This document shows, one piece after another, positions 1-46,834 of a stretch of 46,834 nucleotides of DNA (its first letter is position 1; each line of letters starts with the position of its first letter). The DNA lies in contig SHXT01000009.1 of NCBI GenBank assembly GCA_009693175.1, positions 1 through 46,834 of the forward strand, given 5' to 3'. Below the pieces are notes generated by a model. The model had not been told where the DNA came from. It was given only the letters and a program-made list of their open reading frames with translations, and did not search any database. The translations under genes were made by a program, and so were the position numbers. This stretch comes from Candidatus Methylopumilus sp. (lineage in GTDB: Bacteria; Pseudomonadota; Gammaproteobacteria; Burkholderiales; Methylophilaceae).

Positions 1-141
1 GTAAGCCTTAGCTTCTCCGCCAAATTTCTTAGCAAGAATCGTTGTGATTGCCGCTGTAAGTGTTGTCTTACCATGGTCAACGTGACCAATTGTGCCAACG
101 TTCACATGGGGTTTGGTACGTTCAAATTTGCCTTTTGCCAT
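1..141 (-). CDS. tuf: Elongation factor Tu, N-terminal 47 residues (cut by window edge)
   Basis: EF-Tu is the GTPase that delivers aminoacyl-tRNA to the ribosome. The visible part begins [20 protein letters not shown] and carries the P-loop GHVDHGKT at about residues 19-26, which is diagnostic of translational GTPases and, with this N-terminus, of EF-Tu. The start is the ATG at 139-141, preceded by an AAGGA Shine-Dalgarno about 9 bases upstream. It is the last gene of a tRNA-tuf unit, 42 bases after tRNA-Thr(GGU), so it is probably co-transcribed with the tRNAs. The rest of the gene lies beyond the left edge. Confidence 0.97.
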
Positions 142-183
142 AATGTTATGTCCTTGTTATTTACATTCTTCGAAAATATCTAC

Positions 184-258
<75 letters not shown>

Positions 259-282
259 GTGTCCAAAAATTCTCAACATATT

Positions 283-358
283 TGGAGCGGGCGACGAGGT
301 TCGAACTCGCGACATTTAGTTTGGAAAACTAATGCTCTACCAGCTGAGCTACACCCGC
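283..358 (-). tRNA. tRNA-Gly (anticodon UCC)
   Basis: Cloverleaf on the minus strand with acceptor GCGGGTG, D-arm TAGCTCAGCTGGTAGAGC, anticodon loop TTTCCAA containing TCC, and T-arm GGTTCGAACC-like pairing. CCA is encoded at 283-285. It lies 24 bases upstream of tRNA-Thr(GGU) and is expected to be cut from the same precursor. Confidence 0.97.
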
Positions 359-405
359 ACACCCATGGATCTTATCTCCACGTAACCTCAAAAAGCTTTT
401 ACTCA

Positions 406-490
406 TGGTGGAGGGGGAAGGATTCGAACCTTCGTACTCAGAGAGAACGGATTTACAGTCCGTCGCCTTTAACCGCTCGGCCACCCCTCC
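406..490 (-). tRNA. tRNA-Tyr (anticodon GUA)
   Basis: An 85-base minus-strand tRNA with a long variable arm, as expected for bacterial tRNA-Tyr. The acceptor is GGAGGGG, the anticodon loop CTGTAAA contains GTA, the T-arm is GGTTCGAATCC and the 3' CCA is encoded at 406-408. It sits between tRNA-Gly and the upstream tRNA-Thr(UGU) in the tRNA-tuf unit. Confidence 0.97.
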
Positions 491-575
491 AAACCGAACC
501 CTCAAGTATGTTGGTTTTTTTGATTTTTGTCAAACTAATGAGGGACTTATAAGAAGAAATAAAAACGAACTAAAA

Positions 576-651
576 TGGTGCCGGATGTCGGAATCGAACT
601 GACGACCTTCGCATTACAAGTGCGCTGCTCTACCAACTGAGCTAATCCGGC
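576..651 (-). tRNA. tRNA-Thr (anticodon UGU)
   Basis: First tRNA of the unit. Acceptor GCCGGAT pairs with ATCCGGC, the D-arm is TAGCTCAGTTGGTAGAGC, the anticodon loop CTTGTAA contains TGT, the T-arm is AGTTCGATT and CCA is encoded at 576-578. Its 5' end is about 17 bases downstream of a likely -10 box, so it probably heads the transcript that also yields tRNA-Tyr, tRNA-Gly, tRNA-Thr(GGU) and tuf mRNA. Confidence 0.97.
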
Positions 652-667
652 GTAATTAGGAGGCGCT

Positions 668-696
668 ACTATACCAATTTATTTAAATTTGAACTA
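668..696 (-). promoter_or_regulatory. Probable promoter of the tRNA-tuf unit
   Basis: On the minus strand a TATAGT hexamer (668-673) is followed by the GC-rich stretch AGCGCC, a discriminator style seen in stringently controlled stable-RNA promoters. A -35 match is poor: the best window is AGTTCA about 16 bases upstream. The site fills the 50-base gap between the sspB stop and the first tRNA, where a promoter is needed. The -10 and discriminator are seen; activity is inferred. Confidence 0.5.
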
Positions 697-701
697 GTTT
701 T

Positions 702-1088
702 TTAGCTCTTGACCAGGGTTAATTTAGGTCTTGCTGCTGATTTTTTTGTCTTTTCTTGGGCTGTTTCTTGTTCTTCTTTAACTTCAAAGAATAATCCCTC
801 ACCATTTTCTTTAGCATAAATACCTTCAACGGCTGAAATCGGCACATATAGATTTTTAGGTGTGCCATTAAATCGAGCTGTAAAAGCAATAGCCTCGTTA
901 GTGATCAGTAAATCTTTAATAGACTCGGGACTTAAATTAAGTAAAATTTTTCCATCTTTAATAAAAGCTCTTGGTGCTAAAGTATTTTGGTCGATCTTTA
1001 CGAGTAAATGTGGCGTAAATTGTTCAGTCACACACCATTCATAAATAGCCCTTATAAGATAAGGTTTGGTTGAAGCTGTTTTTGGCAT
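702..1088 (-). CDS. sspB: ClpXP protease specificity-enhancing factor SspB
   Basis: SspB is the adaptor that tethers ssrA-tagged, ribosome-rescued proteins to the ClpXP protease. The 128-residue product starts MPKTASTKPYLIRAIYEWC and has the usual layout: a folded substrate-binding domain to about residue 100, a charged flexible linker, and a short C-terminal ClpX-binding tail ending PKLTLVKS, resembling the family's terminal hydrophobic-Val-Lys motif. It follows sspA by 9 bases, the usual sspA-sspB pairing, so the two are probably co-transcribed. Confidence 0.93.
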   Translation of the reverse strand: MPKTASTKPYLIRAIYEWCVTEQFTPHLLVKIDQNTLAPRAFIKDGKILLNLSPESIKDLLITNEAIAFTARFNGTPKNLYVPISAVEGIYAKENGEGLFFEVKEEQETAQEKTKKSAARPKLTLVKS

Positions 1089-1097
1089 TACCCTTAA

Positions 1098-1697
1098 TTA
1101 TTTTCTCATCGCTTTTTCTGAAGGTGTCATTGCATCAGCATAAAGTGATCTTGAAAATAATTTCTCTGCATATTTAAGTAGCGGTGCTGCTTGATTTGGG
1201 AGCTCAATACCATAATGCCCTAAGCGCCACAACAAAGGTGCAATCGCAACGTCTAGCATTGAAAATTCGTCACTTAACAAATGTTGTTGCTTAGAAAAAA
1301 TAGGCACAATTAAAAGTAAATTATCACGTACATGTTTTCTCGCAATTTCTTTGCGCACTTCATCAGATGATTCTAGCGCAGGAATATGAACAAATAATTG
1401 TTTTTCAAAATCACTTAAAAATAAACGCGCACGAGCCCTCATCACCGGATCAGCTGGCATCAGTTGAGGATGGGGGAAGCGCTCATCAATATACTCATTA
1501 ATAATATTAGCGTCTGTTAACACCAAATCTCTTTCCACCAAAACAGGAACAGAGTTATGAGGGCTTAATATTGCTAAATCTTCTGGCTTATTTGCCAGAT
1601 CGACATCGACAACTTCAAAGTCCATACCTTTTTCAAAAAGAACAATCCTGCAACGATGGCTAAAAGGATCAACCGAGCCTGAATATAGTTTCATCAT
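1098..1697 (-). CDS. sspA: Stringent starvation protein A (GST-like RNA polymerase-associated protein)
   Basis: SspA has a glutathione S-transferase fold but acts by binding RNA polymerase during starvation and stationary phase. The 199-residue product has an N-terminal thioredoxin-like half with the segment SVPVLVERDLVLTDANIINE at about residues 50-69, then an all-helical C-terminal half. Length and start (MKLYSGSVDPFSHRCRI) fit the family; a second ATG one codon downstream could also serve. It lies 2 bases after petC and 9 before sspB. This bc1-ssp adjacency is common in Betaproteobacteria. Confidence 0.93.
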   Translation of the reverse strand: MMKLYSGSVDPFSHRCRIVLFEKGMDFEVVDVDLANKPEDLAILSPHNSVPVLVERDLVLTDANIINEYIDERFPHPQLMPADPVMRARARLFLSDFEKQLFVHIPALESSDEVRKEIARKHVRDNLLLIVPIFSKQQHLLSDEFSMLDVAIAPLLWRLGHYGIELPNQAAPLLKYAEKLFSRSLYADAMTPSEKAMRK

Positions 1698-1699
1698 AA

Positions 1700-2404
1700 T
1701 TACTTAATATCTTTCCAAAATTCTTTCTTAAGTTTGACCGTTAAAACTAATAACAGGCCGAGAAATAATAAAACATAATAACCCATATGAAGTCTTTTTA
1801 CTTTTGAAGGTTCTGACATAAATGTAAGGTAATTCACAAGATCACCTACAAGCGCATCATATTCTTTAACAGTGAGTGTGCCAGGGTTGGTAAGTTCTAA
1901 TGTGTGATGCTCTTCATTGAACTTTTGATCACCTTGAAGTTTCCATAGAATATGTGGCATCTCTGTTTTATCAAATACAGTATTGTTCCATCCTGTCGGT
2001 CTAGATGAATCAAGATAATACCCTCTCAAATAACTATAAATCCAATCCGAGCCTCTCGCCCTTACTTCCACAGAGAGATCGGGCGGATTAACACCAAACC
2101 ATGCCTTAGCGTCTTTCTTTGTCATGGCAATCTTCATGGGTTCACCAATTTTTTCTGCTGTAAAAAGTAAATTGTCTTTAATTAACTTATCAGATAATCC
2201 AATATCTTTTAAACGGTTATAACGCATGTAATTAGCACTATGGCAATTTAAACAATAATTAATAAATGTTTTGGCGCCTCTTTGGAGAGATGCTTGATCA
2301 TTTAAATCAATAGGCGCTTTATCTAGAATTAAATGTTCATTAGCAAATCCCGCATTAGTAAATATAAAAAGAAATAATAAAAATAATTTAATTAAGATTT
2401 TCAT
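1700..2404 (-). CDS. petC: Ubiquinol-cytochrome c reductase, cytochrome c1
   Basis: Cytochrome c1 is the periplasmic heme subunit of complex III and passes electrons from the Rieske protein to soluble cytochrome c. The 234-residue precursor has a cleavable signal peptide (about residues 1-21), one heme-attachment motif CLNCH at 51-55, and a C-terminal membrane anchor (about 206-226). Its start overlaps the petB stop by 4 bases, indicating translational coupling. Heme attachment would need the CcsBA system encoded at 19105-22186. Confidence 0.95.
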   Translation of the reverse strand: MKILIKLFLLFLFIFTNAGFANEHLILDKAPIDLNDQASLQRGAKTFINYCLNCHSANYMRYNRLKDIGLSDKLIKDNLLFTAEKIGEPMKIAMTKKDAKAWFGVNPPDLSVEVRARGSDWIYSYLRGYYLDSSRPTGWNNTVFDKTEMPHILWKLQGDQKFNEEHHTLELTNPGTLTVKEYDALVGDLVNYLTFMSEPSKVKRLHMGYYVLLFLGLLLVLTVKLKKEFWKDIK

Positions 2405-3705
2405 TTATAACTAACTCTTGAAGGCACTGGCTTTGTTTTATCTTTTTGACTGTAATAAGGCATAAGTGCAAAAAATAAGAAATATGTAATAGTAAAAATA
2501 CGAGCAATCACTATAGCTTTATCAACGCCGCCAATAATCGGTATTGCATTAGAAAATTGTCCCCATACATTTAAAGGCACAGTACCTAAATAGCCTAGAA
2601 CAAAAAAGCTCACTACAAATAATGCAATCCATCGTTTAAACAAAATACCTTTATAACGAATTGATTTAACTTTACTTTTATCTAGCCAAGGTAAAAATGC
2701 AAATACTAAAACAGAAAGTCCCATTGCGGCCACACCTGGAAATTGTGAATTTAATATAGGTGGCACAGCACGAAGAATTGAATAATAAGGTGTGAAATAC
2801 CATACAGGTGCAATATGTGCTGGTGTTTTTAACGGGTCTGCAGGAATAAAGTTATTTGCTTCTAAGAAGTAACCGCCCATCTCGGGTAAATAGAAAATAA
2901 TCATTGCAAACACTATAAGAAATACTGAAACGCCCACCAAATCTTTTACTGTGTAATAAGGATGAAATGGAATGCCGTCTAAAGGAATATTTGTTTTTTT
3001 ATCAAGATTTTTTTTAATTTCAATACCATCAGGATTATTTGAACCTACTTGATGCAGAGCTACAAGATGAACAAATACTAAACCACATAATGCTAAAGGA
3101 AGGGCAATAACATGAAATGCAAAAAAACGATTCAATGTTGCATCCGACACTAAATAATCCCCTCTTAGCCACTCTGATAAATCTGGCCCAACAAATGGAA
3201 TTGTTGAGAAAAGATTTACGATTACTTGTGCACCCCAATAAGACATCTGACCCCAAGGTAACAAATATCCAAAAAAAGCTTCCCCCATAAGACATAAAAA
3301 AATTGCTACACCGAACAACCACAAAAGCTCTCTGGGATTTTTATAAGACCCATAAATTAAACCCCTAAACATATGTAAATACACCACAACAAAAAACATT
3401 GATGCTCCGGTTGAATGCATATAACGAATTAACCATCCAAACGAAACATCTCTCATAATGTATTCAACAGATCCAAATGCTAATTCAGCATCTGGTTTAT
3501 AGTGCATAGTTAAAAATATTCCAGTAACTAATTGAAGCACTAGAACCAGCAAAGCGAGCGCGCCAAAAAAATACCAAAAATTAAAGTTTTTAGGTGCGTA
3601 ATATTCTGTTAGATGATCAGTAATTAGGGATGATAAAGGGAATCTTTTATCTATCCACGTCATCAAGGTACTTTTAGATTTTTTCGTTTTAAGCTCTTTT
3701 TTCAT
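2401..3705 (-). CDS. petB: Ubiquinol-cytochrome c reductase, cytochrome b
   Basis: Cytochrome b is the eight-helix membrane core of complex III that carries the two b hemes and both quinone sites. The 434-residue product shows the paired heme-ligand histidines in RYMHSTGASMFFVVVYLHMF and in FAFHVIALPLALCGLVFVHL. The Qo-site PEWY motif reads P300-V301-W302-Y303, so the usual glutamate is valine (see findings). It sits between petA (14-base gap) and petC (4-base overlap). Length and C-terminal helices look complete. Confidence 0.96.
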   Translation of the reverse strand: MKKELKTKKSKSTLMTWIDKRFPLSSLITDHLTEYYAPKNFNFWYFFGALALLVLVLQLVTGIFLTMHYKPDAELAFGSVEYIMRDVSFGWLIRYMHSTGASMFFVVVYLHMFRGLIYGSYKNPRELLWLFGVAIFLCLMGEAFFGYLLPWGQMSYWGAQVIVNLFSTIPFVGPDLSEWLRGDYLVSDATLNRFFAFHVIALPLALCGLVFVHLVALHQVGSNNPDGIEIKKNLDKKTNIPLDGIPFHPYYTVKDLVGVSVFLIVFAMIIFYLPEMGGYFLEANNFIPADPLKTPAHIAPVWYFTPYYSILRAVPPILNSQFPGVAAMGLSVLVFAFLPWLDKSKVKSIRYKGILFKRWIALFVVSFFVLGYLGTVPLNVWGQFSNAIPIIGGVDKAIVIARIFTITYFLFFALMPYYSQKDKTKPVPSRVSYK

Positions 3706-3719
3706 ACTTTAAATAAGTC

Positions 3720-4319
3720 TTATCCTTTATTGTCTTCGCCAATTAATAGGGTGGTGTCATTAATATATTTATGGGGCGGCACCACAAGATTAATTGGGGC
3801 AGGCGAACCTTTAAAAACTCGGCCCGCTAGATCAAATTTAGATCCATGGCACGGACAGAAAAATCCGCCATTCCAATTTTCTCCCATATCCCCTTGAGTT
3901 TGCAATTGAGCTATAGGTGAACAGCCTAAATGAGAACAAATACCTACCAAAACGATTACATTAGGCTTAAGTGATCTTGTCGCATTTTTACAATAATTAG
4001 GTTGCTGAGATACAACATCAAGATTTGGATCAGAAAGATTAGGATCATTTTTTTTTAATCCATCTAACATAGCTTTAGATCGATTAACAATCCAAACCGG
4101 CTGACCTCTCCACTCGGAAGTAATCATTGATCCCGTTTCAATTTTGCTAATATCTACTTCAACGGGTGCGCCGGCAGCTTTAGCTCGCTCGCTTGGAGTC
4201 ATACTCGATAAGAAAGGAACAGCTATAATTCCTGCGCCAATTGCACCAGTTACAGTTGTTACTGCAATTAGAAAACTTCTTTTCTTCTTATCTATTTTAA
4301 CGTCTTGATGATTTGCCAT
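3720..4319 (-). CDS. petA: Ubiquinol-cytochrome c reductase, Rieske iron-sulfur subunit
   Basis: This 2Fe-2S subunit takes electrons from quinol at the Qo site of complex III. Cluster ligands fall in CSHLGC (C128, H130) and CPCHGS (C155, H158), with C133 and C157 forming the expected disulfide. The N-terminus is a Tat-type uncleaved anchor followed by a hydrophobic helix at about residues 18-38. The twin-arginine position reads K13-R14-S-F-L instead of R-R (see findings). It is first in petABC, with a likely promoter upstream, and lies next to tatABC, the export system it is expected to use. Confidence 0.96.
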   Translation of the reverse strand: MANHQDVKIDKKKRSFLIAVTTVTGAIGAGIIAVPFLSSMTPSERAKAAGAPVEVDISKIETGSMITSEWRGQPVWIVNRSKAMLDGLKKNDPNLSDPNLDVVSQQPNYCKNATRSLKPNVIVLVGICSHLGCSPIAQLQTQGDMGENWNGGFFCPCHGSKFDLAGRVFKGSPAPINLVVPPHKYINDTTLLIGEDNKG

Positions 4320-4389
4320 GGTCTTATTAATAAGCTTTTATGAAATAAAAAAAGTATGAGGGGAAAATTATTTATTTGAATGTCAGATC

Positions 4390-4418
4390 ATTATACAAAA
4401 TTTCACTCAAAACCTAAA
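4390..4418 (-). promoter_or_regulatory. Probable petABC promoter
   Basis: The 127-base gap between tatC and petA contains a perfect TATAAT on the minus strand (4390-4395). At a 17-base spacer the -35 position reads TTTAGG (4413-4418), a weak match to TTGACA. The leader to the petA ATG would be about 65 bases. The hexamer is seen; promoter activity is inferred. Confidence 0.5.
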
Positions 4419-4446
4419 TAGTGCTATAAGCTAAATTTAAGATCTA

Positions 4447-5163
4447 TCAAGTCTTGAAATTAATTCTTTTTGATACAAACAAGCCTAATTCATATAAAAA
4501 CCATAATGGAATTGCTAAACAAATTTGTGAAATTACATCAGGTGGGGTCAAAATAGCTCCAATTACAAATGCGATAACAATCATATAAGGTCGAACTTCT
4601 TCTAACGTTTTAACTTTAACCCATCCTAATGTTACTAATATGATTAATATGACAGGCACCTCAAAAGCCAATCCAAATGAAATTAACAAAGACAAAATTA
4701 AATCTAAATAACTTGAGATATCAATCATTAAACTTACATTTAAAGGAGTCATCATAATAAAAAACTTAAATACAATTGGAAAAATTAAATAGTAGGCAAA
4801 AGCCATGCCCACAAAAAACAATACAAGTCCACTAACAAAAGAAAATAAAATTAATTTTTTTTCTTTTTTATAAAGACCGGGAGAAATGAATCGCCAAAAT
4901 TGATAAAAAATAAAAGGTAAGGAGAATAAAAAAGAAATGAATGCAGTAATTTTAATTGGAACTAAAAAAGTTGAAGTAAGGCCTGTGCTTACTAATTTAT
5001 TACCATCTATTAATTTCTCAATTAATGGTGTCGAAAAAAAAGTATAGATATCATTTGCGTAAAAACTTAAACATACAAAAATAATAATAAAACTAAGAGA
5101 ACTTCTAAATAAAGTATTTCTTAATTCTATAAGTTGCTTAATAAAAGGTTTGAATTGAGTCAC
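4447..5163 (-). CDS. tatC: Sec-independent protein translocase subunit TatC
   Basis: TatC is the six-helix membrane receptor for twin-arginine signal peptides. The 238-residue protein begins with the cytoplasmic N-terminal segment FKPFIKQLIELRNTLFRS and contains the family stretch FRFISPGLY-like (here WRFISPGLYKKEKK) near residue 90, followed by alternating hydrophobic helices and the SFGLAFEVPVILIIL segment. It overlaps tatB by 4 bases and ends the long murA-his-tat directional block. Function is firm from the family. Confidence 0.95.
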   Translation of the reverse strand: MTQFKPFIKQLIELRNTLFRSSLSFIIIFVCLSFYANDIYTFFSTPLIEKLIDGNKLVSTGLTSTFLVPIKITAFISFLFSLPFIFYQFWRFISPGLYKKEKKLILFSFVSGLVLFFVGMAFAYYLIFPIVFKFFIMMTPLNVSLMIDISSYLDLILSLLISFGLAFEVPVILIILVTLGWVKVKTLEEVRPYMIVIAFVIGAILTPPDVISQICLAIPLWFLYELGLFVSKRINFKT

Positions 5164-5384
5164 CCAGATTTGATTGATCTTTTTTTAATTTCACGCTGAA
5201 TCTTTTGGAGTTCTTTAAATTTTTCTTCTCGCTCAATTTCTTCTTTAAGTTTGCCAATATAATTTTGAGCTCTACCTGTTAATTTACCAAATACCTTAGC
5301 CAATTTAGGTAATTTTTCTGGGCCAATCACCATAAGTGCTACAAATAAGATAACAACTAACTCAGAAAATGAAACGTCAAACAT
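5160..5384 (-). CDS. tatB: Sec-independent protein translocase subunit TatB
   Basis: TatB forms the substrate-receptor complex with TatC. The 74-residue product has an N-terminal membrane helix starting MFDVSFSELVVILFVALMVI, then the hinge GPEKLPKLAK and a charged amphipathic helix. The F-S-E-L segment and glutamate in the membrane helix distinguish TatB from TatA. It is short for TatB, which commonly exceeds 100 residues; the missing part is the poorly conserved C-terminal tail. It lies between tatA (5-base gap) and tatC (overlap). Confidence 0.9.
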   Translation of the reverse strand: MFDVSFSELVVILFVALMVIGPEKLPKLAKVFGKLTGRAQNYIGKLKEEIEREEKFKELQKIQREIKKRSIKSG

Positions 5385-5389
5385 AAAAC

Positions 5390-5587
5390 TTATTTTCTAG
5401 CTCGAGTTCTTGATGTCTTTCTGCGTGAAGAATGCACTTTAGGTTTATTTTCATCTTTTACTGCATCTTTAAAATTTTTAAAGGCGGCGCCCAAATCACT
5501 ACCAATGTTTCTTAATTTACTCGTGCCAAATATCAAAAAAACTATTAATAAAACAATTAGCCAATGTGTAATGCTTGAAAATCCCAT
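5390..5587 (-). CDS. tatA: Sec-independent protein translocase subunit TatA
   Basis: TatA oligomerises to make the translocation element of the Tat system. The 65-residue protein has one membrane helix (about residues 4-20), the hinge [14 protein letters not shown], an amphipathic helix with [11 protein letters not shown], and a basic C-terminal tail rich in Arg and Lys. It starts the tatABC run, 13 bases after hinT. Confidence 0.93.
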
Positions 5588-5600
5588 AACAACTCCTTTA

Positions 5601-5933
5601 TTAAATTTTTGCTAATTTAGAACTACCCCCATATACATGAAAATGCATATGGAATACTTCCTGGCCACCTTCGTGTCCTGAATTAATCATGGTTCGAAAT
5701 CCTTTTAACCCTAACTCACTTGCCAATTTAGGCGCCAATAAAAGCATGTTAGATATAAGTACTTTATCACTTTCCTTACAGGTCATTAAATTTTCAATAT
5801 GTTTTTTAGGTGTAATTAAAAAATGTACCTTATCAATCGGATGAATATCATGAAATGCAATTAGCTCATCATTTTCAAAAATTTTTTTACTCGGTATCGA
5901 ACCATCAATAATTTTACAAAAAATACACGTCAT
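5601..5933 (-). CDS. hinT: HIT-family purine nucleoside phosphoramidase-type protein
   Basis: Histidine-triad proteins hydrolyse nucleoside phosphoramidates or related adenylates. The 110-residue product has CIFCKII near the N-terminus and the catalytic triad H95-M-H97-F-H99 in [12 protein letters not shown]. It sits between hisE (6-base gap) and tatA, a placement widespread in Betaproteobacteria. HinT is the closest named group; the physiological substrate cannot be read from sequence. Confidence 0.9.
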
Positions 5934-5939
5934 ATTATT

Positions 5940-6260
5940 TCACTTAAGTGCACGGCTTTTTTTCTCTTCAATACCAGAAGCCCCTTCTCGTCTTGCAAGC
6001 TCATTTAGAATATCTTCTGCACTTAAATTCTTATGTGCCATCAGTACTAAAGTATGAAACCAAAGATCAGCCACTTCATGAATAAGCTCTTTATTATCTC
6101 CTTGGCGAGCAGCTATGATTGTCTCAAAAGCCTCTTCATTTATTTTTTTAAGTATAGCTTCTAAGCCTTCATGATATAAAGAAGCTGTATACGATTTTGT
6201 AGGGTCGTCTTTTTTTCTTGCCTCAAGTATTTGAGTAAGTTTTTCTAAAATAGTATTCAT
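5940..6260 (-). CDS. hisE: Phosphoribosyl-ATP pyrophosphatase
   Basis: HisE hydrolyses phosphoribosyl-ATP to phosphoribosyl-AMP, step 2 of histidine synthesis. The 106-residue all-helical protein carries the MazG-like metal-binding pattern: EEAFETIIAA (about residues 41-50) and HEVADLWFHTLVLM (about 60-73). It is separate from HisI, unlike the fused HisIE of enterobacteria, and follows hisI by 6 bases. Confidence 0.94.
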   Translation of the reverse strand: MNTILEKLTQILEARKKDDPTKSYTASLYHEGLEAILKKINEEAFETIIAARQGDNKELIHEVADLWFHTLVLMAHKNLSAEDILNELARREGASGIEEKKSRALK

Positions 6261-6266
6261 ATCAAG

Positions 6267-6653
6267 TTATTTTTTATAAATATCTTTTGGTTCTTTAACA
6301 ATCTCATAATCGGTCGCCCATATTTCTTTATCATCTAATTTTTGATAGAAACATGTTTCTCGTCCTGTATGACAAGCAATATCTTCAATCTGTTCAACTT
6401 TAAGTAAGACTACATCTCCATCACAATCAATTCTTATTTCTTTAACATTTTGAATGTGTCCAGACTCTTCGCCTTTTTCCCAAATTTTTTGTCTTGATCT
6501 TGACCAGTAAAAAGCCCGCTTATTTTTTTGTGTAAGTTGCAAAGCCTCTTGATTCATCCAAGCAAACATAAGGACTTTATTTGTTTTATAGTCCTGTGCA
6601 ATTACAGGCACAAGACCATTATCATCCCATTTTATTAAATGCAACCAGGTCAT
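6267..6653 (-). CDS. hisI: Phosphoribosyl-AMP cyclohydrolase
   Basis: HisI opens the purine ring of phosphoribosyl-AMP, step 3 of histidine synthesis. The 128-residue protein has [12 protein letters not shown], the [19 protein letters not shown] segment, the metal-binding IDCDGD, and the zinc-ligand block [10 protein letters not shown] near residue 94. It is monofunctional. The start overlaps the hisF stop by 4 bases (ATGA), implying translational coupling. Confidence 0.95.
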
Positions 6654-7420
6654 AAACGAATCTCTATGTGGTTTGATTTCATAAATATTTTTGCTTCATT
6701 AATTGTATATTCTCCATAGTGAAATATACTTGCTGCTAATACTGCATCTGCTCCACCAATTTTAACGCCATCTACAAGATGCTGAAGGTCACCAACACCT
6801 CCGGAAGCAATAATAGGCACATCTACTTTATCAGATATTGCCTTAATCAATTCAAGATCAAAACCTTTTTTTGTGCCATCTCGATCCATGCTCGTAATCA
6901 GTAATTCTCCTGCGCCTAACGCAGCTATTTTTTCTGCCCATTCAACTGCATCTAATCCTGTTGCATTTCTACCGCCATGTGTAAATACCTGCCAAAAAGA
7001 TTTATTACCTTGTACTGTAAATTTTGCATCAATCGCAACAACAATACATTGAGATCCAAAACGAGATGAAGTTTGATAAACAATATCTGGATTAACGATT
7101 GCTGAAGTATTAATACTCACTTTATCAGCACCTGCATTCAGTAAATTTCTTACATCTTCAGAAGTTCTAACACCGCCACCCACGGTAAGAGGAATAAATA
7201 CCTCTTTAGCAACATTCTCGATGATATGGAAAATTTGGCCACGATTATCTGAACTAGCTGTAATATCCAGAAAGGCTAATTCGTCAGCGCCTTGTTCGTT
7301 ATATTTTTTCGCAATTTCTACCGGGTCACCCGCATCTTTTAACTCTAAAAAATTAATTCCTTTTACGACTCTGCCATCAGTCACATCCAAACAAGGAATA
7401 ATTCTTTTGGCAAGTGACAT
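6650..7420 (-). CDS. hisF: Imidazole glycerol phosphate synthase, cyclase subunit
   Basis: HisF joins ammonia from HisH to PRFAR and makes imidazole glycerol phosphate plus AICAR. The 256-residue beta/alpha barrel has the catalytic aspartates in [12 protein letters not shown] (about residue 11) and VVAIDAKF (about residue 130), with phosphate-binding glycines in TVGGGVRT and IIASGGVG. It abuts hisA directly and partners hisH two genes upstream. Confidence 0.96.
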
Positions 7421-8161
7421 TTATTTAATAAGCTCATCTGCGAGTATTTGCGCAGCTTTAAAATCAAGTGTTCCTTCATAAATTGCTCTTCCTGTGATTG
7501 CGCCACTCACACCTGCATAAGCAATTGAACATAGACTCTTAATATCTTCTAAGTTGGTAACGCCACCACTTGCAATTACAGGTATCGAAAGTGCTTCAGC
7601 TAACTTTTCAGTCGCTTCAATATTTAATCCATTTAACATACCGTCACGTCCAATATCGGTATAAATAATTGCTTCAACGCCATAACCTTCAAATTTTTTT
7701 GCAAGCTCAATCACATTATGTCCTGTTAATTTAGCCCACCCATCAATAGCAACTTCACCTTCTTTTGCGTCAAGGCCCACAATAATTTGTCCGGGAAATG
7801 CATAACAAGCTTCATGAAGAAAACCAGGATTTTTAACAGCGGCTGTACCTATGATGATGTAATCCACGCCATTATTTAGATATTTTTCTACTGTATCAAG
7901 ATTTCGAATACCGCCACCCAATTGAATTGGAATTGCCCCATTAACTTCTTTAACAATCGATTTAATTGCAGACTCATTAACTGGTTTACCTACAAAAGCC
8001 CCATTTAAATCTACTAAATGTAATCTTCTTGCACCAAGATCTGTCCATTGTTTTGCGACTTCACCGGGATTCTCTGAAAAGACTGTTGATTCTTCCATTA
8101 AGCCTTGCTTAAGCCTCACGCATTGGCCATCTTTTAAATCAATTGCAGGAATTATTAACAT
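7421..8161 (-). CDS. hisA: ProFAR isomerase (HisA)
   Basis: HisA isomerises ProFAR to PRFAR, the step before HisHF. The 246-residue barrel has the catalytic D8 in [13 protein letters not shown] and the second aspartate near residue 130 in [16 protein letters not shown]. Phosphate-binding loops IQLGGGIRN and VIASGGVT are present, showing the half-barrel repeat shared with HisF. It is encoded 11 bases after hisH and ends where hisF begins. Confidence 0.96.
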
Positions 8162-8172
8162 AAACTAAAAAT

Positions 8173-8805
8173 CTATACTGACCATTGAACAAAGTTTTTA
8201 ATGAGTTGTAAACCAGCTAATGAACTTTTTTCAGGATGAAATTGCACTGCAAAAATATTATCCTTTGCAATAGCGCAACAAAATTTTTGTGCATATAAAG
8301 TCTCAGCCGTCACAATGCTTTCATCTTTTGATTCTAAATAATAGCTATGAACAAAATAAAATCGATCTTGATTGTTGATATTACGCCACAAAGGATGTTT
8401 GTTTTTTTGTAAGACTTCATTCCATCCCATATGTGGAATTTTTAATTTATGCCCATTTTCATCTGCTGTATCTTTATTATTGAATCGCTTAATCGTACCA
8501 TTCAACAATCCTAAACCCGTAACATTACCTTCTTCACTTTTATCAAATAACATCTGGAGTCCAATACAAATACCTAAAAAAGGTTTTGTATTAGCTGCTT
8601 CAATCACAGAATCTCTTAGATTTCTTTGGTCAAGTTCCCTAATACAATCAGGCATAGCGCCTTGGCCAGGGAAAACAACATGATGAGCATTTTTAATATC
8701 AACAGAGTTACTTGTAACTTTAATATCAGTTTCAGGTGAGACAAGTTTAAAGGCATTAAATACTGACTTTAAATTACCCATTCCATAATCAATAATTGCA
8801 ATCAT
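8173..8805 (-). CDS. hisH: Imidazole glycerol phosphate synthase, glutamine amidotransferase subunit
   Basis: HisH hydrolyses glutamine and channels ammonia to HisF. From the start MIAIIDYGMGNLKS the product is 210 residues, normal for the family. The class I amidotransferase nucleophile lies in FLGICIGLQML and the His-Glu pair in AVQFHPEKSS. The frame stays open upstream to 8883, but that adds 26 unrelated residues and overlaps hisB, so I place the start at the ATG at 8803-8805, 22 bases after the hisB stop. Confidence 0.95.
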   Translation of the reverse strand: MIAIIDYGMGNLKSVFNAFKLVSPETDIKVTSNSVDIKNAHHVVFPGQGAMPDCIRELDQRNLRDSVIEAANTKPFLGICIGLQMLFDKSEEGNVTGLGLLNGTIKRFNNKDTADENGHKLKIPHMGWNEVLQKNKHPLWRNINNQDRFYFVHSYYLESKDESIVTAETLYAQKFCCAIAKDNIFAVQFHPEKSSLAGLQLIKNFVQWSV

Positions 8806-8827
8806 TATTACTTTAATGAAGAAAGAT

Positions 8828-9418
8828 TTATAAACTACCTTTAGTTGATGGAGTAATGCCTGACAAATTAGGATCAATATCAATCGCCATTCTTAAAGCT
8901 CTTCCAAATGCTTTAAAAATCGTTTCTGCTTGATGGTGAGAATTATCGCCTTTAAGATTATCAATATGCATAGTGATATTGGCATGATTTACAAACCCTT
9001 GGAAAAATTCATGTACTAAATCTACATCAAATTCTCCAATTGCCGCCCTTTTAAACTCAACATCAAACTCAAGTCCAGGTCTACCCGAAATATCAAGCAC
9101 TACTCTGGATAAGGCTTCATCTAGGGGTACATAAGCATGACCGTATCTTTTAATACCTTTTTTATCGCCAATTGCTTTAGCAAAAGCTTGGCCCATGACA
9201 ATTCCAACATCTTCCACAGTGTGATGTGCGTCAATATGTAAATCACCTTTAGCCTCAACAACAAGGTCTAACATGCCATGTCGTGCAATTTGATCTAACA
9301 TGTGATCAAGAAAACCGATACCAGTATTTAATTTAGCTGTCCCTTTACCATCCAAATCGATACTCACTTCAATTTGGGTTTCAAGTGTTTTTCTTGAAAT
9401 GCTTCCTGATCTTTTCAT
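8828..9418 (-). CDS. hisB: Imidazoleglycerol-phosphate dehydratase
   Basis: HisB dehydrates imidazole glycerol phosphate, step 6 of the pathway. The 196-residue protein is the dehydratase alone, with no histidinol-phosphatase domain, as is usual in Betaproteobacteria; the phosphatase must be encoded elsewhere. Manganese-binding motifs [11 protein letters not shown] (about residue 70) and [12 protein letters not shown] (about 168) are both present. A 64-base gap separates it from hisC, the largest within the histidine run; I see no convincing promoter there. Confidence 0.95.
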
Positions 9419-9482
9419 AGTTATATTCTTAATATTGATACTTCATTTTAACTCATTAAAAATGTAATTAACATCAATTATT

Positions 9483-10547
9483 TCATGCGCTTAGTATAAG
9501 TTTTAATGTTTTTAGAAGCGTGTCCATTTCGTCATCGGAACCTATTGTGAATCTAATATATGAAGAAATGCGAACCGGTTTATCAAAACGCCTTACAACG
9601 ATTCCATGCTCCCTTAACTCACTGACAATAAGCTTGCCATCCTTAGATAAATGTTTAGCAAATACAAAATTAGCACCTGAGGGCAATACTAAAAAATTAA
9701 GACTTGCTAGTTCATTTACAAATTTTAATTTTGTAGCAATGACTTTTTGACAAATATTTTTAAAATACAAATCATCTTTAAAAGATTCAATCCCTGCAAC
9801 CAATGCTAATCGATCTATCGGGTAAGAATTAAAACTATCTTTAACTCTAATTAAAGCCTCAATAAGATCTTGATGTCCTATGGCGTAACCTAATCTCAAC
9901 CCAGCTAATGCTCTAGATTTTGAAAATGAATGTGTCACTAACAAATTATAATATTTTTGAGTAAGATGAACTGCAGACTCCGTACCAAAATCAACATAAG
10001 CTTCATCAACAATCAATAAAGAATCATTATTTTTCTTAAGAAATTTCTCAATCTGATTCAAGGGGAGTGGAATGCCTGTTGGTGCATTTGGATTGGGGAA
10101 AATTACACCTCCATTAGGTGCTAAATAACCTTCTAATGCAATTTCAAATGATTCATTAAGAGGTATGATCTTAAAATCAATTTCATAAAGTTTGCAGTAG
10201 GCAGGATAAAAACTATAAGTAATGTCAGGAAATAAAATGGGTCTGTCATGTTTCAATAATGCTTGAAAAGCAATAGCTAAAACTTCATCTGAACCATTTC
10301 CTACAAAAATATTATTTATATTAACTTTAAAATAATCTGCAATCATTTTCTTAAGGGCTTCTGAATTTGGATCTGGATAAAGTCTTAAAGTATCATCTGA
10401 AAATTGTTTAATCACATTAATCACTTTAGAGCTTGGCCCATAAGGATTTTCATTGGTATTCAACTTAATTAGATTATTAAGTTTAGGTTGCTCGCCAGGG
10501 ATGTAAGGCGTCAAGGTATGAACAACCTTGCTCCAAAATTTACTCAT
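9483..10547 (-). CDS. hisC: Histidinol-phosphate aminotransferase
   Basis: HisC transfers an amino group from glutamate to imidazole acetol phosphate using pyridoxal phosphate. The 354-residue fold-type I aminotransferase has [11 protein letters not shown] at the N-terminus, the DEAYVDF aspartate loop, and the PLP-lysine segment [17 protein letters not shown] near residue 210. It overlaps the hisD stop by 8 bases. Confidence 0.95.
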
Positions 10548-11844
10548 TACCTATTCGGTATTCCGCTGATTGGGCATGAGCTTCAAGCCCTTCACCATGC
10601 GCTAAAATTGAAGCAATTTTACCGAGCTTATTAGCACCTGCATTAGACAATTTAATTAAACTTGAGCGCTTCTGAAAATCATAAACACCCAGCGGCGATG
10701 AAAATCTTGCAGTTCTTGATGTAGGTAAAACATGATTAGGGCCAGCACAATAATCTCCTACTGCTTCACATGTATTTCTTCCCATAAAAATCGCGCCTGC
10801 ATGTTTAATACTTTTAATAAGCTCATCTGGATCATCCACTGAAAGCTCTAGATGCTCTGGAGAAATAAAGTTCGAAATATCAGCTGCTTCTTTTAATGAT
10901 TGGACCTTAATCATCGCGCCTCTATTCGTTAATGAAGTTTCGATAATTTTTCTTCTTGGCATTTTTTCAATGAGCTTATTAATGCTTTCTTGAACTTGAT
11001 TTAAAAAATCATCACTTGAACTAATTAAAATGGATTGCGCAAGTTCATCATGTTCAGCTTGAGAAAATAAATCCATCGCAATCCAATCTGGATTAGATCT
11101 TTCATCTGCAATAATAAGTATTTCAGAAGGCCCTGCAATCATATCAATGCCAACGACTCCAAATACTTTTCTTTTGGCCTCTGCAACATATGCATTTCCT
11201 GGGCCTACAATTTTATCAACCTGAGGAATTGTCTTCGTACCATAAGCAAGTGCACCAATTGCTTGAGCTCCACCGATCGCAAACACACGGTCAACTTTTA
11301 CCAAGGCTGCAGCGGCCAAAACTAACTGATTTCTTTCTCCATAAGGCGATGGCACAACCATAATAATTTCTTGAACGCCTGCTACTTTTGCAGGAATGGC
11401 ATTCATTAATACAGAAGAAGGATAAGCTGCTTTCCCACCTGGCACATAAAGACCGACACGATCTAGAGAAGTTACTTTTTGCCCCAATAATGTTTGATCT
11501 TCTTCGGTATAACTCCAAGAGCTTATTAATTGTTTCTTGTGATAATCAAAGACTCTTTTAGCCGCATCTTCAAGCGCTTGTCTTGAAGGTTTTGCTAAAT
11601 TTTCTAGGGCTAAATTTAACTCTTCTTTTGAGATCTCAAGCTCTTCTATATGAGAAAAATCAACATGGTCAAATTTTTTCGTATATTCAACTAAGGCTTC
11701 ATCGCCTCTTTTTTTCACATCACTTAAGATATCCGTTACTGTTTTTTCAATCTGAACGCTTCCTTGATCCTCAAAAAAAATCAGTTGATTTAACTGACTT
11801 TTAAAATTCTGATCTTGTGTATTTAATTTTTTAATTTGAACCAT
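10540..11844 (-). CDS. hisD: Histidinol dehydrogenase
   Basis: HisD oxidises L-histidinol to L-histidine with NAD+ in the last two pathway steps. The 434-residue protein has the glycine-rich [16 protein letters not shown], the family signature [16 protein letters not shown], and zinc and catalytic residues in FSQAEHDE and [19 protein letters not shown]. Length is normal. It follows hisG by 6 bases and precedes hisC with an 8-base overlap. Confidence 0.96.
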
Positions 11845-11850
11845 AAAAAT

Positions 11851-12492
11851 TTATGCTTTAAGTGCTTTTTCAAATTGGGTAAGAATCGGCTGCAAGAACT
11901 CTCTTTTTAATTTTAAAGATGCTTGATTAATAATTAATCTTGAGCTGATATCACAAATATCTTCAACAGCAATAAGATTATTCGCCTTAAGAGTCTTTCC
12001 TGTGCTTAATAAATCTACAATAACATCTGCAAGACCAACAAGTGGCGCTAACTCCATTGAGCCATATAATTTAATTAAATCAATATGCATGCCTTTTTTT
12101 GCAAAATGCTCTTTGGCGGCTTTTACATATTTAGTTGCTACTTTTAAGCGAGTACCTTTTTTAATTGCCGCCTCATAATCAAATCCTTTTTTAGCTGCCA
12201 CCATCATTTTGCATCGGCCAATATTAAGATCAATTGGCTGATAAAGTCCTTCTCCCATATATTCATCGAGAATATCTTTGCCTGTAATACCAATGTCAGC
12301 TGCGCCATACTCAACATAGGTAGGCACATCAGTCGCTCTTACAATAATCAGTTTTATATTTTTTTGATTGGTATCTAAAATTAATTTTCTTGAGATTTCA
12401 GGATCTTCATTACATGTGATGCCCATCTTTTTCAAAAGAGGGATAGTCTGCTCAAATATTCTTCCTTTAGATAAAGCTATCATAATTTTCAT
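11851..12492 (-). CDS. hisG: ATP phosphoribosyltransferase, short form (HisGS)
   Basis: HisG condenses ATP and PRPP in the committed step of histidine synthesis. At 213 residues it lacks the C-terminal regulatory domain of long HisG. Visible motifs are [20 protein letters not shown] at the N-terminus and the PRPP-binding stretch [19 protein letters not shown] near residue 155. Short HisG enzymes work with the regulatory protein HisZ, which is not in this window and should lie elsewhere. It starts 1 base after the murA stop, so the histidine genes have no private leader or attenuator. Confidence 0.95.
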
Positions 12493-12493
12493 A

Positions 12494-13759
12494 TTAATGA
12501 ATCCGTTTAATATTGGCGCCTAATTGATTTAATTTATCTTCTAACTTTTCATAACCACGATCAAGATGATAAATACGATCAATCGTAGTTTGTCCTTTTG
12601 CTGCCAAACTTGCAATCACAAGACTTGCAGAAGCTCTTAGATCAGTTGCCATGACGGATGCACCCTCTAAATACTCCTTACCCCTTATAATCGCTGTATT
12701 ACCTCTAATATCAATCTGCGCGCCCATACGAATTAATTCTTGTACGTGCATAAATCGATTTTCAAATATAGTCTCTGTCACTTCAGATACACCATCTGCA
12801 ATCGTATTTAATGCCATCATTTGCGCTTGCATGTCAGTTGGAAATGCTGGATAAGGCGCTGTTCTAATATTAACCGCCTTTAATTTACCATCGCTTTTAA
12901 TGCGTATGGAATTTTCATATGCTTCAATTTTAATGCCCGTTTCAATGAGTTTTTGTATAATTGCATCCAAACATTCCACTTTTACATTTCTTAAAAGTAC
13001 ATCGCCACCTGTCATTGCAACTGCTGTTAGATAAGTTCCAGCTTCAATTCTATCAAATATCACATCATGGCTCGCTTTATGAAGCTCATCTACCCCTTCA
13101 ATTGTAATAATGTCCGTCCCTAATCCTCTAATTTTTGCACCCATCTTATTTAAACACTCGCCTAAATCAACCACTTCAGGTTCTTTGGCTGAATTTTCTA
13201 AAATAGTTATTCCATGGGACAATGAAGCTGCCATCATTAGATTCTCGGTGCCTGTCACAGTCACAATATCCATATAAAATATACATCCTTGCAGCTTAGA
13301 TCTGGGAAGATGTTTAGTTGAAGCCTCAATATAACCACTGTGAATATCTATTTTGGCGCCCATAGCTTGAAGACCTTTAATATGAATGTCTACGGGTCTT
13401 GATCCAATAGCACACCCCCCAGGTAAAGATACCTTTGCTTCGCCAAATCTTGCAAGCAAAGGGCCTAAAACAAGAATAGAAGCACGCATGGTTTTTACAC
13501 GTTCGTAGGGTGCATTTTTATTAATAACTTCTTTTGCAGTTACTTCCGTCACATCGTCTATGTTTTTAATATCTACACCCATATATTTCAACAAAGACTT
13601 TGTGGTATTTACATCTTGAAGATGAGGAATGTGTGTTAATGAAAGTGTATCTTCAGTTAAAAGAGAGGCGATGAGTATAGGTAGGGCAGCATTCTTAGCT
13701 CCTGATATTTCGAGCTCGCCATGAAGTTGCGATTGTCCTTGAATAACGAGTTTATCCAA
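12494..13759 (-). CDS. murA: UDP-N-acetylglucosamine 1-carboxyvinyltransferase
   Basis: MurA adds enolpyruvate to UDP-GlcNAc, the first committed step of peptidoglycan synthesis in the cytoplasm. The 421-residue protein has [16 protein letters not shown] at the N-terminus (substrate-binding Lys-Asn) and the catalytic cysteine C116 in [14 protein letters not shown]. Because C116 is present, the fosfomycin-target cysteine is intact. It lies between grxD (1-base gap) and hisG. Confidence 0.96.
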
Positions 13760-13760
13760 G

Positions 13761-14072
13761 TTATGAATTAGCCTGTAATAGCTTAACTAACTCACCATTT
13801 TCATACAACTCTTTAATAATATCAGCGCCACCAATAAATTCGCCATGAATATAGAGTTGTGGAATGGTTGGCCAATTAGAAAATACTTTAATACCTTCAC
13901 GAATTTCTGGATCTTGTAAAACATCAACAGCATGAAATTTAGTATCACATGCATTTAAAATTTTAGTAGCTAAACTTGAAAATCCGCACTGAGGAAATTT
14001 AGGGCTTCCTTTCATATACAAAACCACATCATGTTCTTTAATCATTTTTTGAATCTTATCTTGCGCACTCAT
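13761..14072 (-). CDS. grxD: Monothiol glutaredoxin (Grx4 type)
   Basis: CGFS monothiol glutaredoxins bind a bridging 2Fe-2S cluster with glutathione and traffic Fe-S clusters. The 103-residue product has C29 in [10 protein letters not shown], the TVGG-like [19 protein letters not shown] segment, and a typical single-domain length. It is directly next to a BolA-family gene; Grx4 and BolA proteins form known Fe-S heterodimers, so this adjacency supports partnership. Confidence 0.94.
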
Positions 14073-14094
14073 GAATTACTCCTCAATATTACGT

Positions 14095-14334
14095 TTATAA
14101 TAATTGCCACTCGCTTGGGGTGTAAGTCTTCATAGATAGAGCATGAATTTCACTCTTCATCTTGTCACCTAAAGCATTAAATACCATTTGATGTTGTTTA
14201 ACGCGATTTAATCCTTCGAATGATTTGCTGACAATCACCCCCTCAAAATGAGTTCCATCATCGCCTAAAATATCAATAAATTCACATTCAAGTTTCTCTA
14301 AAATAGATTGTTTAATATGGTCAGCGGTCATCAT
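14095..14334 (-). CDS. ibaG: BolA-family protein, IbaG type
   Basis: BolA-like proteins bind Grx4 through a conserved histidine and take part in Fe-S handling. The 79-residue product has the helix-turn pattern GLNRVKQHQMVFNALGD (about residues 41-57) and the IbaG-like ending IHALSMKTYTPSEW. IbaG (yrbA) lies beside mla and murA in enterobacteria too. Here the ABC exporter pair separates it from mlaB. It ends 22 bases before grxD. Confidence 0.9.
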   Translation of the reverse strand: MMTADHIKQSILEKLECEFIDILGDDGTHFEGVIVSKSFEGLNRVKQHQMVFNALGDKMKSEIHALSMKTYTPSEWQLL

Positions 14335-15111
14335 TCAACTTCTTAATTTATAGCCAGATTTTAGCATTCCTAAAGTAATGGAAGCTAACACAATAAAAAA
14401 AACACTTACAATCGAAAAACTCAATAATGGAGAAACATCAGACTGGCCAAAAAACCCATACCTAAAACCATCAATCATGTAGAAAAAAGGATTGAGTTGA
14501 GATACTTTCTGCCAATAAGGTGGCAAGGAATGAATTGAATAAAATACACCTGATAAAAAAGATAGTGGCATGATGACAAAGTTTTGAAATACTGCCATTT
14601 GATCAAATCGATGTGCCCATATCCCTGCAATAATTCCAAAAGTACCTAATAATGCTCCACCAATGATTGCAAATCCAAAAATAACCCACGGATGTAAAAT
14701 AGGTAAATCTACATACAAAAGCGCTAATAAATAAATACAAGCGCCTACAAAAATACCGCGCACAATTGATGCAATTAAAAAAGCTAAAAAGAATTGTAAG
14801 TAAGTAATGGGTGTTAATAAGACAAACACAATGTTACCCATAACTTTTGACTGAATAAGACTTGATGAGCTGTTTGCAAAAGCATTTTGCAATAAAGACA
14901 TCATGATCAACCCTGGAATAAGAAAAGCTGTGTAATCAACATTCCCATAAACTTTCACATGATTTGCTAAAATATGCGAAAAAATAAGTAGATAAAGTAC
15001 AGCTGTAATCACTGGTGCTGCAACTGTTTGAAAAACCACGCGCCAAAATCTAAGTAACTCTTTTTTCAAAAGTGTCCAGGTACCTAAGAATTCATTTTTA
15101 ATGTTTATCAT
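14335..15111 (-). CDS. ABC-2 type transporter permease (YadH-like)
   Basis: This 258-residue inner-membrane protein has six predicted hydrophobic helices and the ABC-2 signature region near residues 165-200, FQNFVIMPLSFLSGVFYSIH, followed by the LNPFFYMIDGFRYGFFG segment typical of YadH/NodJ-like permeases. It overlaps the ATPase gene by 4 bases and abuts ibaG. Substrate is unknown. Linkage to mla and murA hints at an envelope lipid or polymer, but that is inference. Confidence 0.9.
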   Translation of the reverse strand: MINIKNEFLGTWTLLKKELLRFWRVVFQTVAAPVITAVLYLLIFSHILANHVKVYGNVDYTAFLIPGLIMMSLLQNAFANSSSSLIQSKVMGNIVFVLLTPITYLQFFLAFLIASIVRGIFVGACIYLLALLYVDLPILHPWVIFGFAIIGGALLGTFGIIAGIWAHRFDQMAVFQNFVIMPLSFLSGVFYSIHSLPPYWQKVSQLNPFFYMIDGFRYGFFGQSDVSPLLSFSIVSVFFIVLASITLGMLKSGYKLRS

Positions 15112-16019
15112 TTTTTACTTCCCGTGAGCTTAAGGAAGACATTTTCTAAATCAGAATTAGTAAGCTCCATATCTAATATCTCAATTTTTGATTTTTTTAG
15201 CTCGCTCATAATAAATTGCACTTCTAAAATTTCTTCAAGCAAAAAAGTAATCGAATTATGATCTGCTGTCTGAATAAATTTTTTAATGCTTGTTGGAATT
15301 TTTTTACCTTTTAAATCTAGACGTAAATTTAAATTTTTTGCAGAGAAGCGCTTTAACAAGTTTCTTGTTTTATCTAAAGCGACTACCTGACCTTGATCCA
15401 TCATAGCTACTCGACTACATAATGTTTCTGCTTCTTCCAAATAATGTGTCGTCAAGACAATGGTATGGCCTTTCTGATTGAGTTTTTTAATAAACTGCCA
15501 CAGTTTTTTTCTAAGCTCAACATCAACGCCTGCAGTCGGCTCATCTAAAACAATAACCGGTGGTTTATGCACAAGGGCTTGTGCAATCAATGCTCTTCTC
15601 TTCATTCCGCCTGAAAGCATTCTCATATTTGTATTAGTTTTGTCCTGAAGGTCTAAGCCTTCTATGATTTCATCAATCCAGTTATCATTTTCTCGTCCCT
15701 TACCAAAATAACCCGCTTGAAATCTCAACATCTCACGGACGTTAAAAAAGGGATCAAACACTAGCTCTTGAGGAACAATACCGAGTGACCTTCGAGCATC
15801 CTGATAATTCTTAATGACATCATGCCCCATAACCTTAATTGATCCCGATGATGACTTCATAAGTCCTGCAAGGATATTAATAAGCGTTGATTTTCCAGCG
15901 CCATTAGGTCCGAGAAGTGCAAAAAATTCTCCTTCTTCGATAGTTAGATTAATACCTTTTAAAGCCTCTAACTTACCGAAATTCTTTTTAACTTTATTGA
16001 ATACAATAGCTTTTTTCAT
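15108..16019 (-). CDS. ABC transporter ATP-binding protein (YadG-like)
   Basis: The 303-residue cytoplasmic ATPase of the ABC-2 exporter. It has Walker A GPNGAGKST (about residues 38-46), signature LSGGMKRR, Walker B VIVLDEPTAGVD and the switch histidine in IVLTTHYLEEAE. The C-terminal 80 residues after the NBD are the usual YadG/CcmA-type extension. It is coupled to the permease by a 4-base overlap and begins 49 bases after the mlaB stop, so it may share the mla transcript. Confidence 0.93.
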   Translation of the reverse strand: MKKAIVFNKVKKNFGKLEALKGINLTIEEGEFFALLGPNGAGKSTLINILAGLMKSSSGSIKVMGHDVIKNYQDARRSLGIVPQELVFDPFFNVREMLRFQAGYFGKGRENDNWIDEIIEGLDLQDKTNTNMRMLSGGMKRRALIAQALVHKPPVIVLDEPTAGVDVELRKKLWQFIKKLNQKGHTIVLTTHYLEEAETLCSRVAMMDQGQVVALDKTRNLLKRFSAKNLNLRLDLKGKKIPTSIKKFIQTADHNSITFLLEEILEVQFIMSELKKSKIEILDMELTNSDLENVFLKLTGSKK

Positions 16020-16068
16020 TGGAATGAATGTACTAAATTACTTTGAATGAAAATCAAAAAGGCAATAC

Positions 16069-16353
16069 TTAATGAAGGGAAGATACAAGATCTTCCACTC
16101 CATATAATTTTGCGAGATTATTTAAATTTTTTGGTAAATTTTTAAATACAAAGTGTGATTGAGTTTTTTTGGTTTGGCGTTGCAATTCAAAAATTAAACT
16201 GAGCGTTGATGTATCTACTGAAGTAACTTTTGAAAAATCAATGGTTATTTTTTTATCAATTTTTTTTTTGTTAATTAAAGAAATAACAGCAGGAATTTTT
16301 TCAATTGTAAGATCGCCACTTAATGCCCATCGATTTTTATCAAATACAATCAT
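16069..16353 (-). CDS. mlaB: STAS-domain protein, MlaB
   Basis: MlaB is the cytoplasmic STAS subunit that stabilises and activates the MlaF ATPase in the MlaFEDB phospholipid transporter. The 94-residue product is one STAS domain with the core ITIDFSKVTSVDTSTLSLI at about residues 36-54. Its start overlaps the mlaC stop by 4 bases. Sequence alone marks a STAS domain; the operon position gives the MlaB assignment. Confidence 0.88.
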   Translation of the reverse strand: MIVFDKNRWALSGDLTIEKIPAVISLINKKKIDKKITIDFSKVTSVDTSTLSLIFELQRQTKKTQSHFVFKNLPKNLNNLAKLYGVEDLVSSLH

Positions 16354-16961
16354 TTATTAGCAGTCTTATCAAAATTAGCATTCTTCTCGCTAAGTTTTGT
16401 AATTAAAGAGGCTATCCCATTTTGTCTAATTTCCGTAGCGAATTGTCCGCGATAATTTGTCACCAAACTTACGCCCTCGATAATGATGTCAAAAACTTTC
16501 CATGAGTTACCTTCTTTTTCAAGCATATAATCGATGGCTAAAGGTGGTGCGCCTGGTTGCAGTATTTCTGTTTTAACAAGCACTTCTTCGTCTGTAGGCT
16601 CATATCTAGTTGGCTTGTATTTGAGTGTTTGATCTTTAAATTTTAATAATGCAGCACCATAAGTATTTACCAGCATTGTTCTAAATTCTTTCTTAAAGCT
16701 ATCTTTTTCTTCCGGAGTTGCGCCTGCCCATGCTTTACCTAACACAAGTTTAGAAATGCGATCAAAATCAAAATAAGGCAATATTTTTTCTTCTGTGATT
16801 TTATAAGCTTTTTCTTTATTACCTGCTTTAAGATCTTTATCTGTTTTCAAAATTTCAAAAACTTCATCAGCTGTTTTTTTAACGAAAACATCAGGTGCTT
16901 CTGCAGCAAATAAACCCAAAGACATTATTAAACTTAAAACAGCTAATAAAAACTTTTTCAT
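16350..16961 (-). CDS. mlaC: Periplasmic phospholipid-binding protein MlaC
   Basis: MlaC ferries phospholipids across the periplasm between the outer-membrane MlaA complex and inner-membrane MlaFEDB. The 203-residue precursor has a signal peptide (MKKFLLAVLSLIMSLGLFAA) and the Tol-Tol-Ttg2-family features: ILPYFDFDRISKLVLGKAW near residues 61-79 and ending VSLVTNYRGQFATEIRQNG. It is between mlaD (24-base gap) and mlaB. No mlaA is in the window. Confidence 0.94.
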   Translation of the reverse strand: MKKFLLAVLSLIMSLGLFAAEAPDVFVKKTADEVFEILKTDKDLKAGNKEKAYKITEEKILPYFDFDRISKLVLGKAWAGATPEEKDSFKKEFRTMLVNTYGAALLKFKDQTLKYKPTRYEPTDEEVLVKTEILQPGAPPLAIDYMLEKEGNSWKVFDIIIEGVSLVTNYRGQFATEIRQNGIASLITKLSEKNANFDKTANK

Positions 16962-16985
16962 GGCTCAATCTTTCCTTTTGTTAAA

Positions 16986-17453
16986 TTATTTTTTAGGTTC
17001 TTCAGATGCTTTATTATATAAGAACTGACTAATAAGTTTCTCTAAAACAACTGCATCTTGGGTTTTAGAAATACGGTCACCTTCCTTTAGAAAGTTATCA
17101 TCACCCCCTGCCTCCAAGCTAATATATTGCTCCCCCAATAAACCTGAAGTGTAAATATTTGCAAAAGTATCTTTAGGAAAAGGATATCTTTTGTCTATCT
17201 TTAAACTTACTACTGCTTGATAAACTTTTGTATCAAATTTAATGTTATCAACGCGACCTACAACAACACCAGAACTTTTAACTGGTGCCCTAGGTTTAAG
17301 ACCCCCGATATTTTCATAGTTTGCTGTAACCAAATAGGTTTCACCTAAAGTATTGCTTGTAAGGTTACCTACTTTCATCGCTAGTCCCATAAGCGCAGCA
17401 ATACCTATTGCTACAAATAAACCTACCCATATATCTAATGTTGTTTTATCCAT
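16986..17453 (-). CDS. mlaD: MCE-domain phospholipid transport protein MlaD
   Basis: MlaD forms the hexameric periplasmic ring on MlaE through which lipids pass. The 155-residue protein has one N-terminal membrane helix (about residues 7-24) followed by a single MCE domain containing ANYENIGGLKPRAPVKSSGV and ending IYTSGLLGEQYISLEAGGDD. Length is normal for MlaD. It starts 18 bases after mlaE. Confidence 0.95.
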   Translation of the reverse strand: MDKTTLDIWVGLFVAIGIAALMGLAMKVGNLTSNTLGETYLVTANYENIGGLKPRAPVKSSGVVVGRVDNIKFDTKVYQAVVSLKIDKRYPFPKDTFANIYTSGLLGEQYISLEAGGDDNFLKEGDRISKTQDAVVLEKLISQFLYNKASEEPKK

Positions 17454-17471
17454 ATGTGCTCCAATCTTTAA

Positions 17472-18260
17472 TTAATGCGCAATCATAAACGAAGTTAAAA
17501 TAAAATCTAATCCTAAAATAGTCAATGATGAAGTTACTACGGTCCGCGTAGTCGCCCTACTAACTCCTTCGGCTGTGGGAGGCGCATCATAACCCTCATA
17601 AAGCGCAATAATTGTACAAGCAATCCCAAAGACAAAGCTCTTAATAAGGCCGTTAACTACATCAAATCTAAAATCAACATTCACATTCATTTGTGACCAA
17701 AATGCACCATGATCTACGCCAATAATTGGCACCGCAACTAAATAGCCCCCCATGATGCCAACCATTGAAAAAATTGAAGCTAATATCGGCATTGAAATTA
17801 CACCAGCCCAAAATCTTGGCCCAATGATTCTCGCAATAGGGCTAACTGCCATCATCTCCATAGCTGATAATTGCTCAGTAGCTTTCATTAAACCAATCTC
17901 AGCGGTAATTGCAGTGCCTGCTCTGCCTGCAAATAATAAAGCTGTAACAACTGGGCCGAGCTCCCTGAGAAGTGCTAATGCCACTAAGACACCTATAGAT
18001 TCAGAAGATCCATATTTTTGAAGTGTATAGTACCCTTGAAGTCCTAAAACCATACCAACGAAAAAAGCCGATACCACAATAATAATTAACGACATAACAC
18101 CAGTAAAATAAATCTCACGAATGGTGAGATGAATACGTCTAAAGCTCTCACCTGAATAAATTAAAGTTAATAAAAATAAACGGGTAGCTGCACCTAGGCG
18201 CCAAATTCTTGAAGTAACTTGACTACCTAAATTACTTAAAAATTTAAGGATAGGATTCAT
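17472..18260 (-). CDS. mlaE: Phospholipid ABC transporter permease MlaE
   Basis: MlaE is the inner-membrane permease of the Mla system. The 262-residue protein has the MlaE/DUF140 features: VVSAFFVGMVLGLQGYYTL near residue 61, the loop LVALALLRELGPVVTALLFAGRAGTAITAEIG (about 91-122, quoted in part), and TEQLSAMEMMAVSP. It lies 3 bases after the mlaF stop and upstream of mlaD. Confidence 0.95.
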   Translation of the reverse strand: MNPILKFLSNLGSQVTSRIWRLGAATRLFLLTLIYSGESFRRIHLTIREIYFTGVMSLIIIVVSAFFVGMVLGLQGYYTLQKYGSSESIGVLVALALLRELGPVVTALLFAGRAGTAITAEIGLMKATEQLSAMEMMAVSPIARIIGPRFWAGVISMPILASIFSMVGIMGGYLVAVPIIGVDHGAFWSQMNVNVDFRFDVVNGLIKSFVFGIACTIIALYEGYDAPPTAEGVSRATTRTVVTSSLTILGLDFILTSFMIAH

Positions 18261-18263
18261 AGA

Positions 18264-19067
18264 TTAGACTGACTCATAAATATCTTTTTTGTAATTTGGT
18301 GCATTGTAATGAAATGGTACTGGGCCATCTTTTTCGCCATGCACAAATTGATAAACAAAAGGAAGTTTAGATTTTGAAAGTTCTTTAGGTGTTCCTTCAG
18401 CGGCCACAACACCATCTGCAACAAAATAAATGTAATCTGCAAACGAAAATGCTTCCTCAACATCGTGCGTCACAATAATTGAAGTAGCGCCTAATGCATC
18501 ATTAAGCGTTCTAATTAAATCACAAATGACTGCCATAGAAATTGGATCTAATCCTGCAAAAGGCTCATCGTACATAATAATATCTGGATCTAATGCAATT
18601 GCTCTTGCAAGAGCCACGCGTCTTGCCATGCCCCCTGATAATTCTGTTGACATCAGTTTATGAGCGCCTCTAAGTCCTACGGCGTTAAGTTTCATTAATA
18701 CTAAATCACGAATCATACTTTCAGGTAACTTAGTATGCTCACGCATCGGAAATGCTACATTATCAAATACTGATAAGTCTGTAAAAAGGGCACCATGCTG
18801 AAAGAGCATGCCCATTTTTCTTCTTAATTCATAGATCCCTTGTCTGTCTTGTTTGTGAACAATTTTACCATCTACAGTTACCTGACCTGCCTTAGGCTTA
18901 ATTTGACCACCAATTAAGCGAAGAATAGTGGTTTTACCACAGCCGCTTCCACCCATAATGGCAGTAACCTTACCGCGAGGAAAAGTCATGTTGATATCTT
19001 TATGGAGCATACGATTACCGTAACTAAAAGATAAATTCTGAATTTCAACTATATTTTTTTGGGTCAT
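18264..19067 (-). CDS. mlaF: Phospholipid ABC transporter ATP-binding protein MlaF
   Basis: MlaF is the ATPase that powers MlaFEDB. The 267-residue protein has Walker A GGSGCGKTT (about residues 39-47), signature LSGGMARRVALARAI, Walker B DIIMYDEPFAGLD and the switch histidine in IIVTHDVEEAF. The C-terminal tail of about 30 residues matches the MlaF extension that contacts the partner subunit. It is first in mlaFEDCB and starts 37 bases after ccsB. Confidence 0.95.
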   Translation of the reverse strand: MTQKNIVEIQNLSFSYGNRMLHKDINMTFPRGKVTAIMGGSGCGKTTILRLIGGQIKPKAGQVTVDGKIVHKQDRQGIYELRRKMGMLFQHGALFTDLSVFDNVAFPMREHTKLPESMIRDLVLMKLNAVGLRGAHKLMSTELSGGMARRVALARAIALDPDIIMYDEPFAGLDPISMAVICDLIRTLNDALGATSIIVTHDVEEAFSFADYIYFVADGVVAAEGTPKELSKSKLPFVYQFVHGEKDGPVPFHYNAPNYKKDIYESV

Positions 19068-19104
19068 ATTTGAAGTTAAATTTTAAGTCATATTTTATAT
19101 GCAA

Positions 19105-20238
19105 TTATAATTGACCATATGAATGAAGTCCTGATAAAAACATATTTACGCCCAAAAAAGCAAAAGTAGTAACTACAAGCCCAATCAATGCCCACCATGC
19201 CAATATAGGTCCTCTAAGTCCCTTAACGATCCGATAATGTAGCCATGCTGCATAATTTAACCATACAATAAGCGCCCAAGTTTCTTTGGGATCCCATGAC
19301 CAATAACCGCCCCAAGCTTCAGCTGCCCATATCGCACCTAATATTGTCGCAATGGTAAAAAAGATAAATCCAATCGCAATCGATTTATAAATAAGATCTT
19401 CAAGAATGGTTAGTTTGGGCAAGTAAGAAGTTAATATTTTTTTACTTGAAAGTAAGTAAGCTGAAGATACCATTGCTGCTAGAGAAAAAGAACCATAACC
19501 AATAAAATTAGCAGGCACATGAATCTTCATCCAATAAGACTGCAAGGCTGGCACTAAAGGCTGAACAGCATCCGCATGCCGATCAAATGTATACCATAAG
19601 ATAAATCCAACAGCTGCATTAATGACAATTAATACAAAAGCACCTAATTTCTTTGTACTAAATCGCTCTTCATAAAATAAATAAAGAAGTGACGTAATTA
19701 AACAAAATAAAATAAATACTTCATACAAATTGCTAATTGGAATATGTCCGATATCAAGGCCTATTAAATAAGATTCATACCATCTCACAAGTAACCCAAT
19801 AAATCCGAAAATCACTGCGGTTGATGTGAAAGAAGATGCAATATCATCTAAAAGATTATTTCTTGTAAGTAACCCTAACCAATAGAGCAAAAGTGCTAAC
19901 ACAAAAAAAACATTCATCCACATAACAGCCGACTGGCTTGATATAAGGTATTTTAATAAAAATACACTTTCATTGTTTATAAGCGTTCCAGCATAAAGCT
20001 GAATAGCGAAAAAGCTTATTACAAAGACAGTTATAATAATTTTCTTGAAATGATTCCAATTCCAACCGAGCCAAGTAAAGAAACCAACACTACCCAATAA
20101 AATTATCTCTTCATAGATATCCATGTAAATATGAAATGTTTTGAGTGCATATAAAGCACTTCCTAACAAAAGAGAAAGGTATATAAAATTAAAAGCTTGA
20201 AATGATGCTTTTATAGATTTAAATAATTTAGTTAACAT
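19105..20238 (-). CDS. ccsB: Cytochrome c biogenesis protein CcsB (CcsA/heme-handling family)
   Basis: This is the heme-handling half of System II cytochrome c maturation and presents heme at the periplasmic face. The tryptophan-rich motif WGGYWSWDPKETW near the C-terminus is the WWD heme-binding signature. Multiple membrane helices flank it. The frame is open to a GTG at 20277 that overlaps resB by 29 bases. I prefer the ATG at 20236-20238 (MLTKLFKSIKASFQAFN), giving 377 residues and a 10-base gap to resB. Confidence 0.9.
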   Translation of the reverse strand: MLTKLFKSIKASFQAFNFIYLSLLLGSALYALKTFHIYMDIYEEIILLGSVGFFTWLGWNWNHFKKIIITVFVISFFAIQLYAGTLINNESVFLLKYLISSQSAVMWMNVFFVLALLLYWLGLLTRNNLLDDIASSFTSTAVIFGFIGLLVRWYESYLIGLDIGHIPISNLYEVFILFCLITSLLYLFYEERFSTKKLGAFVLIVINAAVGFILWYTFDRHADAVQPLVPALQSYWMKIHVPANFIGYGSFSLAAMVSSAYLLSSKKILTSYLPKLTILEDLIYKSIAIGFIFFTIATILGAIWAAEAWGGYWSWDPKETWALIVWLNYAAWLHYRIVKGLRGPILAWWALIGLVVTTFAFLGVNMFLSGLHSYGQL

Positions 20239-20248
20239 AAGTCGCCCA

Positions 20249-22186
20249 TCATTGAATAATTTTACTAATTTCCCCACTCACTTTTTTATACTCGCGCTCA
20301 AAATCTAAATTTTTTCGATTAGAGCTGAATGCAAGTATAACTCTGCCGGATGATTTAATAAGAAGCCATAACTTTCTTTCATGTAAATAAATCATTGAAA
20401 AAATACCAAGCACTAAACTTAAAGATCCTAGGTAGACCCAAAATTGTCCTGGAGATTTAGTAATTTGAAGTCCACTCGCTTCTTTCTGTTCGTAATCTGT
20501 AAGCTCAAAAAAATAAGGGGAGCCATAAAAAAACATATCACTATATGCATTTAGTGCATCTTGAATAAACATAACACTTGATTGATCAAATTTTATATTT
20601 GAAACTTTTAATTGTTTTTTATAAAGCTCAACAGATGCAATATCTATTATTTTTAAATAAGTTTGTATAGCTTTTTCTTTATCGCTAGCTGGAATATTTT
20701 TGTCAATACTTTCAGCAATATTTGAAAAGCCTCCTTGTGCAAATAAAGTCATTAATTTATTTATACTATTTTCAAACGATTCTTTCATGACACCTTCTTG
20801 GTCATGATCGATAGATTGATTTGCCATATCTTTAGAGATCGTCTCAATTAATGCTTTATTTTGAAGGGCGCTTTTAAACACCATAAACCCTTCAATCGAA
20901 CCTTGATTGTCTGCAGGTATTTTTAAATATCTAAATTCTTCCTGTGGGGTTTCTCTCATGCCACTAACAAAAAAAGAGCGATCATCAATAGGCATAGCAT
21001 ATTGATATGAAATAAATTCACGCGCTTGTCCTGAATTATTTCTAATTTTATAAGTGACACTAGGGCCTACATTTCGTGGTTTTTCTTTTTGTCCCTCTTT
21101 AAGATGTAAAATATTAAATTTTCTAAAATCATTAAATTCATAAGTTAGTTGATCTTTATCTAATTTAACTTTTTCAAAAATTTTACCCTCTATTTTCTGG
21201 GATGCTTTCGAAGCTAATAAGCTTATTAATTCAATATTAAGTTTTGTGCCCCCATCCTGAAAATCAGATTGATAAATAGTGATACCTTTGTATGTGAAAG
21301 GATGGTTAACACTAATTGTCGTTTTGATATCTTGAGACAAATCTGTGTCTGAAATTACTAAATCGCTTTCAAATGATTTTGGCATCCCTGTTGAGTAATG
21401 AAGAATTCTAAAATCTGTTAGAGCAACTTTAAAAGGTAATTCTTGAACAAGATATCCGTCTTTCATTCTCACAAAAGCCACGTTATCAGATGCACCTTCA
21501 GCAAGCGTCATATTCGCTCTAAAGGAAGCATTGTTAATATGAAGCCTACTCACCTCAGATACTTTTGAGGCAGGAATATCTAAGGTTTCTATTTTTTTGT
21601 ACCCTAGCATCTCTTGAGCTTTAAAAACTAAATTACCATCTAATAAACCACCCAAGCAAATCACAACCACGCCTAAATGAGTCAAGATGTATCCCAAGCG
21701 TTGATAATTTCCTTTTTTGGCAACAATTAAAATATCGCCACTCTCTTTTAACTTTTCCTTGGTTTTATATTTTTCATGCTTTAAATACTGAATAATTCTA
21801 GAGAGGTTTATTTTTCTCTTATTTTGTAGAGTAAGGTGATGTGTAAATGCTTTAAGTGATTTTTCTTCTAAGGTATCTTTAAATAATAAAAAATCTTTAA
21901 GCATGGTCGGGGTATTTTTGGTAATACAGAGTGTTGTTGATATAACTAAAAAAAGTAGAATGATTAGAAACCAGACGCTATGATAAACATCATAAAGACC
22001 AATCTTCTCAAAATATCCAAACCAAAACTGACCAAATTTAATAATGTAGTTTTCATAAGGTTCATTCTGCTTAAGAATAGTTCCTATAATTGATGCTATT
22101 CCTAGGAATACAAGCATACATACTGCAAAGCTCATTGAGATTAACAATTGATTTACTTTTCTGAGATTAAATGTTATAGATTTCAA
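20249..22186 (-). CDS. resB: Cytochrome c biogenesis protein ResB
   Basis: ResB (Ccs1) works with CcsA/CcsB to attach heme to apocytochromes c in the periplasm. The 645-residue protein has three N-terminal hydrophobic helices (about residues 15-35, 66-86 and 164-182), a large periplasmic domain, and a last helix near residue 590 ([20 protein letters not shown]). Length and layout fit betaproteobacterial ResB. Targets encoded nearby include cytochromes c4 and c1. Confidence 0.92.
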
Positions 22187-22223
22187 AATGACTCATTTTT
22201 AAAATGAAGTGTTTTGACTACAG

Positions 22224-22248
22224 AATCTGCAAGGAAGTTGCAGCGATT
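22224..22248 (-). repeat. Inverted repeat between cytochrome c4 and resB
   Basis: CTGCAA (22227-22232) and TTGCAG (22238-22243) form a perfect 6-base stem around a 5-base loop. AAT and ATT outside it extend the pairing past a 2-base bulge. No U-run follows on the minus strand, so it is not a classic intrinsic terminator; it could be an RNA processing site or chance. Confidence 0.35.
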
Positions 22249-22265
22249 AATGATGAGCAAATAAC

Positions 22266-22880
22266 TTATCTTAAACCTTGAATATAATCAGCTACTGCTT
22301 CCATTTCTTGGTCAGTTAATTTAGCCGCAATTGTACGCATCATTTTTGCTTCATCATTTGCGCGCGCGCCTAATCTGAATTGTCTCAACTGATTTAAGAT
22401 ATATTCTGTATGCTGGCCCCCTAAGCGAGGATATTTTACAGGCAACCCATCGCCTGAAGCACCATGACAAGCTGCACATGCAGGAACACCGTTTGCCTGA
22501 ATGCCTGCACGATAAATTTTCTCACCGATTGATCCAACACCATTTATCTTTGCCTGGCCAAGATTTAAAGTCTGTTTTGAAAAATACTCTGCTATATTGT
22601 GCATATCAGTATTTGATAAAGTAGCAACCATACCTGACATCACAGCATTAGTTCGCTCACCTGATTTAAAGTTAACCAATTGTTTATAAAGATATTCATA
22701 ATGTTGTCCAGCTAATTTGGGATTAGCAGTAATCAAACTATTGCCATCGATTGCGTGACAAGCTATACATATATTTGCTACAGCTTGAGGTACATTTTTT
22801 TGTTCATTTGTTGCAGAAGTTGCAAAACTTGAAATTAAAAAAGATAAGATAAAAACAAAAAAAGCATTCCGATGACCCAT
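22266..22880 (-). CDS. Diheme cytochrome c4
   Basis: Cytochrome c4 is a periplasmic or membrane-associated diheme electron carrier, usually between complex III and terminal oxidases. The 204-residue precursor has a signal peptide to about residue 22 and two class I cytochrome domains with heme motifs C38-I-A-C41-H42 and C135-A-A-C138-H139. The domains are similar to each other, as in all c4 proteins (KLAGQHYEYLYKQLVNFKSG versus RLGGQHTEYILNQLRQFRLG). It is divergent from engB and upstream of resB-ccsB. Confidence 0.94.
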   Translation of the reverse strand: MGHRNAFFVFILSFLISSFATSATNEQKNVPQAVANICIACHAIDGNSLITANPKLAGQHYEYLYKQLVNFKSGERTNAVMSGMVATLSNTDMHNIAEYFSKQTLNLGQAKINGVGSIGEKIYRAGIQANGVPACAACHGASGDGLPVKYPRLGGQHTEYILNQLRQFRLGARANDEAKMMRTIAAKLTDQEMEAVADYIQGLR

Positions 22881-22988
22881 TGCTTAAAGCTCCATATATA
22901 AAGTATGTATCATGCGTTCCCATTTTATCTAAAATCCCATTCTCGTGATAGCATTTTGATTGGATTGAACAGGTTGAAGGTAAAGCGC

Positions 22989-23627
22989 ATGGCTATTTTT
23001 AAAAACGCATCATATTATATATCTGCTCATCATTTAACTGATCTACCTGCTCCTGTTGGAATTGAAATCGCCTTTGCAGGAAGATCAAATGCAGGGAAAT
23101 CAAGTGTTATTAATACGCTTGCTAATCACAATCGCCTCGCGTTTGTTAGTAAACAACCGGGTCGAACACAGCTCATCAATTTTTTTTCGCTAGGACATGA
23201 CCGTTTCTTAGTTGATTTACCTGGCTATGGTTACGCTAAAGTACCTCATGCAATTAAAGATCACTGGCAAAAAATTTTAGCGACTTATCTGTCTGAACGG
23301 TCTTGTCTGTTTGGTCTTGTTTTAGTCATGGATATCAGACACCCACTCACACCTCTTGATCAGCAAATGCTGAATTGGTTTTCGTTAAATAAAAAACCTA
23401 TCCATATTTTACTGACTAAAGCTGACAAACTCTCTCGTGAAGCCTCACATAAGACACTTTATAGCGTTCAAAAAGAAATTAATGAGCGATGGGGAAGCGC
23501 TCTTGGAATCGAGTGTACTGTACAACTTTTTTCTAGCTTAAAAAAACAAGGTACTGAAGAGGCTGAAGTTATTATTGGTAAATGGTTAAACACGCCTATA
23601 GATCATATCCCAAACCTTATATCCTAA
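22989..23627 (+). CDS. engB: Ribosome biogenesis GTPase YihA/EngB
   Basis: EngB is a small GTPase needed for large ribosomal subunit assembly. The product has G1 GRSNAGKSS, G3 DLPGYG, and G4 TKADKL. The frame is open upstream to 22905, but those 28 residues are unlike the family. I chose the ATG at 22989 (MAIFKNASYYISAHH, 212 residues), which has a GAAGG Shine-Dalgarno about 9 bases upstream. Its 3' end overlaps convergent trmB by 42 bases. Confidence 0.94.
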   Translation: MAIFKNASYYISAHHLTDLPAPVGIEIAFAGRSNAGKSSVINTLANHNRLAFVSKQPGRTQLINFFSLGHDRFLVDLPGYGYAKVPHAIKDHWQKILATYLSERSCLFGLVLVMDIRHPLTPLDQQMLNWFSLNKKPIHILLTKADKLSREASHKTLYSVQKEINERWGSALGIECTVQLFSSLKKQGTEEAEVIIGKWLNTPIDHIPNLIS

Positions 23628-24284
23628 TTTAATACCGCGATTTTCATATTTTGTTAAAGGTCGATAATCAGGCTTTTCAAAAAAATTATCTGAGGCTCTT
23701 TGAATGAATTTTTCTTTATCTAAGAGATCAATGATCCAAAGCGCATAATCTTCCCAATCTGTTGCTATATGTAAATAGCCTGACTTCTTAATTTTTTTTG
23801 TAATGACTGCTAATAGGTCTGATTGAATAAGTCTTCTCTTATGATGTCTTTTCTTAGGCCATGGATCAGGGAAAAAAATATGAATACCATCAAGACTATC
23901 GTCTTTAATCATAAAATTAAGAACCTCTACTGCGTCATGCTGAATAATTTTTAGATTAGAAATATTATTTTCTTGAATGAGTTTTAATAAATTGCCAACA
24001 CCTGGTGAATGAACTTCAACAGCTAAATAATTGTATCTTGGATTAAGTTTTGCAATTTCTGCGGTTGAGGTTCCCATGCCAAAACCAATCTCTAATATTG
24101 TATGCGTATCTTTTATTTTAAAAATATCATCGAAATTAATTAACTTCTTTTCAAAAACAACAGCATGCTTTACAAAGCATTCTTGAATTGCTTTTGTTTG
24201 CCCTGAGGTAATTCGACCTTGTCTTAAAATATAGCTTCTAATAGGTCGCCTTTTAAAGTCGTTAAGTTTGTTTTGCTCCGTCAT
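23586..24284 (-). CDS. trmB: tRNA (guanine-N7)-methyltransferase
   Basis: TrmB makes m7G46 in tRNA variable loops using S-adenosylmethionine. The 232-residue protein has the SAM motif ILEIGFGMGTSTAE near residue 60, and the signature HIFFPDPWPKKRHHKRRL. The N-terminus (RRPIRSYILRQGRITSGQ) is typical. The start overlaps the midA stop by 4 bases; the 3' end overlaps engB convergently. Confidence 0.95.
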   Translation of the reverse strand: MTEQNKLNDFKRRPIRSYILRQGRITSGQTKAIQECFVKHAVVFEKKLINFDDIFKIKDTHTILEIGFGMGTSTAEIAKLNPRYNYLAVEVHSPGVGNLLKLIQENNISNLKIIQHDAVEVLNFMIKDDSLDGIHIFFPDPWPKKRHHKRRLIQSDLLAVITKKIKKSGYLHIATDWEDYALWIIDLLDKEKFIQRASDNFFEKPDYRPLTKYENRGIKLGYKVWDMIYRRV

Positions 24285-25435
24285 AATCTTGTTATTTTAT
24301 TGTTATGCTTTAACCCTATAAAATCTATGTCAATATTTTTTTCAATCACCATTACTTTAAATAAATCACCCATTTCTGAAGGGGATAACAATTTTTGAAC
24401 TTCGGATACAGATTTCATATATAAAGATGTATTTTCTATATTAATATTCTCAAGCAGTCGTAATATGCCGCAATTAATTAGAAAATTTGCTTGCGATATG
24501 AATCCTTTGCTATGTAATCCTAATTCAGAAGCTTTTTTAGCAACATAACTAAAATTTACATGACTTGTAATGTCTTGAATACCTAAATAAATAAGTGGAT
24601 TGTCATGAGCATAATGCTTGAAATGACACATTAAAGTGCCTTGAGATCGCTGCTCATGGAAATATTCTGTATGATTAAATCCATAGTCGATAATTAATAT
24701 AACTCCCTTTACTAAACAGTGATCAATTTTTTTAAGCCAACTTTTAATATAGATTGAATACTCTGTAAGATAAAATCTTGGAAGTTTTTCTAAATCAATT
24801 TCATCTTGAATAGATAAATCTTCTATTAACTTATCTTTCCATACAAAATTATCTTTTTCTACACTGACACCATGTTGATAATAAACACTCGCTGACTTTT
24901 TAATTAAATTTATAGGGAATGCATCAAGCAATTCGTTGCAAAAAATAATGCCTTCATATTTTTCTGGCAGCTCTTGAATCCATTCTATTTTATTAAATAA
25001 ATCTACTGACAAATGTGCCATCAAAAGATCATGCTGTCTTTTTTTTAATGTAGGGCTTATTTCAAGAATAAAATAGCGCTCAATTTCTTCTTTGTCTTTT
25101 ATTAAAGATTGAATTGTCTCAAGCGCAAAAATTCCTGAGCCAGCTCCGATTTCAAGTATATTTTTTTTAACTGACTGAAAAATTTCTTTAAACTGTATGC
25201 ATATCGCTTTGGAAAAAAGGGTTGATATTTCTGGGGCTGTTACAAAATCACCTTTTTCACCAAGCTTACTTAAGCTGCCTGTGTAATATCCAAATTCAGG
25301 ATCATAAAGTGCTAGCTCCATGAAGCGATTAAAACTAATCCATCCTTTTTCTGACTTAATGCATTGAATGATCTTCGTTTTTAAACTATAACTTAATTGA
25401 GCTTCTTTTTCTGAGGGCTTGGGCATTGATGGCAT
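24281..25435 (-). CDS. SAM-dependent methyltransferase, MidA/NDUFAF7 family
   Basis: This class I methyltransferase family includes NDUFAF7, which methylates an arginine in a mitochondrial complex I subunit; the bacterial target is less certain. The protein (about 384 residues) has MELALYDPEFGYYTG near the N-terminus and the SAM motif ILEIGAGSGIFALE. The frame opens at 25465, but starting MPSMPKPSEKEAQ at 25435, or the next ATG at 25426, fits better. It is divergent from folM across a very short gap and coupled to trmB. Confidence 0.87.
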   Translation of the reverse strand: MPSMPKPSEKEAQLSYSLKTKIIQCIKSEKGWISFNRFMELALYDPEFGYYTGSLSKLGEKGDFVTAPEISTLFSKAICIQFKEIFQSVKKNILEIGAGSGIFALETIQSLIKDKEEIERYFILEISPTLKKRQHDLLMAHLSVDLFNKIEWIQELPEKYEGIIFCNELLDAFPINLIKKSASVYYQHGVSVEKDNFVWKDKLIEDLSIQDEIDLEKLPRFYLTEYSIYIKSWLKKIDHCLVKGVILIIDYGFNHTEYFHEQRSQGTLMCHFKHYAHDNPLIYLGIQDITSHVNFSYVAKKASELGLHSKGFISQANFLINCGILRLLENINIENTSLYMKSVSEVQKLLSPSEMGDLFKVMVIEKNIDIDFIGLKHNNKITRL

Positions 25436-25446
25436 ATGTATTAGAT

Positions 25447-25452
25447 TATAAT
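25447..25452 (+). promoter_or_regulatory. Possible -10 box for folM-ttcA
   Basis: A perfect TATAAT lies 27 bases before the folM ATG in the divergent midA/folM gap. TTGATG upstream is only 15 bases away and lies inside midA, so the -35 assignment is poor. The hexamer is seen; the function is a guess from position. Confidence 0.3.
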
Positions 25453-25479
25453 AGAGACAAATCATTTATACATAAACAC

Positions 25480-26226
25480 ATGAAATCTAATAGAAAAATT
25501 GCTTTAGTCACTGGCGGTGCTAAAAGAATCGGGCAGGCAATCTGTAAGCGTCTTCATGAAGCAGGTATAGACCTTATGATTCATTATCGTCATTCAGCAA
25601 GCGAAGCAAAAGAGCTTCAAAAATCGCTTAATCAAATTCGTAAAAATTCAGCAAGTATTATTCAAGCAGATCTTCTTAATACAAATGTATTGCCAAGCCT
25701 CATACAAGAAACAATCAATGTATATGGCAAACTCGATATCTTAATTAATAATGCCTCTAGTTATTATCCAACTGAAATTGGAAAAATGAATGAAAAAAAC
25801 TGGAATGATCTTATTGGTAGTAATTTAAAAGCGCCTTTATTTTTATCTCAACTTGCCGCAGATGAGCTTATCAAAACCAAGGGATGTATTATTAATATTA
25901 CTGACACCCACATTGATAAGCCCAAAAAAAACTACATTATTTATAGCGTTGCTAAATCAGGCTTAACCACTTTAACAAAGTCATTAGCTCAGGAATTAAG
26001 CCCTGATGTTAGAGTTAATGCTGTTGCTCCAGGTCCAGTTCAATGGCCAGAAGACAATGAAGAGTTCAATGATATTTATAAACAAAGGGTTATTTCTCAA
26101 ACCTTACTAAAAAAAATGGGCACGCCTGAAGATGTAGCAATGGCTGTTGAATTTTTAGTCTTATATGCCCCATTTATTACGGGACACATTTTAGCTGTTG
26201 ATGGCGGAAGATCTATTGCATTATGA
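25480..26226 (+). CDS. folM: Pteridine reductase (SDR family, FolM/PTR1-like)
   Basis: Bacterial pteridine reductases reduce dihydropterins or dihydromonapterin with NADPH. The 248-residue short-chain dehydrogenase has the nucleotide loop TGGAKRIG near the start, NNAS at about residue 90, and the catalytic Y-S-V-A-K. The frame is open upstream to 25426, but family similarity begins at [13 protein letters not shown], so I use the ATG at 25480. It overlaps ttcA by 4 bases. Substrate is inferred from family and from the conserved pairing with ttcA. Confidence 0.87.
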
Positions 26227-27062
26227 CACCACATATACCTACTGAAGCTACAAATAACTTTCTCAAATTACGAAATAAACTTATAGGTTTAACTGGTAAA
26301 GCTATCACTGATTTTAATATGATCGAAAACAATGATCGCGTTCTTGTATGCATGAGCGGTGGGAAAGATTCATATTCGCTACTTATGTTTTTGCTAGCAC
26401 TCAAAGAAAGAGCGCCTATTCATTTTGATATTGTTGCAATGAATCTAGATCAAAAACAGCCTGGATTCCCTGCGGATATATTGCCTAATTATCTAAAAGG
26501 GTTGGGCGTGGAACATTTAATAGTAACTGAAGATACTTATTCAATCGTAAAAGAAAAAATACCAGATGGTAAAACTACTTGTTCTTTATGTTCACGCTTA
26601 AGACGCGGAATAATATACAGAACAGCAAAGGAACTTAATATCAATAAAATTGCTTTGGGTCATCATCGTGACGATATTGTTGAAACGCTTTTCCTAAATA
26701 TGTTTTTTGGTTCAAAACTCAAAGCCATGCCGCCCAAGCTTATTTCCAATGACCAAAAAAATATTGTCATTAGGCCTTTGTCCTATTGCTCAGAAAAAGA
26801 AATCTTAAGCTATGCGTCGCGTATGAACTTTCCAATTATTCCTTGTAATTTATGTGGTTCGCAAGAGAATCTTCAAAGAAAAAAAATAAAAGAAATGTTA
26901 ATGCAATGGGAAAAAGACCAACCTGGTCGAATAAATAATATCTATCAAGCCATATCAAATGTTGAGCCCTCTCATTTAGCAGATCGAAGCCTATATGACT
27001 TTGAAAGACTGGCTCAATTAAATCAAAAAGAAAGTGAAGATATTCTTTTTACAGAAGATTAA
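26223..27062 (+). CDS. ttcA: tRNA 2-thiocytidine(32) synthetase TtcA
   Basis: TtcA thiolates cytidine 32 in certain tRNAs using ATP and a labile 4Fe-4S cluster. The 279-residue protein has the PP-loop [10 protein letters not shown] at about residues 45-54, the first Cys pair in [11 protein letters not shown] near residue 120, and a third cysteine in [13 protein letters not shown] near residue 210. It begins inside the folM stop (ATGA), so translation is likely coupled. A 177-base gap to topA follows, with no clear terminator. Confidence 0.95.
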
Positions 27063-27239
27063 ATCAAAAATCTGAATATCAACTTAAGCTATACCCTTTC
27101 GTTGAAAGAAAATATAGTCTCTGAACTCAATATTTAAATTTAATTAACGTATTTTATTTAACTAAGTTAGTATAGAGATCTTGTGTATATCAAGATTTAA
27201 ATTTATTATTTATCCAATTTTCTGATCTAAAAAAGTCCA

Positions 27240-29798
27240 ATGTCTAAACTTTTAATTGTTGAGTCGCCCTCTAAAGCTAAAACTCTAAAAAAATATCTTG
27301 GTGGCAAGTTTGAAGTTTTAGCGTCATATGGTCACGTTCGAGATCTAATTCCAAAGACAGGTGCAGTCGAAACCGATAATAATTTTAAAATGAATTATGC
27401 AATCATAGAAAGAAACTCAAGACATGTCGATGAAATTGCTAGGGCTGTAAAAAAAGCTGATGAGGTTTATCTTGCTACCGATCCGGATCGCGAAGGGGAA
27501 GCAATTTCATGGCATATTCTTGAAATACTTAATGAAAAAGAATTAACTAAAAATAAGTTAATCAAGCGTGTTATTTTCCAAGAAATTACAAAATCAGCTA
27601 TTGAATACGCTATCGAACATCCTCGTGATATATCGATGCCACTTGTAAATGCTCAACAAGCAAGAAGAGCGCTTGATTATCTTGTTGGCTTTAATTTATC
27701 TCCCTTACTTTGGAAAAAGATTAGAAGAGGCTTATCTGCGGGTAGAGTTCAAAGTCCGGCGCTAAGACTCATCATCGAGAGAGAAATTGAAATAGAAAAA
27801 TTTATAAGCCAAGAATATTGGACAATTCATTTAGACTCTATTAAAGCTAAAAATAAATTTCAAGCTAAACTTATCCAGCTCGAAAATAAAAAAGTAGAGC
27901 AATTTAGTATTATCTCAAAAGAAAATCATGAAAATGTCGTTGGTAAATTACTTCTGGAGAGTGCAGGAAAAACAAAAGTTACACGTGTTGAAAAGAAACA
28001 AAGAACGCGCAATCCATCACCTCCTTTTACTACCTCAACACTTCAACAAGAGTCTGTTCGTAAATTAGGCTTTACAACAAGCCGCGCTATGAGAATTGCT
28101 CAGCAGCTTTATGAGGGTATCGACATCGGAAGTGGCACGGTCGGTTTAATTTCCTATATGAGAACTGATTCACTTACACTCTCAAATGAAGCAATGAATC
28201 AAATTAGAGGTTATATCCAATCAAATTTTGATGGAGGCTACTTACCCAAGACACCTATTTTTTATAAAACAAAATCAAAAAATGCTCAAGAAGCTCATGA
28301 AGCAATTAGGCCTACAGATATTAATCGGACGCCTCAAAGCTTAGTCGGAAAATTATCGCCTGAACAATTCAAATTGTATGAAATGATATGGAAGCGTTCA
28401 TTAGCGAGTCAGATGACACCGGCAAAATTTGATGCAGTAAGTGTTGATCTTGCAATTGGATCTGAAGAAAATTTATTTAGAGCAACCGGACAAAATTTAA
28501 TATTTCCTGGCTTTATTGCTATTTATAGCGAAAGCTTAGATGATGCAATAAATGAAGATGAAGATTCGCTCAAGCTTCCTCCACTTGAAACCGGAGAAAT
28601 TTTAATTGTTGACAAAATATATGGTAATCAACATTTTACAGAACCTCCTCCGCGTTATTCCGAAGCAAGCCTAGTAAAGTCTTTAGAAGAATATGGTATT
28701 GGTAGACCTTCTACTTATGCCAGTATTATTTCAACACTTCAAGATCGTGAATATGTCATTCTTGATAAAAAAAGATTTATGCCTACAGATGTCGGCCGAG
28801 TGGTTAACAAATTCTTAACTGAACATTTTACACGCTATGTAGATTATAACTTCACAGCTGGTCTTGAAAGTTCTTTAGATGAAATTGCGGAAAACAATAA
28901 AGAGTGGTTACCCCTCCTTAAAAGTTTTTGGAATGACTTTAATAAAACAATTATTGAAAAATCAAATATTGACCGTGCCGAGATTACTCAAGAAGCAATC
29001 CATGAGAATTGTCCTAAATGTGGTAAGCCTTTATTCTCAAGACTAGGCAGACGAGGTAAATTTATTGGCTGTTCAGGTTATCCTGATTGTGACTACACAA
29101 GAAATGTTAACGGGAATATAAACACACCAAATGAACCCGTGCATGTTTGTAAAGATATTGAAACCGGTAAAGATATTTTATTGTTAGTAGGCCCTTATGG
29201 TCCATATCTTCAAGTCGGCATTCAAGAAGAAGATAGTAAAAAGAACCCTAAACGTGTCAGTGTGCCTAAAGAAATTTCATTGAGTGATCTTAATGAAGAT
29301 ATTGCATTAAAACTTTTATCACTTCCGAAAGAGCTTGGACTTCATCCTGATACAGGCAAAAAAGTGATTGTTAATATTGGTCGATTTGGGCCTTATGTAA
29401 ATTACGATGGAAAATTTAAATCTATTCCAAGATCAGAATCTATTTTTGATATTACTCTTGATCGAGGACTTGAATTAATTGCGGAGGCTATTGCTAAAAA
29501 TGCACCTTTAAGAACGCTCGGTAATGATCTTGAAACAAATCTTTCTGTCGAAATTTTTAATGGTCGTTATGGCACATATATTCAAAAAGGCTCCACTAAA
29601 GTAACTCTTCCAAAAGATCAGGATATTGAAAAAATTACCTTGGAAGAAGCTTTGGTACTTATTGGCAATAAAGAAGTTTCAGGTAAAGGCAAAAAGAAAA
29701 CTGCAACTAAAAAAACAAATGCTAAAAAAACTACTGGGGGAAAAGTGGCCGCTAAGAAACCTGTGGCAAAAAAGACGGCGGCGGCTAAAGAGACTTAG
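27240..29798 (+). CDS. topA: DNA topoisomerase I
   Basis: TopA relaxes negative supercoils by transient single-strand cleavage. The 852-residue protein has the Toprim domain (LLIVESPSKAKTLKKYLG; TDPDREGEAISWH), catalytic Y306 in GLISYMRTDS, one four-cysteine zinc finger (CPKCGKPLF...GCSGYPDCDYTR) near residue 590, then three C-terminal repeat units and a final Lys/Ala-rich tail (about residues 815-852). It has one clear four-cysteine motif, with repeats after it, unlike E. coli TopA. The stop overlaps convergent pbpG by 4 bases. Confidence 0.96.
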   Translation: MSKLLIVESPSKAKTLKKYLGGKFEVLASYGHVRDLIPKTGAVETDNNFKMNYAIIERNSRHVDEIARAVKKADEVYLATDPDREGEAISWHILEILNEKELTKNKLIKRVIFQEITKSAIEYAIEHPRDISMPLVNAQQARRALDYLVGFNLSPLLWKKIRRGLSAGRVQSPALRLIIEREIEIEKFISQEYWTIHLDSIKAKNKFQAKLIQLENKKVEQFSIISKENHENVVGKLLLESAGKTKVTRVEKKQRTRNPSPPFTTSTLQQESVRKLGFTTSRAMRIAQQLYEGIDIGSGTVGLISYMRTDSLTLSNEAMNQIRGYIQSNFDGGYLPKTPIFYKTKSKNAQEAHEAIRPTDINRTPQSLVGKLSPEQFKLYEMIWKRSLASQMTPAKFDAVSVDLAIGSEENLFRATGQNLIFPGFIAIYSESLDDAINEDEDSLKLPPLETGEILIVDKIYGNQHFTEPPPRYSEASLVKSLEEYGIGRPSTYASIISTLQDREYVILDKKRFMPTDVGRVVNKFLTEHFTRYVDYNFTAGLESSLDEIAENNKEWLPLLKSFWNDFNKTIIEKSNIDRAEITQEAIHENCPKCGKPLFSRLGRRGKFIGCSGYPDCDYTRNVNGNINTPNEPVHVCKDIETGKDILLLVGPYGPYLQVGIQEEDSKKNPKRVSVPKEISLSDLNEDIALKLLSLPKELGLHPDTGKKVIVNIGRFGPYVNYDGKFKSIPRSESIFDITLDRGLELIAEAIAKNAPLRTLGNDLETNLSVEIFNGRYGTYIQKGSTKVTLPKDQDIEKITLEEALVLIGNKEVSGKGKKKTATKKTNAKKTTGGKVAAKKPVAKKTAAAKET

Positions 29799-30733
29799 CC
29801 AGTCTGTTTAGACTTGTCTAAATAGTTAATTGAAGATGTTTTTTCAATCCATTTACGTATTCTATTCGCATCTGCGATCCGAGTCGCGCTTCCATAAGAT
29901 TTAAGTAATACTATAATCATAGGCTGTCCACTGATCATTGCTTGCATAACAAGGCATTTGCCAGCTTCTTGAATAAAACCTGTCTTAGATAACCCAATCA
30001 CCCAGTCGCTCTTACGAACTAACCCATTTGTATTATGAAAATTAACAGGTGCTCGATGGCCCTTAATGTAAGTCTCATATGAAACTGTTGTTGTAATCTC
30101 ACGAATTTCTGGATATTGATAAGCTGCTTTCACCATTTTTACAAGATCTTCAGCCGTTGATACATTGTGATTATTAAGTCCTGTAGGGTCAGCAAACTCA
30201 CTTCGTATCATATCAAGTTGTAATGCTTTGATATTCATTGCATTTACAAAGCCTGACTTACCTGTTGGATAGCTTCTGCCTAAAGCTGCTGCTGCACGAT
30301 TATCAGATGCAATTAAAGCAATTTTAAGAAGCTCTGAACGTGGGAGCACTGTTCCTAGGGGTAGCTTTGAAGTTGAATTTTTTAATGAGTCAATATCTTC
30401 ATTTGTAATAGTAATCGCTTCATCCATAAGAAGTTTTGCGTCTAGAGTTACCATAGCAGTCATAAGTTTAGTCACAGATGCAATTGAAGTTTGAACATTC
30501 GTATCTTTTGCATAAAGCACTTCGCCTGTATTTTGATTCACAATAAGCGCATTTGAAGACGACACTCTTAAGAATCCATCTTTATTAGTTTTCTTATCTT
30601 GTGCTGATATTCGAGCTAATTCTGCTCTTGAGAGTTTTTTAGATTTGAATTGATTTGCTTCGACTGAAACTGAAGTTAATATAAGAAAAAAAGTTACGCT
30701 AAGGATGAAAAAAAGTCTGATACGTTCTTTCAC
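29795..30733 (-). CDS. pbpG: D-alanyl-D-alanine endopeptidase/carboxypeptidase (PBP7-like)
   Basis: This periplasmic S11 peptidase cuts peptide cross-links or terminal D-Ala in peptidoglycan. The 312-residue precursor has a signal peptide to about residue 26 and the three active-site motifs S86-V-T-K89, S143-D-N145 and K250-T-G252. There is no C-terminal amphipathic anchor, which fits PBP7 rather than PBP5. The start is GTG (30731-30733) with AGGAG 8 bases upstream. It is convergent with topA and divergent from gcvH. Confidence 0.92.
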   Translation of the reverse strand: MKERIRLFFILSVTFFLILTSVSVEANQFKSKKLSRAELARISAQDKKTNKDGFLRVSSSNALIVNQNTGEVLYAKDTNVQTSIASVTKLMTAMVTLDAKLLMDEAITITNEDIDSLKNSTSKLPLGTVLPRSELLKIALIASDNRAAAALGRSYPTGKSGFVNAMNIKALQLDMIRSEFADPTGLNNHNVSTAEDLVKMVKAAYQYPEIREITTTVSYETYIKGHRAPVNFHNTNGLVRKSDWVIGLSKTGFIQEAGKCLVMQAMISGQPMIIVLLKSYGSATRIADANRIRKWIEKTSSINYLDKSKQTG

Positions 30734-30747
30734 TCGGTAATCTCCTA

Positions 30748-30777
30748 TTTATACAAAATTTACGCGATAATAAACAA
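30748..30777 (-). promoter_or_regulatory. Possible pbpG promoter
   Basis: Minus-strand TTGTTT (30772-30777) and TATAAA (30748-30753) are 18 bases apart in the 109-base pbpG/gcvH gap. The predicted transcript start would fall at the Shine-Dalgarno, which makes this placement doubtful. Confidence 0.28.
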
Positions 30778-30842
30778 AAAAATCATATTTGTCATTAACT
30801 TAATGTATTTAAACATATTAAAATATTATCAAGCGATTTATT

Positions 30843-31223
30843 ATGAATACACCTAGCACAGTTATTTATACCTCTGAACACATATGGATTAAGTCTATTG
30901 GCTATGAATCCTATGAAATTGGAATTACTGATTACGCACAAGATCTATTAGGTGATATCGTATTTGTGGATACCCCTGACTTAGGAACCCAAGTCACGAA
31001 AAATACAGCATTTGGAGTTATTGAATCTGTAAAAACAGCTTCTGATTTAATTGGTCCACTTAATGGCACCATTACTGACATTAATCCTATTATTCGTAAA
31101 TCACCAGACACTATTAATGACAAGCCTTACGAAACCTGGATCTGCAAACTATCATCCTCAGACGACATCAGCAATAAAGATTATTTTTTAGACGCTTCTG
31201 CTTATCAAGCGCTTATAGGTTAA
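30843..31223 (+). CDS. gcvH: Glycine cleavage system H protein
   Basis: GcvH carries the aminomethyl group on a lipoyl arm between the P, T and L proteins of glycine cleavage. The 126-residue protein has the lipoyl-lysine K64 in GVIESVKTASDLI and the N-terminal YTSEHIWI. It stands alone here: no gcvT or gcvP is in the window, although these are usually adjacent. GcvH can also act as a lipoyl donor or relay, which may explain a lone copy. Its stop abuts the convergent holC stop with no gap. Confidence 0.95.
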   Translation: MNTPSTVIYTSEHIWIKSIGYESYEIGITDYAQDLLGDIVFVDTPDLGTQVTKNTAFGVIESVKTASDLIGPLNGTITDINPIIRKSPDTINDKPYETWICKLSSSDDISNKDYFLDASAYQALIG

Positions 31224-31643
31224 TTATATTTCTTTTAAAGTATCAACTAACTGAATTTCATAGCCACGATCACGATAAAATTTTAGGCGTTCTCTAGCCA
31301 TTTTTTTATCTTCATTATCATGCGACACTATTTCAATAAGCCTTAAGTATCTTGAAAATAAAGGCGAGATGTCGGACTTTAAATTAATAATAAAATCATC
31401 TGTCATCATTTCATGGTCCCAATGAATATGAATAGGTGTATTTTCTTCATGATTACCTATCGTATGAGGTAAAAATGAACTTGCAGAATGAGCATATAAA
31501 AAATTACTTAATGCTTCAGCATTATTGAAATCATTTACAGCAATGAACATTTTTCTCTTACGAAAAACTTCTTTTTCTAAGATTTCATAGATTTTATTAA
31601 ACTTATTTTCAACATTAAAATAAAAATCTATGTAAGTCATCAA
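31224..31643 (-). CDS. holC: DNA polymerase III chi subunit
   Basis: HolC (chi) links the clamp loader to single-stranded DNA-binding protein at the replication fork. The 139-residue product matches the family in length and begins YIDFYFNVENKFNKIYEILE; it has the SFLPHTIG and IHIHWDHE segments in the middle. It lies 3 bases after pepA; the pepA-holC pair is widespread in Proteobacteria and supports the call, since chi is poorly conserved. Confidence 0.88.
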   Translation of the reverse strand: MMTYIDFYFNVENKFNKIYEILEKEVFRKRKMFIAVNDFNNAEALSNFLYAHSASSFLPHTIGNHEENTPIHIHWDHEMMTDDFIINLKSDISPLFSRYLRLIEIVSHDNEDKKMARERLKFYRDRGYEIQLVDTLKEI

Positions 31644-31646
31644 TAC

Positions 31647-33128
31647 TTAATGAAGTTTATTTAAGATGAATTGAGTTAATAACCCTACAGGTCTTCCTGT
31701 TGCACCTTTTGCCTTACCTGATTTCCAAGCAGTTCCTGCGATATCCAAATGCGCCCATTTATATTTTTTCGCAAACCTAGACAAGAAGCAAGCTGCAGTA
31801 ATACTGCCTCCAGCTCTTCCACCGATATTCGCCATATCTGCAAAATTACTGTCTAATTGAGATTGATAATCTTCCCATAATGGCATGCGCCATGCTCGAT
31901 CCATTGATATTTGTCCGGCTGATTCTAGATCTTTAGCTAATTGATCATCATTGCTATATAAGCCTGATGCATGATGTCCTAATGCAATAACACAGGCTCC
32001 AGTAAGGGTCGCAATATCAATTACAACTGCTGGATCAAATTTTTCTGCATAAGTTAATGCATCACATAAAATTAATCTACCTTCGGCATCCGTATTTAAA
32101 ACCTCAATTGTTTGGCCTGACATACTCGTTAAAATATCACCTGGCTTTAACGCTAATCCATCAGGTAAATTTTCGCATGTTGGAATAATGCCAATTACAT
32201 TTATAGGAAGATTTAATAATCCAACTGTTTTAAAGGTGCCTAGCACACTAGCTGCACCACACATATCATATTTCATTTCATCCATATCACCAGCAGGCTT
32301 AATGGAAATACCTCCTGCATCAAAAGTAATCCCTTTCCCAACCAAAACAATGGGCTTTTGATTTTTTTTGCCTTTGTTATGATGCAGAACAATAAATTTA
32401 GGTGGCTGTCTACTACCTTTAGCAACCCCCAAGAATGAACCCATTTTTAATTTTTCAATTTGTTTTTGATCAAGCACATCTACTTTAATACCATGCTCCT
32501 TCCCAAGCTCCTGTGCTTTCTTACCTAAATAGGTTGGCGTACAAATATTAGGTGGCAAATTACCAAGTGTCTTTGTAAATTCAATTCCTTTTGAAAGTGC
32601 GGAGGCTTTTTGTAAAGAAAGCTCGGCCATTTTATGGTTTTTCTTATCTACAATGACAAAAAATTCAAATACCTTTTTAGCTTTCTTATTAATCGTTTTT
32701 AGCTCATTAAATTCATAAGTGGCATCCATAACCTCATTAATAAAGTGCTCAACGTTCCATTCAATATGGTTTCCTTTAATTGAGGCAATTTGTAAATAAG
32801 ATGTCACCGTTTTAACATCCATTTTTTTGAGTGTCTGCACCATTGCTCTAATGGCCGTATGATACTTTTTACCATCAAGCTCTTTTTCTTTCCCTAATCC
32901 TATCAAAAGTAATTTTGGGATTTTTGTTCCTGGAGCGTCATATAAAATAAGAGAGCTACCAATTTTTCCAGTCATATCACCGCGTTTCAAAATACTAGAA
33001 ATATAATTAATGATGAGCGTATTGAATAAAGTTTTATCGCTTACAACTTTAAGAGATTCATACACCCCAACGACTAATACATCTGAACGTTGTTTTTCCA
33101 GCGGGTCAGTTTTTATGCTAAATTTCAT
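31647..33128 (-). CDS. pepA: Leucyl aminopeptidase (M17)
   Basis: PepA is a cytosolic hexameric metallo-aminopeptidase that removes N-terminal leucine and other residues. The 493-residue protein has the catalytic domain motifs VGKGITFDAGGISIKPAG (metal-binding Lys and Asp) and the family signature NTDAEGRLIL near residue 345. In some bacteria PepA also binds DNA; nothing here tests that. It is divergent from lptF with a 49-base gap. Confidence 0.96.
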   Translation of the reverse strand: MKFSIKTDPLEKQRSDVLVVGVYESLKVVSDKTLFNTLIINYISSILKRGDMTGKIGSSLILYDAPGTKIPKLLLIGLGKEKELDGKKYHTAIRAMVQTLKKMDVKTVTSYLQIASIKGNHIEWNVEHFINEVMDATYEFNELKTINKKAKKVFEFFVIVDKKNHKMAELSLQKASALSKGIEFTKTLGNLPPNICTPTYLGKKAQELGKEHGIKVDVLDQKQIEKLKMGSFLGVAKGSRQPPKFIVLHHNKGKKNQKPIVLVGKGITFDAGGISIKPAGDMDEMKYDMCGAASVLGTFKTVGLLNLPINVIGIIPTCENLPDGLALKPGDILTSMSGQTIEVLNTDAEGRLILCDALTYAEKFDPAVVIDIATLTGACVIALGHHASGLYSNDDQLAKDLESAGQISMDRAWRMPLWEDYQSQLDSNFADMANIGGRAGGSITAACFLSRFAKKYKWAHLDIAGTAWKSGKAKGATGRPVGLLTQFILNKLH

Positions 33129-33177
33129 ATATATTCCTTAAACATTCTCGAATCTTAAAAACGGGAACAAATAATGT

Positions 33178-34272
33178 ATGTTATTTAAAACCTCATTAAA
33201 AAAAGAATTACTTATTAATTCAATCACATCCCTATTAATTTTAATAGGTATTGTAATGGCGCAAAGAATTTCAATTTATTTGAGGTTCGCTTCAAAAGGT
33301 ATTATACCTAATGATTCTATCAAAACGATCTTAGGTCTGAACATCATCAAATACTCTCCCCTTTTATTATCGCTCTCTATTTTTCTGGCTATTTTACTTA
33401 CACTTTCAAGATGGTATAGGGATCATGAAATGATTATTTGGCTAAGCTCGGGCATAAGTCTTACTAAAATTGTAAAATCTATCACGTCATTTGCGATACC
33501 TGCCGTAGCCATGGTTGCATTTTTATCTCTTTTCTTAAATCCATGGGCCGTAAGAACAGCCGACGAATACAAAAGTAACTTAAAGACTCGCGATGAATTA
33601 TCAACTCTAACACCAGGGACATTTAAAGAATCAAAAAGTTCTGATCGTATATTTTTTATTGAAAGTTTTGATGAATTGGGTAATGTAGTAAAAAATATAT
33701 TTGTACAAACAAAACAACACAATAAATTGGGTGTTGTTATAGCTAATAATGGGCATCGAGAAATATCAAATAAAGGTGATAGCTACGTTATTATGCAAAA
33801 AGGTCGAAGATATGAAGGTGTGCCTTATACCAAAGAATTTTCTACAACTGAATTTGATCAATACGGTGTTCTTATTGCCCAACAAGCTAAAGAACCTTAC
33901 ACCCCAAGCATAGACAGTAAAAATTTAAGCAGTCTTATTCAATCTAATGAATTAAATGATCGGCTAGAACTTCAATGGCGCCTATCATCCCCAATTGCAT
34001 GCATACTTTTAGTATTTTTAGCCGTTCCTTTAAGTTTTACAAATCCTAGAGCGGGTCGATCACTTAATATTATTTTTGCGGTACTTATATTTATAATTTA
34101 CAACAATCTGCTTGCCATTATGAATACTTTTATTACCTTAAAGAAAATCGATATTGCAATTGGATTTTGGCCTATACATCTTATCTTTTTATTAATAGCG
34201 ATTTACCTTACTTACAAACGTTCTATGAATCAGCCTATTTTATCTTTACCATTAAAATTTTCTAAAAAATGA
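33178..34272 (+). CDS. lptF: LPS export ABC transporter permease LptF
   Basis: LptF with LptG forms the inner-membrane permease of the Lpt system, which extracts lipopolysaccharide and passes it to LptC. The 364-residue protein has the YjgP/YjgQ layout: three N-terminal membrane helices, a periplasmic beta-jellyroll domain (about residues 135-265), then three C-terminal helices with LVFLAVPLSFTNPRAGRSLN. It overlaps lptG by 4 bases. An ATG 4 bases upstream is out of frame. Confidence 0.94.
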   Translation: MLFKTSLKKELLINSITSLLILIGIVMAQRISIYLRFASKGIIPNDSIKTILGLNIIKYSPLLLSLSIFLAILLTLSRWYRDHEMIIWLSSGISLTKIVKSITSFAIPAVAMVAFLSLFLNPWAVRTADEYKSNLKTRDELSTLTPGTFKESKSSDRIFFIESFDELGNVVKNIFVQTKQHNKLGVVIANNGHREISNKGDSYVIMQKGRRYEGVPYTKEFSTTEFDQYGVLIAQQAKEPYTPSIDSKNLSSLIQSNELNDRLELQWRLSSPIACILLVFLAVPLSFTNPRAGRSLNIIFAVLIFIIYNNLLAIMNTFITLKKIDIAIGFWPIHLIFLLIAIYLTYKRSMNQPILSLPLKFSKK

Positions 34273-35339
34273 AAATTCTTGGCCGATATCTTAATTTAGA
34301 GGTCTTTACTCCAATTGTATTGATCATGATTGGGCTGATCGGGATATTTACATTTTTCGATTTCATTCAGGAAATGCCCGACTTAGGTAGAGGTAGTTAT
34401 AATTTACTAACCATATTTAGTTATGTAATTTTAAGTGTCCCAGGGCACGTTTATGAAATTGTACCGATAGCCGTACTTATAGGATCTATGTACGCTGTAG
34501 GTCAGCTTTCAGAAAATTCTGAATTTATTGTTATTCGTACAAGTGGTCTCTCAATTCAAAAAATAGCACTAACCCTTACATTAACAGGTATATTTTTTAC
34601 ATTATTTACTTTTTTTATTGGTGATCTTGTTATGCCGATTACTGAAAAAAAAGCGCAAGAATTAAAAATTACTGCTAAAAATTCTATCGTTGCGCAAGAA
34701 TTTAAATCTGGTCTTTGGATTAAAGATAGTAACAGTTTTGTAAATGTTGAGCATGTATTACCTGATTCTAGTCTGGAAAATATTCACATTTATGAGTTTG
34801 ATAAAAATTTTCATTTAAGAACAATTACCAATGCTAAAAAAGGTACTTTTAAAAATACGGAATGGAAACTTAATGACATTAAGCAAACCATTTTTAATGA
34901 AGATAAAGTTTTCACAAATTCCCTAAAAAGTGCAAATTGGAAATCTCTTATTAAACCAGAAATGATGAATGTACTTCTTGCCTCTCCTGAAAAAATGTCT
35001 TCACTGAATCTTATACATTTCATTCGTTATTTAAAAACAAATAAGCAAAAAGTTGTCCGCTATGAAGTTGCTTTATGGGAAAAGTTAATCTATCCACTTG
35101 CCTCTATTGTGATGATTTTATTCGCTGTACCATTTGGTTGTTTTCAAGAGCGCTCTGGCGAGAAAAATGTAAAAATTTTTATAGGTATTTTAATTGGTAT
35201 TTTTTACCAGATTATGAACTCATCTTTTAGATATATTGGTCTTTTAAATGATTGGCAACCACTCTTATGCGCAGCTGTACCGACTCTTATCTTTTTGATA
35301 ATTGCCGTGCTGATGATTTATAAAACTGAATATCACTAA
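34269..35339 (+). CDS. lptG: LPS export ABC transporter permease LptG
   Basis: LptG is the partner permease of LptF. The 356-residue protein has the same fold: helices at about residues 12-32, 45-70 and 98-120, a periplasmic jellyroll domain, and C-terminal helices with MILFAVPFGCFQERSGEKN. It is translationally coupled to lptF. The ATPase LptB and LptA/LptC are not in the window. The RDD gene downstream is convergent. Confidence 0.94.
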   Translation: MKILGRYLNLEVFTPIVLIMIGLIGIFTFFDFIQEMPDLGRGSYNLLTIFSYVILSVPGHVYEIVPIAVLIGSMYAVGQLSENSEFIVIRTSGLSIQKIALTLTLTGIFFTLFTFFIGDLVMPITEKKAQELKITAKNSIVAQEFKSGLWIKDSNSFVNVEHVLPDSSLENIHIYEFDKNFHLRTITNAKKGTFKNTEWKLNDIKQTIFNEDKVFTNSLKSANWKSLIKPEMMNVLLASPEKMSSLNLIHFIRYLKTNKQKVVRYEVALWEKLIYPLASIVMILFAVPFGCFQERSGEKNVKIFIGILIGIFYQIMNSSFRYIGLLNDWQPLLCAAVPTLIFLIIAVLMIYKTEYH

Positions 35340-35404
35340 AATAATTTTTTAGTAAGACATCGTGAAGATACTGATTTTTTTGATTTAAAAAAGCCAAAAA
35401 AAAG

Positions 35405-35731
35405 TTACCCCCTTAAGCCTAATCCAATAGTCGCAAAAATATAACGTAGCCACGCTTTACTTAGAGTTAGATTTCTTTTATTACTAAGCAATTTTATTTT
35501 CCATGCCTTCATCGCTAATGTTTGTCCTGTTACTGTCCAGCAGTATGTAAAATAAAAACCTGAGATTAACCACAAATATATTTGGAATAATAACCTTTGA
35601 TATGTGCCAAATAGTCCATCAAAAATTATAATAAAGATAAATCCTGACACCATCCATATTGGAATGAGTGCAAATAATTCATAAATTAAAGATCCAAGAA
35701 TTTGAATGAAAATTGATCGACTTATTTTCAT
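35405..35731 (-). CDS. RDD-family membrane protein, C-terminus lost to a frameshift
   Basis: RDD proteins are small three-helix membrane proteins of mostly unknown function, some linked to ion or solute stress. The 108 residues include helices at about 9-37 and 46-64, and the conserved WTVTGQTLAMKAWKIKLL. The frame stops at 35405-35407 just after a run of five G (minus strand; 35408-35412). Dropping one G restores the family's C-terminus, including QYLHDVLLKN, and extends the gene to 35287 (about 147 residues, a normal length). Either a pseudogene, a recoded gene or a sequence error. It is 13 bases after the antiporter gene. Confidence 0.85.
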   Translation of the reverse strand: MKISRSIFIQILGSLIYELFALIPIWMVSGFIFIIIFDGLFGTYQRLLFQIYLWLISGFYFTYCWTVTGQTLAMKAWKIKLLSNKRNLTLSKAWLRYIFATIGLGLRG

Positions 35732-35744
35732 AAAGAAAACCTAA

Positions 35745-36746
35745 TTATCGAAGTATAAAGAATAAATATGTAAAATAAAGTATGCCATTAATACCTAAGT
35801 GCCATACTTTTATATTGGATTTATAAATAAGAGCTCTAATCCATATAGAAGAAATAAGCGTTATAAAAATACATAAAAAAACTTCTATTCTTGGCTCCCA
35901 TGGGGTTAAAAGAATGCCTATCGCAGGAAGAAGTGTCCCTTGAAAGACCATTGCACCAGTGATATTTCCAAAAGCGAGCGTATCTTTACCTTTGCGTATC
36001 CAAAAAATACTATTCACTTTTTCAGGTAATTCAGTCGCTATAGGTATAATTAACATAGACAAAATAAGTGCAGAAATTCCTAAAATAGATGAAGCCTCTT
36101 CAATACCATAAATAAAACCTTTTGCCCCAAATATTAAAAGACCTAAGCCAACAAGTAATTGAATAGAAATAATTAAATAATTATTTGGCAATCCAATTCT
36201 TTCCATAAACATGGGATTTGATGCTTCAGTAGCATGTCCTTCTTTAACCAGTTTTTTTGATGCTCGAATAGTCATCAAAATATAAATAAAATATGAAAGA
36301 ACCATTAAAAAAGCTATCAATCCTTTTGCAAGTTGTAATGTGTGAGGAATAAATAAAGCAATTCCGGCAAAAATGAATGAAAATATAAAAAAATCTAAAT
36401 CTCTAATCAATCCAGTTTTCTCAGGTTTTAAATGCCCCCCAAATCCTCTATGCCCAATTACAGAAATAGCCATAACAAACATTGTTAAAGTAGAAAGCAT
36501 GAGAGGGGCTCCTAAAATAGCACCTACTCCAATTTGATGATTAGTTTCACTATCCCCATGAGATGAAAAAAGTGCTAATAACGGAACTAATGTTTCCGGA
36601 AGAGCTGTTCCAACGGCAGCAAAAATAGATCCAGTCACGCCCTCTGATATTTTTAATTTTTCACCTAAATGCTCAAGCGCATTGGTAAATATCTCAGCTG
36701 AGATTAAAATAACAAGTAACATGAAGCTTAACTTTATAAAAATCAT
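35745..36746 (-). CDS. Sodium/calcium exchanger-family cation antiporter
   Basis: A CaCA-superfamily antiporter, probably exchanging Ca2+ or another cation for H+ or Na+ across the inner membrane. The 333-residue protein has about ten helices in two inverted repeats. The alpha-1 motif reads GSIFAAVGTALPETLVPLLA near residue 41, with the ion-binding Glu; the alpha-2 motif reads MLIIPIATELPEKVNS near residue 235. It is divergent from ampD and leads into the RDD gene. The exact ion cannot be read from sequence. Confidence 0.85.
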   Translation of the reverse strand: MIFIKLSFMLLVILISAEIFTNALEHLGEKLKISEGVTGSIFAAVGTALPETLVPLLALFSSHGDSETNHQIGVGAILGAPLMLSTLTMFVMAISVIGHRGFGGHLKPEKTGLIRDLDFFIFSFIFAGIALFIPHTLQLAKGLIAFLMVLSYFIYILMTIRASKKLVKEGHATEASNPMFMERIGLPNNYLIISIQLLVGLGLLIFGAKGFIYGIEEASSILGISALILSMLIIPIATELPEKVNSIFWIRKGKDTLAFGNITGAMVFQGTLLPAIGILLTPWEPRIEVFLCIFITLISSIWIRALIYKSNIKVWHLGINGILYFTYLFFILR

Positions 36747-36782
36747 TCTATTTCCCTATATTAAAGACTGTCTTATATCGCT

Positions 36783-37346
36783 ATGAATGCATCCATATTA
36801 ATAGATGATTTTGGATTCACAAACAAAGCGGAAGTTATATTATCACCTAACTTTGATAATCGACCAGACCATCATATTAAATTAATTGTAATCCATAACA
36901 TCAGCCTCCCACCTAAAGTTTATGGAGGGAATAGCATTATTAATTTATTTACAAATAAACTTAATCCAAATGAGCATGAATACTTTAAATCTATTTATGA
37001 CATCAAAGTATCCTCTCATTTTTTAATTAGAAGAGATGGCCAGCTTATTCAATTTGTATCTTGTTTAAATCGCGCTTGGCATGCTGGGGAATCGATTTGG
37101 AAAAAAATTAAAAACTGTAATGATTTTTCAATTGGCATTGAACTTGAAGGTAGCGATTATGATGCTTTTGAAGAAAAACAATATATATCGCTCAATACAT
37201 TGCTAGATAATCTTATCAGGCAATATCCTATTGAAGATATTGTAGGTCATTCAGACATCGCTCCTTTACGAAAAACGGACCCAGGACCTTATTTTGATTG
37301 GGATGAAATTAAATCACATAAAAATGAATTAATTCGTAAGCGCTAG
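36783..37346 (+). CDS. ampD: 1,6-anhydro-N-acetylmuramyl-L-alanine amidase AmpD
   Basis: AmpD is a cytoplasmic zinc amidase that splits recycled anhydro-muropeptides. The 187-residue N-acetylmuramoyl-L-alanine amidase domain has zinc ligands H38 (IVIHNISLPP), H156 (VGHSDIAP) and D166 (RKTDPGPYFDW). No signal peptide is present, which separates AmpD from periplasmic AmiD-type enzymes. The stop overlaps the convergent symporter gene by 4 bases. No ampE, ampG or ampR lies alongside. Confidence 0.94.
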   Translation: MNASILIDDFGFTNKAEVILSPNFDNRPDHHIKLIVIHNISLPPKVYGGNSIINLFTNKLNPNEHEYFKSIYDIKVSSHFLIRRDGQLIQFVSCLNRAWHAGESIWKKIKNCNDFSIGIELEGSDYDAFEEKQYISLNTLLDNLIRQYPIEDIVGHSDIAPLRKTDPGPYFDWDEIKSHKNELIRKR

Positions 37347-38572
37347 CTTTTGTGAACAAATTTTTGAACAATTAAACTGACTACAATATCCCCTTCAACA
37401 TTAACCGCCGTTCTAAATGTATCAAGCAACCGATCAATCGGAAGCAAAATAGCAAGTGCTTCAATAGGTAATCCTACAGACTGTAAGACCATTGCCATAG
37501 TTACCATACCCGCACTTGGTATACCAGGTGCGCCAATCGCGCTTACCATAGCCATGCAAAAAATAATAAGTTGCTGCCCTATTTGTAAATCAATGCCTGA
37601 AAGATTCGCTATAAATAATGCCGCTGACGCTTCATAAAGTGCTGTGCCATCCATATTCATGGTGGCCCCTATTGGTATTACAAATCCTGCAATATCAGAC
37701 TTTACGTTTAAATTTTTCTCTACAGACCGCAAAGTAACTGGGATAGTTGCACTACTCGAGCTTGTTGCAAAAGCCGTCATGATTGCTTCTCGAGCACCTC
37801 GCCATAAGGTAATTACATCTATTTTTGTAAAAAAATAAAGTAATAAGGGCAAAATAACTATCCCATGAAAAAGTGTCATTCCAATAATGACTGTCATAAA
37901 TTTTGAGAGTGTCACAAATAAATCTGGCGATTGCTGAGTCACAAGTTTAATAATAAGCGCTGCAATACCTGCAGGTGAGAATCGAATAATCCAAGCAACT
38001 ATTTTCATAATAATACCTAGCAAATCATTAAATATTATCTTTACACGCAAAAACTCTTTACTACTTCCAGCTATTGCAAAGCCCGTCAGTATAGAAAACG
38101 TAATGACCCCTAAGATGTTATTTTCAGACATTGCTTTTAAGGGGCTCACAAAAATACTACTCAAGAATTGCTTGAAAAAAATAGGTAGTGTTAAGCTGGA
38201 AGTATGAAAATCTTTTGTTTGCTCAGCAAACATAGTTAAAGTCATCCCATGACCCGGCTCAAAAAAACGCATCGACATCATGCCTAAAATAATTGCGAGT
38301 GCCATTGAAATAAAAAAGAAAAGAAATGTTAAGAGCCAAATCCTTAAAGATTGCTTATGTTCACTTAAATTAGCGATGCCTACTGAAATAGAAAAAAATA
38401 TTACAGGCACTAAAATCATTTTTAAAGCAGAAACAAAAATATCAGCTAACAAATCAGCTGTATAAATAATCGCACTGCTTACAATTTCTGTTGCAAAAGA
38501 TTTTGTATAAATGCCAATCAGTAAGCCTAAAAATGCGCCTATCAGGATATGATAATTTGTAGTATGTTTCAT
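37343..38572 (-). CDS. Dicarboxylate/amino acid:cation symporter (DAACS family)
   Basis: DAACS transporters import glutamate, aspartate, C4-dicarboxylates or related solutes with Na+ or H+. The 409-residue membrane protein has the serine-rich hairpin tip ATSSSSATIPVTLRSVEKN near residue 265, and the transport-site motif PIGATMNMDGTALYE (about 290-304). Two further motifs, GIPSAGMVTM and ILLPIDRLLDTFRTAVNVEGD, complete the family pattern. The substrate cannot be fixed; glutamate or a C4 acid is likely. Confidence 0.9.
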   Translation of the reverse strand: MKHTTNYHILIGAFLGLLIGIYTKSFATEIVSSAIIYTADLLADIFVSALKMILVPVIFFSISVGIANLSEHKQSLRIWLLTFLFFFISMALAIILGMMSMRFFEPGHGMTLTMFAEQTKDFHTSSLTLPIFFKQFLSSIFVSPLKAMSENNILGVITFSILTGFAIAGSSKEFLRVKIIFNDLLGIIMKIVAWIIRFSPAGIAALIIKLVTQQSPDLFVTLSKFMTVIIGMTLFHGIVILPLLLYFFTKIDVITLWRGAREAIMTAFATSSSSATIPVTLRSVEKNLNVKSDIAGFVIPIGATMNMDGTALYEASAALFIANLSGIDLQIGQQLIIFCMAMVSAIGAPGIPSAGMVTMAMVLQSVGLPIEALAILLPIDRLLDTFRTAVNVEGDIVVSLIVQKFVHKS

Positions 38573-38576
38573 ATAT

Positions 38577-39833
38577 TTAATCTATTTTTTCGAGAACAGT
38601 AGCAAAAAATCCATCAGTATGCTGCTGATGTGGCGTTAACTTTAAATACTTTCCTGTTGAAAGTAGAATTTTATTTTTTATGAGAATATCATCAGCAGAA
38701 ATCATTCTAAAATTTTTGTTAGTATCTAAAAATTTTTCTACGATAGTCTCATTTTCTTGTATTAAAAGACTGCATGTTGAATAAATTAATCGACCTTCTT
38801 TTTTAACCAGCTTTTTAGCTTCCTCAAGAATTGATAATTGCTTAATATTAAGTTCATCTATACCTTGCAAGGAATTTTTCCATTTTAAGTCTGGATTTCT
38901 TCTAAATGTACCCGTACCACTGCAAGGAACGTCAACCAAAACACGGTCAAATTTTGCGTGAAGTTTTTTTAATTTAGCATCTTTCTCATTTTTAATTTTC
39001 TGAGCAAATAAATTAGATAATCCTGATTTCTTTAATCGCTTGCCTAAATTAATAATTCTTTTTTCTGAAATATCATAAGCATAAATACGGCCTGTATTTT
39101 TCATGATGGCTCCTATTGCTAAACTTTTACCGCCAGCTCCGGCGCAAAAGTCTGCGACCATCATGCCCCTTTTGGCATCCACAACAAAACTTAGTATTTG
39201 ACTGCTTTCGTCTTGCACCTCAATTTTTCCATCCATAAATAAAGGATTTCGACTTAATGATGATCCGCGAGGAATTCTTAACCCAGTTGACGAATAAATC
39301 ATGGGCTTAATATCGTTTATATCTTTGAGAAGCATTTGCATAGCTTCGTCTCGGTTGATTTTAATTGTGTTTACTCGAATATCTAATTGAGCAGGCTCAA
39401 GAAAACTTCTTCCTAAGGCTATGGCTTCGTTTATTCCATATTGATCTACTAATAAATCCCAAAGCCAATCAGGCAAACTTAATTTTTCAGGCCACGTATA
39501 ACTTTCTGTATCTATGGATTTTAATAATCTTGCCCATTCAATCTCTTCCTTATTCAAGACAGACTCGATATCTCGAATACTTCTTCCTTCAGTTTTAATA
39601 AGCCATGCAAGAACTAGTTTTTTTAAATTGTCATCTTCACCATTAATCTTTTTAAGAAACCTAAGACGTCTAATGATGCCGTATACGCATTCAGCAATTT
39701 CTCCCCTATCTCTTTGTCCAATTTCTCTATGCTCCCTGAAGTAGAGGCTTAATTTTATATCTGCGGCACCATGAAAATCTAAAGTCTCACCAAGAATATT
39801 TGCGCAATGCTGAATAAGTTGAAGGTTTAACAT
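38577..39833 (-). CDS. rsmB: 16S rRNA m5C967 methyltransferase RsmB
   Basis: RsmB methylates C967 of 16S rRNA. It has an N-terminal NusB-like domain (to about residue 135) and a C-terminal Rossmann methyltransferase with FCAGAGGKSLAIGAI (SAM site), motif IV DVPCSGTGTFRRNP, and catalytic cysteine motif YSTCSLL. The frame opens at 39860, overlapping the upstream gene, but family similarity starts at MLNLQLIQHCANILG, so I use the ATG at 39833, 1 base after the DUF3108 stop. Confidence 0.93.
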   Translation of the reverse strand: MLNLQLIQHCANILGETLDFHGAADIKLSLYFREHREIGQRDRGEIAECVYGIIRRLRFLKKINGEDDNLKKLVLAWLIKTEGRSIRDIESVLNKEEIEWARLLKSIDTESYTWPEKLSLPDWLWDLLVDQYGINEAIALGRSFLEPAQLDIRVNTIKINRDEAMQMLLKDINDIKPMIYSSTGLRIPRGSSLSRNPLFMDGKIEVQDESSQILSFVVDAKRGMMVADFCAGAGGKSLAIGAIMKNTGRIYAYDISEKRIINLGKRLKKSGLSNLFAQKIKNEKDAKLKKLHAKFDRVLVDVPCSGTGTFRRNPDLKWKNSLQGIDELNIKQLSILEEAKKLVKKEGRLIYSTCSLLIQENETIVEKFLDTNKNFRMISADDILIKNKILLSTGKYLKLTPHQQHTDGFFATVLEKID

Positions 39834-39834
39834 G

Positions 39835-40851
39835 TTAATCACCCTTACTTTCAGTCTCAATTTTTTTTACGATCTGCTCTAAAATACTCCCATCCTTTTC
39901 TGTTTTTCTTATTTTCACAGGAATATAGCGGTAATCTTTAGCTAACCAAAGATCAATCCTTTCTTCATTGCTATAGTTATATTTTGCAATATGCATTGTC
40001 TCCAATTTAAGCGTTTCATATTCAATAAGCTCATCATCGATATAAGCATAATCATAAGATTTATAACTTTTCCCATTGGTAATATAAATTTTCATTTTTG
40101 TAAGCGGTGGTTCAAACATAAATTGATACATAAAACTTAACATATCTTGCGACCCGTCTATCATTTCAAAATTATTTGTTTTGCTATTAGCAGTCGTAAC
40201 AATCGTTCTAGATTCCCAATTAAAAAATGCAACATTATCTATCTTGCTCCCAAATTGATAATGATAAGTAATAGGCTTTAGTCCTTCTGACGTTAACAAT
40301 CCATCACTTGTTTGTACTAATTTGTTCCAATAAAAAAGAGAAACAAACCCTTTTGCCTCAACTTCATTTTTAATACTGTAGTGATTATCTGAATCTAAAG
40401 TATATTCTGTTCTCGATACACCGACTGGGTTCCCATCTAAGCTTCTTTTAACGTCATAATCAATAATAATTTTTGAATACTGAATTTCTTTGAACTCACC
40501 ATTAGAAGAGTCATACATTGAATTCTCGGAATCATTATTTTTGATATCGCCAAGTGCATTATCTTTTATTTGTGGGTTATCCTCCTTATACTGCCTATTT
40601 TTTTTTGTTTTTTCTTTTGGTAATGTTGGTTTTAATGGTTCTGGTATATTTGTTTGAATTTTTGCTTGGCGAGGCTCTTCAAGGTGACTTTCAATAACAA
40701 TATTAAGATTATCGGAAGGAGTTAAAAAAAATGGATTGTATATATCTATACCACCTAATAAAAATAGGTGGATGATTAATGAAATAAGTATAGCTAAAAA
40801 AAAATTTAAATGATTTTTTTTAAATAGATTTTTAATAGAGTTAGAATCCAT
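39835..40851 (-). CDS. DUF3108 protein, membrane-anchored paralog
   Basis: A predicted envelope protein of unknown function. The 338 residues comprise one N-terminal membrane helix (about 17-36), a Pro/Lys-rich linker (about 58-100) reminiscent of periplasm-spanning proteins, and a DUF3108 domain (about 130-330) with motifs such as GLKPITYHYQ, DMLSFMYQF and LWLAKDYRYIPVKIR. The domain is clearly related to that of the preceding gene, with which it overlaps by 11 bases. It precedes rsmB. Confidence 0.82.
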   Translation of the reverse strand: MDSNSIKNLFKKNHLNFFLAILISLIIHLFLLGGIDIYNPFFLTPSDNLNIVIESHLEEPRQAKIQTNIPEPLKPTLPKEKTKKNRQYKEDNPQIKDNALGDIKNNDSENSMYDSSNGEFKEIQYSKIIIDYDVKRSLDGNPVGVSRTEYTLDSDNHYSIKNEVEAKGFVSLFYWNKLVQTSDGLLTSEGLKPITYHYQFGSKIDNVAFFNWESRTIVTTANSKTNNFEMIDGSQDMLSFMYQFMFEPPLTKMKIYITNGKSYKSYDYAYIDDELIEYETLKLETMHIAKYNYSNEERIDLWLAKDYRYIPVKIRKTEKDGSILEQIVKKIETESKGD

Positions 40852-41572
40852 TGAAATCTATATTAGCTTGTACTAAAGTCTGCTCAATTATTGTTCCATT
40901 TTTTTCCTGATATCGAATGCGGATAGGGAGCCTATAAAGCTTATTGCTTACCCATATTTGTATTTCTGGCTTACCATCTTTTTCGGCCATACTCTGAATT
41001 AAAGTAGTCTCATAATTTATATCGCCTGATTTAATTTCTGTTTTTTTTTCTATGACTTTAAATTGATATTTTTTATATTTCTTACCTGTCGCTGCCATAA
41101 ATTCAATTAAAGGTTCATCAAAATTTTCATAATTTAATTGATAAAGATAGCTAATGAGATCTTGCGTTTTATTTTCCAAAGTTTCTTTTATTTCATTCCC
41201 TTTGCTTCGTGTGACCAATAAGCCATTTACCCAATCAAAGTCTACAAATATATCTTTGCTTAAATTATTCCCTTGATGCAATTCAAAACGTTGCGGTTGT
41301 AACCCATCTGAAACAAACATGCCCTCACTTATTAATAACCGATCACCAAACAATGCATAAAGTCCAATGCCTTTTGTAGCGCTTTCAATATGAAATTTTT
41401 TTACATTATCGATTGTAAATTTTTCAATCACGGCACCTAATAGCTCGCCATTTTGAGTCAATTCATATTTTAGCTCTAGAGTATTTGGAAGATCTTTTGA
41501 AGAAACTAGAAGGCTTTGACATAAACCTAAAAATAAAACTAGCCACTTTATTAATGGCAACGGTCTTTTCAT
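40841..41572 (-). CDS. DUF3108 protein, secreted paralog
   Basis: A predicted periplasmic or outer-envelope protein of unknown function. The 243-residue precursor has a signal peptide (about residues 1-25) followed directly by a DUF3108 domain. It shares with its neighbour the patterns DGLQPQRFEL, DLISYLYQLNY, GKKYKKYQF and WVSNKLYRLPIRIRYQEKNG. It starts 7 bases after purM and overlaps the next gene, so the pair is co-transcribed, probably with purM and rsmB. Confidence 0.82.
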   Translation of the reverse strand: MKRPLPLIKWLVLFLGLCQSLLVSSKDLPNTLELKYELTQNGELLGAVIEKFTIDNVKKFHIESATKGIGLYALFGDRLLISEGMFVSDGLQPQRFELHQGNNLSKDIFVDFDWVNGLLVTRSKGNEIKETLENKTQDLISYLYQLNYENFDEPLIEFMAATGKKYKKYQFKVIEKKTEIKSGDINYETTLIQSMAEKDGKPEIQIWVSNKLYRLPIRIRYQEKNGTIIEQTLVQANIDFNGF

Positions 41573-41579
41573 ATTTAAA

Positions 41580-42635
41580 TTAAATCACCATGGTCGGATG
41601 TTCGTTAGCTTTACGTTTTCTAATCAATCCTAGCTCATACACAACTTCATTTGCCTCTTCTAGAATTTTTCTAGCCTGAGCAACTTCACTTTGATCAATG
41701 ATAATAGCCATACCTATACCACAATTGAATGTTCGATAAAGCTCATCATTAGAAATATTGCCTTTATTCTGAAGCCACTTGAAAAGTTCAGGAAGCGGCC
41801 AGTTTAATGAGTGAATTTCTGCCATTAAGTCGTCACCTAAAATACGTGGGATATTCTCTGTAATTCCTCCACCTGTAATATGTGCTATACCTTTAATGCG
41901 GATGCTCTCTTTAAGTTTAAGAATAGACTTCACGTAAAGTCTAGTAGGTTCCATCAAGACATCCTTTAGTGTTCGACCATCAAAAGCATCTAAAAAATTG
42001 GCTTTTTCAATATTAATAATTTTTCTAATTAATGAATATCCATTTGAATGTGCACCACTCGAAGCAAGTCCAATCACTACATCTCCAACTTTAATTGATT
42101 TGCCATTAATAATTTCACTTTTTTCTACAACTCCTACAGCAAAACCAGCAAGATCATACTCGCCTTCAGGATACATACCTGGCATTTCAGCAGTCTCGCC
42201 ACCCACAAGCGCACAACCTGATTGTGCACATCCTTCTGCAATGCCTTTAATCACTTGAGACGCTATATCAACATCAAGCTTGCCGCACGCAAAATAATCA
42301 AGAAAAAATAAGGGTTCGGCTCCTTGCGCTAAGATGTCATTCACGCTCATGGCAACCAAATCAATACCTACCGTATCATGTTTATTTAGTTCAAACGCTA
42401 ATTTAAGTTTTGTGCCTACGCCGTCAGTGCCTGAAACAAGCACGGGTTCTTTATATTTTTTTGGCACTTCAAATAAAGAACCAAACCCTCCAATACCGGC
42501 TAAAACTTCGGGTCGCATTGTTTTTTTTGCAAAAGGTTTAATTTTTTCTACAAGCGCATCTCCCGCCTCAATATTTACGCCTGAATCTTTATAAGTAATA
42601 GATGGAGTGTCTTTTTGTGTATTATCTTTATTCAA
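41580..42635 (-). CDS. purM: Phosphoribosylformylglycinamidine cyclo-ligase
   Basis: PurM makes AIR from FGAM with ATP, step 5 of purine synthesis. The 351-residue protein has [20 protein letters not shown], the ATP/phosphate motifs [14 protein letters not shown] and [12 protein letters not shown], and [15 protein letters not shown] near residue 255. The start is TTG at 42633-42635 with GAGAG upstream; no closer ATG keeps the conserved N-terminus. The next gene is not purN, which often follows purM. It is divergent from hda. Confidence 0.94.
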
Positions 42636-42757
42636 AAAATTAACTCTCTTTCATTAAACATTTGGGTTAGTCGTTATAATTGAAATTTTAACCGAAATAT
42701 ATTTTAAAGATGTGCATAATTAAGCCTATCTTTATCTAAATGAGCTTCCCCTTGCTT

Positions 42758-43360
42758 ATGAAACAAATGCTATTAGCACTATCTCCGACTCCAAAACAAT
42801 CTTTTGAGAACTTTGTAACTGGTCAAAATATTGAAGTGGTGCACACTTTAGAACAAATGATCCGTATCGAATTATCTATTCATTTCATATATCTATGGGG
42901 AAACGAAGGCTCAGGCAAATCGCATTTGGCTCACATTGCTTTTGACCATGGATTTATTATTCATGATGATGTTCATTTGCTTGATGATCAAGGCCAAGTC
43001 GAGTTATTCAATACTTACAATCGATGTAAAGAGTCCCAACAAAATATGTTAGTAACAGGCCTTTATTCCCCCCTGCAAATGGAATTAAGAGAAGATTTGG
43101 CTTCAAGACTCGCTTGGGGTATCACTTATGAAGTATTGGCACTTTCAGATGAAGAAAAGAAACTAGCACTACAAAAACATGCAAATGAGCGTGGCATGAA
43201 ACTCAACATCGAAATTATTGACTATTGCTTGAAATACTTAAAACGAGATATGCCAAATCTATTTTCTATCTTAGAAGATCTAGATAAATGGTCTTTAACT
43301 TATAAAAGGCCTATTACACTACCCTTACTTAAAGAAATTATTGCGGCTAATAAAATCTAA
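42758..43360 (+). CDS. hda: DnaA regulatory inactivator Hda
   Basis: Hda is a DnaA-like AAA+ protein that, with the DNA-loaded sliding clamp, promotes DnaA-ATP hydrolysis after initiation. From MKQMLLALSPTPKQSFENF it has 200 residues, with Walker A GNEGSGKSHL (near residue 52), Walker B IIHDDVHLLDD, and the sensor region ASRLAWGITYEV. It lacks the DnaA DNA-binding domain. The frame opens 18 bases earlier; I use the ATG at 42758 because QMLLAL is a clamp-binding-like N-terminal segment common in Hda. Confidence 0.9.
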   Translation: MKQMLLALSPTPKQSFENFVTGQNIEVVHTLEQMIRIELSIHFIYLWGNEGSGKSHLAHIAFDHGFIIHDDVHLLDDQGQVELFNTYNRCKESQQNMLVTGLYSPLQMELREDLASRLAWGITYEVLALSDEEKKLALQKHANERGMKLNIEIIDYCLKYLKRDMPNLFSILEDLDKWSLTYKRPITLPLLKEIIAANKI

Positions 43361-43376
43361 GCTTAATTATCTATAT

Positions 43377-44930
43377 CTATTGACGAATAAGGTAATCGAA
43401 TGCACCGAGCGCTGCCTTAGAACCCTCACCCATCGCAATAATGATTTGCTTATAAGGCACTGTTGTCACGTCTCCTGCTGCGAAAAGCCCTGGTAATGAA
43501 GATTGTCCATGACTATTAATTTCAATTTCACCAAATTTAGAAAGATTTACGGTACCTTTTATAAAATCAGTATTTGGCAATAATCCAATTTGGATAAAGA
43601 TCCCTTTAAGCGTAATCGTTTTCTTTTCATTTGTTTTGCGATCAAGATAAACCATACCGCTCACTTTCTCTTTTCCCATAACTTCTAATGTTTGTGCATC
43701 TAAAATAACATCCACATTAGATAAACTATAAAGTCTCTTTTTTAAAATGGCATCTGCTTTAAGTTCAGATGCGAACTCAAGCAAAGTGACGTGCCCTACA
43801 ATATTAGCAAGATCAATGGCTGCTTCAACACCTGAATTGCCTCCACCTATAACCGCAACATGCTTTCCTTTAAATAAAGGTCCATCACAATGCGGGCAGT
43901 AAGCAACACCCTTGCCCCTAAATTCTTTCTCGCCGGGCACATTTAACTCTTTCCATCTTGCTCCTGTAGCAACAATGATTGATTTACTTGTGAGCTTACC
44001 GCCATTTTCAAGCTCTACTTCAAATAATACATTTGAGTCATTTTTGTGAATGCTTTTAGCGCGCTGTAAATTCATAATATCTACATCATATTCTTTGACA
44101 TGCTCTTCGAGTGCGGCAACTAATTTAGGGCCTTCAGTGGCTTTCACAGAAATAAAATTTTCAATACCTAAGGTATCTATGACTTGCCCACCAAAGCGTT
44201 CCGCTACAATACCCGTGCGAATACCTTTTCGAGCGCTATAAACTGCAGCTGAAGCTCCTGCAGGTCCGCCACCTAAAACTAAAACATCATAGGTTTCTTT
44301 TTTAGAAATTTTTTCAGCGTCTTTTGCAGAGACACTTGAATCGATTTTATTAACAATCTCATCAAGCTCCATACGGCCTTGTCCAAAATGTTCGCCATTA
44401 AGATAAATGGTAGGAACGGCCATGATTTGTTTATCTTCGACTTCTTTTTGAAATAGTGCCCCGTCAATCATGATATGTGAAATATTTGGATTGATAATAG
44501 ACATAGCATTTAAAGCCTGAACAACATCAGGACAATTGTGGCAACTTAATGAAATATAAGTTTCAAAATGAAACTTACCTTGAATATTTTTTATTTGTTC
44601 AATTTTGTCAGCATCTATTTTTAATGGGTACCCACTCGCCTGAAGAAGCGCTAAAACTAATGATGTAAATTCATGCCCCATAGGTATGCCTGCAAAAGCA
44701 ATTCCCGTAGCCTCTTTTCCCCAATTGACTTCAAAAGAAGGAATTCTTTTGTTTACATCAGTAGTTTTTATTAAAGAAATTTTATCTGACAAACTAATAA
44801 TTTCTTCTAACATCTTTATCATTTCTTGAGATAAAGCACTATCGTCAACATAAGCTACTAGCTTGACTGGACTTACAAGTCTAGTCATGTAGTCTTTCAG
44901 TTGATTTTTAATTGTCAAATCTAAAGCCAT
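43377..44930 (-). CDS. ahpF: Alkyl hydroperoxide reductase subunit F
   Basis: AhpF is the NADH-dependent flavoprotein that re-reduces AhpC. The 517-residue protein has the N-terminal double thioredoxin-fold domain with the C130-H-N-C133 pair, then FAD-binding [19 protein letters not shown], the reductase pair CPHC in [14 protein letters not shown] near residue 340, NAD-binding [16 protein letters not shown], and a C-terminal FAD motif GLFAAGDVT. All redox cysteines are intact. It follows ahpC across a 68-base gap containing a stem-loop. Confidence 0.95.
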
Positions 44931-44962
44931 TGTTTCCCTTAATATTATTTAATTATGAAATA

Positions 44963-44983
44963 CCCAAGCCTCAGCGGCCTGGG
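44963..44983 (-). terminator. Stem-loop between ahpC and ahpF
   Basis: The minus-strand RNA has CCCAGGCC, a 5-base loop, then GGCUUGGG, giving 8 pairs with one G-U. What follows (UAUUUCAUAAUUAAAUAAU) is AU-rich but lacks a solid U-run. It may be a partial terminator or an mRNA stabiliser that keeps ahpC expression above ahpF. The stem is seen; the function is inferred. Confidence 0.5.
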
Positions 44984-44998
44984 ACTCATTTATTTCAT

Positions 44999-45565
44999 TT
45001 AGATTTTGCCTACGAGATCTAAAGATGGGGTAATTGTTTTAGCTCCTTCTTGCCATTTAGCTGGACAAACTTGGCCTGGATTATTAGCTACATATTGAGC
45101 AGCTTTTAATTTACGTAAAGTCTCTTTCACATCGCGCGCAATTGCATTATCATGCACTTCCATTGTTTTAATCACACCTTTTGGATCAATAATAAAAGTA
45201 CCGCGCAATGCCAAGCCTTCTTCATCAATATGCACTTCAAAAGCACGTGTTAATTGATGAGTTGGGTCTCCTACTAACGGGAACTTTGCCTTACTAACGG
45301 CCGGTGAAGTTTCGTGCCAAACCTTATGCGAGAAGTGTGTATCGGTTGTTACGATATAAACTTCTGCACCTGCTTTTTGAAACTCTGCATAATTGTCAGC
45401 AGCGTCTTCGACTTCTGTAGGGCAATTAAAAGTAAATGCGGCTGGCATAAAAATCACTGCCGACCACTTACCTTTGAGGCTTGCTTCTGTAACATCAATA
45501 AATTTGCCATTATGAAATGCTGTTGCTTTAAACGGCTTAACTTCAGTGTTAATTAATGAGGACAT
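44999..45565 (-). CDS. ahpC: Alkyl hydroperoxide reductase subunit C (2-Cys peroxiredoxin)
   Basis: AhpC reduces hydrogen peroxide and organic hydroperoxides. The 188-residue typical 2-Cys peroxiredoxin has the peroxidatic C48 in AFTFNCPTEVEDAADNY and resolving C167 in GQVCPAKWQEG. A strong GGAG Shine-Dalgarno precedes the ATG at 45563-45565. It pairs with ahpF downstream, and a candidate promoter with an inverted repeat lies upstream. Confidence 0.96.
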   Translation of the reverse strand: MSSLINTEVKPFKATAFHNGKFIDVTEASLKGKWSAVIFMPAAFTFNCPTEVEDAADNYAEFQKAGAEVYIVTTDTHFSHKVWHETSPAVSKAKFPLVGDPTHQLTRAFEVHIDEEGLALRGTFIIDPKGVIKTMEVHDNAIARDVKETLRKLKAAQYVANNPGQVCPAKWQEGAKTITPSLDLVGKI

Positions 45566-45600
45566 CTTTATTTCTCCTTCTATGGTTGGTTAATAGAAAA

Positions 45601-45635
45601 TGATTATAAGTCAGTCATTTATATATGTATAATCA
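45601..45635 (-). promoter_or_regulatory. Candidate ahpC promoter and operator (inverted repeat)
   Basis: TGATTATA (45601-45608) and TATAATCA (45628-45635) are perfect inverted copies separated by 19 bases. On the minus strand the 45603-45608 part is a consensus -10 box, TATAAT, about 38 bases before the ahpC ATG; the -35 position is weak. A regulator that binds the repeat would cover the promoter. Peroxide regulators such as OxyR are plausible, but I cannot match an OxyR site by eye. Confidence 0.42.
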
Positions 45636-45741
45636 ATTGTTATTATATTTATGATTTATTTTACTTATCAAAAATAAATATCAGTTATATAAATTTTTAG
45701 CTACGAAAATTGTTTTAAGGATGATTAAAAAATGAAGCTTG

Positions 45742-46834
45742 TTATTTCTTGTCTTTATTAAGATCGCTAGCGTTTTCAAGCTTAAGTTGTTTTAAGCGCG
45801 CTTCCACAATAGACTTCTGATAAAAATTACCATCTTTGGATTTAACTGCTAGCTCCATTTGCTCTATCGCTCTAGATAAATTAAATTTACGGTAGTAAGC
45901 CTCTGATTGCATTTGATACTGAAGAAGTTCTTTCCCCTCTTTTGCGTAAGCTTTGGAAAGTAGCTCATAAAAATAATTATCATCTGGATAAATATTAATT
46001 TTGTCATTAATAAGATGTATCGCTTTTTCTGGTTTATTTATTATTAAATAATGTTCTGCCAATCCATAAATTAAAGCGCGATAATTAGGATAAACATTCA
46101 GTGCTTTTAAATATTGATGGAGCGCTTGAGCAGGTTGATTAGTTAAAACTTCAAGCTTGCATGCAAGAGTTTCGATGAGAGCGCTTCTTTTAGCATTTAA
46201 TTTTAACCATTCCACTTCACGGCGTGCTTTCACAAAATCATTTTTTCTTATGTAAGCAATAGCTAACCCGTAACGTTCAGATACTTCATTTATATAGTGC
46301 CCATTTTTAATTGCCCCTTCAAATTCATCAATTGCAGATTGAGGGGTACCATTAGAAGCCCTTAGTTTTGATTTAATAAACAAGAAGTCAGGATTATCAG
46401 GTATTTGTTTATAAGGCGCTTCCTTAACACGATTCCCAATATCAGCAATTCGCTCAGTCGAGATTGGATGAGTTCTTAAAAAGCTAGGCGCCGCACCCTC
46501 AGAAAATCGAGTCCCTCTTTGTAATGAATTGAAAAAAGACACCATTGATCGCCCATCAAAACCAGCATCCGTTAGGATTTGCAAACCAACTCGATCGGCT
46601 TCTTTTTCATGATCACGTGTGTAATCTAATTCCTTTTGCACTCCCATCGCTGAATACACTGTCATGGTTCCTGCTGAAAGCTGAGGATTTGCGCGCGCTA
46701 CTAAAAGAGCCAAAGCTAAACCAGCAATCGTCTTAAAGCTATCGTTTCTTTGTTTGGCAATCATTCTAGCAAGATGTCGTTGCGTTACGTGAGCAATTTC
46801 ATGTCCCAATACACTTGCAACTTCAGATTCATTA
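45742..46834 (-). CDS. M48 metalloprotease with TPR-like repeats, BepA type (N-terminus beyond window)
   Basis: BepA-type proteases work in the periplasm on outer-membrane protein and LptD quality control. The visible ~363 residues begin NESEVASVLGHEIAHVTQRH, with the zinc motif HEIAH, and the third ligand region YTRDHEKEADRVGLQILTDAG. The C-terminal 200 residues are helical TPR-like repeats (for example ALHQYLKALNVYPNYRALIY). The frame runs off the right edge, so the signal peptide is not seen. BepA/YfgC is the best family match; the symbol is left open. Confidence 0.9.
   Translation of the reverse strand, partial: NESEVASVLGHEIAHVTQRHLARMIAKQRNDSFKTIAGLALALLVARANPQLSAGTMTVYSAMGVQKELDYTRDHEKEADRVGLQILTDAGFDGRSMVSFFNSLQRGTRFSEGAAPSFLRTHPISTERIADIGNRVKEAPYKQIPDNPDFLFIKSKLRASNGTPQSAIDEFEGAIKNGHYINEVSERYGLAIAYIRKNDFVKARREVEWLKLNAKRSALIETLACKLEVLTNQPAQALHQYLKALNVYPNYRALIYGLAEHYLIINKPEKAIHLINDKINIYPDDNYFYELLSKAYAKEGKELLQYQMQSEAYYRKFNLSRAIEQMELAVKSKDGNFYQKSIVEARLKQLKLENASDLNKDKK

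Follow-up and report, generated by a model that had tools for sequence, protein, structure and literature searches.

Recent lineage-specific truncation, or a local error, in an RDD-family gene of 'Candidatus Methylopumilus' whose C-terminal tail lies out of frame

RDD proteins, a family named for conserved Arg, Asp and Asp residues, have been linked to the antiport of cations and protons in a halophile and, in B. subtilis, to the inhibition of SppA (PMC7568657). Given these differing roles, the function inferred for the RDD protein of this study is limited to that of a small membrane protein. AT-rich small genomes are described to contain both frameshift pseudogenes and broken genes that can be rescued by slippage, according to the accessible part of that report (PMC1088944). 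Similar to those genes, the RDD gene considered here appears to be broken beside homopolymers and its downstream codons are still recognizable. The genomes of 'Ca. Methylopumilus' themselves are given as 1.26–1.36 Mb in size with a G+C content of 35.3–37.7% (PMC6794327). Among the matches listed for the RDD family and its proteins, Methylopumilus genomes and bacterial slippage, nothing was found on the RDD gene of this locus in the portions of the texts available.

The window, i.e., the whole stretch of 46,834 nucleotides analyzed in this study, has a G+C content of 0.34 and belongs to a draft genome of 1.17 Mb in 35 contigs that is 97% complete. This genome contains a single RDD match and no second copy. 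Of 60 other genomes searched, 55 matched the RDD body, none of them with a stop inside the match. All 15 other genomes of the genus that were examined possess an RDD match, and in each the reading frame continues without a break past the LHD motif as far as the stop. Fourteen of these loci are complete, while L029 is cut by a contig edge. Counted from the start position used in the window, 13 of the complete frames comprise 148 residues and the remaining one, L006, is two residues longer at its end. From RY to LHD, the genus relatives align without gaps or variation in length. The identities of L032–L035, which come from records labeled Nitrosomonadales, Methylophilales or Methylophilaceae, were 42–49%.

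The gene neighborhood is also shared. The Na/Ca-exchanger-type gene lies upstream of the RDD gene in 14 of the 15 genus loci, one of them with a partial match, and the remaining locus starts at a contig edge. The lptG gene is convergent with the RDD gene in all 15; the two share 53 nt in 14 loci and 59 nt in L006. With the tail frame stopping at 35287 and lptG at 35339, the window has the same 53-nt overlap as those 14 relatives. Thus, the ancestral layout is in place and the frame alone is broken. Similar to the PF06271 orthologs of the genus in body, tail and neighbors, the RDD gene of the window differs from them in that the frame, single and about 148 residues long in the orthologs, is interrupted here at residue 108 and that Gln stands in place of a conserved Arg. 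As a separate observation, the tail-to-tail arrangement at 35287–35339 is an antisense coding overlap that is conserved in the genus.

Table 1. Positions of the RDD-family gene, its out-of-frame tail and the adjacent genes in the window.
Feature	Position	Strand	Remarks
lptG-type LPS-export permease gene	34269–35339	+	PF03739, E 2.1e-79; convergent, 53-nt overlap with RDD tail
Out-of-frame RDD tail, NQKNQYLHDVLLKN...QLSKR and stop	35287–35385	minus	Homologous to the last 32 residues of relatives
Stretch of frame loss	35385–35422	minus	Codon comparison, frame-aware alignment and placement scan
RDD-family gene body	35731–35405	minus	108-aa ORF: helices 1 and 2 whole, about half of helix 3, then TAA
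Na/Ca-exchanger-type gene	35745–36746	minus	PF01699, E 2.6e-28; intact, 13 nt upstream of RDD

On the minus strand, the RDD ORF ends with LGLRG, which is followed by TAA at 35407–35405, and a run of five G lies at 35412–35408 (CCCCC from 35408 on the plus strand). The tail is read in another frame as NQKNQYLHDVLLKNYFSDIQFYKSSARQLSKR, with a stop at 35289–35287. The original prediction had located frame, stop, run and tail correctly. The RDD body alone matched Pfam PF06271 with 26.1 bits (cut-off, 24.1 bits) over positions 16–102 of the 137-position profile. It is not a full-length PF06271 frame, as the C-terminal end of the domain is missing from the same frame; the RDD proteins of L010 and L003 scored 43.6 and 40.7 bits, respectively, and reached position 136. 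In these two proteins helix 3 spans approximately residues 98–116 by hydropathy, whereas in L012 and L014 it falls below the threshold for calling. The ORF of the window stops at residue 108, so the third helix, which had been thought to be deleted, is cut midway and not entirely lost. The tail shares 14–20 of its 32 residues with the 15 genus relatives, and the profile alignment described below bears out the proposal of an RDD protein whose C-terminal part persists recognizably in another frame. That this out-of-frame tail is still recognizable also supports the view that the event is recent or an error.

The number of frame changes was assessed by frame-aware alignment of the window DNA with a profile built from 14 members of the genus, of which the final 92 columns were used. 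With 0, 1, 2 and 3 frame changes, the alignment scored 142.6, 277.1, 292.9 and 293.4 half-bits, respectively. Because the score rose from 142.6 to 277.1 half-bits with the first change, the homology of body and tail in different frames is far beyond chance. The single skipped G that had been proposed is therefore upheld as a change of frame but not as the whole story, given that a second change gains another 15.8 half-bits. When single random lesions were put into the relatives, the corresponding gain was at most 2.62 and 0 of 350 reached 15.8. That first simulation had no W-to-L substitution and was rerun with it: single lesions combined with W-to-L and 0 to 15 further substitutions gained at most 12.8, and 0 of 1680 reached 15.8. 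When 14 distant members of the family were aligned in the same way, a second change gained between 3.6 and 107.9; these values were omitted from the counts and are unusable as a control, because the model cannot place codon gaps.

Relative to the family, a single frame change costs one residue and the W of the VTFFW region. Since the relatives are gapless between RY and LHD, one change, which yields 147 residues, misses the family pattern, and two changes reproduce it. The originally expected length near 147 residues thus does not agree with the 148 residues of 13 of the 14 complete relatives. Judged from these alignments, two small frame changes about 20–35 nt apart are most likely, with VTFFW being read in a third frame between them. 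The W is found in 29 of 33 homologs, L032–L035 being those without it. Leaving out the W column reduces what the second change adds from 15.8 to 7.0 half-bits; for this reason, one 2-nt loss plus a W-to-L substitution would be a possible, if disfavoured, substitute for two changes. The first change falls within 35422–35408, which includes the five-G run, and the second, if present, at about 35393–35386. Placing the first at 35419, 35422 or 35413 scored 292.9, 291.4 and 290.9 half-bits, respectively, all within 2 of each other, with the second then at 35393–35387. Given these nearly equal placements, the five-G run is a candidate site of the first frame change and not an established one.

The frame breaks within the codons of the third helix, the tail behind the break is recognizable, and the 15 relatives are continuous. 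We consider that this is probably a genuine, recent and lineage-specific disruption of a single-copy RDD gene that is otherwise whole in the genus. Small base losses in or beside short runs of G and T would have shifted the last quarter of the gene into another frame. What the cell makes would then be no more than a product of 108 residues that retains two whole helices and roughly half of the third but lacks the LHD tail. This product would probably be inactive or degraded, which would make the RDD gene an early pseudogene; like that of a pseudogene, its frame is interrupted where all 15 genus relatives are continuous. Two putative naming residues of the family are affected, the N-terminal Arg10 having been replaced by Gln and the Asp of the LHD motif lying in another frame. 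Against a real truncation counts the statement, in the part of the source available, that streamlined genomes hold few pseudogenes (PMC6794327).

Signs of relaxed constraint were looked for in both parts of the gene. The identity of the window to the 14 complete relatives was 0.558 in the tail and 0.676 in the body, and the identities among the relatives were 0.787 and 0.784, respectively. The excess loss of identity in the tail had a one-sided permutation p of 0.040 and was larger than in each of the 14 relatives taken as controls. By part, p was 0.041 for the 15 codons free of lptG and 0.161 for the 17 overlapped codons. Changes at invariant sites did not differ significantly between tail (2/13) and body (2/45; p = 0.21). 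All 14 complete relatives keep Arg10, which is Gln here, and 6 of the 49 ORF positions that are invariant in them have changed. Of 43 genes compared, the RDD body showed the greatest divergence in raw identity ratio. With 10 of 60 invariant sites changed, the RDD gene ranked second of the 43, and 12th when this number was divided by the count for genome G007. As the RDD gene evolves fast in the relatives too, no strong decay of the body is shown. The drift of the tail would thus be a weak sign of decay, and the lesion, if real, would be recent, with decay suggested but not proven by these comparisons.

A local sequencing or assembly error, by which the contig would misstate homopolymers at a single spot of poor coverage and the living cell would have a continuous gene, seems less likely than a genuine disruption, of which it is the most serious competitor. 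In its favour, short G and T runs offer places for the frame changes, the tail has remained easy to recognize, and the genome is a 35-contig draft. However, the extra drift of the tail and the lost Arg10 are not homopolymer errors, and the window has 18 runs of at least five G or C with no other gene showing an internal frame break. The draft was compared more widely by searching 277 kb of it, about a quarter of the genome, with G005 (460 kb). There, 142 of 487 G005 ORFs were testable, i.e., matched with 50% identity and 60% coverage, limits beyond which broken genes are missed; a gene was counted as broken if a frame change or stop lay more than 25 residues from an end. The RDD gene was the sole internally broken one among the 142 in this quarter-genome sample. 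Thus, the draft is not generally error-ridden, and a genome-wide error-prone draft is not supported, with the sample speaking to the general error rate and not to a single bad spot at the RDD gene.

Comparisons restricted to the window gave a similar picture. The stretches of seven relatives each had 45–54 ORFs with matches in the window, of which 3–5 were flagged, the RDD gene every time. The other flags fell on eight places, for each of which one alignment was inspected. In all eight the stop was near one or the other end of the gene, the furthest in lying about 21 codons from the end (at 26223–27059), which again speaks against an error-prone sequence, as these eight genes differ from the relatives near an end only. 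For the window ORFs at 25426–26226 and 19105–20277, which were flagged against several relatives, the stop lay no more than 7 columns from the start in one relative each. In the reverse comparison of ORFs of the window genome with G005, 5 of 140 were flagged: L056 13186–13827 (at column 55 of 212) and L069 9945–10208 for stops in the G005 match, two ORFs of L060 for a change of frame close to the C terminus, and 22905–23627 of the window for a difference in the start region. Overall, the case is an ordinary one, either a lineage-specific truncation of recent date or an error at this locus, and the likeliest reading is a common kind of decayed gene rather than a special two-protein mechanism. 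Its significance is small. If real, the disruption means the loss, in a streamlined genome, of a membrane protein that is otherwise kept genus-wide; if an error, it is a warning against inferring recoding from one draft genome.

It is quite improbable that the truncated 108-residue RDD protein is still made and used. The ORF does retain the two helices and the GQTLAMKAWKIK segment, keeps 43 of the 49 invariant positions unchanged and remains above the Pfam cut-off. However, the ORF breaks off partway through a helix without the LHD tail that all 15 relatives keep, and no equally short RDD frame was found among the other 55 matching genomes, except for one cut by a contig edge.

Still less credit can be given to programmed recoding, transcriptional slippage or phase variation at the runs, by which a full-length protein would be produced or switched on. 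For each frame change there is a possible site at a homopolymer with a TAA right behind it, where a one-base slip would continue the family reading, and slippage can rescue broken genes, as mentioned above. However, two successive slips would most likely be needed, and the runs here (G5, T8 and T6) are shorter than the nine A/T given for a large part of genomes (PMC1088944), from whose genes the window thus differs in both run length and, probably, the number of shifts. The predicted RNA fold does not stand out (z = -1.58) and is matched by 10 of 200 shuffles, no Rfam match was found in 34900–36000, and the arrangement occurs in none of the 15 genus relatives. The locus thus does not combine the one slippery site, stimulating structure and conservation of a programmed frameshift, and the +1 recoding or phase-variation site of the original prediction finds no support in this fold or in the continuous frames of the relatives. 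A full-length RDD protein read from three frames via two slips at short G and T runs, each before UAA, by which a streamlined bacterium would tune or switch a membrane protein, is scarcely credible.

Some other genes of the window also differ from those of the relatives. The PP-loop ATPase-family gene at 26223–27059 on the plus strand (PF01171), which we take to be TtcA-like, stops about 21 codons short of where its relatives end, and the codons past its stop still resemble their tail, another C-terminal trimming in this lineage. At 22905–23627 on the plus strand, an ORF that is presumably GTPase-like has its upstream part in another frame in G005 and G009; the listed start is probably too early, with the internal ATG of MAIF as the apparent common start. 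The glycine cleavage H-protein gene (PF01597; 30843–31223, plus strand) has changes at 15 of 81 invariant positions, the largest share of the 43 genes. The imidazoleglycerol-phosphate dehydratase gene (PF00475) at 8828–9418 on the minus strand has changes at 19 of 181 invariant positions versus 3 of 184 in G007, which is the largest such ratio of the 43 genes.
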